Below, piece by piece: positions 1 to 51,035 of a DNA stretch of 51,035 nt (the first letter of the stretch is position 1; the number at the start of each line of letters is the position of its first letter). A program made the position numbers and the translations under genes. The stretch is from Acidobacteriota bacterium. Lineage in GTDB: Bacteria > Acidobacteriota > Thermoanaerobaculia > Multivoradales > JAGPDF01. The stretch is taken from contig JAAYLR010000103.1 of NCBI GenBank assembly GCA_012521815.1, forward strand, positions 1-51,035, read 5' to 3'. The notes beneath the pieces were generated by a model. It was not told where the DNA came from. It saw only the letters and a list, made by a program, of their open reading frames with translations, and did no database searches.

Positions 1-1437
1 CTCCTCCTCTACGCACTCACCACCTACGGCGGGATCCGCTCGCCCGACGGCGAGGTCGTCTACCGCTCGTGCGAGGCGCTCGGCGAACGCGGTACGTTCG
101 CCGTCGCCGAAGGGCTCGAGTGGCGGGGCTTCGGCACCGCCGCGGGCCGGGACGGGCAGCTCTACCCGGTCTTCGGGCCGCTCCAGACGGTCGCCTGCGT
201 GCCGTTCGATCGCCTCGGCGCCGCCTGGCTCGGGGGGAGCGAGGCGCGGGCGGAGCGCACGCCGGCGGGGATCAGCTACCACGTCGATCGTGGCCTCTTC
301 ACGGCGGTGCGCGGCGGCCGCCCCGCCGCGCCGCTGCCGCACGCCCGCCGCTTCTTCGCGAGCTGGCTCAACGTGGTGGCCGGGGCGGCGGCGGCGCTCC
401 TCTTCCTCCTCCTCGCCCGCCCGGTGGCCGGGGAGCGGACGGCGGCCCTCTACGCGGCGCTCCTCTGTGCCATCGGCTCGCTCGCCTGGCCGTACGCCGG
501 CACCTTCTTCTCCGAGCCGCTCGCGGGCGCCCTCGCGGTGGGAGCGCTCGCGCTGCTGGTACGCACCGACCCCCGGCTGGTGCCCGCTCCCGCGGCCGGT
601 CCGGGTGCGGCCGCCGGGGCGGGGCTCCTCGCCGGCCTTTCGACGACGGCCCACCTCACCTCCGCGCTCTTCCTGCCGCCGTTCGCCCTTTACGCGGCGG
701 CCGCGGCCCCCGCGGGGCGGCGCGGGCGCCAGCTGGCGGCGTTCCTCGCCGGTACGGTGCCGCCGCTCGCGGCGCTCGCGCTCTACGACCAGGCGCGGTT
801 CGGTGCGCTCTTCGAGACCGGCCGGGGGGTCGATCCGGCGGCCGCGGCCGCGCTCGGCTACGGCCGGTTCACGGCTCCCTGGGAGGGGCTCGCGGGGCTG
901 CTCGGGTCGAGCGGCAAGGGACTCTTCTTCTACTGCCCGGCGGTGCTCCTCGGGCTCGGGGCGTGGCCGGCGCTGCGGCGGCGCAACCCCGCGCTCGCCT
1001 GGACGCTCGCCGGCACGGCGCTCCTCCGCGTGGGCTTCGTCGCCGCGCGCAGCGACTGGCACGGCGGCTTCGCGCTCGGCCCCCGGCTGCTCGTGACCCT
1101 CGTGCCGTTCCTCCTCCTGCCGGTCGCCGCGTGGCTCGCCGAGGAGCCGCGGCGGTGGCGGGTCGCGGGCCTCGTGCTGCTTGCCGCGGCGGCCCAGCAG
1201 CTCTACTTCGCGCTCGCCGAGCCGTTCGTCTACCTCCACCTCACGAACCGCCCGGACGGCGACTGGGCCTGGGCGGTCTCGCCGCTCCTCCACCTCTGGG
1301 AGGCGCCGCTCGCGCCGTTCTGGCTCGCGCGCTCCGGGCTGCCGGTGGCGCTCGTCTGGCTCGCCGGGGCCCTCCTCCTCCTGCCGCTGCTCGGCCTCGC
1401 CACCGCCCGCCTCGCCCGCCGGGCGGCTGGTGCCTGA
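1..1437 (+). CDS. Polytopic membrane protein, GT-C/ArnT-like (5' end missing)
   Basis: The frame is open from base 1, so the gene starts upstream of the window; the ORF-track start at 199 is an internal GTG. About 478 residues are visible. The N-terminal part reads SPDGEVVYRSCEALGERGTF and is followed by GRDGQLYPVFGP, a periplasmic-loop pattern I associate with GT-C type (family 39-like) glycosyltransferases. Many Leu/Ala-rich membrane spans follow, and WHGGFALGPRLLV near the end resembles a conserved loop of the same group. Such proteins move sugars from polyprenyl-phosphate donors in the cytoplasmic membrane. The acceptor and donor cannot be told. The membrane-protein call is safe; the transferase family is an inference from motif resemblance. 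Confidence 0.6.
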   Translation, partial: LLLYALTTYGGIRSPDGEVVYRSCEALGERGTFAVAEGLEWRGFGTAAGRDGQLYPVFGPLQTVACVPFDRLGAAWLGGSEARAERTPAGISYHVDRGLFTAVRGGRPAAPLPHARRFFASWLNVVAGAAAALLFLLLARPVAGERTAALYAALLCAIGSLAWPYAGTFFSEPLAGALAVGALALLVRTDPRLVPAPAAGPGAAAGAGLLAGLSTTAHLTSALFLPPFALYAAAAAPAGRRGRQLAAFLAGTVPPLAALALYDQARFGALFETGRGVDPAAAAALGYGRFTAPWEGLAGLLGSSGKGLFFYCPAVLLGLGAWPALRRRNPALAWTLAGTALLRVGFVAARSDWHGGFALGPRLLVTLVPFLLLPVAAWLAEEPRRWRVAGLVLLAAAAQQLYFALAEPFVYLHLTNRPDGDWAWAVSPLLHLWEAPLAPFWLARSGLPVALVWLAGALLLLPLLGLATARLARRAAGA

Positions 1438-1462
1438 GCGCCCCGCATCGAGCGGGTAGACT
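1434..1462 (+). promoter_or_regulatory. Candidate promoter of the subtilase gene
   Basis: CTGAGC, overlapping the stop of the preceding gene, and TAGACT are 17 bp apart. The -10 ends 26 bp before the start codon of the protease. The TAGACT hexamer recurs upstream of other genes in the window. Confidence 0.45.
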
Positions 1463-1488
1463 GGCGCCTTTCCGGGAAGGGGGAAGCG

Positions 1489-3750
1489 ATGACGCGAGCT
1501 TTCCGGTGGGCAGCGGGACTGCTCCTGATCTGCGGGCTGAACGGTCCGGCTCTGGCGGAGGTGGCGGTGCGGCTGCCGGCCGCAGTAGCGGCGACGGCCG
1601 ACCTCGCCGGGATGCGGGTGATCGACTACGGCTCGTACGTCTGGGTGACCGGTCCGGAGGCGGACCGCCTCCCCGGCGCCGAGCCGTTCGCCGGGGCGGG
1701 CGAGGTGCGGCTGCCCGGCGTCCGGTTCGATCCGCTCCGCGACGGCGAACCGCCCCTCCCGGCCGGGGTGCTGCCCGATTCGGGCGAGCGCGGGTTGCGG
1801 CTCGTGCAGCTCGTGGGGCCGCCGAAGAGCGCGTGGGTGGATGGCTGGGCGGAGCGAGGGCTCGAGATCGTCGCCTACTTCCCGCACTTCACCTACCTCG
1901 TCCGGGCCGAGCGGGCGGCGGTCGAGGCGGTGGCCGGCGAGGGGTACGTACGCTGGCACGGCCGCTTCGAGCCGCCGTATGCGGTCGATGGCCTGTTCCG
2001 CGCTCGCGGTGCCGCCGGCGACCGGATCGCGCTGCTCCTCGACACGGGCGGTGAGCCCGAAGGGCTCGCGGCGGCGAGCGCCCGGCTCGCCGCCCTCGGG
2101 GCCGGGGTGGAGCGGGTCGCCCGGGCCGCCGCCGACGGCCGCCAGTGGCTCCTCCAGCTCGTGGCGCCCGTGACGCGCGCGGACGCGATCGCGGCCGTGC
2201 CGGGAGCGATCTGGGTCGGCGAGGGGAGCGCCGGCATCCGGCTCGAGGACGAGATGTCGGATCAGATCGTGGCCGGCAACCATCCCGGCGGGACTCCGGT
2301 GCTCGGCTACCGGCCGCACCTCGCCGCCCTCGGCTTCGACGGCACCGGGGTGATCTGGACGATCGCCGACACCGGTGTCGACTGGGATCATCCCGATCTC
2401 GCCAGCCGTCTGGTGGGCGGGCTGACGCCGCCCGGCGCTGCCTGCGACATCCCGGGACAGCCGGGGAGCGACTGCGCCGGGGGCGGGCACGGCACCCACG
2501 TCGCCGGGATCGTCGGCGGCGACGCCACCGCGGGCTTCACCGACGCCGCCGGCTTCCTCTACGGCCTCGGGGTCGCGCCGGCGGTGAGCCTCTTTGCGAT
2601 CAACGTCTTCTCCGACATCGAATTCGAGGAGATCACGGAGGCGGCGCTCGCCGCCGGTTCGATCGGCGCGAACAACTCCTGGGCGAGCGGTGGCGCGGGG
2701 GTCGGCTACACCGCGGCGGCGCGGATCCAGGATCTGCTGGTGCGCGACGGCGACCTCGGCACGACGACGGTGGCCGAGCCGTTCATCCAGGTCTTCTCGG
2801 CCGGCAACTCCGGTCCCGGAGCCTCGACGATCACCGAGCCGAAAGAGGCGAAGAACGTCATCTCGGTGGCCAACAGCCTCAACAAACGGGCGGGCAGCAT
2901 CGACGCGATCGCGACCGGGAGCAGCCGCGGTCCGGCGCGCGACGGGCGGATCCTGCCCACGGTGGCCGCCCCGGGCTCGACGATCGCCTCGACCCGCAAC
3001 GATCTCGGCGGCAACTGCGCCGTGCCGATCGGCGGCACGAACGGCCACTACGCCTTCTGCTCGGGCACGAGCATGGCGGCGCCGCACGTCTCCGGCCTGC
3101 TCGCGGTCGCGAGCGAGTGGTGGCGCGCGCGCACCGGCGGCGATGACTTCAGCCCGGCGATGGCCAAGGCGCTGCTCGTGGCGAGCGCGGTGGACATGGG
3201 GGTGGCGGACGTGCCGAACAACCAGGAGGGGTGGGGCCGGGTGCAGCTCACCCGCCTGATGGCGCCCGGGGTGAGCGCCGCCTATCTCGACCAGACGCAC
3301 CGCTTCGGGGAGAGCGGCGAGGCGTGGAACTGGTACTGCGATGTCGACGTCCCCGGCGAACCGCTGCGGGTCGTCCTCGCCTGGAGCGACGCGGCAGGAG
3401 CGGCGGGCGCGAACCCCGCGCTCGTCAACGACCTCGATCTCACGGTCTCCCACGGCCCCACGAGCTGGCTGGGGAACGTGCTGAGCGGCGGCTGGTCGGT
3501 GAGCGGCGGAAGCGCCGACCGGCTCGCCAACCTCGAGAGCGTCTTCGTCCAGAGCCCCACGGCCGGGCCGGTCGCGATCACGGTCGCGGCGCCGGTGATC
3601 GCCGGCGACGGCGTTCCGTACAACGGCGATCCGACCGATCAGGACTTCGCGCTCGTCTGTATCAACTGCCGGCAGTGCGACTCCGGCGGCTTCTTCTCTG
3701 ACGGCTTCGAGAGCGGGAGCACCAGCGCCTGGGCGGCGGTATTTCCGTAG
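1489..3750 (+). CDS. Secreted subtilisin-like serine protease (S8) with C-terminal beta domain
   Basis: 753 aa. A signal peptide (cleavage near ALA-EV, residue 24) sends it across the inner membrane. A propeptide-like region of about 270 residues follows. The catalytic triad is visible: Asp294 in IADTGVDWDHPDL, His334 in GGGHGTHVAGI and Ser528 in GTSMAAPHVSG; the oxyanion Asn is in FSAGNSGPG. Residues about 600-720 (LVVNDLDL-like LVNDLDLTV) resemble the jelly-roll domain of KP-43-type subtilases. The protein ends with FFSDGFESGSTSAWAAVFP, a tail of a type I associate with secreted proteins of this kind of bacterium. The start ATG follows GGGGGAAGCG. It is probably monocistronic with its own promoter. 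The natural substrate is unknown. Confidence 0.93.
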   Translation: MTRAFRWAAGLLLICGLNGPALAEVAVRLPAAVAATADLAGMRVIDYGSYVWVTGPEADRLPGAEPFAGAGEVRLPGVRFDPLRDGEPPLPAGVLPDSGERGLRLVQLVGPPKSAWVDGWAERGLEIVAYFPHFTYLVRAERAAVEAVAGEGYVRWHGRFEPPYAVDGLFRARGAAGDRIALLLDTGGEPEGLAAASARLAALGAGVERVARAAADGRQWLLQLVAPVTRADAIAAVPGAIWVGEGSAGIRLEDEMSDQIVAGNHPGGTPVLGYRPHLAALGFDGTGVIWTIADTGVDWDHPDLASRLVGGLTPPGAACDIPGQPGSDCAGGGHGTHVAGIVGGDATAGFTDAAGFLYGLGVAPAVSLFAINVFSDIEFEEITEAALAAGSIGANNSWASGGAGVGYTAAARIQDLLVRDGDLGTTTVAEPFIQVFSAGNSGPGASTITEPKEAKNVISVANSLNKRAGSIDAIATGSSRGPARDGRILPTVAAPGSTIASTRNDLGGNCAVPIGGTNGHYAFCSGTSMAAPHVSGLLAVASEWWRARTGGDDFSPAMAKALLVASAVDMGVADVPNNQEGWGRVQLTRLMAPGVSAAYLDQTHRFGESGEAWNWYCDVDVPGEPLRVVLAWSDAAGAAGANPALVNDLDLTVSHGPTSWLGNVLSGGWSVSGGSADRLANLESVFVQSPTAGPVAITVAAPVIAGDGVPYNGDPTDQDFALVCINCRQCDSGGFFSDGFESGSTSAWAAVFP

Positions 3751-3790
3751 CCATCTGCGGCGGGCGGTGCCAGAGGCGGCGCCGACGGCG

Positions 3791-3834
3791 TAGACTCTCG
3801 CTCTCGGTAGCACCGGCACGACTCGTGCCGGTGC
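3791..3834 (+). promoter_or_regulatory. -10 hexamer and 5'-UTR hairpin before the GGDEF-TonB gene
   Basis: TAGACT (3791-3796) is a -10-like hexamer. It is followed by a perfect 10-bp stem, GCACCGGCAC / GTGCCGGTGC (3810-3819 with 3825-3834), with loop GACTC. The stem ends 7 nt before the ATG and no Shine-Dalgarno sequence is visible. There is no T-tract, so a terminator is unlikely; a translation-control hairpin is the better guess. Confidence 0.45.
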
Positions 3835-3841
3835 GCACCTC

Positions 3842-5140
3842 ATGGATCCGGAGACCCCCACCGACCGTCGTGCCGGGGCACGCCCCGCGAGCGATCCGCT
3901 CGCCGGGTTCCCCCATGCGGAGCCGGGCGGCGAGCTCGCCTTCCGGGATCCGCTCACCGGTCTCCTCAACCGCCGCGCCCTGAACCTCCTCTTCGCGGAG
4001 CGGTGGCGGCCGCTGCTCGCCGCCCACGGCGAGATCACCCTCCTGCTCTTCGATCTCGATCTGTTCAAGCAGATCAACGACGCCTACGGCCACCTCGCCG
4101 GCGATCAGGTCCTGCGGCGGGTGGCGGAGCTGATGCGGGAGACCTTCCGCGCGGAGGATCTCCTCGTCCGCTTCGGCGGTGACGAGTTCGTGGCGGTGCT
4201 GCCCGGAGCCGGCGCCGAGGCGGCGCCGCCGCTGGTGACGCGGCTGCGGGAGGCGCTGGCGGCCGAGAGCCTCCCCGAACCCCTGCGGGCGCGTGCCCGG
4301 CAGCTCCCGCTCGGCTCGAGCGTCGGGATCGCCTCGGCGCCGGCCGATGGGCTCGGCGGCGAGGAGGTGCTGGCGATCGCCGATCGCCGCCTCTACGCCG
4401 AGAAGCGGCAGCGGCGCCGGCCGCGCCGCCGGCGGGCCTGGCTCCTCGCGGCGCTGCTCGCGACGGTGGGCGCGGCCGCCTGGGTGACGGCGCAACGCGA
4501 GGTGCGGCCGCTCGCGATTCCGGTCGCCCCGGCCCCGGTGGCCACCCTCGAGCCGGCGCGGGCGGCCGAGATCGCCGCCCTGCAGGCCCAGGTCGCGCGG
4601 CTGACCGAGGAGCTCGCCGCGGCGCGCCTGGCGCACCCCGCGAATCAGGAGCCGAGCGCCCGGGAGGGGGAGCTCGAGCGGACGATCGCCGCGCTCCAGG
4701 AGGAGCTCGAGCGCCTCTCCGAGCCGCCCGCGCCGGCGCCGGTGCCGCCCCCGTCGCCTCCGGTCCGGGCAACGCCCGCGGCGGCTCCCCCGCCCGCGCC
4801 GGCTCCCGTGCCGGTGGTACGTCCCGCCCCCGCGCCCCGCGCGGAGGCGCCCCGGGTGACGGCGCCCGTGCTCCTTTCGGTCCCCCGGCCGGAGTACCCG
4901 CCGCTCGCCCGGCGCCTGCGCCGGAGCGCGAACGTGGAGCTGCTCGTCGAGATCGACGCGGACGGCCGGGTCACCGCCGTCCGGCAGGAGGGCCCGCCGG
5001 TGGGGCTCGGTTTCGACGAGCGGGCCCGGCAGGCGGCGCTGCGCGCCCGCTACCAGCCCGCCACCCGGGACGGCGAGCCGGTCCCGGGCATGGCGCGCCT
5101 CACCGTGAGCTTCCATCTCGGCGAGGGGGAGGGGCCATGA
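3842..5140 (+). CDS. GGDEF diguanylate cyclase domain fused to a TonB C-terminal domain
   Basis: 432 aa. Residues about 35-195 form a GGDEF domain: DPLTGLLNRRALN, the metal-binding FDLDLFKQINDAYGH, an intact GGDEF at 112-116 and an RxxD inhibitory site (RAED, 103-106) with canonical 5-residue spacing. It should therefore make cyclic di-GMP in the cytoplasm and respond to product. A basic stretch precedes one membrane span (about 199-218). Beyond it lie a coiled coil (about 235-305), a Pro/Ala-rich linker and a TonB_C-like domain (about 345-430: SVPRPEYPPLARRLR...GRVTAVRQEG...) in the periplasm. TonB domains normally contact outer-membrane receptors. The two parts are each well known; I do not know this combination from described proteins. 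The ATG lies directly after a hairpin and the stop overlaps the next gene (ATGA). Confidence 0.85.
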   Translation: MDPETPTDRRAGARPASDPLAGFPHAEPGGELAFRDPLTGLLNRRALNLLFAERWRPLLAAHGEITLLLFDLDLFKQINDAYGHLAGDQVLRRVAELMRETFRAEDLLVRFGGDEFVAVLPGAGAEAAPPLVTRLREALAAESLPEPLRARARQLPLGSSVGIASAPADGLGGEEVLAIADRRLYAEKRQRRRPRRRRAWLLAALLATVGAAAWVTAQREVRPLAIPVAPAPVATLEPARAAEIAALQAQVARLTEELAAARLAHPANQEPSAREGELERTIAALQEELERLSEPPAPAPVPPPSPPVRATPAAAPPPAPAPVPVVRPAPAPRAEAPRVTAPVLLSVPRPEYPPLARRLRRSANVELLVEIDADGRVTAVRQEGPPVGLGFDERARQAALRARYQPATRDGEPVPGMARLTVSFHLGEGEGP

Positions 5141-5625
5141 ACCCCGGGCCGTGGCGGTGGGAGGCGCTCCATCCGCTGGTGGTCCACTTCCCCGTGGCGC
5201 TCCTGCTCGTCGCGCCCTGGCTGACGCTGCCAGCGTTCTGCCTCCGCCCCCGCCGCGCCCGGCCGTACCTGCTCGCGGCCCTCGCGCTCCTCGCCGTGGC
5301 CACGCTCGCCGCCGGGCTCGCGGCGGCGACGGGCGCCGCGGCGGCGGCGACCGTCCTCCTGCCGGCGGGGGGCGAGGAGCTCCTCGCCCGCCACACGGCG
5401 CTCGGAAGGCTCGTTCCCGCGGGCGCCGGAGTGCTCACCGTGGGGCTGATCGCCCTCCTCGTCCGGTTCGGACGGCGCCCGGTACCACGGCCGGCATGGC
5501 GGCGCACCGCGCTCGCCGCCTGGCTCGTGCTGGCGCTCGCCGTGGCGATCCTGGTGGCGGCCACCGGCGGTGCGGGCGGCCGGCTCGTCCACGAGCTCGG
5601 GGTGCGGGCGGCGGCCGGCGGCTGA
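5137..5625 (+). CDS. DUF2231-like four-span membrane protein
   Basis: 162 aa. It begins with MNPGPWRWEALHPLVVHFPVALLLV, matching the HPLVVHFP signature of DUF2231-type membrane proteins, and ends with GGAGGRLVHELGV, also typical of that group. Four hydrophobic spans are visible (about residues 20-40, 47-70, 90-112 and 126-146). Function is not established for the family; some members sit near haem or redox proteins. Its ATG overlaps the TGA of the GGDEF-TonB gene by 4 nt, so the two are probably translated together. It converges with prfC, with only 19 bp between stops. Confidence 0.75.
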   Translation: MNPGPWRWEALHPLVVHFPVALLLVAPWLTLPAFCLRPRRARPYLLAALALLAVATLAAGLAAATGAAAAATVLLPAGGEELLARHTALGRLVPAGAGVLTVGLIALLVRFGRRPVPRPAWRRTALAAWLVLALAVAILVAATGGAGGRLVHELGVRAAAGG

Positions 5626-5644
5626 CGGCGGCGCCCCCGCCGCG

Positions 5645-7246
5645 CTACTGCAGGAACTCTTTCGTGGTCCGGAAGCGGATCCGCGGCCAGTCTTCCATGG
5701 CCGCCTGGAGCCGCCAGGCGGAGGGGGCGAGGTAGACCGGATCGCCGTGGACGTCGTCGGCGAGATGGGGGGAGAAAGCGGTGAGGAACCGCTTCAGCTC
5801 CCCCTCGTCGTCGGCCTCGAGCCAGCGGGCGGTGTGGAGGCTGGTCGTCTCGAAGCGGGCCTCGAGCTCGTACTCGGTGCGGATCCGGTCGGCGAGGACG
5901 TCGAACTGGAGCGGTCCGGCCACCCCCACGATCCACTCGTTGCCGACGCGGGGGCGGAAGACCTGCGCCGCCCCCTCTTCGGCGAGCTGCTGGAGCGCGC
6001 GGCCGAGGTGCTTGGCGCGCAGCGGATCGACCGGACGCACCCGCTGCAGCAGCTCCGGCGCGAAGGAGGGGATGCCGGTGAAGCGGAGCGACTCTCCTTC
6101 GGTGAGGGTGTCGCCGATCCGCAGCAGGCCGTGGTTCGGGATCCCGAGGATGTCGCCCGCGTACGCCTCCTCGGCGAGCTCCCGCTCGCGGGCGAGGAAG
6201 AGGACCGGCGTGTGCACCGCGAACTGCCGGCCGGCGCGCACGTGCCAGAGCCGCATGCCGCGGGTGAACCGCCCGGAGCAGAGGCGCACGAAGGCGATCC
6301 GGTCGCGGTGCTTCGGGTCCATGTTCGCCTGGATCTTGAAGACGAAGCCGGAGACCGCCGCCTCGCCGGGCTCGACGGTCCGTTCCCGCGCCGGCGCGGG
6401 GCGCGGCGGCGGGGCGAGCTCGACGAGCGCGTCGAGCAGCTCGCGCACCCCGAAGCTGTGGAGGGCGGAGCCGAAGAAGACCGGCGTCATCTGCCCGGCG
6501 CGGTACGCCGCCGGGTCGAAGGCGGGGTAGCCGCCGGCGGCGAGCGCCACCTCCTCGCGGAGCTGTTCGAGGGCATGGCGCGGCAGCAGCGTGGCGAGCG
6601 CGGGGTCGTCGAGGCCGCTCACCCGCGCCCGCTCCACCGGCCGCTGCCCGCCGCCGCGGTCGAGCAGCACGAGGCCGTCGTCGAGCAGGTCGTAGCAGCC
6701 GAGGAACTGCCGCCCGGCGCCGACCGGCCAGGTCGCCGGGGTGACGTCGAGCTGCAGGTCGCGCTCGACCTCGTCGAGGAGCGAGAACGGATCCCGCCCT
6801 TCGCGGTCGAGCTTGTTGACGAAGGTGACGATCGGCACGTCGCGCAGCCGGCAGACCTCGAAGAGCTTGCGCGTCTGCGCCTCGATCCCCTTGGCGGCGT
6901 CGAGCACCATCACCGCCGAGTCGACCGCGGTCAGGGTGCGGTAGGTGTCCTCGGAGAAGTCCTGGTGCCCGGGGGTGTCGAGGAGGTTGAAGGTGCAGCC
7001 CCGGTAGTCGAAGGTCATCACCGAGGCGGAGACCGAGATGCCGCGCTCCTGCTCGACCCGCATCCAGTCGGAGTGCGCCCGGCGCCGCTCGCCGCGCGCC
7101 CTGACCTCGCCGGCGAGCTGGATCGCGCCGCCGAGCAGGAGGAGCTTCTCGGTGAGCGTCGTCTTCCCCGCATCGGGGTGGCTGATGATCGCAAAGGTGC
7201 GCCGGCGGGCGACTTCGGCGGCGAGGCGGGTCATGGCGGAGGTCAT
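5645..7246 (-). CDS. prfC: Peptide chain release factor 3
   Basis: 533 aa from the chosen start, close to the usual 525-535. RF3 is the GTPase that ejects RF1/RF2 from the ribosome after peptide release. G motifs are intact: SHPDAGKT (22-29), DTPGHQDF and NKLDREGRDP; the body reads as RF3 (GISVSASVMTFDY, LDVTPATWPVG) and ends with KEFLQ. The ORF-track start at 7366 adds 40 low-complexity residues. I prefer ATG 7246 because a GGGGAG Shine-Dalgarno lies 3 nt upstream and the length fits the family. The upstream 470 bp hold a small ORF and a terminator (listed separately) that could form a leader for this gene. Confidence 0.95.
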   Translation of the reverse strand: MTSAMTRLAAEVARRRTFAIISHPDAGKTTLTEKLLLLGGAIQLAGEVRARGERRRAHSDWMRVEQERGISVSASVMTFDYRGCTFNLLDTPGHQDFSEDTYRTLTAVDSAVMVLDAAKGIEAQTRKLFEVCRLRDVPIVTFVNKLDREGRDPFSLLDEVERDLQLDVTPATWPVGAGRQFLGCYDLLDDGLVLLDRGGGQRPVERARVSGLDDPALATLLPRHALEQLREEVALAAGGYPAFDPAAYRAGQMTPVFFGSALHSFGVRELLDALVELAPPPRPAPARERTVEPGEAAVSGFVFKIQANMDPKHRDRIAFVRLCSGRFTRGMRLWHVRAGRQFAVHTPVLFLARERELAEEAYAGDILGIPNHGLLRIGDTLTEGESLRFTGIPSFAPELLQRVRPVDPLRAKHLGRALQQLAEEGAAQVFRPRVGNEWIVGVAGPLQFDVLADRIRTEYELEARFETTSLHTARWLEADDEGELKRFLTAFSPHLADDVHGDPVYLAPSAWRLQAAMEDWPRIRFRTTKEFLQ

Positions 7247-7400
7247 CGCTCCCCGGCGCGGGCTGCCGCGGGCGGGCGGAGGTGGGGTTGCCGGCGAAGG
7301 TGGCGCATCGGATCGTCTCCCGCGGCGGTCGCCTCCGGCGGCCGCGAGGGGGGAGGATGGTATCAACCCCGGGCGCCCGCCGGCAGCATCGCCTCCGGAC

Positions 7401-7439
7401 GAACAAAGGCCCCGGCCCGCACGCGGCGGGACCGGGGCC
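7401..7439 (-). terminator. Intrinsic terminator or attenuator upstream of prfC
   Basis: On the minus strand GGCCCCGG-T-CCCGC / GCGGG-CCGGGGCC forms a 13-bp stem with one bulge (7408-7420 with 7426-7439), followed by TTTGTTC. It lies between the 15-codon ORF and prfC. A second small hairpin (GCCCTC...GAGGGC, about 7465-7485) precedes it. Confidence 0.6.
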
Positions 7440-7521
7440 TCGGGTTCGTATCGGCGGCGCTGGGTTGCCCTCTGTCGTCGAGGGCCCCCCCGCGGCGCGA
7501 CGTCCGCCCCAGGAGGTACCT

Positions 7522-7569
7522 CTAGGAGGACGCCACCTCCACGAAACCAGGTTGACGACTACTGTCCAC
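7522..7569 (-). CDS. 15-codon ORF with a near-perfect Shine-Dalgarno sequence
   Basis: The reading is GTG...TAG, MDSSRQPGFVEVASS. Six nt upstream of the GTG is AAGGAGGT (7583-7576), and the longer AAGGAGGTGGTCC matches the complement of the usual 16S 3' tail at 12 of 13 positions; no other gene here has such a strong site. Five nt after the TAG is ACCTCCTGGGG (7517-7507), which can pair with CCCAGG..GGAGGT around the Shine-Dalgarno, and further on comes a terminator. This layout fits a leader peptide or a small regulatory RNA gene ahead of prfC. That it is translated is inference, and no homologue is recognised. Confidence 0.45.
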   Translation of the reverse strand: MDSSRQPGFVEVASS

Positions 7570-7694
7570 TGGACCACCTCCTTCCTGGGCGTGTCCGTCG
7601 GCGGCGGGCCCCACCCCGCCCGGTCCCTTGGGCCGCCCGAGCCTCTTCGGGACCGCCGCGTCGTCCCTCCCGGACGCGCGGATGGATCCCGTGC

Positions 7695-7723
7695 ATCCTC
7701 GGCCCCGCCGGGCGTTCTGTCAA
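7695..7723 (-). promoter_or_regulatory. Tentative promoter for the small-ORF transcript
   Basis: TTGACA (7723-7718) overlaps the stop codon of the epimerase gene. GAGGAT (7700-7695) follows after 17 bp. The -35 is perfect and the -10 poor. The predicted transcript would run from about 7688 to the terminator near 7401, roughly 290 nt and rich in inverted repeats. Confidence 0.35.
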
Positions 7724-8676
7724 GCCGGGGCGGGGAGCTCCTGCTCCCGGTACCAGGCGACGGTTGCGGCGAGGCCGGTGGCGAGGGGGGTGGGGGGGGT
7801 GCCGAAGCGGGCGGTGAAGCGGGAGTGGTCGACGAGGTAGGGGCGGTCCCACTGGAACTTCAGCTCGGCGAGCTCGCGCAGGAGCGGGACGAAGAGGCCG
7901 AGGAGGCGGAGCAGCGGCCAGGGGAGGACACGCAGGCGGGGCCTGGTGCCGGCGAGCGCGGCGATCCGGGTCACCACCTGACGGAGGGTGACGGGCGGGG
8001 CGTTCGGTACGTGCCAGATCTCGCCGAGAGCCGCGGGCGCATCGGCGACCGCGAGCATGGCGGCGGCGAAGTCGGGCAGGTAGGTGAAGGTGTGCGGCTG
8101 GTCGGCCTCGCCGAGGAGGCTCGCCGGCCGGCCGGCGAGGAGGGGCGCGAAGACCCGCTCGCCCAGCCAGGAGAGGCGCACCCGGGGGCCGTAGAAGTCG
8201 CTCGCCCGCACCAGCGCCACCCGCGCCTCGCCGCGCTCGTGGGCGGCGAGGAAGCGCGCCGCCATCCGGGCGCGGAGCGCCGGCTTGCTCCCGAAGGTGG
8301 TGCCGGGGAGATCCTCCCGGAGCGGCTGCTCCTGCGGGCCGCAGGCGTAGAGGTTGTCGGCGAAGAGGAGCGGCGCCCCGCTCGCCGCGGCGCCCGCCAG
8401 CAGCCCCTCGACGATCGGCGGCCAGAGCTCCCGCCAGCGGGTGAAGTCGACGCCGACGCAGCCGTGGATGACGTCCGCCCCGGTGGCGGCGCGGACCATC
8501 GTCTCCCGGTCGGCGGCGTCGCCGGCCAGGATCTCGACGCCGGGCGGCGCCGCGGCCCGGCCGCTGCGGCAGAGGCCGCGCACCCGCTCTCCGCGGGCCA
8601 CGAGCTGTGCCGTCAGCTCGAGCCCGAGGGGCCCGTTGCAGCCGACCACCAGGTGCAGTCTCGATCCGTCGCTCAT
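7720..8676 (-). CDS. NAD-dependent epimerase/dehydratase-like (extended SDR)
   Basis: 318 aa. The N-terminal Rossmann motif is LHLVVGCNGPLGLELTAQL, a variant of GxxGxxG. The acidic/neutral turn, the LAGDAADRE segment and the VIHGCVGVDF strand follow the extended short-chain dehydrogenase plan. The usual catalytic YxxxK is not clear: LYACGPQ occupies the Tyr position and the Lys lies in FGSKPALRAR. The substrate is unknown; nucleotide sugars or isoprenoid-like ketones are common in the superfamily. ATG 8676 is chosen over the overlapping GTG 8679 because GGAGGG lies 7 nt upstream. It is divergent from the tRNA cluster. Confidence 0.8.
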   Translation of the reverse strand: MSDGSRLHLVVGCNGPLGLELTAQLVARGERVRGLCRSGRAAAPPGVEILAGDAADRETMVRAATGADVIHGCVGVDFTRWRELWPPIVEGLLAGAAASGAPLLFADNLYACGPQEQPLREDLPGTTFGSKPALRARMAARFLAAHERGEARVALVRASDFYGPRVRLSWLGERVFAPLLAGRPASLLGEADQPHTFTYLPDFAAAMLAVADAPAALGEIWHVPNAPPVTLRQVVTRIAALAGTRPRLRVLPWPLLRLLGLFVPLLRELAELKFQWDRPYLVDHSRFTARFGTPPTPLATGLAATVAWYREQELPAPA

Positions 8677-8716
8677 CACGATTCCCTCCGGAGGGCGATG
8701 GTAGCCGCGTTCGTGA

Positions 8717-8745
8717 TTGACAGTCTCCCGGCCGCTGCCTAGACT
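8717..8745 (+). promoter_or_regulatory. Promoter of the tRNA cluster
   Basis: TTGACA-N17-TAGACT is nearly consensus and ends 12 bp before the first tRNA. It is the best sigma-70-type promoter in the window and serves as a reference for reading the other TAnnnT hexamers. Confidence 0.75.
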
Positions 8746-8757
8746 TCCAGACTCGGT

Positions 8758-8831
8758 CGGGGCGTAGCGCAGCCAGGTAGCGCACCTGCCTTGGGCGCAG
8801 GGGGTCCCCAGTTCAAATCTGGGCGCCCCGA
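8758..8831 (+). tRNA. tRNA-Pro (anticodon TGG)
   Basis: The 7-bp acceptor stem CGGGGCG/CGCCCCG, the anticodon stem CCTGC/GCAGG with loop CTTGGGC, and the T loop TTCAAAT are all present. The 3' CCA is not encoded. Confidence 0.95.
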
Positions 8832-8905
8832 GATTCGAAAGCCCGCGCCGCCCGCGGCCGAGCGGTCGGCTGGCCGGACGTCGCTGGAGAGACCGAAACC
8901 AGGGG

Positions 8906-8982
8906 CTGCCTGTAGCTCAGCTGGATAGAGCGGCGGCCTTCTAAGCCGCGGGTCGGGGGTTCGAGTCCCTCCAGGCAGGCCA
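8906..8982 (+). tRNA. tRNA-Arg (anticodon TCT)
   Basis: Acceptor stem CTGCCTG/CAGGCAG, anticodon stem GCGGC/GCCGC with loop CTTCTAA, and T loop TTCGAGT. CCA is encoded at the end. Confidence 0.95.
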
Positions 8983-8999
8983 ACTTTGAGCAGTCGAGC

Positions 9000-9075
9000 G
9001 GTGAGTGTAGCTCAATGGTAGAGCACCGGACTGTGGCTCCGGACGTTGTGGGTTCGAGTCCCATCACTCACCCCA
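9000..9075 (+). tRNA. tRNA-His (anticodon GTG)
   Basis: Acceptor stem GTGAGTG/CACTCAC with the His-specific extra G(-1) at 9000 opposite C73. Anticodon stem CCGGA/TCCGG with loop CTGTGGC. CCA is encoded. Confidence 0.96.
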
Positions 9076-9084
9076 ATCTTCTTC

Positions 9085-9161
9085 GCGCCCGTAGCTCAGC
9101 TGGATAGAGCGACGGCCTCCGGAGCCGTAGGTCAGAGGTTCGAATCCTCTCGGGCGCACCA
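9085..9161 (+). tRNA. tRNA-Arg (anticodon CCG)
   Basis: Acceptor stem GCGCCCG/CGGGCGC, anticodon stem ACGGC/GCCGT with loop CTCCGGA, and T loop TTCGAAT. CCA is encoded. No clear terminator follows. Confidence 0.96.
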
Positions 9162-9215
9162 CCTCCCCCCTTTCCCGCCGCACACCGTTTCCCGCCGGGC
9201 TGTGGAGCCGCTCAC

Positions 9216-9244
9216 TTGAGTCGAGAGGCGGTTCCGGGTAGACT
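9216..9244 (+). promoter_or_regulatory. Promoter of the small secreted protein gene
   Basis: TTGAGT-N17-TAGACT, 33 bp before the ATG at 9278. The -10 is identical to that of the tRNA cluster. Confidence 0.65.
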
Positions 9245-9277
9245 CCACCCCCAAACCCGGGGAGAGGAGTCGTCGCC

Positions 9278-9790
9278 ATGCGCGCAGCCATCGCCCTCGC
9301 AATCGCCGCCCTGCTCTTCGCCGCGCCGGTCGCGGCCGAGATCTTCGTGGTCAAGCTCACCAACGGCAACGAGTTCGAGACCCGCTATCGCCCCCGCGAG
9401 GCGGGCTGGGATTCGAGCAAGGTGGTCTTCGTCACCGACGTCGGCAACCCGATCGCGCTCCCCAAGGCCGCGATCGTCTCGGTCATCGGCCGGAGCGAGG
9501 ATCGCGGCTTCGGACGGGTGATCGACAACACGACGTTCGAGCTCGGGCTGGCGCCGAACGACGCGCCCGATGCCGAGGAAGGCGCCCCGGCCGATCAGGT
9601 GCAGGCGTTCGTCGACGCCCTCCAGCAGTCGCAGGGGCAGCCGGTGAACTACAACGTGCAGCAGTTCGCCGAGCCGTCGGCCACCGGTGGCCTGCCGGTC
9701 AACTGGGTGGCGCCGCCGCCCACGCCGCCGACCGGCACCGTGGTCTTCCAGGGTACCCAGAGCCCGCCGCCCCCGCCGCCGGAGCAGTAG
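9278..9790 (+). CDS. Small secreted protein of unknown function
   Basis: 170 aa. A signal peptide ([21 protein letters not shown], cleavage near residue 20) is followed by a beta-rich segment, [49 protein letters not shown] (about 22-70). This looks like a small SH3-like barrel of the kind that describes 'NG.E....' strands. The rest is acidic and then Pro-rich, ending PPPPPPEQ, so it may be a flexible linker or surface-exposed tail. The gene has its own promoter and terminator and is monocistronic. I do not recognise a named family; export is the only firm statement. Confidence 0.75.
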
Positions 9791-9821
9791 GCGGCGACAG
9801 CCGGCCGGATCGAGCTTCACC

Positions 9822-9854
9822 GCCCGCCCCGCCATGCCGGCCGGGCGGGCTTTT
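9822..9854 (+). terminator. Intrinsic terminator
   Basis: GCCCGCC (9822-9828) pairs with GGCGGGC (9844-9850), followed by TTTT. It separates the secreted protein gene from the riboswitch. Confidence 0.7.
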
Positions 9855-9867
9855 GACAACCAGCGCC

Positions 9868-10030
9868 GCGGTGACCCGGCTCTCAGGCCGGGTCGATGAG
9901 GGAAGCCGGTGCGAGACCGGCGCGGCCCCCGCCACTGTTACCGGGGACGAAACCGGGGATGCCACTGTGCCCGCGAGGGCATGGGAAGGCCCGGGAGTAG
10001 GGAGATCCGGAAGCCAGGAGACCTGCCGCG
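9868..10030 (+). promoter_or_regulatory. Cobalamin riboswitch
   Basis: The conserved elements of the cobalamin (B12) aptamer are readable. They are GAAGCCGGTGCGAGACCGGCGCGGCCCCCGCCACTGT split over 9902-9938, and GGAAGCCAGGAGACCTGCC near 10009-10027, with a paired P1-like GACCCGG...CCGGGTC hairpin at the 5' side. The ends are approximate. It lies 126 bp before btuB and should lower expression of the B12 uptake operon when adenosylcobalamin or a related form is abundant. Confidence 0.92.
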
Positions 10031-10155
10031 TGCGCCCGATGCCACGATCCCCCGGGGTGCGGGGAGACGGGCGTGGGGCGTCCGCCGGACGCCCGGCCCC
10101 CCTCCCGCCAACCCGTTCCGATCGCGGCCTCGGTTTCCGAGGTCAGGAGCACGCG

Positions 10156-11949
10156 ATGCGGATTCGCGCCCTCGTCCTGGCCGGGTTGCTCGGTGGGAGC
10201 TTCCCGGTCGTCGCCCAACCCACCGCACCCGAGTACGCCGAGACGATCCAGGTCACGGCGTCCCTGCGCGAAGAGGAGGCCGACACGGTCGCCGCCTCCG
10301 TCTCCGTGCTCACCGCCGCCGAGGCCGAGGCCCGGCAGGCGGTTTCGGTCCACGAGCTGCTCGCCGCGCTCCCCGGGCTCACGCTCGTCCAGAGCGGCTC
10401 GCCGGGCAAGGCGGTCTCGCTCTTCGCCCGCGGCACGAACTCCAACCAGACGCTCGTCCTCGTCGACGGCGTGCGCCTCAACGAGCCGCTGCTCGGCGGC
10501 TTCGACTGGGCGTTCGCGATGCCCGAGGAGATCGCGCGCGTCGAGAGCGTGCGGGGGCCGTTCAGCGTTCTCTACGGCTCGGCGGCGATCGGCGGGGTCG
10601 TGCAGCTCCTCACCCGGCACGAGCCGGGCGCGACGCTCCGGCTCGAAGGGGGAGAGCGCTCCTACCGGCGGGCCGGGCTCGCCACCGGCTTCGTCCGGGG
10701 GGCGCTCTCCGGCGCGCTCTCCGGCGCCTGGCGCGAGGGGGAGGGGGAGCTGCCGAACGACGGCTTCGACGGCGGCGCGGGGCGGCTGCGCCTCGACTGG
10801 CAGGCGCGGCCGGGGCTCACCGCCGGGCTCGCCGGGCGGTGGCAGGAGGCGGAGATCGGCCTGCCGTACGACTTCTTCGGCGCCCCCGCCACCGAGCGGC
10901 GGCAGGAGAGCGAGCTGCGCCACCTCGCGCTGCCGGTCAGCTGGCAGACGCGCACCCTCACGGTGAGCGGGAGCGCGGCCCGGGTCGAGCAGGAGGTGAT
11001 CCTCGCCGATCCTCACGATCCGTTCGCGGCGAGCCGGAGCGAGGCGTGGGGGACGCAGCTGCGGGCGACCGCGCAGCGCCACCTGGGCGAGCAGTGGGAG
11101 CTTGCCGCGGGGGCGGAGTGGGAGCGGCAGCGGGCGAGCTCGGCCGACGCCTTCGGCGGCGGTCTCGACGGGGCCCGGGAGCGGCGGAGCGGCGGCTTCG
11201 TGCAGACCACCTGGCGCGGGGCGCGTGCCCGCGTCGAGGCGGGGGTACGGCGAGACGACCACGACAGCTTCGGCGGCGAGACGAGCTGGCGGGGCGGCGC
11301 GCTCGTGCGGGTGCACGACCACCTGCGGCTGCGGGCGAGCTACGGCGAGGCGTTCCGCGCGCCGTCGCTCGGCGACCTCTACTTCCCCGGCTTCGGCAAC
11401 CCGGAGCTGCGGCCGGAGCGGAGCCGCGGCGCCGAGCTCGGCGCGGAAGGGGAGGCCGGGCCGTGGCGGCTCGCCGCGACCCTCTTCGAGAACCGCCTCC
11501 GCGACCTCGTGCAGTTCGACTTCGTCTCCTTCCTGCCGTTCAACACCGGCCGCGCCCGCACCCGGGGGCTCGAGCTCGAGGCGCGCGCCACCTTCGCCGC
11601 CGGCTGGCTGCGCGCGAGCGCCACCCGGCTCGAAGCCGAGGACCGGGCGACCGGCGCCCCCCTCCTCCGCCGCCCGCGCACGGCGGCGGCGCTCGCCGGC
11701 GGCGTGGCCGCCGGCCAATGGGCGCTCCACGGCGGGGTGCGCTACGTCGGCGAGCGGACCGATGTCGGGAGCGTCGAGCTTGCGGCGTACACCGTCGCCG
11801 AGGCGGGGGTGAGCTGGCAGGCCACCGCCCGGATCCAGCCGTACGCCCGGGTGGAGAACCTCTTCGATCGCGCCTACGAGGAGGTCACCGGCTACCCGGC
11901 GCCGGGGCGGACCTGGATCGCCGGCGTGGCCTTCCGGGCCGGGCGCTGA
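10156..11949 (+). CDS. btuB: TonB-dependent outer-membrane cobalamin receptor (BtuB-like)
   Basis: 597 aa. It is an outer-membrane barrel that imports cobalamin using TonB energy. A signal peptide (MRIRALVLAGLLGGSFPVVAQ) is followed by a TonB box (ETIQVTAS, about 28-35). The plug domain (SVHELLAALPGLTLVQSG, VLVDGVRLNEPLLGG, VESVRGPFSVLYGSAAIGGVVQLLT) leads into a 22-strand-type barrel with the FRAPSLGDLYFPGFGNPELRPERS loop. It lacks the terminal Phe usual for barrel proteins and ends in FRAGR. The start was moved from the ORF-track 9853 to ATG 10156, which has AGGAGC upstream and begins the signal peptide; the longer ORF would run through the riboswitch. It is first in btuBFCD and its ligand is supported by the riboswitch. 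Confidence 0.93.
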   Translation: MRIRALVLAGLLGGSFPVVAQPTAPEYAETIQVTASLREEEADTVAASVSVLTAAEAEARQAVSVHELLAALPGLTLVQSGSPGKAVSLFARGTNSNQTLVLVDGVRLNEPLLGGFDWAFAMPEEIARVESVRGPFSVLYGSAAIGGVVQLLTRHEPGATLRLEGGERSYRRAGLATGFVRGALSGALSGAWREGEGELPNDGFDGGAGRLRLDWQARPGLTAGLAGRWQEAEIGLPYDFFGAPATERRQESELRHLALPVSWQTRTLTVSGSAARVEQEVILADPHDPFAASRSEAWGTQLRATAQRHLGEQWELAAGAEWERQRASSADAFGGGLDGARERRSGGFVQTTWRGARARVEAGVRRDDHDSFGGETSWRGGALVRVHDHLRLRASYGEAFRAPSLGDLYFPGFGNPELRPERSRGAELGAEGEAGPWRLAATLFENRLRDLVQFDFVSFLPFNTGRARTRGLELEARATFAAGWLRASATRLEAEDRATGAPLLRRPRTAAALAGGVAAGQWALHGGVRYVGERTDVGSVELAAYTVAEAGVSWQATARIQPYARVENLFDRAYEEVTGYPAPGRTWIAGVAFRAGR

Positions 11950-11951
11950 GG

Positions 11952-12863
11952 ATGCCGCACGGAGGCCGCCGCGCGCGGTCCGGGTTCGCGCTCGCCGGCG
12001 CCCTCCTGCTCGCCGCCTGCCGGGCGGCGCCGGCGCCGCCCGCCGCCCCGAGCCCGCGGGTGGTCGTCATGGCGCCGGCGGCGGCCGAGACGTTCGCGGC
12101 GCTCGGCCTCTCGGGGCTCGTGGTCGGCGTCGGCGACTTCGTCACCTACCCGCCCGAGCTCGCCGCCCGGCCCCGGGTCGGCGGCTACGACGCCCCGAAC
12201 CCCGAGCGCCTCCTCGCGCTCGGGGCGACCCACTTCGTCACCAGCGCGAGCGAGGCGGCAGCCGCCTCACGCGCCCGGCTCGCGGCGCTCGGCGTCGAGG
12301 TGATCGCGCTCGACGGCGCGAGCTGGGAGGGGGCGCTCGCCGGGATGGCGGCGCTCGGCGCCCGCTTCGGACGGGAGGAGGCGGCGGCCGCGCTGGTCGG
12401 CGGGATCGAGACCCGGATCGCCCGCCTCCGCGAGCGGACCGGAACGCTGCCCCGCCGCCGGGTGCTCTGCGCCGTCGGTCGCGACCCGCTCTACGCCGCC
12501 GGCCCCGGCTCCCATTTCGACGCGCTCCTCACCGCGGCCGGCGGCGAGAACCTCTTCGCCGACGGCCACGGCACCTATCTGCTCGCCTCGCTCGAAGCGG
12601 TGCTCGCGCGCGGCCCCGAGGTGATCGTCGACAGCGCCGACAACCGGCCGGGAGCCCCGTACGGGGCGCTCTCCGGGCTCTGGGGGCAGTGGCCCCTCCT
12701 GCCCGCGGTGGCGGCGGGGCGGGTCTGGCAGGTCTCGCCGGACCGGTACGCGGTGCCGGGGCCCCGGCTCGCCGAGATGGCCGAGGCGTTCGCCCGCTTC
12801 GTCCACCCGGAACGGTTCGGGCCGCCGACCGCGGCCGACTTCGGCCCGCCGGGAGGGGAGTAG
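11952..12863 (+). CDS. btuF: Periplasmic cobalamin-binding lipoprotein (BtuF-like)
   Basis: 303 aa. It is the substrate-binding component of the B12 ABC importer. A lipobox (LLLAACRAAP, Cys about 24) suggests membrane anchoring rather than a free periplasmic form. The helical-backbone binding-protein fold is recognised from VVVMAPAAAETFAALGLSGLVVGVGDFVTYPPELAARPRVGGYDAPNPERLLAL and AVGRDPLYAAGPGSHFDALLTAAGGENLFAD. The ATG follows the btuB stop after 2 nt, within TGAGGATG, so translation is coupled. The ORF-track frame begins far upstream inside btuB and was trimmed. Confidence 0.9.
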   Translation: MPHGGRRARSGFALAGALLLAACRAAPAPPAAPSPRVVVMAPAAAETFAALGLSGLVVGVGDFVTYPPELAARPRVGGYDAPNPERLLALGATHFVTSASEAAAASRARLAALGVEVIALDGASWEGALAGMAALGARFGREEAAAALVGGIETRIARLRERTGTLPRRRVLCAVGRDPLYAAGPGSHFDALLTAAGGENLFADGHGTYLLASLEAVLARGPEVIVDSADNRPGAPYGALSGLWGQWPLLPAVAAGRVWQVSPDRYAVPGPRLAEMAEAFARFVHPERFGPPTAADFGPPGGE

Positions 12864-12867
12864 CCGC

Positions 12868-13878
12868 GTGCGCCGCCCCCGTCCGCCCCTCTCCGCGCGC
12901 CGCGCCGCCGGCTGGCTCGCCGGGCTCGGCGCGCTCCTGCTCCTCGCCGTCGCGGCCGGGGCGGCGCTCGGCGCGAGCGGTCTCGCCTGGCGCGACCTCG
13001 CCGCCGGCGACGGCACCGCGCGGCTGGTGCTGCTCGAGGTCCGCCTGCCGCGGGTGCTGCTCGCGGCGCTGCTCGGCGGCGGGCTGGCGGTCGCCGGGGC
13101 GGCGCTCCAGGGGCTCTTCCGCAACCCGCTCGCCGATCCGTACGTGCTCGGCATCGCCGGCGGCGCGAGCCTCGGCGGGGTGCTCGCGGTGGTGCTCGCG
13201 GGGGCGGCCGGGGCGCGGCTGGTGCCGGCCGCCGCCTTCGCCGGGGCGCTCGGCGCGCTCGTGCTCGTCGAGCGGCTGGCGACCTCCCGCGGGCGGCTCG
13301 ACCTCTACGCGCTCCTGCTCACCGGCGCGGTGCTCAACGCCTTCAGCGGCGCGCTCATCTTCTTCCTCCAGAGCGTCGCCTCCTCCGAGCAGCTCCACGC
13401 CATCGTCTTCTACCTGATCGGCCGCCTGCCGAGCCCGCCGCCGCGCACCCTCCTCTTCACGGCGCTGGCGACCGCGGTGGCCACCGCCGCGCTCGTGCGC
13501 CGGGCGTGCGACTACAACGCGCTCGCGCTCGGCGAGGAGGGGGCGGCGCAGCTCGGCGTCGATCTCGAACGGCTCAAGCGGGCGACCTTCGGCTGGGCCT
13601 CGCTCCTCACCGCGGTGGCGGTCGCGGCCGCGGGGCCGATCGGCTTCGTCGGGCTGCTGCTGCCCCACCTCCTGCGGCTCGCCGCCGGTCCCGACCACCG
13701 GCTCCTGCTGCCGGCGGCGCTGCTCGGCGGCGGGGCGTTCCTGGTGCTCGCCGATCTGGCGGCGCGGACCCTGCTCGCGCCGAACGAGCTCCCGGTGGGG
13801 GTGCTCACCGCGCTGCTCGGCGGGCCGTTCTTCCTCTGGCTGCTGCGGCGGCGGGCGCGGGAGGCCCCCGATGGATGA
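12868..13878 (+). CDS. btuC: Cobalamin ABC transporter permease (BtuC-like, FecCD family)
   Basis: 336 aa with about ten spans. FecCD-family signatures are clear: RLPRVLLAALLGGGLAVAGAALQGLFRNPLADPYVLGIAGGASLGG near residues 50-110, and GPIGFVGLLLPHLLRLAAGPDHRLLLPAALLGGGAFLVLADLAART in the C-terminal third, including the coupling-helix segment. It forms the membrane channel of the BtuCDF importer. It starts with GTG 4 nt after the btuF stop and overlaps btuD by 8 nt. Confidence 0.93.
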   Translation: MRRPRPPLSARRAAGWLAGLGALLLLAVAAGAALGASGLAWRDLAAGDGTARLVLLEVRLPRVLLAALLGGGLAVAGAALQGLFRNPLADPYVLGIAGGASLGGVLAVVLAGAAGARLVPAAAFAGALGALVLVERLATSRGRLDLYALLLTGAVLNAFSGALIFFLQSVASSEQLHAIVFYLIGRLPSPPPRTLLFTALATAVATAALVRRACDYNALALGEEGAAQLGVDLERLKRATFGWASLLTAVAVAAAGPIGFVGLLLPHLLRLAAGPDHRLLLPAALLGGGAFLVLADLAARTLLAPNELPVGVLTALLGGPFFLWLLRRRAREAPDG

Positions 13879-14716
13879 TGCCCGGAGCGCGCCGGCGATC
13901 GAGCTCGCGGGCCTCGGCGCCCGCTACCGCACGCGGGCGGTCCTCCACGACCTCACCGCCACGATCGCGGCGGGAGAGGTGGTCGGGCTGCTCGGGCCGA
14001 ACGGCTCGGGGAAGACGAGCCTCGTGCGGGTGCTCAGCGGGGTGCTGCGGCAGTACTCGGGCGGGGCGCGGGTCTGCGGCGAGGAGGTGCGCGCGACCCC
14101 GCAGCGGGAGCTCGCGCGGCGGGTCGCGGTGGTGCCGCACGACGCGCGGGTCGAATTTCCGTTCACCGCCCTCGAGGTGGTGCTCCTCGGGCGCCATCCG
14201 CACCACGCGGGTTTCGCCTTCGAGGCGGCGCGGGACATCGAGCTCGCCCGCACGGCGCTCGCCCGCGCCGGGGCGGCGGCGCTCGCCGACCGCCCGCTCG
14301 GCGAGCTCTCCACCGGCGAGCGGCAGCGCGTCCTCTTCGCGCGGGCGCTCGCCCAGGAGCCGCGGGTCCTCCTGCTCGACGAGGCGGTCTCGGCGCTCGA
14401 TCTGCGCTATCAGGTCGAGCTCTGCGACCGGCTGCGCGAGATCGCCGCGGCGGGGACGGCGGTCGTCTCTGTCTTCCACGACCTCAACCTCGCCGCCGAG
14501 TACTGCGATCGGGTGCTGCTGCTCCACGCCGGGCGCCTCGCGGCGTTCGGCCCCACCGCCGAGGTCCTCACCTGGGCGCGGCTGACGGAGGTCTACGAGA
14601 CCGAGATCTACGTCGACGTCAACGACCTGACCGGAAGCCTCGTGGTGACCCCCCTCTCCTCGCGGGCGCGGCGGGCGCTCGCCGCCGGCCGCGGCCCCTC
14701 GCCTCGCGTAGACTGA
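13871..14716 (+). CDS. btuD: Cobalamin ABC transporter ATPase (BtuD-like)
   Basis: 281 aa. Walker A is GPNGSGKT (42-49), the Q-loop region is VVPHDARVEFPFTALEVVLLGRHPH, the signature is LSTGERQR, Walker B is VLLLDEAVSALD and the switch His is in SVFHDLNLAAEYC. The signature has T instead of the common G/S (LSGGE), a tolerated variant in this importer class. It powers BtuC. The gene overlaps btuC by 8 nt and is last in the riboswitch-controlled operon; no B12 synthesis genes follow. Confidence 0.93.
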   Translation: MDDARSAPAIELAGLGARYRTRAVLHDLTATIAAGEVVGLLGPNGSGKTSLVRVLSGVLRQYSGGARVCGEEVRATPQRELARRVAVVPHDARVEFPFTALEVVLLGRHPHHAGFAFEAARDIELARTALARAGAAALADRPLGELSTGERQRVLFARALAQEPRVLLLDEAVSALDLRYQVELCDRLREIAAAGTAVVSVFHDLNLAAEYCDRVLLLHAGRLAAFGPTAEVLTWARLTEVYETEIYVDVNDLTGSLVVTPLSSRARRALAAGRGPSPRVD

Positions 14717-14793
14717 GCCGGGGCCGGCCGGCGGAAGGTTTCGAACCCGCTCACGGAACGCCGGGCGCTCGCCCTGAACCGGTGGAGGTGGCG

Positions 14794-14994
14794 ATGGAAC
14801 GGAGCCTGGTCGTGACGGCGCTCGCGGCGGTCGTGGCGGGGCTGCTCGCCATCCTGATCCTCCATTTCGGCCGCGGCTTTCCCTGGTCGCTCGCCGGGAT
14901 CGTCGGCGTCGCGGTGGCGGTGCTCACCGCCTCGGCGCTGCGCACCAGCCAGCGGCTCGTCCGCCTCTGGCGCGGACCGGAGGACGACGGCTAG
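14794..14994 (+). CDS. Small two-span membrane protein
   Basis: 66 aa. It has two hydrophobic segments (LVVTALAAVVAGLLAILILHF and FPWSLAGIVGVAVAVLTASAL) and a short polar tail, RTSQRLVRLWRGPEDDG. ATG 14794 is chosen because GGTGGAGGTG lies just upstream; the ORF-track GTG at 14782 lies inside that ribosome site region. A TAGACT hexamer sits at about 14706. The stop TAG shares two bases with the stop of the convergent small gene on the other strand. No family recognised. Confidence 0.6.
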   Translation: MERSLVVTALAAVVAGLLAILILHFGRGFPWSLAGIVGVAVAVLTASALRTSQRLVRLWRGPEDDG

Positions 14995-15170
14995 TCCGGT
15001 TCCGGACCGCCGCCGGCCGGCGGCGCGCCGAGCTCGCGCCAGGGGAAGAGGAGGAGGCCGGCCGCGAGGAGCAGGTGCACCGCGCCCCGGCCGGTGACGC
15101 CGAGGAAGAGCAGCGCCATCCAGACCGAGAGCGAGAGGCCCGCCGCCGCGGGGCGCAGGAGGGAGCGCAC
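14991..15170 (-). CDS. 59-aa membrane protein, below the ORF-track cutoff
   Basis: The reading is MRSLLRPAAAGLSLSVWMALL...ELGAPPAGGGPEPD. One or two spans surround a GVTGRGAVHLLLAAGLLLF core, vaguely like the small lmo0937/DUF5670 membrane proteins, which have a G..H.LL.A pattern. An in-frame TAG lies 12 nt before the GTG, so the start cannot be much further upstream; an internal Met (residue 18) is the alternative. No ribosome site is visible. Its TAG and that of the plus-strand neighbour overlap in a single CTAG. It is hypothetical; support comes from composition, hydropathy and exact packing. Confidence 0.5.
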   Translation of the reverse strand: MRSLLRPAAAGLSLSVWMALLFLGVTGRGAVHLLLAAGLLLFPWRELGAPPAGGGPEPD

Positions 15171-15210
15171 GGCGCGAGCCTAGCGCAGAGCCGGAAGGTA
15201 TGCTCCGCGG

Positions 15211-15744
15211 ATGCGGCGGTGGCTGCCCGAACGGATCGACGAGCTCTTCCGCCACCGGCTCTTCACGCTCGAACGGCACCGGCTCGCGGCCGGCCCGGCG
15301 CGGCGGGAGGCGGTGGTGCTGCGGGCTCCGGACTGGGTCAACGTGATCCCGCTCCTCGCCGGCGGCGAGGTCGTGCTCGTGCGGCAGTGGCGGTACGGGA
15401 CGGCGGCGCCGACGCTCGAGATCCCCGGCGGGATGGTCGAGGCGGAGAGCGAGCGGGAGGCGGCGGAGCGTGAGCTGCTCGAGGAGACCGGCTACCGCGC
15501 CCGGAGCTGGCGACGGCTCGGCGAGGTCCACCCGAACCCCGCCTTCCTCACGAACCGGTGCGGCACCTGGCTCGCCACCGATCTCGAACGGGTGGGCGAG
15601 CCCGCCGGCGACGGCGAGGAGGAGATCGCGGTCGAGCGCCATCCGCTCGCCGCGATCCCCGAGCTGATCGCCGCGGGGGAGATCACCCACGCCCTCGTGA
15701 TCGCGGCGTTCCACCATTTCGACCGGCTCCGATGCGCGCGGTAG
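15211..15744 (+). CDS. NUDIX hydrolase, ADP-ribose pyrophosphatase-like
   Basis: 177 aa. The NUDIX box is complete at 73-95 (GGMVEAESEREAAERELLEETGY), fitting GX5EX7REUXEEXGU. The flanks LVRQWRYGTAAPTLEIPGG and GEVHPNPAFLTNRCGTWLA resemble ADP-ribose/nucleoside-diphosphate-sugar pyrophosphatases, which hydrolyse X-linked nucleoside diphosphates. A TATGCT hexamer ends 6 nt before the ATG and there is no Shine-Dalgarno, so the mRNA is probably leaderless. The end overlaps the HAD gene by 13 nt. Confidence 0.88.
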   Translation: MRRWLPERIDELFRHRLFTLERHRLAAGPARREAVVLRAPDWVNVIPLLAGGEVVLVRQWRYGTAAPTLEIPGGMVEAESEREAAERELLEETGYRARSWRRLGEVHPNPAFLTNRCGTWLATDLERVGEPAGDGEEEIAVERHPLAAIPELIAAGEITHALVIAAFHHFDRLRCAR

Positions 15745-16415
15745 CGGTCTCCCTCGACGTCACCCGCACGCTGCTCCACGCGCCGCGGCTCGGGGAGATC
15801 TACGCCGGGACGCTCGCCCGCCACGGGGTGACGATCGCGCCGGAGGCGGTGCGGCGGACGATGCCGGTGGTCTGGCGCGAGCTCGCCCGGGAGGCGCCGG
15901 CGGCGCGGGACCGGTTTGGCACCCATCCCGGCGGCGCCCGCGGCTTCTGGCATGAGCTGATCGGGCGCATCTGCGAGCTCGCGGGCGCGGCCCCGCCCCC
16001 CGCCGCGGCGACGGCCGAGCTCTTCGCGCGGTTCGCCGAACCCGAGGCGTGGCGGCTTTTTCCCGAGGTGCCGGAGACGCTCGCGGCGCTCGCCGCCGCC
16101 GGCGTGCGGCTCGCGGTCGTGAGCAACTGGGACGAGCGGCTGCCCCTCCTGCTCGATCGCCTCGGGCTCGCGGCGCGCTTCCGGGCGATCGTCACCTCCG
16201 CGGCGGTCGGCTGGGAGAAGCCGCACCCCGCGATCTTCGCCCGCGCGGTGGCGGCGCTCGGGGTCGCGCCGGAGGAGGTCGTCCACGTCGGCGACGACCG
16301 GCGCGAGGACGTCGCCGGCGCGCGCGCCGCGGGGCTCCAGGCGCTCCATCTCGACCGCGGCGGCGAGGGCGATCTCGCGAGCCTCGCCGAGCTGCCCGGC
16401 TGGCTCGGCATCTGA
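15732..16415 (+). CDS. HAD-superfamily hydrolase
   Basis: 227 aa. Motif I is SLDVTRTLLHAPRLGEIYAGTLARHG; motif II is VVSNWDERL; the motif III Lys is in GWEKPHPAIF; motif IV is HVGDDRREDVAGARAAG. This order and the helical cap are typical of the HDHD3-like branch. Motif I reads DVTRT, so the second Asp of DxD is Thr, as in several members of that branch; phosphatase activity is likely but the substrate is open. ATG 15732 replaces the earlier in-frame ORF start, which lies inside the NUDIX gene. The 13-nt overlap suggests coupled translation. Confidence 0.85.
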   Translation: MRAVAVSLDVTRTLLHAPRLGEIYAGTLARHGVTIAPEAVRRTMPVVWRELAREAPAARDRFGTHPGGARGFWHELIGRICELAGAAPPPAAATAELFARFAEPEAWRLFPEVPETLAALAAAGVRLAVVSNWDERLPLLLDRLGLAARFRAIVTSAAVGWEKPHPAIFARAVAALGVAPEEVVHVGDDRREDVAGARAAGLQALHLDRGGEGDLASLAELPGWLGI

Positions 16416-16499
16416 GGACCGGAGCGCGTCCGGCTCGACCTTCGGCGCGGTGCGGGATACCCTCCCGCGCGGAGCGGAAGAGATGCGAGGAGGGTCACG

Positions 16500-16970
16500 A
16501 TGAGAGGGTGGAGAGCGGGGATATTCGGCCTCGTGCCGCTGCTGCTCGTGGCCGCGGCATGCGAGCGCTCACCGGAGCGGAGCGGCGGTAACGGCGCGGG
16601 CGAGCTCGAGACCGTCGAGGTGGCGCCGGCGCCCGACGCCACGGCGTCGCTCGCGGCCGACGAGGTCGAGGTCCGGCGGGCCGGGAGCGGGCTCGCCGGC
16701 GTCCTCCCCTCGGACTTCCCGCGCGATCTGCCGCTGCCGCTGCCCGCGAGCCTGATCGACATCGAGCGCGGCGGCGGCGAGGTCGCGATCGTGCTCGCCA
16801 CGGCCGCCGGCTGCGACGGGGTGCTCGCCGCCCACCGTTCCCGGATGCTCGCCGCCGGCTGGTTCGAGGAGGCGCCGGGCAGCTACCGGCAGGAGGGGCG
16901 CCGGGCGGTGGTCTCCGGCCGCGACAGCCGCCCCGGCTGTCACGTGCGCATCGCGATCCGCGGCAACTGA
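16500..16970 (+). CDS. Putative lipoprotein of unknown function
   Basis: 156 aa. The N-terminus, MRGWRAGIFGLVPLLLVAAACERS, has a lipobox with Cys near residue 21. After an acidic linker a compact domain starts at LPSDFPRDLPLPLPASLIDIERGGGEVAIVLATAAGCDGVLAAHRSRMLAAGWFEEAPGSYRQEGRRAVVSGR. This has the alternation of a small alpha/beta domain comparing charge and strand patterns, and two Cys (about 100 and 148) that might pair. AGGAGGG lies 9 nt before the ATG, and TACCCT (about 16455) is a possible -10. No named family recognised. Confidence 0.65.
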   Translation: MRGWRAGIFGLVPLLLVAAACERSPERSGGNGAGELETVEVAPAPDATASLAADEVEVRRAGSGLAGVLPSDFPRDLPLPLPASLIDIERGGGEVAIVLATAAGCDGVLAAHRSRMLAAGWFEEAPGSYRQEGRRAVVSGRDSRPGCHVRIAIRGN

Positions 16971-17019
16971 GCGCGGCCGGGCTACAATGCCCGGAGAGGC
17001 CGGAAGGAGGAGCGGAGCG

Positions 17020-17739
17020 ATGTCTCGCGGCAGGGGTCTTGCGGGCGAACCGGGAAGGGCCCGGGCGGTGGAGCGCCAGATGCAGTTCTGGGAGCTCGCG
17101 CGGGCGCAGCGGCTGGCGACGCCGGTGGAGAGCCGGCCGGAGATCGAGGAGTTCATCGCCATCTCGCGCCAGGCCGGAATCGACGGCCGGGAGATCGCGA
17201 ACGCGCTCGGCGAGAGGCTCGGCTGGCCGGTCTTCGACCGCGAGGTGCTCGACCTGATGGCCGGCGACGACGCGATCCGGCGGCACCTCTACGAGGCGGT
17301 CAACGAGCGCGACTTCAAGTGGTGGGAGGTGGCGATGGGCCGCTGGGTGGTCGGCCGGCCCGTCGTGGACGACTACTTCCAGCGCCTCTGCGACGCGGTG
17401 CTGATGCTCGCCCGCCAGGGCCACTCGGTCTTCCTCGGGCGGGGCGCCAACTACATCCTGCCCGCCGGGCACGGCCTGCGGGTCCGCCTCCACGCGAGCC
17501 TCGAGAGCCGCGTCCGCGCCTGCGCCGAGGCGCGGAAGCTCTCGCTCGCGGCGGCGCGCGAGGCGGTCGAAGCCGAGACGCGCGACCGCGCCGAGTTCGT
17601 GCGGCGGCGCTTCCGGGCCGATCCGGACGATCCGGCCGGCTACGACCTCGTGCTCGATCTCCAGCGCTGGTCGGTACCGGAGATCGTCGAGCTCGTGCTC
17701 GCCGCCTTCGAGCTGCGCCGCGCCCGCGCCGGCGGCTGA
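17020..17739 (+). CDS. Cytidylate-kinase-like protein
   Basis: 239 aa. Features of the Cytidylate_kin2-type P-loop family are visible: ISRQAGIDGREIANALGERLGWPVFDREVLDLMA, where ISRQ..G.GREIA is the modified phosphate-binding segment, then SVFLGRGANYILP, an Arg-rich lid (RDRAEFVRRRF) and YDLVLDLQRWSVPEIVELV. The usual SGSGG loop is replaced by AGIDG, so nucleotide binding may differ. Function in this family is poorly known and a role in CMP phosphorylation is only one option. ATG 17020 is chosen over 16987 because AAGGAGG lies 9 nt upstream; TACAAT at 16983-16988 may be the -10. Confidence 0.78.
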   Translation: MSRGRGLAGEPGRARAVERQMQFWELARAQRLATPVESRPEIEEFIAISRQAGIDGREIANALGERLGWPVFDREVLDLMAGDDAIRRHLYEAVNERDFKWWEVAMGRWVVGRPVVDDYFQRLCDAVLMLARQGHSVFLGRGANYILPAGHGLRVRLHASLESRVRACAEARKLSLAAAREAVEAETRDRAEFVRRRFRADPDDPAGYDLVLDLQRWSVPEIVELVLAAFELRRARAGG

Positions 17740-17789
17740 AGGAGGGACGCCCGCCGGGTACGCCCGGAAGCGTGTGCCAGAATCCCGGC

Positions 17790-19103
17790 GTGCCGCTCTC
17801 GGGGGTCGATGTCGCCGCCTGTGCCCGCTGGCTCGCCCAGGTGGCCGATCATCCCGGCGATCACGCCGACCTCTTCCTGGAACGCCGCGAGGAGCTGGAG
17901 CTGCCGCCGGGCGAACGCCGCCCCGGCCTGCGGGTGGTGCGCGAGCAGGGGCTGGCGGTGCGGCTCCTGCGCGACCGGCAGACCTACCTCGCGAGCGCCG
18001 ACCGGCTCGACGGCGGGGCGTTCGCCGACGCGCTGCGCCGCGCCGCCCGGGCGCTGCCCGCCACCTCGCTCTCCGAGCCCGCGCTCGCGGTTCCGGCCTG
18101 GCCGGAGCCGGCCGGGGGGCGCGAGCTCGTGGCGTTCGCCGAAGCGATCCGCGCCGGGCTGCGGGCGAGCCTCGTCGCCTTTCCGCTCGCGCTGCGGGTG
18201 CGCGCCCATCGCCGCTGGGTGCAGGTGGTCGGTGCGCGGCTGCTCGCGCCGAGCGAGCAGGAGGCGTTCTACAGCGTCGTCGCCGAGACGCCGTGGGGGG
18301 CGCTCGGCCGGCTCCTCATCGGGCTCGACGACGCCGCGGCGGCGGCGCTCGTGGCGGCGCTCGTGGCCCGTTTCCAGGCGCGCGACGCGGCGCCGCCGGA
18401 GCGCGCCCGGCAGCCGTTGCTCCTCGCCCCGCGGGCGGCCGCCGTCTTCCTGCACGAAGCGATCGCGCACACCCTCGAAGCCGACCTGCTCGCGCTCGGC
18501 GGACGCCCGGAGGCGGCGGTCGGCGTCGAGCTCGCGCCGCCGTGGGTGAGCGTGATCGACGACCCGGCCGCGGCGCCGCCCTCGCTGCGCCGCGTGACCG
18601 ACGACGAGGGTCTGCCGGTCGTCCGCCGCTGGCTGCTGCGGGGCGGCCGGGTGGAGCAACCGCTCGCCGACACCCTCTGGGCCCGGCACTCGCCGCAGCT
18701 GCTGCCCGGCGCCGGCTGGCGCGGCAGCCGGCACGAGGCGCCGCTGCCGCGCTCCCGGCACCTCGAGCTCGCCCCCGGGGATTTCCCGCTCGCCGCGCTC
18801 CTCCGGCGGGCCGAGGGCGGGCTCTTCGTCGAGGAGGTGGAACGGGGCCGGCTCGATCCGCACACCGGCGAGCTCGTCCTCGACCTCCCCTTCGCCCGGC
18901 GGATCCGGAGCGCCACGGTGGCCGAGCCGGTCGGCCGCTGCCGGCTGCGCGGCCGGGTGGCCGAGCTGCTCGCCGGCATCTCGGCGGTGGGCAGCGACGT
19001 CGAGACGGCGGGAGCGGGCTGGTGCGCGAAAGGAGGGCAGCTGCTGCCGGTCTGGGCCCGGGCCGGCTCGCTCCTGCTCGACCGGGTGGAGGTGGGGCCG
19101 TGA
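17790..19103 (+). CDS. TldD-like metalloprotease subunit
   Basis: 437 aa. The zinc motif HEAIAHTLEADLL (HExxxH) matches the TldD pattern HEAVGHGLEGD. The C-terminal GSDVETAGAGWCAKGGQLLPVWARAGSLLLDRVEVG matches the family end with its Cys ligand. TldD/TldE complexes trim unfolded peptides and mature some ribosomally made peptides (microcin B17, CcdA degradation are classical E. coli cases). The start is GTG 17790; the ORF track runs further upstream through the preceding gene. CAGAAT ends 6 nt before it, so it may be leaderless. The stop overlaps the next gene as GTGA. Confidence 0.85.
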   Translation: MPLSGVDVAACARWLAQVADHPGDHADLFLERREELELPPGERRPGLRVVREQGLAVRLLRDRQTYLASADRLDGGAFADALRRAARALPATSLSEPALAVPAWPEPAGGRELVAFAEAIRAGLRASLVAFPLALRVRAHRRWVQVVGARLLAPSEQEAFYSVVAETPWGALGRLLIGLDDAAAAALVAALVARFQARDAAPPERARQPLLLAPRAAAVFLHEAIAHTLEADLLALGGRPEAAVGVELAPPWVSVIDDPAAAPPSLRRVTDDEGLPVVRRWLLRGGRVEQPLADTLWARHSPQLLPGAGWRGSRHEAPLPRSRHLELAPGDFPLAALLRRAEGGLFVEEVERGRLDPHTGELVLDLPFARRIRSATVAEPVGRCRLRGRVAELLAGISAVGSDVETAGAGWCAKGGQLLPVWARAGSLLLDRVEVGP

Positions 19104-20413
19104 GCGGCTTCGGATCGCTCGAGGATCTCCTCGGCACGCTCGCCCGGCGCGGCTGGCAGGAGGCGGAGGCGTACGCCAAGCGGGGACGGACCCGCCGGGT
19201 GACGCTCGGCCCCGGCGGGCTCGAGGCCTCTTCGACCGCCGAGGAGGGGTGGGCGATCCGGGCGAGCAACCGTCAGCGCTCGCTCTTCCAGGCCGGGACC
19301 GGCCCCCCGGGCTCCGGACAGCCGTTCGCGGCGGGGGAGGCGCCGCCGCTCGCGCTGCCCGCGCCGCAGCCGGTGCCGGCCTGGACGGCGCCGCCGGAGC
19401 TCGACGCGCCGCTCGTCGGCGACAGCGAGGGCCAGGCGCTGCTCGAAGGGATCGCGCGGGCGCTCGCGAAAGAGCTGCCGGGAGCGGTGCTCACGACCGC
19501 GGCGCTCGTCGACGGCACCTCCCAGGCGTGGCTGCTGAGCAGCCGCGGGGTGCGGAGCGTGACCCGGCAGCGGCTCGCTCTCCTCCGGCTCGAAGCCCGC
19601 CTGCCGGGCGGGCGGGGCGGAGCGGTCGGGCTCGAGCGGTGCGAGCGGGAGGCGCGGCGGTTCCGCCCGCAGGCGGTGGCGCGACGGCTCGCGGACCGCC
19701 TGCTGATCGCGCGCGACGGCGGCCCGCCCGCGCCCGACGGCGGCGGCGAGATCGTCCTCGCCCCCGCGGTGAGCGCGCGGCTGCTCGCGGCGCTCGCCGG
19801 CAGCTTCTGCGGGGCCGGGGCCGAGGCGGCGCTCGCGCTGCTCCTCGACCGCTCCGGTCGCCTCGCTGCGGGCTGCGTGACGCTCAGCGACGACGGCCGC
19901 CGGCCCGAGGGGCCGGCCGCCGCCCCGGCCGACGGCGAGGGCCTCCCCACCCGCCGGGTCGTGCTCGTCGAAGCGGGCGTCTTCCGGCAGCCGCTCCTCG
20001 CCTGGTGGGAGGCGCGCGAGCCCGCGCTCGCCTCCGGCTGCGGGCGCCGCGACGGCTTCCGTGACCTGCCGCGGCGGGCGCCGACCCATTTCGTCCTCGA
20101 GCCGAACCCGGCGCTCGCGCCGGCCGAGCTGATCTCCGGCGTCGCCCGCGGCTACTACCTGCTCGGGCTCGAAGGGGCGCCCCGTCTCGACCTCGCCGCC
20201 GACCGGCTGGCGGCGCCGGTCTGCGGCTTCGCGCTCGCCGGCGGCCGCGCGGTCTCGCCGGTGAGGGGGGCCTGGCTGGTGGGCTCGGTCCGGGGCCTGC
20301 TCGCCGGCGCGGTGGCGGTCGGGCGCGATCTCGAGTGGCAGGTCGGCGACGGCCTCTTCGGCGCCCCGACGCTCCTCGCCGCCGGCCTCGAAGTCCAGCG
20401 CTCGCCGGGCTGA
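19100..20413 (+). CDS. TldE/PmbA-like partner protein
   Basis: 437 aa, the same length as its neighbour. It lacks the HExxxH motif, as expected for the non-metal TldE/PmbA partner. Family-like segments include EAEAYAKRGRTRRVTLGPGGLEASSTAEEGWAIRASN near the N-terminus and ELISGVARGYYLLGLEG...CGFALAGGRAVSPVRGAWLVGSVRGLLAGAVAVGRDLEW near the C-terminus. It pairs with the upstream gene by a 4-nt GTGA overlap and probably forms the heterodimer. Sequence similarity is moderate, so PmbA is a family-level call. No precursor peptide gene lies close by, so its substrate is unknown. Confidence 0.78.
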   Translation: MSGFGSLEDLLGTLARRGWQEAEAYAKRGRTRRVTLGPGGLEASSTAEEGWAIRASNRQRSLFQAGTGPPGSGQPFAAGEAPPLALPAPQPVPAWTAPPELDAPLVGDSEGQALLEGIARALAKELPGAVLTTAALVDGTSQAWLLSSRGVRSVTRQRLALLRLEARLPGGRGGAVGLERCEREARRFRPQAVARRLADRLLIARDGGPPAPDGGGEIVLAPAVSARLLAALAGSFCGAGAEAALALLLDRSGRLAAGCVTLSDDGRRPEGPAAAPADGEGLPTRRVVLVEAGVFRQPLLAWWEAREPALASGCGRRDGFRDLPRRAPTHFVLEPNPALAPAELISGVARGYYLLGLEGAPRLDLAADRLAAPVCGFALAGGRAVSPVRGAWLVGSVRGLLAGAVAVGRDLEWQVGDGLFGAPTLLAAGLEVQRSPG

Positions 20414-20427
20414 GCGGCCGCGCTTCC

Positions 20428-20491
20428 TTGACCGCTCCCGGCGCCCCCCGGTACCCTCCCGCGGGCGCGCGGAGCGGCTCGTCAGCCGCTC
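20428..20491 (+). promoter_or_regulatory. Promoter and 5'-UTR hairpin of ychF
   Basis: TTGACC (20428-20433)-N18-TACCCT (20452-20457). The leader then holds an 8-bp hairpin GAGCGGCT-CGTC-AGCCGCTC (20472-20491), 26 nt before the ATG. Confidence 0.55.
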
Positions 20492-20517
20492 CCTCCGCAC
20501 CGGCTGGAGAGAACGAG

Positions 20518-21588
20518 ATGCAGTTCGGCATCCTGGGCCTGCCGAAGGCGGGCAAGACGACGCTGTTCAACACCCTGACCGCGGCGGCGGAGGAGACGGG
20601 GAAGTTCTCGGCCTCCGACCGCACCCATGTCGGGGTCGCGCGGGTCCCCGATCCGCGCCTCGCGCGGCTGCGCGACCTCTACCGGCCGCGCCGCTACGTG
20701 CCGGCGACGGTCGAGTACGTCGACATCCCCGGCCTCCAGCGCGGCGAGGGGGCGGAGAGCCTCGACCTCGGCAGGCTCCGCACCGTCGACGGCCTGCTCC
20801 ACGTCGTGCGCGCCTTCACCGACCCGGAGATCCCGCACCCCGACGGCGCGGTCGATCCGCGCCGCGACATCGAGACGATCGACCTCGAGCTGATCCTCGC
20901 CGACCACAGCCTCGTCGAGCGGCGGCTCGAGCGGCTCGGCAAGGCGGCCAAGCGCGGCCTCTCGCCACAGGAAGTGCGCGAGGAGCAGCTCCTGGGCGAG
21001 GTCGTGCTCCCGGCGCTCGAAGCGGAGCGGCCGCTGCGCACCCTCGGCCTCGCCGGCGACGACGAGAAGCTCGTCCGCGGCTTCCAGCTCCTCTCGGCCA
21101 AGCCGCTCCTGGTGGTGGTCAACGTCGACGAGGCAGAGGTGGCCACGGCCCGGCCGGAAGAGTTCGGCCTCGGCCCGGAGGCGGAGGGGCGGGGGCTCGT
21201 GGTGAGCGCCCCGATCGAGCTCGAGATCTCCCGCCTCGCCCCCGCCGAGCAGCAGGAGTTCCTCGCCGACCTCGGCCTCGCCGAGCCGAGCCTCGACCGC
21301 CTGATCCGGGCCTGCTACCGGCTGCTCGGCGTCCACTCGTTCTTCACGGTGGGCGACGACGAGGTGCGCGCCTGGACGATCCGCCGCGGCACCGTCGCCC
21401 GCGAGGCCGCCGGGGTGATCCACTCCGACCTCGAACGCGGCTTCATCCGCGCCGAGGTCGTCGCCTGGGACGACCTCCTCCGCCTCGGTTCTCTCGCCGC
21501 CTGCCGCGACAAAGGCCTCCTCCGCCTCGAAGGGAAGGAGTACGTCGTCGCCGACGGCGAGGTGGTGCACGTCCGGTTCAACGTCTGA
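20518..21588 (+). CDS. ychF: Ribosome-binding ATPase YchF (Ola1 family)
   Basis: 356 aa, slightly below the usual 363. The P-loop is GLPKAGKTTLFNTLT at the very N-terminus, switch/G3 is VDIPGLQRGEGAE, and the base-specificity motif is NVDE (NxxE), which in this family favours ATP over GTP. A coiled-coil insertion (about 125-200) and the C-terminal TGS-like domain ending KGLLRLEGKEYVVADGEVVHVRFNV complete the family plan. Compared with typical YchF, the P-loop has KAGKT for NVGKS. ATG 20518 begins the motif directly; the ORF track extends into non-coding leader. It acts on the ribosome and in stress responses. Confidence 0.93.
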   Translation: MQFGILGLPKAGKTTLFNTLTAAAEETGKFSASDRTHVGVARVPDPRLARLRDLYRPRRYVPATVEYVDIPGLQRGEGAESLDLGRLRTVDGLLHVVRAFTDPEIPHPDGAVDPRRDIETIDLELILADHSLVERRLERLGKAAKRGLSPQEVREEQLLGEVVLPALEAERPLRTLGLAGDDEKLVRGFQLLSAKPLLVVVNVDEAEVATARPEEFGLGPEAEGRGLVVSAPIELEISRLAPAEQQEFLADLGLAEPSLDRLIRACYRLLGVHSFFTVGDDEVRAWTIRRGTVAREAAGVIHSDLERGFIRAEVVAWDDLLRLGSLAACRDKGLLRLEGKEYVVADGEVVHVRFNV

Positions 21589-21617
21589 GGCGGTTTCGCC
21601 GCGACGCACCAGGGCAC

Positions 21618-21652
21618 TTGCAGGCAGTCTATATTTCGATTATTCTGGAAAA
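21618..21652 (+). promoter_or_regulatory. arsR promoter with candidate operator
   Basis: TTGCAG (21618-21623)-N17-TATTCT (21641-21646). The -10 ends 6 nt before the ATG, so the transcript is predicted to be leaderless. The AT-rich ATATTTCGATTATTCTGGAAAA across the -10 carries a TTTC...GAAA inverted repeat, a plausible ArsR operator that would block the promoter. Confidence 0.6.
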
Positions 21653-21991
21653 ATGAAAGCACCAGAGGCCGTCGCTCGTCTCGCTGCCCTCGCGCAGGAG
21701 ACCCGCCTCGAGCTCTTCCGCAAGCTGGTGCGGCGGGGTCCCGAGGGGCTCGCCGCCGGCGCACTCGCCGCCGCCTTGGACGTGCCGCCGCCCACTCTCT
21801 CGTTTCATCTGGCCACGCTCGAGCGCGCCGGCCTGATCAGTTCACGCCGCGAGGGACGTTCGATTCTCTACGCGGCGCGGTATCCGGCGATGGACGAGCT
21901 GGTCGGCTACCTGCTGGCCAACTGCTGCGTCGAGGGTTCCTGTACCCCCGTTCTCCACCCCGCACCCCGGCCGCACGAGGAGCTGCAATGA
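21653..21991 (+). CDS. arsR: ArsR-family arsenite-responsive repressor
   Basis: 112 aa. The winged helix-turn-helix is clear: LAQETRLELFRKLVRRG..., LAAALDVPPPTLSFHLATLERAGLISSRREGRSILYAA. The C-terminal NCCVEGSC supplies Cys residues suited to arsenite or antimonite binding, as in ArsR proteins with a C-terminal Cys cluster. It should repress its own operon until the metalloid binds. No Shine-Dalgarno; predicted leaderless. It overlaps arsM by 4 nt (ATGA). Confidence 0.92.
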   Translation: MKAPEAVARLAALAQETRLELFRKLVRRGPEGLAAGALAAALDVPPPTLSFHLATLERAGLISSRREGRSILYAARYPAMDELVGYLLANCCVEGSCTPVLHPAPRPHEELQ

Positions 21992-22821
21992 AAGAGATCC
22001 CGCTTCCCATCGTCCCCGAACGGATCGTCGAGCAGGTGCGGGACCGCTACGGAAGCATCGCCTCCGGCGAGGCCACCGGCTGTGGCTGTGGCCGCAGCGG
22101 CGGCGAACAGGTGATCGCGCACGAGATCGGCTACACGGCCGCCGATCTCGCGGCGCTCCCCGCCGAGGCGAACCTCGGTCTGGGCTGCGGCGCGCCGATC
22201 GGCCACCTCGCCCTCGTCCCGGGCGAGACGGTGCTCGATCTCGGCGCGGGCGCGGGGCTCGACGCGTTCCTCGCCGCCCGGGCGGTCGGCCCCGCGGGGC
22301 GGGTGATCGGCGTGGACATGACCCCGGAGATGGTCGCCCGCGCCCGCGCCGCCGCCGCGCGCCACGGCTATGCGAACGTCGAGTTCCGCGAGGGGCGGCT
22401 CGAGGCGCTGCCGGTGGCCAGCGGCACGATCGACGCCGTGACCAGCAACTGCGTGATCAATCTGGTTCCGGACAAGTCGGCGGTCTTCCGCGAGATCGCC
22501 CGGGTCCTGCGGCCCGGCGGCCGCGTCGTGGTCTCCGACATCGTCCTCGACCGGCCGCTGCCAGCGGCGCTCACCGGCGACGCGCTCCTCTGGACCGGCT
22601 GCGTGGCGGGCGCCGAGCTGCGGGCCGACTACTTCGCGCGGCTCACCGCCGCCGGCTTCGGCGCGGTCGAGATCCTGCGCGACGTCGACTACGCCGGCGC
22701 GCTCTCGAAAGCGACCCCGGCCGAAGCCGAAGCGCTGCTCGGCCGCACGGGCGTGAGCCGGGAGGAGCTCGCTGGCGCCATCCGCTCGCTCACCTGGCGG
22801 GCGACGAAAGCCGCCGGCTGA
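21988..22821 (+). CDS. arsM: Arsenite S-adenosylmethionine methyltransferase
   Basis: 277 aa. The SAM-binding motif I is VLDLGAGAGLDAFLAARAVGPAGRVIGVDMTPEMV. Three Cys characteristic of ArsM are present: Cys67 (GLGCGAP), Cys155 (SNCVINL) and Cys205 (GCVAGA), which bind arsenite during stepwise methylation. An additional CGCG cluster lies at 32-35. The product methylates As(III) to mono-, di- and trimethyl forms in the cytosol. It is translationally coupled to arsR, making a two-gene detoxification operon without ArsB/ACR3 or ArsC in view. Confidence 0.95.
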   Translation: MKEIPLPIVPERIVEQVRDRYGSIASGEATGCGCGRSGGEQVIAHEIGYTAADLAALPAEANLGLGCGAPIGHLALVPGETVLDLGAGAGLDAFLAARAVGPAGRVIGVDMTPEMVARARAAAARHGYANVEFREGRLEALPVASGTIDAVTSNCVINLVPDKSAVFREIARVLRPGGRVVVSDIVLDRPLPAALTGDALLWTGCVAGAELRADYFARLTAAGFGAVEILRDVDYAGALSKATPAEAEALLGRTGVSREELAGAIRSLTWRATKAAG

Positions 22822-23042
22822 AGGCCCGGCGCGCTCACCGGCGGCGCCGGCGCTGGTGAGTCGCAGGGGAGTCGGTCGGGATCATCCGTGCAATCGGGGA
22901 GTCGGGATCCGGAATTGCAGGGATGCCGCCGGCGTCGGGGCCCTTGCCCGTCCCGCCGGTTCCTTTGCTGAGCACCTGACGAGAGGGTGCGCCCGGCGGC
23001 CGGTTCCTGCCGTTCGGCGGTCTGCGTCTAGAATCCGCTGCC

Positions 23043-23656
23043 GTGACCTCGGATGACAGGGAGCACCCGGAGCCCGGGCGGCCCGTGGACGACACGACCA
23101 TCCTCCTGGCCGCGGCGCGGGCGGGGGATCGGGCGGCGTACGACCTCGTCTTCGCGCGCGTCTACGACGAGCTGCGCCGGGTCGCCTCGCGGCAGGCGGC
23201 GCGGCTGGGGGCGAACGAGTCGCTCTCGACGACGGTGCTCGTCCACGAGGCGTACCTGAAGCTCGCCGGCACCGAGTCGGCGGGAGGGGCCGGGCACGAC
23301 CGCGTCCACTTCTTCGCGCTCGCGGCCCGGGCGATGCGGCAGATCCTGATCGATCACGCGCGGCACCGCGGGCGCCGGAAGCGGGGCGGCGGAGTGCGCC
23401 CGGCCGAGCTCGACGCGGTGGCGCTGCCCGCCGCGCCCGATGCGCTCCCGGTCGAAGACCTCCTCGCGCTCGACCGCGCCCTCGAGCGGCTCGCCGCGGT
23501 CGATCCCGAGCTGGTGCGCCTCGTCGAGTGGCGCTTCTTCGCCGGCCTCACGCTCGAGGAGATCGCCGGCTACGCGGGCGTCTCCGAGCGGACGCTCAAG
23601 CGCGACTGGCAGGTGGCGCGGGCGTTCCTGCAGCGGGAGCTCGCGGGCGGCGCGGG

Positions 23657-23660
<4 letters not shown>
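23043..23660 (+). CDS. ECF-family sigma factor (kinase-paired type)
   Basis: 205 aa. Region 2 (YDLVFARVYDELRRVASRQAARL, TTVLVHEAYLKLAG, HFFALAARAMRQILIDHARHRGRRKRGG) and region 4 (LVEWRFFAGLTLEEIAGYAGVSERTLKRDWQVARAFL) match the TIGR02999-type sigma factors of Acidobacteria and Planctomycetes, which sit beside Ser/Thr kinases. It would direct RNA polymerase to an unknown regulon, probably under control of the next gene. TAGAAT ends 8 nt before the GTG, so the mRNA is probably leaderless. The stop overlaps the kinase start (ATGA). The 220 bp upstream contain an inverted repeat (CTCACC...GGTGAG near 22835-22860) and two GGGGAGTCGG copies. Confidence 0.9.
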
Positions 23661-26200
<2,540 letters not shown>

Positions 26201-26213
26201 GGCGCCGCGGCGG

Positions 26214-26474
26214 TCAGGAGCCGGCCAGGGCGGCGAAGAAGCCGACCGCGCCGCCGATCGCCACCGCGGCGAACGAGGCGACCCAGCGGAGGAACGGCGT
26301 CCGGCAGTCGCGCCACTCCCGGATGACGTAGACGATCCCGACCGGCACGAAGAGGAGGAGCGTGCCGAGCCCCCAGCCGACGCTGCTGCGGAAGGCAAGG
26401 ATCAGGATCTGGATCCCGAAGACGAGCATGCCGATCGAGCCGAGGATGGTGAGAACGGTGCCGAGGATACCCAT
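26214..26474 (-). CDS. Small membrane protein of unknown function
   Basis: 86 aa with two hydrophobic parts, MGILGTVLTILGSIGMLVFGIQILILAF and WGLGTLLLFVPVGIVYVIREW, then FLRWVASFAAVAIGGAVGFFAAL, so two or three spans. The GLGTLLLFVPVGIVYV segment resembles small integral membrane proteins found widely without function. GGGAGA lies 6 nt before the ATG. It converges with the kinase gene and lies downstream of the AAA+ gene on the same strand, 157 bp away, with a hairpin between. Confidence 0.7.
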   Translation of the reverse strand: MGILGTVLTILGSIGMLVFGIQILILAFRSSVGWGLGTLLLFVPVGIVYVIREWRDCRTPFLRWVASFAAVAIGGAVGFFAALAGS

Positions 26475-26605
26475 CGCGAATCTCCCGTGAAGACCCCGCC
26501 GCGGCGCCGGAGCCGGTCCGGCGAGCCACGCGCCCGCCTCTGCGAGCCGGCAGCCGTCGCCGTGGCGTGGGTTTCTGACTGCGGAGAACGCGAACCGGGC
26601 GAGAA

Positions 26606-26627
26606 GGGGGCCATCCCGACGGCCCCC
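26606..26627 (-). terminator. Hairpin downstream of the AAA+ gene
   Basis: GGGGGCC / GGCCCCC with an 8-nt loop, followed on the minus strand by TTCTC. A weak terminator at best. Confidence 0.4.
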
Positions 26628-26630
26628 TGC

Positions 26631-29441
26631 TCACCAGACGTACTCGCGGGCGATCCGCCGGGTGGCGTGGCCGGCGAGGAGGTGGACGACCCGCACCTTG
26701 CGCACCGTCGCCGGGGAGAGGGAGCCCAGGGGGAGGTAGACGACCCGCTTCCCCTGCCGGGCGGCGTAGCGGGTGAGCCGCGACGGCGGTGCCTCGCGGG
26801 CGACGTAGACGATCAGCCGTTCGGGCGAGTAGTCGATGCCGGCGGCGAGGAGGAGCTCGGCCTTCTCCCGCGCGAAGGCGTAGTCGGGGTCGCGCCACGG
26901 ATCCCAGAGGCGCCCGGGCGGATGGGTGAGCAGGAAGCCGCCGTAGGTGGCGCGGAGGATCCCCGGCCCGACCACCTGCGCGGCGGGGTCGGTGGCGTAG
27001 AACGCCATGTCCGACTCCTGGTGGTGCTCGCCGTGCCAGGTCATCGCGAACGGGAAGCGCTCGTTGGCGCGGTCGCGGTCGAAGATCACGACCACCGCGC
27101 CGGCCGCGCCGGGCGCGCGGCCCCGCTCGTGGACCCAGACCCGGCCGTCCTCGGCCCAGCGGCGGAGCGTCTCGCGCAGATCGACGCCGTCGAGGAGGCT
27201 CGTGGTGAACGGCTCGGAGCGGCTCCGCTCGTCGGCGAGGAGCGAGCGGGCGCGGGCGGCGAGGTGACGGCCGTACTCCTCGACCACGAGGTCCTCGGGA
27301 GGGTAGGAGCAGAGCCCGCCGCCAAGAAACGGCCGCAGCCAGTCGGCGGCGTCCTCCGGCCCTTCCGGGCGCGGCCGGCGCCGCACCGGCAGCGCCACCG
27401 GGCGCTGCTTCGTGCGGCGGAAGCGGAGCCGGAACCGGAGCCGCCGGGTGCCGAGGTCGAGCTCGTCGCCCTCCACCCGGACCGTCGGCAGCTCGGCCTC
27501 CGCCGCCTGCCACGGATAGCAGGTGAGGGCGTCGAACAGCTCCCAGGCGAAGTTGTCGTCGGCGACCCCGCGGCCGGCGACGATCCACTCGTAGAGCCCC
27601 GGGACGAGCCGCCCGCCGAGGCGGGCGCAGCGGCGCGCGAAGTCGAGGAAGAGCCGCCGCTGCCAGGGGGTGAGGCGCTCCTCGGTCGCCTCGTGGTGGG
27701 AGGCGGCGGCGATCCGCCAGGCGATCCGCCCGAGCGCCCACCGGTCCGGAGCAGCCTGTCCCCTCACGAGGGAGCGCACGGCGTGCCGGGCGGCGAAGCG
27801 GGCGACCTCGGCGGCGCGTTCGGCGGCGGTCGCGCTCTCAGCGCCGGCGAGCAGGCGGAGCCCGCCCCGTGCGAGCACCACCCGGGGGGCCACGGTCCGT
27901 TCGAAGGCGGTCTCGGGCGGTGCTCCGCCGTCGCGCCGGAGCTCCCAGACCGCCTGCGCGAGCGGCGGCTCGCGCAGGAGCGCGGGGAGGCTCTCCGGGT
28001 GGAGGTGCCGGACCTCGACCCGGGCGCGGCGGGGGCGGGCGAACGGCGCCGGGGCCGGCCGCGCGAGCTCGCGCCGGAGCCCGGCGAGGTGGGCGGCGCC
28101 GGCGAAGACGAGCAGCTCGCCCGCGCTCCCGAGCGCCGCCCGGGCCCGCTGCACGAGATGCGCCATCCCCGCCTCGCGCCGGGCGTCCTCCTCGCCGTGC
28201 CGGTCGGCCGCGGCCCTCGCCACGAGGTCGAACCAGGCGGCCGGCGCGAGGCTGAAGAGGGCGTACGGATCGGGGACGGGGTCGCGGTGGCGTTCGGTGT
28301 ACGGCAGGTCGGGGTCGACGAGGAAACGGCCCCGGCCGCGCGCGCCGGCCCAGCGGAGCGCCTCGGCGAACGGCTCGCCGGGGGTGGCGAGCCAGACGAG
28401 CGGCTCCTCGCCCTGGTGCTCGGAGACGACGAGCGAGAGGCGCGGCAGCCGGTCGGCGGCGGTCAGCGCGGCGGCGCCGAGCGTCGCGGGGAGCTCGACC
28501 GCCACCGCCGCCGGGTCGAAATGCTCGAGGAGCGCCCGCACGAGCGCCGCGCTCTCGAGTGCCTCGTGCACCACCGGCGCGAGCCGGATCCCCGGCGCGA
28601 CCCGGGGCGCGAGGCGTTCGGGCGCGAGCGCCCGCCGTACCGCCGCGCGGGCGTCGGGCGCCTCGCGGCGGTGGAGCACCTTCATCGCGTAGCGCACCAG
28701 GTTGATGCCGTCGCGCGCGGTGTAGCGCAGATCGGCCGCGTGGGCGGCGCGCAGGAAGCGCAGCACGTAGGCGAGCACCTCCTCGTCGGCGAACGGCACC
28801 CGGGCGCGGAGGATCGCGCGCTCCTCCTCCTCTTCGGGGAAGTCGAGGACGATCTGTGGCATCAGCCGCGAGTGGATGTACTCGGGGATCTCGAAGGTCG
28901 AGGCGTCCTCGTTCATCGTGGTGACGAAGCGGAAGCGCGGGTCGGCGGCGATCCGGATCCCCGCCACGGCGCTCTCGACGTAGCGGCGGTGGTCGAGGAG
29001 CGGGGCGAGCGACGCCCACGACTTCTCGCTCATCCGGTTCCCCTCGTCGAGCACCAGCGCGCCGCCGGCGAGCATCGCGGTGACGAGCGGCGAGGCGACG
29101 TAGCGGAGCCCCCCCTGCGGATCGAGGACCGGCGAGACGAGGAGATCCTCCGGGCGGGTGTCCATCGTCGCCTGCATCACGAAGACCGGCAGCCCGAGCT
29201 CGTGCGCCGCGGCGCAGGCGAGCGTCGTCTTGCCGACGCCGGGCTTGCCGAGCAGCCGCGGGTGGAGCGGCTGATCGCCCTCGTCGACGAGCGTCCAGGC
29301 GGCGAGGAGCGGGAGGAGGACGTCGCGCTGGCCGATCCAGTCGGGGATCTCGGCGAGCGGCCGCGCGAGGTGGAGGCGCACGCCCTCGATCTCGACGGAG
29401 CGGGGGATCGCGGCGGCGTCGTGGGTTCCGGATTCCGGCAT
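26631..29441 (-). CDS. MoxR-like AAA+ ATPase with TraB/TIKI-like middle domain and unrecognised C-terminal half
   Basis: 936 aa. An N-terminal AAA+ domain (about 20-290) has Walker A GKPGVGKT (65-72), Walker B ALVLDEGNRM (about 128-137), a sensor-like VTTMNEDASTFEIPEYIHSRL and an Arg-rich lid. Residues about 300-465 carry a pattern like TraB/TIKI/DUF5682 proteins: LLEHFDPAAVAVELP, ARREAGMAHLVQRA and ELLVFAGAAHLAGL. The remaining 470 residues, including CSYPPEDLVVEEYGRHL, TSLLDGVDLRETLRRW, MTWHGEHHQESDMAFYAT and AGIDYSPERLIVYVAREAP, belong to no family I can name. The start ATG 29441 is chosen because TAGAGT lies 7 nt upstream (leaderless). It is soluble, a single gene with no clear operon partner except the small membrane protein behind it. 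Function unknown. Confidence 0.8.
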   Translation of the reverse strand: MPESGTHDAAAIPRSVEIEGVRLHLARPLAEIPDWIGQRDVLLPLLAAWTLVDEGDQPLHPRLLGKPGVGKTTLACAAAHELGLPVFVMQATMDTRPEDLLVSPVLDPQGGLRYVASPLVTAMLAGGALVLDEGNRMSEKSWASLAPLLDHRRYVESAVAGIRIAADPRFRFVTTMNEDASTFEIPEYIHSRLMPQIVLDFPEEEEERAILRARVPFADEEVLAYVLRFLRAAHAADLRYTARDGINLVRYAMKVLHRREAPDARAAVRRALAPERLAPRVAPGIRLAPVVHEALESAALVRALLEHFDPAAVAVELPATLGAAALTAADRLPRLSLVVSEHQGEEPLVWLATPGEPFAEALRWAGARGRGRFLVDPDLPYTERHRDPVPDPYALFSLAPAAWFDLVARAAADRHGEEDARREAGMAHLVQRARAALGSAGELLVFAGAAHLAGLRRELARPAPAPFARPRRARVEVRHLHPESLPALLREPPLAQAVWELRRDGGAPPETAFERTVAPRVVLARGGLRLLAGAESATAAERAAEVARFAARHAVRSLVRGQAAPDRWALGRIAWRIAAASHHEATEERLTPWQRRLFLDFARRCARLGGRLVPGLYEWIVAGRGVADDNFAWELFDALTCYPWQAAEAELPTVRVEGDELDLGTRRLRFRLRFRRTKQRPVALPVRRRPRPEGPEDAADWLRPFLGGGLCSYPPEDLVVEEYGRHLAARARSLLADERSRSEPFTTSLLDGVDLRETLRRWAEDGRVWVHERGRAPGAAGAVVVIFDRDRANERFPFAMTWHGEHHQESDMAFYATDPAAQVVGPGILRATYGGFLLTHPPGRLWDPWRDPDYAFAREKAELLLAAGIDYSPERLIVYVAREAPPSRLTRYAARQGKRVVYLPLGSLSPATVRKVRVVHLLAGHATRRIAREYVW

Positions 29442-29488
29442 CGCCGGCACTCTAGCAGCGCCGGCGGCGGGCCCGACGCACCCCGGGG

Positions 29489-29517
29489 TTGACGGGGCAC
29501 GGACGGAGTGCTAGCCT
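29489..29517 (+). promoter_or_regulatory. Promoter of the Cys-rich secreted protein
   Basis: TTGACG-N17-TAGCCT. An unusually AT-rich leader (AAAAGGGTTTTTCAAAATATC) follows. The start codon is 82 bp downstream, behind AAAGGAG. Confidence 0.65.
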
Positions 29518-29598
29518 CAAAAGGGTTTTTCAAAATATCACCAGCGGTGCGCACGATGGCTCTCGTAGCGCACAGCGCATTTCGAAAGGAGAAACGAG

Positions 29599-30285
29599 AT
29601 GTCTCGGAAATCCCTCTGTCTCGTCTTGCTGCTGGCTCTTTTCACGCTCCTCTCGCTGCCGGGCGCGCTACTCGCGGACGCCTGTGATGAGTGGGCGTAT
29701 GCGGCTGACCCCGTCTTCTCGGTCGCCATCCGTCACGCGAGCGACTCGAACCTCATGACGATCAAGATCGCCAACTCGCTCGCCGGCGTGCGGGCGATCG
29801 TCGTCGGGGTGAGCGGCGAGGAGGAGAGCTACGACCAGCTGCTCGTGGTCGCCGAGCGCGCGGCGGCGGACGATGAGTCGGCGGCCGCGATCCGGGCTCT
29901 CACCGCCCGGGACCGCCTGAGCTTCTCCACCGAGGAGCTCCCCGTCGGCCTCTCCCACCTCTTCGAAGCCCCCCGGGACGGTTCGGCGCGGCTCTCGGTG
30001 CGGCTCTACTTCGCGGACGGCTCGGAGCGCACCTTCCAGCTCTGCGAGGCCGGCGCGCAAGCCCGGCTGACCGTGCGGCTGCGGCTGACCACTACCGGTG
30101 CCGACAACGGCGACGCAGACATTAGTAGTAGATGCTACTGCGTGAGGCTCGAGTGTACCGGCTCTACGTACTGCAACATCGAAAAGGAGTGCTGCGGGTT
30201 CCCAATGGCGCCCTGCGCCTGCTGTTCGTGCGGACCGGGTGGGAACTGCGCTATCGTCTGCCCGCCCTGCGATCCGATGCCCTAA
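29599..30285 (+). CDS. Secreted protein with a Cys-rich C-terminal tail
   Basis: 228 aa. A signal peptide (MSRKSLCLVLLLALFTLLSLPGALLADA) is followed by a beta-type domain of about 150 residues (VFSVAIRHASDSNLMTIKIANSLAGVRAIVVGVSG...SVRLYFADGSERTFQLCEAG). The last 52 residues hold 13 Cys: RCYCVRLEC...YC...ECC...CACCSC...C..C..C. This suggests a disulfide-rich or metal-binding extracellular knot. Codon use in the tail is less GC-biased (AGT AGT, TGT, GTA) than in neighbours, hinting that the tail has a separate origin. It has a strong promoter and ribosome site (AAAGGAG). No family recognised; a role in the envelope or outside the cell is the only supportable statement. Confidence 0.75.
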   Translation: MSRKSLCLVLLLALFTLLSLPGALLADACDEWAYAADPVFSVAIRHASDSNLMTIKIANSLAGVRAIVVGVSGEEESYDQLLVVAERAAADDESAAAIRALTARDRLSFSTEELPVGLSHLFEAPRDGSARLSVRLYFADGSERTFQLCEAGAQARLTVRLRLTTTGADNGDADISSRCYCVRLECTGSTYCNIEKECCGFPMAPCACCSCGPGGNCAIVCPPCDPMP

Positions 30286-30294
30286 GACGCTCGC

Positions 30295-30810
30295 TCAGCC
30301 GAGCTCGACGAGCAGGTCGTCGCCTTCGACGTTCTCGCCGGCGGTGACGTGGATCTTCCGGACGACGCCGTCGGTCTCGGCCTGGATCTCGTTCTGCATC
30401 TTCATCGCCTCGAGCACGAGCAGCGCCTGGCCGGCGACCACGGCGTCCCCCTCCGCGACCGCGATGCCGACCACCCGGCCGGGCATGTAGGCGCGCACCT
30501 GCCGGTGCCCCTGGGCGCTTTCCCCCTGGCGGCTGGCGCGGGCGAGGTGGGTGAGGGGATCGGCGACCTCGACGATCTCGCTCTGGCCGTCCCAGCTCAC
30601 CCGGTACCGGTCGCCCGCGAGCGGCGCGAGGCCAACGTCGAACTGGCGGCCTTCGATGAGGAGGCTGCGCAGCCGGGGACCGAGCGTGACGGCGTCCACC
30701 TCGTAGTGGCGGACGGAGTCGCCTTCGCCCACCCGGACGAAGTAGCGCCCCTCGCGCCGCTCGACGCGCACCCGCTGTTCGCCCCGGGCGTCGCGGATCA
30801 CCAGTTCCAT
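30295..30810 (-). CDS. Biotin carboxyl carrier subunit
   Basis: 171 aa. The C-terminal biotinyl domain has the attachment motif EAMKMQNEI, with Lys biotinylated, and flanks VRAYMPGRVVGIAVAEGDAVVAGQALLVLEAMKMQ...ENVEGDDLLVELG. The N-terminal part (about 1-95) resembles the carrier extension of split acyl-CoA carboxylases. It accepts CO2 from the biotin carboxylase encoded just upstream and hands it to a carboxyltransferase not present in the window. The ATG lies 13 nt inside the end of the carboxylase gene. The longer ORF-track frame is a shadow of the carboxylase gene. Confidence 0.9.
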   Translation of the reverse strand: MELVIRDARGEQRVRVERREGRYFVRVGEGDSVRHYEVDAVTLGPRLRSLLIEGRQFDVGLAPLAGDRYRVSWDGQSEIVEVADPLTHLARASRQGESAQGHRQVRAYMPGRVVGIAVAEGDAVVAGQALLVLEAMKMQNEIQAETDGVVRKIHVTAGENVEGDDLLVELG

Positions 30811-32318
30811 GTCGTCCCCCGGAGCGCCGCGCGGCGGGCGGCGAGCTGCCACGCCGGCCGGTGCCCGCCCCGCTGGCTGGCGGCCCGCCCGGCGGCCTCG
30901 TGGTGCGCGATCGCCGCCGCCACCAGCGGCAGGTCGCCGAGGCGGGTCTCTGCCGGCCGGGCGAGCTCGCCGGCGGCGAGGCGGCGGTCGAGCCAGGTGA
31001 TGTCGAACTCCCCGGCGCGGAACGCCGCGTCGGCGAGGAGCGCCCGGAAGAACGGCACGTTCGTGGCGATCCCCTCGATCCGCAGCTCGGCGAGCGCCCG
31101 GTCGAGCCGGGCGAGCGCCTGGGCGCGGTCGGCGCCCCAGACGATCAGCTTGGCGAGCATCGGGTCGTAGTGCACCGGGACCGTCGCGCCCTCGTAGATC
31201 CCGGCGTCGATGCGCACGCCGGGGCCCTGCGGCCAGCGCAGGCGGCTCACGGTGCCCGGCGAGGGGGCGAACTTCTGATACGGATCCTCGGCGTAGAGCC
31301 GCACCTCGATCGCATGGCCGCGCGGGCCGGCCGAGTCGAACCCGGGGCCGAGCGGCTCGCCCCGCGCCACCCGCAGCTGCGCGGCCACGAGGTCGAGGCC
31401 GGTCACCAGCTCGGTGACCGGATGCTCGACCTGGAGGCGGGTGTTCATCTCGAGGAAGTAGAACTCGCCGTCGGCCGCGAGCAGGAACTCGACGGTGCCG
31501 GCGTTGACGTAGCCGACCGCCTCGGCGGCGCGCACCGCCGCGGCGCCGAGCCGCTGCCGGAGCCCGGGATCGACGACCGGCGAGGGCGCCTCCTCGACCA
31601 CCTTCTGGTGCCGGCGCTGCAGCGAGCACTCCCGCTCGCCGAGCGAGACGGTCCGGCCGTGGGCGTCGGCGAAAACCTGGATCTCGATGTGCCGGGGGCG
31701 GTCGAGGTACTTCTCGAGGTAGACCGCGTCGTCGCCGAAGCTCGCCGCCGCCTCGGAGCGGGCGGTGCGGAACGCCTCGCCCAGCTCGGCAGCGCTCCCG
31801 ACGCGGCGCATCCCCTTGCCGCCGCCCCCCGCCGCGGCCTTGAGCATCACGGGATAGCCGATCTCCGCGGCGAGCCGCCCGGCGCTCGCGAGGTCGGCGA
31901 GCGGCTCCTCGGTACCGGGCACCACCGGCACGCCGGCCGCCCGCATCAGCCGCCGCGCCGCGGTCTTCGAGCCCATCGCCGCGATCGCCTCCGGCGGCGG
32001 GCCGATGAAGACGAGACCGGCATCCCGGCAGCTCGCGGCGAACTCGGCGTTCTCGGCGAGGAAGCCGTAGCCGGGGTGGATCGCGTCGGCGCCGATCCGC
32101 CGCGCGAGGTCGATGAGCCGCTCGCCGCGGAGGTAGCTCTCGCGCGACGGCGCCGGGCCGATGCAGTACGCCTCGCCGGCGAGCAGCACCGGCCACGAGT
32201 CGCGGTCGGCCTCGCTGTAGACGACGGCACCGGCGATCCCGAGGTCGGCGAGGCCGCGCAGCAGCCGGACCGCGATCTCGCCGCGGTTGGCGATCAGGAC
32301 TTTGCGTATCGGTCTCAC
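30798..32318 (-). CDS. Biotin carboxylase (acyl-CoA carboxylase alpha type)
   Basis: 506 aa. All ATP-grasp biotin carboxylase landmarks are present: RKVLIANRGEIAVRLLRGL, ADAIHPGYGFLAENAEFA, glycine-rich KAAAGGGGKGMR, ECSLQRRHQKVVEEAPS and EMNTRLQVEHPVTE. It carboxylates biotin on the carrier protein using ATP and bicarbonate. Length and the separate carrier gene fit acetyl/propionyl-CoA carboxylases of the split type. The GTG start overlaps the stop of the YfhO-like gene by 4 nt (GTGA). The acyl-CoA substrate is unknown because the carboxyltransferase is missing here. Confidence 0.93.
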   Translation of the reverse strand: MRPIRKVLIANRGEIAVRLLRGLADLGIAGAVVYSEADRDSWPVLLAGEAYCIGPAPSRESYLRGERLIDLARRIGADAIHPGYGFLAENAEFAASCRDAGLVFIGPPPEAIAAMGSKTAARRLMRAAGVPVVPGTEEPLADLASAGRLAAEIGYPVMLKAAAGGGGKGMRRVGSAAELGEAFRTARSEAAASFGDDAVYLEKYLDRPRHIEIQVFADAHGRTVSLGERECSLQRRHQKVVEEAPSPVVDPGLRQRLGAAAVRAAEAVGYVNAGTVEFLLAADGEFYFLEMNTRLQVEHPVTELVTGLDLVAAQLRVARGEPLGPGFDSAGPRGHAIEVRLYAEDPYQKFAPSPGTVSRLRWPQGPGVRIDAGIYEGATVPVHYDPMLAKLIVWGADRAQALARLDRALAELRIEGIATNVPFFRALLADAAFRAGEFDITWLDRRLAAGELARPAETRLGDLPLVAAAIAHHEAAGRAASQRGGHRPAWQLAARRAALRGTTWNW

Positions 32319-34648
32319 GGGGCGGCGTCCGGACGGCGGATCCTAGCAGGAGGCCAGCCGGCGAGCGCGAGCGCCGCCGTGAGGCCGAGGGCGAGGAGCG
32401 CGATCGCGAAGGCGATCCGGGTCGGCCTCCGGTCGGCCCGGATCCGGACGGTGTGCGCCCCCGGCGGCAGCTCGACGGCGAGCCGGGTGAGGTTCGCCAC
32501 CTCGGTCGGCACCACGTGGCCGTCCACCTCGGCGCGGTAGATCGGCAGGTAGGCGCGGCGGAGCACGAGCGTCCCGCCGCCCGGCGGCGCTTCCGCCTCG
32601 ACGACGATCTCCTCGGCGTCGAAGCGCTGGATCCGAACGGTGCCCGGCGGGCCGTCGCGGGGAGGGAAGTCGCCGGCCACGACCGCCACCCGCCGGGGAT
32701 CGAACTCCGGCGCGACCACCGCCGCGAGCGCCGCCGGCAGATAGGGAGCCGGAAGGCGGGCGCCGGTCACCGCCGCCTGCGGCAGCGGCTCCGGGATCGC
32801 GAAGATGCGCAGGCGGGAGGTGCCGAGCGGAGCCTCGGCGAGCTGGGTGAGCCCCGGCCAGTCGCGGTCGAGGAGCAGGATCTCGACGCCGGTGGCGCGG
32901 AGCACCCGGAGCTGCTGCGCGGGGCCGAGCCGCTTCATGTCGTTGGCGACGACGAAGGTCATGAACTGGTCGAGACCCTCCGGCGACAGGTCGAGCTCGA
33001 AAAGGAGCCCGAGCGGCTGGCCTGCCCAGGGCGCCACCGCGGTGTGGAGGTAGCGGAGCAGGGTGGCGGGGTTCCGCTCGCCGAGGCCGTCGATCTCGAG
33101 GTTCGATTTGCCGAGGAGGCCGGTGGTGGCGCCCTGGGCGATGACGCTCCCCGGAGGGATCAGCGCGGCGGCGGCCGGCGGCTCCAGATAGGGCGCCGCG
33201 GCGTCGTGGTACCGGGCGGGGGCGAGCAGGAGGAGCTGGGTGGCGGTGTGGAGGGCGAGCGCCGCCGCCAGCGCGCCCGCCGGATGCCGCCGGCCGAGGT
33301 AGAGCAGCAGCCCGAGGAGGAGCGCGATCAGCAGCCCCCAGAGGCTCAGGCCGGCGAGGCGGAGCCGCTCCCAGCCGATCACGAGGTCCGGGATCTCCCG
33401 CGGCGCAACCGCTCTCAACAGCCGCCAGCCGGCGCCCGCGCCGGGCAGGAGCGCGATCCAGGCGGCGAGGTAGATCCCGGCGGCGGCGGCGAGTGCCGAG
33501 CCCATGAGCCGCCGCCCCTGCCCGGCGAGCCAGCGGGCGGCGCCGATCCCTCCCAGCAGGCTCGCCCCGACGGTTACGAGGAGCCACGCCTTGGCCGGGA
33601 AGCGGAGGAGGGAGCCGCCCGGAAGACGGAAGACCCAGCCGAGCACCGGCCCGGAGGCGCCGACGACGATCAGCAGTCCGAAGCCCGTCAGGCCGGCCGC
33701 CCACGCCGTCCGGCGATCGCGCGACCCGGCCGCGGCCGCGGCGAGGACGAGCGCGAGCAGCCCGGGGAAGAGGGTGAAGAGGAGCGGGCTGTCGCCCCCG
33801 GTCAGCCGCCCGCCCCAGAAGAGGAGCTCGTCGGGGCGGCCGAAGGCGAACGGCCAGAGGAGGTCCGGCGCCAGCCGCAGATCCCAGCCGCCGACCGGCC
33901 GGCCGGCGCCGCCGTACCCCCAGAAGCCGCGGAACGAGACGGGCAGGATCCGGACCATCTCGACGAGCTGCGGCAGCGCGACGAGCGTGCCGAGCCCGAC
34001 CCCGGCGGCGAAGCGCCCCCAGCCGGCCCGCCGCCCGTGGAGCACCGCCGCCGCGCTGAGCGCGAGCAGCAGCGCGAAGGCGGTCGTCATCGGGTCGCCG
34101 GCGAGGAGCAGGAGCGCCCAGAGGAGCGCCATCGCCGCCGGGGCCCGTCGCCGTTCGGGTTCGGCGCCGTCGAGCACCGCGGCCGCGAAGGCGGGGGCGA
34201 GCGCGGCGCCGCCCAGCATGTTCGCGAGGTTCAGGAGAGAGGCGATGAAGCCCGAGCCGGCATAGAGGGCGCCCGCCACCCAGGCCGGCTCGCGGGCGAG
34301 GCCGAGCCGGCGGCCGAGCCAGTAGAGCGCGAACGGAGCGAGCAGCCAGTGCAGCCAGAGGTGGGCGTTGAGCCCCCAGAGCGGGGAGCCGGCGAGGAAG
34401 AGCAGGTTCGTCGGATAGAGCGGGAAGGCGTTCGGGTTGCCGAGGTACGGCTGACCGCCGCCGCGGGTCGGATCGACGAGCGGGATCTCGCCGTGCCGGA
34501 GCGCCTCGGCGCCGAAGATCTTCAGGCTCAGGTGGGTGTTGAAGATGTCGCGCAGCACCAGCGTCTGCTCGCCGGTGGCGAGCGGCCAGACCGCGAGGAC
34601 GAGCAGCAGGAGCGTCGGCGCGAGCCAGAGGAGCGCAAACCGCCTCAT
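32315..34648 (-). CDS. YfhO-like polytopic membrane protein (second copy)
   Basis: 777 aa. About 12-13 spans are followed by a C-terminal periplasmic domain. Signature parts are the N-terminal loop LVLRDIFNTHLSLKIFGAEALRHGEIPLVDPTRGGGQPYLGNPNAFPLYPTNLLFL and the C-terminal LVLRRAYLPIYRAEVDGHVVPTEVANLTRLAVELPPGAHTVRIR, typical of YfhO/GT-C membrane proteins. These relate to lipid-linked sugar transfer to teichoic acids or glycolipids in Firmicutes; the role here is not known. It is homologous to the neighbour upstream, presumably by duplication, and coupled to it by ATGA and to biotin carboxylase by GTGA. Confidence 0.85.
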   Translation of the reverse strand: MRRFALLWLAPTLLLLVLAVWPLATGEQTLVLRDIFNTHLSLKIFGAEALRHGEIPLVDPTRGGGQPYLGNPNAFPLYPTNLLFLAGSPLWGLNAHLWLHWLLAPFALYWLGRRLGLAREPAWVAGALYAGSGFIASLLNLANMLGGAALAPAFAAAVLDGAEPERRRAPAAMALLWALLLLAGDPMTTAFALLLALSAAAVLHGRRAGWGRFAAGVGLGTLVALPQLVEMVRILPVSFRGFWGYGGAGRPVGGWDLRLAPDLLWPFAFGRPDELLFWGGRLTGGDSPLLFTLFPGLLALVLAAAAAGSRDRRTAWAAGLTGFGLLIVVGASGPVLGWVFRLPGGSLLRFPAKAWLLVTVGASLLGGIGAARWLAGQGRRLMGSALAAAAGIYLAAWIALLPGAGAGWRLLRAVAPREIPDLVIGWERLRLAGLSLWGLLIALLLGLLLYLGRRHPAGALAAALALHTATQLLLLAPARYHDAAAPYLEPPAAAALIPPGSVIAQGATTGLLGKSNLEIDGLGERNPATLLRYLHTAVAPWAGQPLGLLFELDLSPEGLDQFMTFVVANDMKRLGPAQQLRVLRATGVEILLLDRDWPGLTQLAEAPLGTSRLRIFAIPEPLPQAAVTGARLPAPYLPAALAAVVAPEFDPRRVAVVAGDFPPRDGPPGTVRIQRFDAEEIVVEAEAPPGGGTLVLRRAYLPIYRAEVDGHVVPTEVANLTRLAVELPPGAHTVRIRADRRPTRIAFAIALLALGLTAALALAGWPPARIRRPDAAP

Positions 34649-36918
34649 CGTGGCCTCCAGGTGAGCAGTGCGAGCAGCCCGAGCGCGGCGAGGACGGCCA
34701 GCAGCCCGGCCACGCGCTCGGGAACGGAGTCGATGGCGATCGTGATCCGGTGGCTGCCCGGCGGGACGACGACGCCGAGGAGGGCGACGTCGGCGGGCAG
34801 GGTGGGGAGCGGCTCGCCTTCTGCGGTCCCGGCCCGGTAGAGCGGGAGGAAGGCGCGCCGCACGACGAGGAGCCCGCCGTCACCCGAGACCTCCGCCTCG
34901 ATCCGGTCGGGCGCGGCCGCGACGAGCGTGACCGTGGCCCCCGGCTCGTGGGCGACCGCCTCCGGGACGAGGGCGAGCGCGAGCGGATCGCGCTCCTCCC
35001 CGAGCCGCGCGACCGCGGCGTGCGGGTCGGGCTCCATCTCCACCCGCCGCGGCCAGCGGAGGAGCGGCGCCGGTTCGGGGATCGCCCGCAGCCGGGTCTC
35101 GACGCCGAACTCCGTGTGGGCGGCGAGCTGCGGGAGCGGCACCCGCGCCGGGTCGCTCGCCCGCTCCACGAGCGCGTCGGCGCCGAGCCGCCGGAGCCAG
35201 GCGGCGCGCCGCGGCCAGTCGAGCCGTCGGATCTCCACGTCGAGCCGCGCCGAGAGCGGCGAGAAGATCCCGGCGGTGTCCGGGGCGATCGGGTAGCTGA
35301 GCCCATGGAGCCGCCCCGGCGCCGGGTCGAGCTCGCGCGCCCGGAGCCAGGCGAGCTCCCCCATGCTCTGCAGCGTCGGATCGAACGCCGGCGGCGGTTC
35401 GGCGGTGGGGACGAAGTGGGCGACCGCCGCGCCGGGCGGCAGGAGCTGCTGCCACTCCGCGGGGGCCCGGAACGGCGCGACCGGCACGGTCGCCCAGAGC
35501 GGCGCGAGCGGCGCGAGCGCCGCGAGCTGGAGGAGCACGACCACGCCCGGCCGCCGCCGCGCGAACGCGAGCGCGGCGAGGAGGAGGGCGGCGCTCAGGA
35601 GCCCGGCGATCAGGAGCCCCGCCTGCGTCGCCGGCGCGTGCGGCTTCGGCGCCGGGGTCATCCAGGAGGCGAAGAGGCGGCTGAGCTCCGGGAAGGCGAT
35701 CATCCCCGCGACGGCGAGGAGGAGCGGCCCGAGGGCGCTCAGGAGCAGCTTCCGGCGGGTGCGCCATCCGGTCAGGGCGAGCTGTTCGGTGCCGGCGCCG
35801 GCGAGCAGGGCGCCGGCGAGCGCAAACCAGAAGAGGAACTTCTCGGGGTAGCGAAAGAGGCCGGCCGAGGCCCGTGCGAGGAGCCCGGGCGCGACGCCGC
35901 CGAGCCAGGCGGCGGCGAGGCCGGCGGCGGCGAGGATGGCCAGGCCCCGCTGCCGCCGCGCCGCCACGACGGCGGCCGCGAGGCCGACGATGCCGAGGTG
36001 GAGGCTCATCACGAACGGCACGAGCGGGAAGAGGTCGAGGCTCCAGAAGTCGAACCGGTCGAACCGCGTCGGCCAGCCGAACGGGAGCGGCAGGAGGAGC
36101 TCGACGAGGCGGACCGGATGGAGGGCGAAGCGGCCGACCTGCGCGGGCGCGACCCCCCAGGTGCCCCGGGTCGTGAAGCCGATCACCCGGGCGGTGGCCA
36201 CGAGCTGCGGCGCGGCCACGAGGAGCGCGCCGGCGCCGGCGGCGGCGAGACTGGCGAGCCCGCGCCGCCAGCCGTGGCGGTCGAACGCCACGAGCGCGAG
36301 CGGCACCAGCCCGAGCGCCGCGGTGACCGGCTCGCCACCGAGCAGCGCGAACCCGAGCGCGAGCGCGGCGCCGGCCACCCCGCGGCGTCCGCCCCGCGCG
36401 AGGCCGGCCATCGCCCACGGCCACCAGGCGGCCACCACGACGAGGTTGTAGAAGGTCAGCAGGCTCAGCCCGAAGCCGCACCCCGCCCAGGTGAGCGCGG
36501 CCACAAGGGCGGCCCGGCGCGGGCGGCCGAGGGCGAGGAAGAGCGCCCGCATCCCGAAGAAGCCGAGCAGCCAGTGGAGCAGGTAGTGGAGGTTGAACGC
36601 GCTCCAGAAGGGGAGGGCGAGGTAGAGGAGGTTGTCCGGATAGAACGGCAGGACGTTCGGATCGCCGCGGAACGGCTGGCCGAGCGCCCAGCCCGGATCG
36701 ACCGCGGGGATCCGTCCGGCGGCCAGCTCGGCGGCCCCGAACGCCTTGCGTGGCAGGTGGAGGCCGAAGACGTCGCGCTGGAAGAGGGTGCGCTGGCCGC
36801 TCGCGAGGGGGAGGGTGAGGGCGAACCAGAGGGCGACGAGGAGCGTGAGCAGCAGCCGCTCCTCGCGGCGCGCTCGCGTTTCGCCCTGCCCCGGCGCGGC
36901 ATCTAGAATAGCCGCCAT
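34645..36918 (-). CDS. YfhO-like polytopic membrane protein (first copy)
   Basis: 757 aa. It has the same plan as its neighbour: a loop of the type LFQRDVFGLHLPRKAFGAAELAAGRIPAVDPGWALGQPFRGDPNVLPFYPDNLLYL, many spans and the C-terminal GGLLVVRRAFLPLYRAGTAEGEPLPTLPADVALLGVVVPPGSHRITI. No earlier or later ATG/GTG start fits, and GAGGAGC precedes ATG 36918. The ATG overlaps the ATG of the divergent prenyltransferase gene in CATG, so there is no intergenic space. It is first gene of a four-gene minus-strand operon. Confidence 0.85.
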   Translation of the reverse strand: MAAILDAAPGQGETRARREERLLLTLLVALWFALTLPLASGQRTLFQRDVFGLHLPRKAFGAAELAAGRIPAVDPGWALGQPFRGDPNVLPFYPDNLLYLALPFWSAFNLHYLLHWLLGFFGMRALFLALGRPRRAALVAALTWAGCGFGLSLLTFYNLVVVAAWWPWAMAGLARGGRRGVAGAALALGFALLGGEPVTAALGLVPLALVAFDRHGWRRGLASLAAAGAGALLVAAPQLVATARVIGFTTRGTWGVAPAQVGRFALHPVRLVELLLPLPFGWPTRFDRFDFWSLDLFPLVPFVMSLHLGIVGLAAAVVAARRQRGLAILAAAGLAAAWLGGVAPGLLARASAGLFRYPEKFLFWFALAGALLAGAGTEQLALTGWRTRRKLLLSALGPLLLAVAGMIAFPELSRLFASWMTPAPKPHAPATQAGLLIAGLLSAALLLAALAFARRRPGVVVLLQLAALAPLAPLWATVPVAPFRAPAEWQQLLPPGAAVAHFVPTAEPPPAFDPTLQSMGELAWLRARELDPAPGRLHGLSYPIAPDTAGIFSPLSARLDVEIRRLDWPRRAAWLRRLGADALVERASDPARVPLPQLAAHTEFGVETRLRAIPEPAPLLRWPRRVEMEPDPHAAVARLGEERDPLALALVPEAVAHEPGATVTLVAAAPDRIEAEVSGDGGLLVVRRAFLPLYRAGTAEGEPLPTLPADVALLGVVVPPGSHRITIAIDSVPERVAGLLAVLAALGLLALLTWRPR

Positions 36919-37789
36919 GCTCCTCGCCCTCCTCCGCTCGCTGCGCCCGGCGCAGTGGACGAAGAACCTCTTCGTCCTCGTCCCGCTCCTCTTCGCGGGG
37001 CGGCTCTCCGACCCCGCGGCGGTCGGCGCCGCCCTGCTCGCCTTCGCGAGCTTCTCGGCCGCCGCGAGTGCCGTCTATCTCTTCAACGACCTGCGCGACC
37101 GGGAGCGCGATCGCGCGCACCCGCTCAAGCGCCACCGCCCGCTCGCCTCGGGCCGTCTCTCGCCGGCGGTGGCCGCCGTCGCCGCCCTCCTGCTCGCCGC
37201 CGCGGCGGCGGCCGTCGCCGTGCGGCTGGGGGTGGCGTTCGGCCTCGCGCTGGGGGCGTACCTGGCGATCAATCTACTCTACACGCTGGCGCTCAAGCGG
37301 CTCGTGATCCTCGACGTGATGGCGATCGCGGCCGGCTTCCTCCTGCGGGTGCTCGGCGGGGCGGCGGCGATCCCGGTGGCGGTCTCCCCCTGGCTGCTCC
37401 TCTGCACCGGCTTCCTCTCCCTCTTCCTCGGCTTCTCGAAGCGGCGCCACGAGCTGCTCCTCAGCCCCGACGCCACCGGGGGGCGCGAGGTGCTCGCCCA
37501 CTACTCGCCGGCGTTCCTCGACCAGATGATCAACGTCGTGACCGCCTCGACCGTCGTCTGCTACGCGCTCTACGCCGTCGACGCGCAGACGGTCGCGAAG
37601 TTCGGCAGCGAGCGGCTGATCCTCACCCTGCCGATGGTCCTCTTCGGCATCTTCCGCTACCTCTACCTCGCCTACCAGGTGAGCGATCCGCGCAGCCCGA
37701 CCGACGCGATCCTCACCGACCTGCCGTTCCTCGCCAACCTCCTGCTCTGGGCGGCGACGGCCGCGGCGATCGTCTATGCGGCTCCCTGA
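36917..37789 (+). CDS. UbiA-type prenyltransferase, decaprenyl-phosphate phosphoribosyltransferase-like
   Basis: 290 aa with about nine spans. LRPAQWTKNLFVLVPLLFAG and the Asp-rich motif NDLRDRERDRAHPLKRHRPLASG (Asn57-Asp58 onward) are characteristic of the subgroup that makes decaprenyl-phosphoryl-5-phosphoribose (the Rv3806c type), rather than quinone prenyltransferases; SKRRHELLLS is also typical. It would add phosphoribose from PRPP to polyprenyl phosphate, feeding a lipid-linked pentose. The TAGAAT hexamer at 36904-36909 ends 7 nt before the ATG (leaderless) and lies inside the first codons of the divergent YfhO-like gene. The end overlaps the next gene by 14 nt. Confidence 0.87.
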   Translation: MLLALLRSLRPAQWTKNLFVLVPLLFAGRLSDPAAVGAALLAFASFSAAASAVYLFNDLRDRERDRAHPLKRHRPLASGRLSPAVAAVAALLLAAAAAAVAVRLGVAFGLALGAYLAINLLYTLALKRLVILDVMAIAAGFLLRVLGGAAAIPVAVSPWLLLCTGFLSLFLGFSKRRHELLLSPDATGGREVLAHYSPAFLDQMINVVTASTVVCYALYAVDAQTVAKFGSERLILTLPMVLFGIFRYLYLAYQVSDPRSPTDAILTDLPFLANLLLWAATAAAIVYAAP

Positions 37790-40244
37790 ACGGCGCACGG
37801 CGCTCCTCGTCGCCTGCTTCTTCCTCTCGGGCGCGGCGAGCCTGATGGCGCAGGTGGTCTGGCTGCGCTACCTCGCCCTCACCTTCGGCAACACGACGCA
37901 GGCGGCGGCGACGCTGCTCGCGGTCTTCATGGGCGGCCTCGGGCTCGGCGCCTTCCTCTTCGGCCGCCTCGCCGACCGGTGGCGGCGGCCGCTGCTCGCG
38001 TACGCGGTGCTCGAGGCGCTCATCGCGCTCTTCGCGTTCGCCAGCCCGGCGCTCCTCCGGCTGATCGACCAGGGGTACATCGCCGCCTACCGGGGGCTCC
38101 TCGAAGGGGCGCCCGGCCTCTTCGTGGCGGCGCGGGTAGTGCTCGCGGCCGCGGTGCTCCTGCCGCCGACGCTGCTGATGGGCGGCACGCTGCCGCTCCT
38201 CCTGCGCGGCGTCACCCGGCGCGACGTCGAGGTCGGCCGCCACACCGCGCTCTTCTACGCCCTCAACACCCTCGGCGGCGCCGCCGGCGTGGCGCTCGCG
38301 GGGTTCGTGACGATCCGCCTGCTCGGCCTCCACGCCACCCTCCTCCTCGCCGCGGCGTGCAACCTCACGGCCGCCCTCGGCGCGGCGCTCCTCTCGCGTC
38401 CGCTCGCGCCGGCCGCTCCGGCCGCGGCCACCGCGCCGTCCCCGCGCTGGCGCCTGCTCGCCCTCTTCTTCACGATGGGGCTCGCGAGCCTCGGCTACGA
38501 GGTGCTCTGGACCCGCGCCCTCGTCTTCCACCTCGGGTCGAGCGTCTACGCCTACAGCCTGATGCTCTGCCTCTTCCTCGCCGGCGTCGGGCTGGGCTCG
38601 TGGCTGATCGTCCCCTGGGCCGACCGGCTGCGCTCGCCGGGTGCCGCGCTCGCGGTGGTGGAGGCGGCGCTCGCGCTCGTGGCGGCGATCCAGGTGCTCC
38701 TCTTCGCGCGCCTCGCCGACACGATCGTCTTCTGGTCCGAACGGGTCCGGCCGGTGACCTTCTCCGGCGGGGTGGCGGTGCAGCTGCTCTCGCTCGTGCC
38801 GCTGATCGCCCCGGCCACCCTGCTGATGGGGGTCTCCTTCCCGCTCGCGGTGCGCCTCTTCCACCGCGAGCTCGGGCGGCTCGGCGGCGACGTCGGCGCG
38901 GTCTACGGCGCGAACACGATCGGCTCGATCGCCGGCTCGCTCGGCACCGGCTTCGTGCTGATCCCCTGGCTCGGAACCCAGAACAGCCTGCTCGCGCTCG
39001 GCGCGGTCAACGGCCTGCTCGCGCTCCTGCTCGCCACCGGCCGGTTCGGCGCCCTGGAGCCCGCCCGGGGCTGGCACTGGCTGGTGGCAAGCGCGCCGCT
39101 CGCCTGCCTCCTGGCGATGCCGCTCCTGCCCGCCGACCGCGTGATCCTCGCCGCCGGGATCTTCCGGGGCGACCGGCCGGAGGATCTGCTCTACTTCGAC
39201 GAGGACGCCGCCACCTCGGTGACCGTCCGCCGCCGGCACGACGCGTCGCAGCCGTACCTCTCCCTCGAGCTCAACGGCGTGAACGTCGCGGGTACGAGCC
39301 CCGACCTCTACGCGGTGCAGAAGATGCAGGGGCACCTGCCGCTGCTCCTCGCCGGTGGCGCCCGGGACGTCGTCCACATCGGCTTCGGCTCCGGCGGCAC
39401 CGCCTGGGCGGTCTCCCGCCATCCGGTCGAGAGTGTCCTGATCGTGGAGATCAGCCCCGAGGTCATCGCCGCGTCGGACCGCTTCTTCCCGGAGATCAAC
39501 CACGGCGTGCTCGCCGATCCGCGGGTGCGGGTCGAGATCCACGACGGGCGGAATTTCCTCCTCGCCAGCCCGCGCACCTTCGACGCCGTCCTCTCCGACT
39601 CGATCCACCCGCGCTACTCGGGCAACGGCAGCCTCTACACCCGCGACTACTTCGAGCTCCTCCGTGCCCGGCTGCGCCCCGGCGGCGTCGCTTCGATGTG
39701 GCTGCCCGCCTACGGCCTCCTGCCGCGCAACTACGCGATGATCGTCGAGGCGTTCCGCGAGGTCTTCCCCCACACCACGATCTGGTACGAGCCGAGCGCC
39801 TTGAACTCGTTCACGATCGTCACCGGCCGGCTCGCCGACGACCCCTGGGACGGCGAGGCGCTGGCGCGCGCCTTCGCCGTGCCGGAGGTAGCGGCCGAGC
39901 TCGTCGACCTCGGGATTGACGGCCCCGCCGACCTGCTCCTCTGCTACCTCGTCGGCGGCGATGAGCTCGCGGCGCTCTTCGCCGGGGTGCCACCACACCG
40001 CGACGACCTCCCGGTGGTGGAGTACGAGAGCGGTCAGCTCCTCGACCGCAACCGCCCCTGGCTCGCCACCTTCTCCCGTCTGCTCGCCGCGCGGCCGGCG
40101 GCCCCGCCGGCCGACTACCTCGCGGCGCTCCCGCCCGCGGAACAGGAGCGCGCCGTCGCCCGCTGGGAGGAGCGGGGCCACCTGCTCGCCGCGCAGCGCG
40201 CCAGTCTCGCCCAGCAGGTCGCCGTGGAGCCGCGGCAGCGCTGA
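37776..40244 (+). CDS. Membrane protein fused to a spermidine-synthase-like domain
   Basis: 822 aa. The first about 455 residues form 11-12 spans of MFS-like type (GGLGLGAFLFGRLADRWRRP, GGTLPLLLRG, LYALNTLGGAAGV, repeated halves with YGANTIGSIAGSLGTGF). A Rossmann methyltransferase domain of spermidine synthase shape follows from about 465: HIGFGSGGTAWAVSRHPVESVLIVEISPEVI, DPRVRVEIHDGRNFL, DAVLSDSIHPRYSGNGSLYTRDYFELLRARLRPGGVASMW. Such fusions are common in Acidobacteria and Deltaproteobacteria but of uncertain reaction. The N-terminus overlaps the prenyltransferase gene by 14 nt, so they share a transcript. Confidence 0.85.
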   Translation: MRLPERRTALLVACFFLSGAASLMAQVVWLRYLALTFGNTTQAAATLLAVFMGGLGLGAFLFGRLADRWRRPLLAYAVLEALIALFAFASPALLRLIDQGYIAAYRGLLEGAPGLFVAARVVLAAAVLLPPTLLMGGTLPLLLRGVTRRDVEVGRHTALFYALNTLGGAAGVALAGFVTIRLLGLHATLLLAAACNLTAALGAALLSRPLAPAAPAAATAPSPRWRLLALFFTMGLASLGYEVLWTRALVFHLGSSVYAYSLMLCLFLAGVGLGSWLIVPWADRLRSPGAALAVVEAALALVAAIQVLLFARLADTIVFWSERVRPVTFSGGVAVQLLSLVPLIAPATLLMGVSFPLAVRLFHRELGRLGGDVGAVYGANTIGSIAGSLGTGFVLIPWLGTQNSLLALGAVNGLLALLLATGRFGALEPARGWHWLVASAPLACLLAMPLLPADRVILAAGIFRGDRPEDLLYFDEDAATSVTVRRRHDASQPYLSLELNGVNVAGTSPDLYAVQKMQGHLPLLLAGGARDVVHIGFGSGGTAWAVSRHPVESVLIVEISPEVIAASDRFFPEINHGVLADPRVRVEIHDGRNFLLASPRTFDAVLSDSIHPRYSGNGSLYTRDYFELLRARLRPGGVASMWLPAYGLLPRNYAMIVEAFREVFPHTTIWYEPSALNSFTIVTGRLADDPWDGEALARAFAVPEVAAELVDLGIDGPADLLLCYLVGGDELAALFAGVPPHRDDLPVVEYESGQLLDRNRPWLATFSRLLAARPAAPPADYLAALPPAEQERAVARWEERGHLLAAQRASLAQQVAVEPRQR

Positions 40245-40259
40245 TCGCCCCGACAGTGC

Positions 40260-40652
40260 TCAGCCGCCGGAGGGTTCGGAGCGCGCCCGCCGGCGCGAGA
40301 GGAGGGCGGCGGCGAGCGCGAGGCCGGCGAGCGGATACTGAAACGAAGGGAGCGCGAGGTGGAGGAGCGCGTGGAGGGGGTGCGGCCGGCGCACGAACGC
40401 GTCGAACCAGATCGCGCCGCTCCCGACCGTCGCGAACAGCACGCTCGCGAAGACGATCCAGACCGCGCGCCGCGAGCGGGCGAGAGCGGCCGAGAGCGCC
40501 AGGAGCGCGAACGGCCCGGCCACCCAGACGGCGAGCGCGAGAACGGGGAGGAACGCCCCGGCCGGCACCTCCCACGGAGCGCCCTGCCAGACGACCAGCG
40601 CCCCCGCCGCGACGGCGGCCAGAAGCGCGAGAAGGAGGGTGAGCTGCTGCAC
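40260..40652 (-). CDS. Four-span membrane protein of unknown function
   Basis: 130 aa. It starts with GTG 40652 (MQQLTLLLALLAAVAAGALVVW) and has four hydrophobic segments, including VLALAVWVAGPFALLALSAALA, AVWIVFASVLFATVGSGAIWFDAF and FQYPLAGLALAAALLSRRRA. The ORF track shows it only as the tail of a much longer shadow frame. TACGAT lies 18 nt upstream of the GTG and may be the -10. It converges with the spermidine-synthase fusion (15 bp between stops) and diverges from the secreted protein gene at 40764. No family recognised. Confidence 0.65.
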   Translation of the reverse strand: MQQLTLLLALLAAVAAGALVVWQGAPWEVPAGAFLPVLALAVWVAGPFALLALSAALARSRRAVWIVFASVLFATVGSGAIWFDAFVRRPHPLHALLHLALPSFQYPLAGLALAAALLSRRRARSEPSGG

Positions 40653-40763
40653 GGTCGGTCTCCGGGAGCGGATCGTACCGGGCTCCGGGGGCGCGCTGGT
40701 ATCCTCGCCGAAACCGCTCGTCCCGCCGCCCGCCGGCCTCCGGGCGGCGTCCGGAGGTCGCCG

Positions 40764-41390
40764 ATGCGCCTGCTCCCCGCCGCTTTCCTCCTCGGTCTCC
40801 TGCCGCTCCTCGCCGCCGTGGCGCCCGCCGCCGAACCGCCGGCGGAGGCTCCGTTCGAAGCGCCCGACCACCGGGGGTTCGACCCGACCGGCGTCTGGTA
40901 CGGGCTCCACGGGCCGCTCGTGCTCATGCGCGCCGGCGACACCCTCTCCTTCTCCTACTCCGCGGTCTTCGGCGCGACCGCCCACACCTGCGACGGGATC
41001 GGGATCGCCGGCTTCGTGGGCGACGGGCGGTGGGAGTACACCGACGCGGAGGGGACGGTCACCTTCACCACCCGCGACGACGAGGTGACGATGAACGTCA
41101 CCGACGGGATCGCCTCCTTCTGCGGCGCCTACTGGCCCGGCGACCGGTTCGTCCGCGACGGCTGGAAACCGCCGTTCTCCTGCGTCGTCACCGCGGCGAA
41201 GGTGCACTTCCACGTCGTCGAGCCGCCCCCGCCCGGGCAGCGGTACGGCTACGTCCTCGCCGGCGACCGGGTCGAGGCGGCCGGCCTCGTGAGCGAAGGG
41301 GGCGCCGCCTGGCTGCTCGCCCGCTACGTCGGCGAGCGGACCACCGCCGGCCTCCTCGCGCGCGAAGCGCTCGCCTGCGAGGAGGAGTAG
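40764..41390 (+). CDS. Secreted protein with SH3-like C-terminal part
   Basis: 208 aa. A signal peptide (MRLLPAAFLLGLLPLLAAVAPAAEPP) leads to a domain of about 130 residues (FDPTGVWYGLHGPLVLMRAGDTLSFSYSAVFGATAHTCDGIGIAGFVGDG...YWPGDRFVRDGWKPPFSCVV) with three Cys. The C-terminal GQRYGYVLAGDRVEAAGLVSEGGAAWLLARYVGERTTAGLLAREALACEEE looks like a bacterial SH3 domain used for binding in the envelope. GGAGGTCGCCG precedes the ATG. TATCCT at about 40700 may be the -10. Function unknown. Confidence 0.75.
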   Translation: MRLLPAAFLLGLLPLLAAVAPAAEPPAEAPFEAPDHRGFDPTGVWYGLHGPLVLMRAGDTLSFSYSAVFGATAHTCDGIGIAGFVGDGRWEYTDAEGTVTFTTRDDEVTMNVTDGIASFCGAYWPGDRFVRDGWKPPFSCVVTAAKVHFHVVEPPPPGQRYGYVLAGDRVEAAGLVSEGGAAWLLARYVGERTTAGLLAREALACEEE

Positions 41391-41406
41391 CGGCACCCCG
41401 CCGCGC

Positions 41407-43083
41407 TCAGGGGCCGCCGGCGCGCTCCGCCGCGGCCTCGCCCCGCACCCGCTGCCGGAGCAGCTCCCGGTTCCGGAGCGCGGCGGCAAAGCCGGGGTCG
41501 AGCGCGAGGGCGCGGTCGAGGGCCGCGGCGGCGGCGGGGAGATCGCCGAGGGCGAGGCAGGCGGCGCCCAGGTTCGCCCACGCCTCCACCGCGCCGGGCT
41601 CCCGCGCGACCGCCCGCTCCAGCCAGCCCCGCGCCTCCTCCGCCCGCCCGCTCCGGCCGGCGAGCGCGCCGAGCTCGACGAGCGGCAGGAAGCTCTCCGG
41701 GTTCGCGGCGAGCGCGGCGCGGAAGTGCGCCTCGGCGGCCGCCGGCTCACCCCGGTCGGCGGCGAGGCGCCCGAGGTTCTGCTCGACGAGATCGAGCCGT
41801 GGCGCGGGAAGCGCGAGCCGGGGGAGCCCCCAGGCGGCGACGAGGAGCGCGAGGGCGGCGAGCCGCGCCCGCCGGGAGGCGCCCGGCGCGAACCCCGCGG
41901 CGAGCGGCAGGCCGGCGAAGAGGAAGAGCGGCACGAGGCCGGGGAGGCGGTAGCGGGAGAAGAGGAAGAACGCCACCGTCGAGGCCATCCAGGCGAGCGC
42001 GAAGAGCCAGGCGGGGGCGAGAGCCCCCCAGAGGCGCCGCCGCCAGGCGACGCCGGCGCCGGCGAGCGCGAGCAGGGCAAGCGCGCCGAAGTCGAGCCCG
42101 ACCGCCGCGAGCGCCGGCGAGCGCGCCCGCAGCCAGTAGAGATCGACCGCGTCGGGCCACTCGTAGAGGGCGAGGTAGAGGCCCGCCTTCCGGAGCTGGA
42201 GGCGGAGGAAGGCGAGCGGCTCGGCGCGCGCCCAGGCGAAGGCGCGCTCGTACCAGTAGGCGGAGACCTCGTTCGCGGTGAGTGGCCGCCCCGCCGCCGC
42301 CTCGGCGAGCCGCCACGGCTCCCGCCGCTCGTGCGCGGGGATCTGCCGGCCGGGGGTGAGCGGGCGGTAGGTCCCGTCGGCCTCCGGGTTGTTGCCGATG
42401 TAGTAGTTCGCGCCCCCCTGGTAGGTCGTCGGCAGGAGCCCGCCGCCGACCCAGGCGTTGCGGGCCGCCACCGGCAGGAGCGGCAGCGCGATCCCCACGA
42501 GGAAGAGCAGGCCGCGCCCGAGGCTCGCCCGGTACTCGCCACGCCGCCAGGCGAGCGGGAGGAGCAGCGGCAGGGCGGCGAGCGCGTTCTCCCGCAGCAG
42601 GACGAGGAGCCCGCCCGCGGCGCCCGCGAGGAGCCACGCCCGCCCCCGCCCGCTCGCCCGCGCCGCCGCGACCGCCCAGAGGAGGGCGGCGACGAGGGAG
42701 ACGGCGAACGGCTCCTTGAGGAGCTGGACGTCGTGGAGGACGAACGGCGCGTAGAGGCCGGCGAGCGCGGCGGCGGCGAGGCCGGTCCACTCGTCCGCCA
42801 GCCGCGCGCCCGCCCGCGCGAGGCACCAGAGCCCGGCGACCGCGGCCGCGATCTGGAGCAGGTAGACGGCGTGCGGCGTCGCCGCGAGCCGGTAGACGAG
42901 CCCGATCAGGTACGGGTAGAGCGGCGCCTGGAAGAACGGCTCGCTGCCGAGCCAGTCGCCGGCGGCGAGGGTGCGTGCCCAGCGGTCGTACTCGGCGCTG
43001 TCGAGGACGAGCTGATCGACGAACGGCAGCCGCCCCACCGCCGCCCAGTGGAGGAGGCGGAGCGCCGCGGCCCCGGCGAGCAC
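41407..43083 (-). CDS. GT-C/ArnT-like membrane protein with C-terminal TPRs
   Basis: 558 aa from GTG 43083. About ten spans carry an N-terminal loop (DSAEYDRWARTLAAGDWLGSEPFFQAPLYPYLIGL) and a long periplasmic loop (LPTTYQGGANYYIGNNPEADGTYRPL), typical of lipid-sugar-dependent GT-C transferases. The last about 110 residues form two to three TPR units (AAEAHFRAALAANPESFLPLVELGALAG). The start is uncertain: a CTG at 43134 would give a 4-nt overlap with the aminotransferase stop and a 17-residue cytoplasmic tail. No clear ribosome site supports either. It is last in a three-gene operon with the sugar aminotransferase. Confidence 0.75.
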   Translation of the reverse strand: MLAGAAALRLLHWAAVGRLPFVDQLVLDSAEYDRWARTLAAGDWLGSEPFFQAPLYPYLIGLVYRLAATPHAVYLLQIAAAVAGLWCLARAGARLADEWTGLAAAALAGLYAPFVLHDVQLLKEPFAVSLVAALLWAVAAARASGRGRAWLLAGAAGGLLVLLRENALAALPLLLPLAWRRGEYRASLGRGLLFLVGIALPLLPVAARNAWVGGGLLPTTYQGGANYYIGNNPEADGTYRPLTPGRQIPAHERREPWRLAEAAAGRPLTANEVSAYWYERAFAWARAEPLAFLRLQLRKAGLYLALYEWPDAVDLYWLRARSPALAAVGLDFGALALLALAGAGVAWRRRLWGALAPAWLFALAWMASTVAFFLFSRYRLPGLVPLFLFAGLPLAAGFAPGASRRARLAALALLVAAWGLPRLALPAPRLDLVEQNLGRLAADRGEPAAAEAHFRAALAANPESFLPLVELGALAGRSGRAEEARGWLERAVAREPGAVEAWANLGAACLALGDLPAAAAALDRALALDPGFAAALRNRELLRQRVRGEAAAERAGGP

Positions 43084-43130
43084 GGCGGGCAGCGCCCAGC
43101 GGGGGGGCGCCGCCCGCGCCGCGCCTCCGC

Positions 43131-44243
43131 TCAGGTCCGCCGGGCGAAGAACTCCGCGATCGCCTCGCAGGTCCGGTCGACCTCCTCGCCGGTCAGCTCG
43201 GCGAAGATCGGCAGGCAGAGGACCTCGGCCGCGGCGCGGGTGGCGACCGGCAGGTCGAGGTCGGGCGGGACAAGCCCGGCGAGCGCCGGCTGCTGGTGGA
43301 GCGGCGCCGGGTAGTGCACGGCGCAGCCGATCCCCGCCGCCTGCAGGTGGGCGAGGAGCGCGTCGCGGTGCGCGGTGCGGATCGCGACCTGATGGAAGAC
43401 CGGCTCGTCGCCGGGCCGCTCGGTGGGCCAGCGGAGATCGCCGACTCCCGCGAGCCGCTCCTGGTAGCGCGCCGCGTGCCGGCGGCGGGCGGCGTTGTCC
43501 TCGTCGAGGAGCGCGAGGCGGCAGTTGAGCACCGCCGCCTGGAGGGAGTCGAGGCGGCTGTTGGCGCCGACGAGAGTGTGGTGGTACCGCCCGGTCTGGC
43601 CATGGTTCGCGTGGAGGGCGACGCGCGCCACGAGGTCGGGGTCGCGCCCGCTCACCGCGCCGCCGTCGCCGTAGCAGCCGAGGTTCTTCGTCGGGTAGAA
43701 GCTCCACGCCGCGAGCTCGCCGAGGCCGCCGACCCGCCGCCCCTGCCAGCGCGCCCCGTGCGCCTGCGCGGCGTCCTCGACGATCCAGAGGCCGTGCCGT
43801 GCGGCAAGCGCGCCGAGCGCCGCGAAGTCGAACGGGCGGCCGTAGAGGTGGACGCCGAGGATCCCCACCGTGCGCGGGGTGATCCGGGCCGCGGCGGCGG
43901 CCGAGTCGAGGTTGCAGGTCGCCTCCTCGACGTCGCAGAGCACCGGGGTGCCGCCGGCGAGCACCACCGCCTCGACGGTGGCGAAGAAGGTGAAGGCGGG
44001 CAGCAGCACCTCGTCGCCGGGGCCGACCCCGAGCGCGCGGAGCGCGAGGATGAGGGCGTCGGTGCCGTTGGCGACCGCCACCGTCTGCGGCACCTCGAGG
44101 AAGCGCGCCCACGCCGCCTCGAACTCCCGCACCTCGGGGCCGAGGACGAAGGCGGTGCGGGCGACCACCTCCCGCCAGCGGCGGTCGAGATCGGCGGCGA
44201 TCCGGCGGTGGGCGCGGGTGAGATCGAGGATCGGGACGTTCAT
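43131..44243 (-). CDS. DegT/DnrJ/EryC1-type sugar aminotransferase
   Basis: 370 aa. It is a PLP fold type I enzyme acting on nucleotide-linked keto sugars. The PLP Lys is Lys186 in AAWSFYPTKNLGCYGDGG; other signatures are VANGTDALILALRALGVGPGDEVLLPAFTFFATVEAV, IVEDAAQAHGA and ANHGQTGRYHHTLVGANSRLDSLQAAVL. Length fits the family. It overlaps the upstream GT-C-like gene by ATGA, so the three genes (transferase, aminotransferase, transferase with TPR) probably act in making or attaching an amino sugar on an envelope polymer. Confidence 0.93.
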   Translation of the reverse strand: MNVPILDLTRAHRRIAADLDRRWREVVARTAFVLGPEVREFEAAWARFLEVPQTVAVANGTDALILALRALGVGPGDEVLLPAFTFFATVEAVVLAGGTPVLCDVEEATCNLDSAAAAARITPRTVGILGVHLYGRPFDFAALGALAARHGLWIVEDAAQAHGARWQGRRVGGLGELAAWSFYPTKNLGCYGDGGAVSGRDPDLVARVALHANHGQTGRYHHTLVGANSRLDSLQAAVLNCRLALLDEDNAARRRHAARYQERLAGVGDLRWPTERPGDEPVFHQVAIRTAHRDALLAHLQAAGIGCAVHYPAPLHQQPALAGLVPPDLDLPVATRAAAEVLCLPIFAELTGEEVDRTCEAIAEFFARRT

Positions 44244-45835
44244 GGTACGGGGCTCCTCGGCCGCTCCGGGGCGGCCAGCGGGTGACGGGTCCACGGGGTC
44301 GCGTAGAGCACGAGCTCGTCGCCCACCATCGTGATGTTGCCGGGAACCGGGAAGCGGAGCAACGGCGGGAAGAGATCGGGCCGGCGGGCGAAGAGCGGCG
44401 TCGCCGCCGGGAAGGTCGCGACGTAGTCGACCTCGCGCGCAGCGAGGAAGGAGAGCAGGGCGTCGTCGCGCGAAGCGCCGGCCGCCGCCGCGGCGGCGAC
44501 GTGGGCGGCGAGATCGGGCGAGACGAGGAAGCCGAGATCGACGATCCGGTTCGGCAGGAGGTAGCCGAGCGCGCCGATGTCGGCGGCCGCGAGGAGCGCC
44601 TCCGGAGGGAGCGTCGCCGCGAGCCGCCGGGCGAGCGCGAGGTCGCTCGCGGCGACGTTCGCGACGCTCTGCGCGTACCGCCCCCCGGCACGAACGGCGG
44701 CCGGGAGCGACGGGAGGAGGACGAGCGCCGCGAGCGCCCCGGCGGCGAGGCGCCGCCGGACGCCTCCGCCGGCGAGGGCCGCGGCCGGGCGGGCGAGCGC
44801 CGCGGCCGCCACCACCGCGAGGGCCGGGTAGACCGGGAAGAGGTAGCGGCCGAAGTTCCCGAACCGCGGCGGCCCGGCGAGGGTCGCGAAGGCGAGCGGG
44901 AGCGCGGCGAGCCAGAGCGCCGGCAGGAGGCTCCCGCGCCGCCCTTCGAGCCGCTGGGCGAGGAGCGCGACCGCTCCGCCCGCGGCGAGGAGCGCCGGGA
45001 GGGGGTGGGAGCGGAAGAGGAGCCCGAAGGCGGCGTAGAGGGTCGCGAGCCGGGGCAGCCCCGGACCGGCGCCGCCGACCTTCGCGGCGTAGGTCGTGGG
45101 CAGCGGCGAGCCGCCGATCGCCGCGTAGGCGGCGAGCACCGGCAGGAGGAGGGCGGCGGCGAGAAGAAGGTCCCCGGCCGCCTGCCGGCCCCGCGCTCCC
45201 GGCGCTGAGAACGCCCACCGCTCGGCGAGCGCGAGGGCGAGGAGCAGGAGCCCCTCCGGCCGCGCGAGTGCGGCGAGGGCAAAGAGGAGCACCGGGGCGC
45301 TGCCGGGCGGCCGGCGCCCCGCGGCAGCCTCGGCCTGGAGCGCCATGCCGAGGGTGGCGAGGAGCGCGAAGAGCGGCACCTCCATCCCCGAGAGCGCCGC
45401 CCAGAGGAGCGCGTCGGAGGTGACGAAGAGGAGGGCGGCGAGGAGCGCGAGCCCGGCGCCGAGGCCGAGCGCCCGGGCGAGCCGGTGGGTGGCGGCGAGC
45501 GCGCCCAGGGTGAGGAGCGCGCCGAGGAGCTTCACCGGCAGGAACGGGGCGCCGGGCAGCGCCTCGACGAGCGCGACGAGCGCCGTCCAGAGCGGGGCGG
45601 TGGAGGCGGTCACCAGCTCGCCCGGCCGGAAGGCGAGCCCGTCGCCGGCGGCGAGCGAACGGGCGAGCGCGAGGTGGATCCAGCTGTCGTCGAGCGGCAG
45701 CCCGGAGACGCCGCCGGTCAGGTGCAGCTCGGCGGCGAGCGCGGCGAGGAGCGCGGCGAGGAGGAGCGCGCCGGCAATCCCGAGCGCGCGGGGCGCCCGG
45801 ATGGGCAACTGGGGATGGGAAGCGGCCGCAGGCAT
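44240..45835 (-). CDS. GT-C-like polytopic membrane protein
   Basis: 531 aa from ATG 45835. The ORF track extends to 46033, but the added 66 residues are low-complexity and run through the divergent promoter. N-terminal PLDDSWIHLALARSLAAGDGLAFRPGELVTASTAPLWTALVALVE is a GT-C type first loop. Many spans follow and the C-terminus is soluble (FPAATPLFARRPDLFPPLLRFPVPGNITMVGDELVLY). It probably transfers a sugar from a polyprenyl donor in the periplasm. First gene of the operon with the sugar aminotransferase. Confidence 0.75.
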   Translation of the reverse strand: MPAAASHPQLPIRAPRALGIAGALLLAALLAALAAELHLTGGVSGLPLDDSWIHLALARSLAAGDGLAFRPGELVTASTAPLWTALVALVEALPGAPFLPVKLLGALLTLGALAATHRLARALGLGAGLALLAALLFVTSDALLWAALSGMEVPLFALLATLGMALQAEAAAGRRPPGSAPVLLFALAALARPEGLLLLALALAERWAFSAPGARGRQAAGDLLLAAALLLPVLAAYAAIGGSPLPTTYAAKVGGAGPGLPRLATLYAAFGLLFRSHPLPALLAAGGAVALLAQRLEGRRGSLLPALWLAALPLAFATLAGPPRFGNFGRYLFPVYPALAVVAAAALARPAAALAGGGVRRRLAAGALAALVLLPSLPAAVRAGGRYAQSVANVAASDLALARRLAATLPPEALLAAADIGALGYLLPNRIVDLGFLVSPDLAAHVAAAAAAGASRDDALLSFLAAREVDYVATFPAATPLFARRPDLFPPLLRFPVPGNITMVGDELVLYATPWTRHPLAAPERPRSPVP

Positions 45836-45911
45836 CGGCTCAGTCGGTATCGTCGTCGCGCGGCAGCATACCCCGCCCGGCGGGGCCGTTATGATTGGCG
45901 CAGGTCCCGCC
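45836..45911. promoter_or_regulatory. Divergent promoter region
   Basis: 76 bp separate two start codons. TATGAT (45890-45895) faces right, 16 nt before GTG 45912; TATGCT (45870-45865) faces left, 29 nt before ATG 45835. The region is lower in GC than its surroundings. Confidence 0.5.
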
Positions 45912-47174
45912 GTGAGAAGAGCCCGCACCGTCACCCTCCTGGCCATCCTCCTGCTGATCGTCCTCGCCGCCCTGGCCGGGCTCAGACGCCTGCGCCAGGA
46001 GCCGGTGGCCGCGGCCGAAGAGACGTTTCCCACGGGACGGTGGCATCGGGCGGCGCCGGACTCACCCGCTGACGCGGTCGAGCGGGCGCGTCTCCTGTCG
46101 CTTCCCTATCTCGCGGGCCGGCAGCCGGCGCCGGCCGCCACCGGCGTCGTCCGCGCGGTCGCCGGCCGGGTCGCCCCGGTCCGGCGGCTCTACACCTCCG
46201 GCCACGGGCCCGAGGCCTTCCTCATCGAGCCGGACGGCACGGTCGCGGGGAGGTGGCGACAGCCGTACGAGCGCGCCTTCCCCGGCGCGCACGGGGGCAG
46301 CGATCTCGCCTACTTCCGGCGTGCGGTGCCGCTTCCGGACGGGGGCCTCGCGGCGCTCTTCCAGGGGGGCGGCGTGGTCCGCCTCGATGTCCGCTCCCGG
46401 CTGGTCTGGGCGTGGCGGGGGGCGACGTTCAACGACCTCTGGCCGCTGCCCGGCGGCGGCTTCCTCGTGCTGACCAAGGAGGCGCGGACGGTGCCGGAGA
46501 TCGTTCCGGGGCGGGAGGTGCTCGAGGACAGCGTCACCGAGCTCTCCCCCGAGGGCCGTCCGGTGCGGAGCGTGTCGCTCCTCCGGGCGCTCCACGACTC
46601 CCCGTTCAGCGAGGTCCTCGAGCCGCTCTCCACCGGCGAGGACATCCTGCACGCCAACACCATCCAGGTGCTCGACGGCCGCTGCGCCGGCCGGTCGCCG
46701 CTCTACGCCGAAGGGAACTGGCTCGTCTCGCTCCGCGAGATCGACACCGTGGCGATCGTGGATCCGGCGGCCGGGCGGGCGGTCTGGGCCCGGCGCGGCC
46801 CCTGGCGGCGGCAGCACGAGCCGACGCTCCTCTCCTCCTGCCGGATCCTCCTCTTCGACAACCGGGGGCTCGACGGCGCCTCGCGGGTGCTCGAGGTCGA
46901 TCCGCTCACGGGCGAGATCGCCTGGAGCTGGGCCGGAGAGGCCGGGCGGCCGCTCTCCTCGCCCGAGGCCGGCACGGCGGAGCGGCTCGCGAACGGCAAC
47001 ACGATGGTCGTCGAGTCGGAGGCGGGCCGGGCGTTCGAGATCGGGCCGGAGGGCGAGGTGGTCTGGGAGTTCGTGAGCCCGCACCGGGCCGGGCGCGCCA
47101 ACGAGCTGGTGGCGACGCTCTTCGAGATGCGGAGCGTGCCCCGGAGTGAAGAGGGCGACGGAGGCGGAACGTGA
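45912..47174 (+). CDS. Arylsulfotransferase-like beta-propeller protein
   Basis: 420 aa. One N-terminal span (VTLLAILLLIVLAALAGLRRL) anchors a periplasmic domain. Repeated strands and the segments DILHANTIQVLDG..., TVAIVDPAAGRAVWARRGPWRRQHEPTLL..CRILLFDNRG and LANGNTMVVESEAGRAFEIGPEGEVVWEFVSP match the propeller of ArylsulfotransferaseASST-like families. The usual QHD reads QHE. Activity as a sulfotransferase is not certain because many relatives are uncharacterised. GTG 45912 is preferred to ATG 45891 because the latter overlaps the -10. The stop overlaps the M20-like gene as GTGA. Confidence 0.78.
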   Translation: MRRARTVTLLAILLLIVLAALAGLRRLRQEPVAAAEETFPTGRWHRAAPDSPADAVERARLLSLPYLAGRQPAPAATGVVRAVAGRVAPVRRLYTSGHGPEAFLIEPDGTVAGRWRQPYERAFPGAHGGSDLAYFRRAVPLPDGGLAALFQGGGVVRLDVRSRLVWAWRGATFNDLWPLPGGGFLVLTKEARTVPEIVPGREVLEDSVTELSPEGRPVRSVSLLRALHDSPFSEVLEPLSTGEDILHANTIQVLDGRCAGRSPLYAEGNWLVSLREIDTVAIVDPAAGRAVWARRGPWRRQHEPTLLSSCRILLFDNRGLDGASRVLEVDPLTGEIAWSWAGEAGRPLSSPEAGTAERLANGNTMVVESEAGRAFEIGPEGEVVWEFVSPHRAGRANELVATLFEMRSVPRSEEGDGGGT

Positions 47175-48622
47175 GCGAGCCGCGCTCGCAGGCGGATCTC
47201 CACCGGCGGCTCCGCCGCCGGGCCGCGCGCACCGCCCTCTACCTCGCCCTGATCGGGGCGCTCGGCAGCGGTTTCCTGCTCCACCGCTTCGTCGCTCGGG
47301 TCCTCGCGCACGCGCCCGAGGTCTCGAGCGAGTCGGAACGGTGGCTCGGCCGCGATTTCACCGCGCTGCCCGAGGTCCGGCTTCTCCAGCAGTACGTGGC
47401 GATCGACACGAGCTGGCCCGACGGCGACGAGCTCGCCGGGGTGCGCTTCCTCGAGGAGCTGCTCGCGCAGGAAGGGATCCCGTCGGAGGTCGAGTACCTC
47501 GGCCAGGGGCGGGCGAACCTCTGGGCGGTGCTCGAAGGGCACGAGCGGGGGGCGGTCGTCCTGCACCACCATGTCGACGTCGAGCCCGCCAGGCCGTCCG
47601 ACGGCTGGCGGGACGCTCCCTTCTCGGGGACGATCGACGGCCCCTGGATCTTCGGTCGCGGCGTCTACGACATGAAGAGCCTCGCGGTAGCGCAGCTCCA
47701 GGCGTTCCTCGCCCTGAAGCGCTCCGGCGTCACCCCGCGCAAATCGGTGATCCTGCTGGCCACGAGCAGCGAGGAGACGGGCAGCGACGTCGGCTCGAAG
47801 TGGATCCTGCGTGCCCACCCCGAGCTGGTCGCGCGGTTCGAGCTCTTCCTCGACGAGGGAGGGGTGGTCGAGGCCGTCAACCCGGGGGAGGCGAAGTACT
47901 GGGGGATCGAGTTCGCGCAGAAGCATTACGCCGATCTCGTCTACTGCGGCGACGACCGGGCCCGGCTCGAAGAGCTGGGGGCCGATCTCATGGCCGAGAG
48001 CCGGCGGCGGGCGCCGCTCCGCCTCGACCCGGCGGTGCTGGAGTTCGTGGCCGCCTACGGGCCGAGCCGGGACCACACGAACCTCCAGCGGATCCTGGGG
48101 CGGCCGGAGACGCTCCTCGAGAGCGTCCGCGACCGCGAGGCGCTCACCCCGTTCCTCCGGGCGCTCTTCCACAACAGCCTGAGCGTCGGCCCGGTGCGGG
48201 AGGCGGAGGGTGGCGGCTGGGAGCTGCCGGTCATCGTCCAGGCGCTGCCCGGCTCGAGCCTGGAGGAGGCACTCGCCGACACCCTCGCGCCCGGCCTCGG
48301 CGCGGGGCTGGCGGCTACGCTCCAGGCGCGCGGAGGCGGCGGGGAGGCGAGCCCGATCGCCCACCCCGCCTTCCGCGCGCTCGCCGCGGAGGTGGCTGCG
48401 AGCCACCCCGGGGTCCGCGTGGGGCCGTACCTCCTCCCCTGGTCGGCCTCCGACGCCCGCTTCTTCCGCGCCGCGGGGATCCCAGCGTACGGCTTCTCGC
48501 CGTTCCTGCTGGTGGCCGCCGACACCTTCACGGCCGCTGAGCCAAACGAGCGGATGGCAATCGACGCCTTCGTGGACGGCGTCGCCCTCTACGAGCGGGC
48601 GGTGCGGCGCCTCGTCGAGTGA
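47171..48622 (+). CDS. Membrane-anchored M20-like peptidase with missing metal-site histidines
   Basis: 483 aa. A single N-terminal span (TALYLALIGALGSGFLLHRF) is followed by an M20 domain. The first metal residues are present: HHHVDVEP (His and Asp), GRGVYDMKS (Asp), SSEETGSD (Glu-Glu) and FLDEGG. Aligned by eye with the intact gene at 49429, the last metal His (His426 there, in RGVHGPDER) is Ala456 here (FTAAEPNER), and the lid-domain GRPGHAA segment is replaced by CGDDRARLEEL. Hydrolysis may be lost or changed. Start GTG overlaps the preceding gene by 4 nt. Confidence 0.82.
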   Translation: MSEPRSQADLHRRLRRRAARTALYLALIGALGSGFLLHRFVARVLAHAPEVSSESERWLGRDFTALPEVRLLQQYVAIDTSWPDGDELAGVRFLEELLAQEGIPSEVEYLGQGRANLWAVLEGHERGAVVLHHHVDVEPARPSDGWRDAPFSGTIDGPWIFGRGVYDMKSLAVAQLQAFLALKRSGVTPRKSVILLATSSEETGSDVGSKWILRAHPELVARFELFLDEGGVVEAVNPGEAKYWGIEFAQKHYADLVYCGDDRARLEELGADLMAESRRRAPLRLDPAVLEFVAAYGPSRDHTNLQRILGRPETLLESVRDREALTPFLRALFHNSLSVGPVREAEGGGWELPVIVQALPGSSLEEALADTLAPGLGAGLAATLQARGGGGEASPIAHPAFRALAAEVAASHPGVRVGPYLLPWSASDARFFRAAGIPAYGFSPFLLVAADTFTAAEPNERMAIDAFVDGVALYERAVRRLVE

Positions 48623-48696
48623 CGTTTTTTGTCAGGAGACGGGCCGTTTCGTGACGCTCGCTTTCCGAAAGCCGTTGAATTTGCATCAGAAAAATC

Positions 48697-48712
48697 GGGC
48701 ACGGTTCGTGCT
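48697..48712 (+). promoter_or_regulatory. Candidate sigma-54 promoter of the pilin gene
   Basis: GGGCACGGTTCGTGCT follows the -24/-12 plan TGGCACG-N4-TTGCW, with GG (48698-48699) and GC (48710-48711) separated by exactly 10 bp and two mismatches in total. The ATG lies 72 nt further on behind a GAAGGAGA ribosome site. Pilin genes are often sigma-54 controlled through PilR in other bacteria. The local sequence is AT-rich. Confidence 0.5.
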
Positions 48713-48783
48713 CTATTGATGCGCGTAGCTCTCCGGAATGAACCGGGAGGGAGATCCCCGAGAGGGAAGACGAAGGAGACCAG

Positions 48784-49338
48784 ATGCTGCAGAGACTCAA
48801 GAATCGGCAGCGGGGCTTCACGCTCATCGAGCTGCTCATCGTGGTCGCGATCATCGGCATCATCGCCGCGATCCTGATCCCGAACCTGATCGACGCCCTG
48901 CAGAAGTCGAAGCAGAAGCGGACCATGGCCGACATGCGCAACCTCGGCACGGCCTGGACCTCCTGGCTCACCGACCAGCTTTCGGCTGGCGCGGCGGGCT
49001 CCGCCAGCAACACGTTCGACTGGGATTTCAACTCCCCGGATCTCGACCACTCGGCCCTCGTTTCGACCCTGCGTCCGAGTACGACGTTCTTCTACATGCA
49101 GGAGATCCCGCAGTTCGACGGCTGGCGCAACGAGTACGTCTTCGGGATCAACGACGACAACCTGCTCGCCAACCGTGTGCTCGGCATCGGCAGCGGCGGC
49201 CGCGACGGTGGCGCGAATGCGTTCGGCGCTCCGTCGAGTGTCGTGGTCGGCCCGTTCATCGCCACCGACTACGACCAGGACATCATCTGGTCGGACGGCT
49301 ACTTCGTCCGCTGGCCGGGTGGCTCGGGCAACAACTAG
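48784..49338 (+). CDS. Type IV pilin-like protein
   Basis: 184 aa. The short leader MLQRLKNRQRG is cut after Gly11 by prepilin peptidase; mature FTLIELLIVVAIIGIIAAILIPNLIDAL carries the conserved Glu (+5, Glu16 overall). The remaining about 140 residues are globular, with GSGGRDGGANAFG and DYDQDIIWSDGYFVRWP, resembling the C-terminal strand region of major pseudopilins (GspG-like) and of Deltaproteobacterial pilins. It could be a pilus subunit or a pseudopilin; no assembly genes lie nearby. The C-terminal tail is not that of PEP-CTERM proteins. It has its own promoter and terminator. Confidence 0.85.
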   Translation: MLQRLKNRQRGFTLIELLIVVAIIGIIAAILIPNLIDALQKSKQKRTMADMRNLGTAWTSWLTDQLSAGAAGSASNTFDWDFNSPDLDHSALVSTLRPSTTFFYMQEIPQFDGWRNEYVFGINDDNLLANRVLGIGSGGRDGGANAFGAPSSVVVGPFIATDYDQDIIWSDGYFVRWPGGSGNN

Positions 49339-49373
49339 CCCACCCCCGGGCGTCATCCTCTGACGCTCGCACC

Positions 49374-49408
49374 GGCGCCGCGGGTCTCCCCGCGGCGCCG
49401 TTCTTTTT
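49374..49408 (+). terminator. Strong intrinsic terminator after the pilin gene
   Basis: A perfect 11-bp stem GGCGCCGCGGG / CCCGCGGCGCC with loop TCTC, followed by GTTCTTTTT. Confidence 0.85.
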
Positions 49409-49428
49409 GCCTGCGGTAGCCTAGGCCC

Positions 49429-50796
49429 ATGCCGCGCTCCCGCCGTCTCCTCGGCGCTCTTGCCCTCGCCTCCCTCCTCCCGGCCGCTGCCGGCGCCGCG
49501 GCGCCCCTCTCCCCCGCGGCGGCGCGGCTCCAGGCGTACCTCCGCCTCGACACCACGAACCCGCCGGGCAACGAGGGGATCGCCGCGGCCTGGCTCGCCC
49601 GGGAGCTGGCCGGAGCGGGAATCGCCGTCGAGCGGTACGTGAGCGGCGCGGGGCGGGTGAACCTCGTCGCCCGCCTGCGTGCCAACTCCACGCCCACGGG
49701 CGGGGCGATCGCGCTCCTCCACCACATGGATGTCGTCCCGGCGGGAGAGGGGTGGTCGGTGGCGCCGTTCGGGGGCGAGGTGCGCGACGGGATGCTCTGG
49801 GGGCGCGGGGCGCTCGACTGCAAGAGCCTCGGCATCGCCCATCTCGAAGCGATGCTCGCACTCGCCCGGAGCGATCTGCCGCGCCATCGGGATCTCCTTC
49901 TGGTCGCGGTCGCCGACGAGGAGGCCGGCGGCGGGGAGGGGACGGCCGCCCTCTGGGAGCGGCACCCCGGGCTCTTCGCCGACGTCGCCCTCCTGCTCAA
50001 CGAAGGGGGAGCGAACAAGGCGGTGCTCGGCCGCCATCTCCTCTGGGGGATCGAGGTCGCCCAGAAGCGCCCGCTCTGGCTCGAGGTGAGCGCGAAGGGG
50101 CGTCCCGGCCATGCTGCCGGGATCCAGCTCGGCAGCGCCGTCCACCAGCTCGTGGCCGGCCTCGCGCGGCTCGTCGAGCGGCCCCCGGTCTGGAAGATCG
50201 ACCCCGCGGCGCGCGCCTACCTGGCCGCGATCGGCCGCCTCGACCCGAACCTCGGCCGCCTCGAAGCCGACCTCGACGAGGTGATCGCGCCCGACGGGCC
50301 GCGGCGGGCGATCCCGCCAGGGCTGCCGTCGCTCTTCCTCGACTCGCTCCAGGTGACGGTCCTCGCCGCGGGAGAGGAGATCAACTCGATCCCCGCCGAG
50401 GCGCGCGCCCGGATCGACATCCGGCTCCTGCCGTCGACCGACACCGACGCCTACCTCGCCGGGGTGCGCGAGGCGCTCGGCAAGGAGATCGAGACCCGGG
50501 TGCTCCTCGCCGCGCCTCCCTCGGAGCCCACCCCGGCCTCCGGGCCGCTCTGGGAGCGGCTCGTCGCGGCGCTCGCCGACGAGGCGCCGGTGATACCGAT
50601 CTTCCTCGCCGGGATCACCGACTCGCGCTACTTCCGCGAGCGGGGCGTGGCCGCCTACGGCTTCTCCCCGTTCTGGGTGGAGGCCGAGCCGATGCGCGGC
50701 GTCCACGGCCCGGACGAGCGGATCCCCCTCGACGCCTTCGACCGCGGCGTCGAACGGATGCGCCGGGTCGTCGAGAGCCTCCTCGCCACCCCCTGA
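49429..50796 (+). CDS. Secreted M20-family metallopeptidase
   Basis: 455 aa. A signal peptide (MPRSRRLLGALALASLLPAAAGAAAP) is followed by an intact M20 domain: HHMDVVPAGEGW, GRGALDCKSLG, ADEEAGGGEG, LLNEGG, the lid-domain GRPGHAA and the final metal His426 in RGVHGPDERIPL. It should hydrolyse dipeptide or acyl-amino acid bonds with two Zn ions in the periplasm or outside the cell. TAGCCT ends 6 nt before the ATG and there is no ribosome site, so the mRNA is probably leaderless. It is a distant relative of the protein at 47171, separated by the pilin gene. Confidence 0.92.
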   Translation: MPRSRRLLGALALASLLPAAAGAAAPLSPAAARLQAYLRLDTTNPPGNEGIAAAWLARELAGAGIAVERYVSGAGRVNLVARLRANSTPTGGAIALLHHMDVVPAGEGWSVAPFGGEVRDGMLWGRGALDCKSLGIAHLEAMLALARSDLPRHRDLLLVAVADEEAGGGEGTAALWERHPGLFADVALLLNEGGANKAVLGRHLLWGIEVAQKRPLWLEVSAKGRPGHAAGIQLGSAVHQLVAGLARLVERPPVWKIDPAARAYLAAIGRLDPNLGRLEADLDEVIAPDGPRRAIPPGLPSLFLDSLQVTVLAAGEEINSIPAEARARIDIRLLPSTDTDAYLAGVREALGKEIETRVLLAAPPSEPTPASGPLWERLVAALADEAPVIPIFLAGITDSRYFRERGVAAYGFSPFWVEAEPMRGVHGPDERIPLDAFDRGVERMRRVVESLLATP

Positions 50797-50817
50797 GCCC
50801 CACCCGCACCCGAACGC

Positions 50818-51022
50818 AAGGTGCCACCCGCTTTTCGCCGGCCGAAAGGTGCCAGCCGTTTTGCGCCCGGAAGGTGCCAGCCGCTTTTCTGCCGGAAGGT
50901 GCCGCCCGGAAGGTGCCAGCCACTTTGCACCGGCTCCGGTCGGAAGGTGCCAGCCGCTTTGTCAGACGCGGGTGCAGGGTGCCGCTCGCTTTGTATGTCC
51001 GGGAGAGGTGCCAGGGGATTTG
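50818..51022 (+). repeat. Degenerate array of an 18-bp repeat, AAGGTGCCAGCCGCTTTT
   Basis: Eight copies are visible, starting at 50818, 50846, 50871, 50896 (short), 50910, 50944, 50976 and 51004. Typical unit: AAGGTGCCAGCCGCTTTT/G; the common core is AAGGTGCCAGCC followed by a T-rich end. The starts are spaced 14-34 bp apart and the spacers are unrelated. The array begins 22 bp after the M20 stop and is cut by the window end. Open minus-strand frames through it repeat GWHLPG-like peptides only because of the repeat. Confidence 0.75.
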
Positions 51023-51035
51023 CGGGGGGGCGGGC

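Follow-up and report, generated by a model that had tools for sequence, protein, structure and literature searches.

What would a diguanylate cyclase do with the C-terminal domain of TonB? In the window, which is the whole 51,035-nucleotide stretch of Acidobacteriota DNA analysed here, a single open reading frame encodes a 432-residue protein (DGC-TonB) that combines the two (Table 1). Both domains score above their Pfam cut-offs (PF00990 for GGDEF, PF03544 for TonB_C), and the NCBIfam models TIGR00254 (GGDEF) and TIGR01352 (tonB_Cterm) are concordant. About 30 residues, most of them modelled with low confidence, precede the GGDEF domain. The catalytic half carries an intact FKQINDAYGHLAGD along with the GGDEF motif and an RxxD I-site at the expected spacing; an I-site five residues before GGDEF is common among such enzymes, though not universal. 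A Hypr-type (cGAMP) GGDEF domain was considered and set aside, as nothing points to one and the N and D of NDxxGHxxGD, the residues that contact guanine, are kept.

Table 1. Features of the DGC-TonB locus, with window coordinates and the evidence for each.
Feature	Position	Strand	Basis
25-bp near-perfect palindrome GCACCGGCACGACTCGTGCCGGTGC	3810..3834	.	ends 7 bp before the start codon
DGC-TonB_C gene	3842..5140	+	whole ORF, 432 aa; whole or partial copies in 13 genomes
GGDEF domain, residues 33-192, cytoplasmic, catalytic (predicted)	3938..4417	+	Pfam 1.6e-38; fold Z 19.4
RxxD I-site RAED, residues 103-106, predicted product-inhibition site	4148..4159	+	same place in 12/12 covering homologues
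GGDEF active-site motif, residues 112-116	4175..4189	+	identical in 12/12 covering homologues
Basic stop-transfer KRQRRRPRRRR, residues 188-198	4403..4435	+	sequence
Sole transmembrane span, residues ~198-218, without His	4433..4495	+	hydropathy, class comparison; model helix 196-219
Periplasmic coiled-coil-like helices, residues 236-263 and 273-293	4547..4720	+	AlphaFold model; region in homologue alignment
Pro-rich linker, residues ~294-342	4721..4867	+	sequence; low pLDDT; homologue Pro content
TonB_C domain, residues 348-426, YP motif 352-353	4883..5119	+	Pfam 2.3e-12; PDB profile; fold match
DUF2231 membrane protein gene	5137..5625	+	Pfam 1.1e-9; ATGA overlap with the cyclase stop

An AlphaFold model of the full protein, built with 12 homologues, is confident over the GGDEF domain and over a TonB_C fold at residues 343-424 (pLDDT 92 when modelled alone). 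It places one helix at the span and two more behind it, and is of low confidence across the Pro-rich stretch. The GGDEF fold superposes on that of T. maritima with an rmsd of 2.2 Å over 149 residues. The TonB_C fold matches TonB of N. meningitidis (Z 11.6), Pseudomonas TonB and the E. coli domain in the BtuB:TonB complex (2gsk, Z 9.3); solved TonB domains score well above unrelated folds, and a profile of the domain finds TonB entries in the PDB at 6.5e-10. Sequence, Pfam and model together bear out the architecture that the preliminary description had proposed, with its basic stop-transfer, single span, coiled coil, Pro-rich linker and TonB_C end, and a topology with GGDEF inside and TonB_C in the periplasm fits everything found. 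The arm could be long enough to cross the periplasm: by arithmetic rather than measurement, about 58 helical residues would cover ~85 Å and about 49 Pro-rich residues ~150 Å if they adopt a polyproline-II form.

The same architecture occurs in 13 Acidobacteriota genomes, the window's included, from five families, one of them outside the class. A search of relatives gave four full-length homologues (G002, G003, G005 and G008) and three pieces cut by contig ends (G001, G006 and G007); profile searching across 148 genomes of the class then brought in G051, G113, G114 and G116, and a sample of 396 genomes of the phylum added G383, from a further family. In the class search, two-domain homologues score at least 372 bits and GGDEF-only matches at most 158, a clear gap; two cut copies do not follow this division (G007, with GGDEF and span only, at 346 bits; G001, with the TonB_C end only, at 141). 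Seven of the eight genomes in the window's own family have the gene, and beyond it the distribution is patchy. No homologue was found outside the phylum among 398 Pseudomonadota genomes at E 1e-60; since this set held no positive control, it is weak evidence of absence.

Conservation covers both ends of the protein. GGDEF and RxxD are kept in all 12 homologues that cover them and FKxxND in all 11, with the longer FKxxNDxxGHxxGD intact in every homologue covering it; 17 TonB_C columns, the YP pair among them, are invariant in 12 sequences. In the homologues, Pro makes up 11-20% of the stretch between the span and the YP motif, and the linker within it varies in length and sequence. The preliminary description had allowed that close homologues might have lost GGDEF or TonB_C residues, or that the frame might be a sequencing fusion of two genes. 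The motifs are kept, and the architecture continues in one frame at 40-50% identity in independently assembled genomes. The architecture is neither chance nor an assembly fusion, an explanation that the 13 genomes refute and whose probability is negligible.

The layout is the reverse of that in classical periplasmic-sensor cyclases, in which an N-terminal periplasmic sensor is followed by a span and then by the C-terminal GGDEF domain. DGC-TonB shares its fold, GGDEF motif, I-site and guanine- and metal-binding motifs with cyclases of the PleD, WspR, DosC and DgcR class. However, it lacks their N-terminal stalk or sensor domain, and its own sensor position comes after GGDEF, beyond the one span, at the periplasmic C-terminus. 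Among cyclic di-GMP enzymes of known input the sensor usually lies in front, GGDEF enzymes are active as dimers, and known cyclases are switched through an N-terminal helical stalk. Without such a stalk, entry of the signal from the C-terminal side would be an unusual route.

Whether the periplasmic end works as a TonB can be judged from its motor contacts. In E. coli, Ser16 and His20 of the TonB span contact ExbB, the His belonging to a conserved SHLS motif (PMC12215075). A D-box after the span binds ExbD (PMC10907165), and TonB_C binds the TonB boxes of receptors by strand addition (PMC11658791). Six genomes of the class supplied, among their TonB_C proteins, stand-alone TonBs and membrane kinases ending in TonB_C for comparison. 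All 13 stand-alone TonBs have the span His, against none of 12 DGC-TonB proteins and none of 10 kinase-TonB_C proteins; the sequences are related to one another, which makes a Fisher value descriptive only. A score for the D-box pattern did not cleanly separate these classes. In the TonB_C domain itself, the cyclase clade mostly has Ala or some other residue in place of the Trp in the motif W-K/R-F/Y-x-P of stand-alone TonBs, and the partner may therefore differ from a classic TonB box.

These data bear on the possibility that DGC-TonB works as an energy transducer and that cyclic di-GMP from its own N-terminus governs the coupling, in line with an earlier suggestion that cyclic di-GMP might control TonB activity or energisation. 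Like the TonB proteins of E. coli, Neisseria and Pseudomonas, it has TonB_C (similar in sequence and fold), a Pro-rich periplasmic linker and a single span, in the TonB order. Unlike them, it has lost the His that contacts ExbB, has gained a coiled coil and a cytoplasmic enzyme, and carries a TonB_C from another clade. ExbB and ExbD genes are present elsewhere in the genome, as the preliminary description had wished to know, but they stand beside the genome's own TonB: the ExbB-ExbD-ExbD-TonB genes are on contig C220, C212 carries a further set of Exb/Tol type, and neither set is near the DGC-TonB gene. A genomic link of TonB to exbB/exbD is usual, not universal. With the missing His, the TonB_C tree and the lack of an Exb neighbour against it, an energy-transducing role is very improbable. 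Because the motor contact of a true TonB is missing, DGC-TonB looks like an outer-envelope sensor and not a nutrient-uptake machine.

Membrane Ser/Thr kinases that end in TonB_C, fusions that Pfam confirms, provide a further comparison; two are encoded in the window's genome and others in its relatives. When 42 TonB_C domains from hand-chosen proteins are placed in a tree (~99 columns, root unknown), the signalling domains, from kinases and cyclases, split from the stand-alone ones at 100/99. The cyclase domains form one clade (100/98) that joins two kinase TonB_C domains at 98/88. DGC-TonB thus pairs a signalling-clade TonB_C with a span lacking His, as the kinase proteins do, and also resembles them in its Pro-rich linker and cytoplasmic signalling enzyme, although the output of a kinase is phosphorylation. 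Given the position of the cyclase clade beside kinase domains, the periplasmic arm of the cyclase, judged from sequence, probably came from such a kinase or is shared by both.

One of the two kinase genes of the window's genome (L114, G000:C220, 3360-6227, minus strand) is divergent to the ExbB-ExbD-ExbD-TonB operon at ~7040-9392 (plus strand), an arrangement that recurs in three genomes of two families (L114, L204 and L205). The operon-adjacent protein may be a receptor-like membrane kinase that monitors the TonB system. The other (L115, G000:C138, 7607-10633, minus strand) is a second kinase-like protein with span, coiled coil, Pro-rich stretch and TonB_C; its kinase domain gives a weak, partial Pfam match (5.6e-8), and its TonB_C is among those nearest to the cyclase's. 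Two M56 (BlaR1-type) peptidases with TonB_C (L165 and L174, in G008 and G113) are another signalling-type use of the domain on a membrane protein; they differ in having several spans and a peptidase, and L165, the one placed in the tree, belongs to another TonB_C lineage. A single-span protein in G051 (L173, C10, 670-1731) combines a bacterial SH3 domain with TonB_C, and its span is also without His.

The divergent kinase genes lend some weight to a reading in which the TonB_C of DGC-TonB competes or pairs with other TonB_C proteins, either TonB or the kinases, and so reports the state of the TonB system instead of reading receptors directly. TonB_C domains can dimerise, which would allow such pairing. 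However, it is one of the kinase genes that flanks the operon, and the cyclase gene lies away from it; we regard this reading as unlikely.

The surroundings of the cyclase gene vary. The overlapping DUF2231 gene keeps its place within the genus only (G001, L113) and is absent from this position in other genera, so DUF2231 is a possible partner but not a general one. Flanks in the same family hold other, partly shared genes (HAMP/phosphatase-like, kinase-like and peptidase, named by eye only), and those in other families differ again; no receptor or Exb gene recurs beside the DGC-TonB homologues examined. The window also encodes, some 5 kb from the cyclase gene, a vitamin B12 TonB-dependent receptor (btuB-like), which is followed by a frame resembling a substrate-binding protein (9853-12863). 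The btuB gene was not found on the contig of the genus neighbour and, its position not being conserved even there, was rejected as a dedicated partner. The palindrome upstream of the cyclase, GCACCGGCACGACTCGTGCCGGTGC, occurs nowhere else in the genome, even when up to 3 mismatches are allowed (RNA fold z -3.3), and is a possible operator, hairpin or terminator-like element. Further upstream, a subtilase (1489-3750) ends in FFSDGFESGSTSAWAAVFP and a protein of a relative (L108, 6423-7967) in LFADNFETGSTARWAATVS; the two ends look like a shared C-terminal sorting tag.

The absence of a conserved partner gene is one of three observations, with the conserved I-site and the changing length and sequence of the linker, that would suit a simpler alternative: a constitutive, feedback-limited cyclase that TonB_C and the Pro-rich arm merely tether at a site on the cell wall or outer membrane, giving local cyclic di-GMP without sensing. 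A coiled coil adjoins the span, however, which is a usual design for signal transmission, and the TonB_C domains nearest to its own belong to membrane kinases, a class of protein that usually serves as a receptor. Such tethering is a minority prospect, though the strongest of the alternatives considered.

The best explanation, to which we give about an even chance, is that DGC-TonB is a diguanylate cyclase that has in common with a family of receptor kinases a periplasmic TonB_C module without motor drive, and that it reads the state of the outer envelope to set cyclic di-GMP. The comparisons above establish the architecture, its motifs and their conservation, the loss of the motor contact and the kinship of the TonB_C domains; the enzyme activity, the dimer, the ligand and the direction of the signal we infer. 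The protein would be a membrane-bound cyclase turned around, with its N-terminal enzyme in the cytoplasm and its C-terminal sensor in the periplasm. The single span and periplasmic coiled coil would bring two copies together, and the stiff Pro-rich arm would project TonB_C outwards in the direction of the cell wall and the outer membrane. Its partner would most likely be a β strand, for example a TonB box that a receptor exposes, with TonB itself or peptidoglycan as the other candidates; contact with an outer-membrane receptor is possible. Occupancy or tension would alter the dimer, and thereby the pairing of the GGDEF domains and the output of cyclic di-GMP, which feedback at the I-site would limit. 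ExbB and ExbD would provide no drive, the TonB_C having been taken from, or being common to, membrane Ser/Thr kinases. The preliminary description had suggested that receptor contact or energisation is sensed and converted to cyclic di-GMP. An envelope sensor feeding cyclic di-GMP fits all the findings, whereas the energisation half is unsupported, with no His in the span and no conserved Exb neighbour.

A broader proposal, which we hold only tentatively and consider improbable on balance, is that Acidobacteriota reuse TonB_C as a periplasmic sensor module that tells the cytoplasm, by way of several outputs (Ser/Thr kinases and the cyclase), when a receptor or TonB is engaged. If true, the uptake of nutrients across the outer membrane would feed straight into phosphorylation and cyclic di-GMP signalling, by a route that reads TonB boxes independently of ECF sigma/anti-sigma systems.

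No report of a GGDEF-TonB_C or kinase-TonB_C protein was found in the openly licensed literature, where both terms co-occur in a paper on Marinobacter electrode biofilms. Each domain is known; what is new is that GGDEF and TonB_C are combined, that the contact with the motor has gone and that the domain is related to the TonB_C of kinases. In place of the usual sensor in front, this conserved family uses a TonB-type arm at the C-terminus, one without the motor contact. The comparison further brings to light a larger group of membrane kinases bearing TonB_C, apparently undescribed, of which one is encoded next to the TonB operon, and with this group the question of whether TonB_C is a sensor becomes testable with soluble domains. 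If TonB_C does read receptors, these bacteria would tie outer-membrane nutrient uptake or the state of the envelope directly to their lifestyle messenger.
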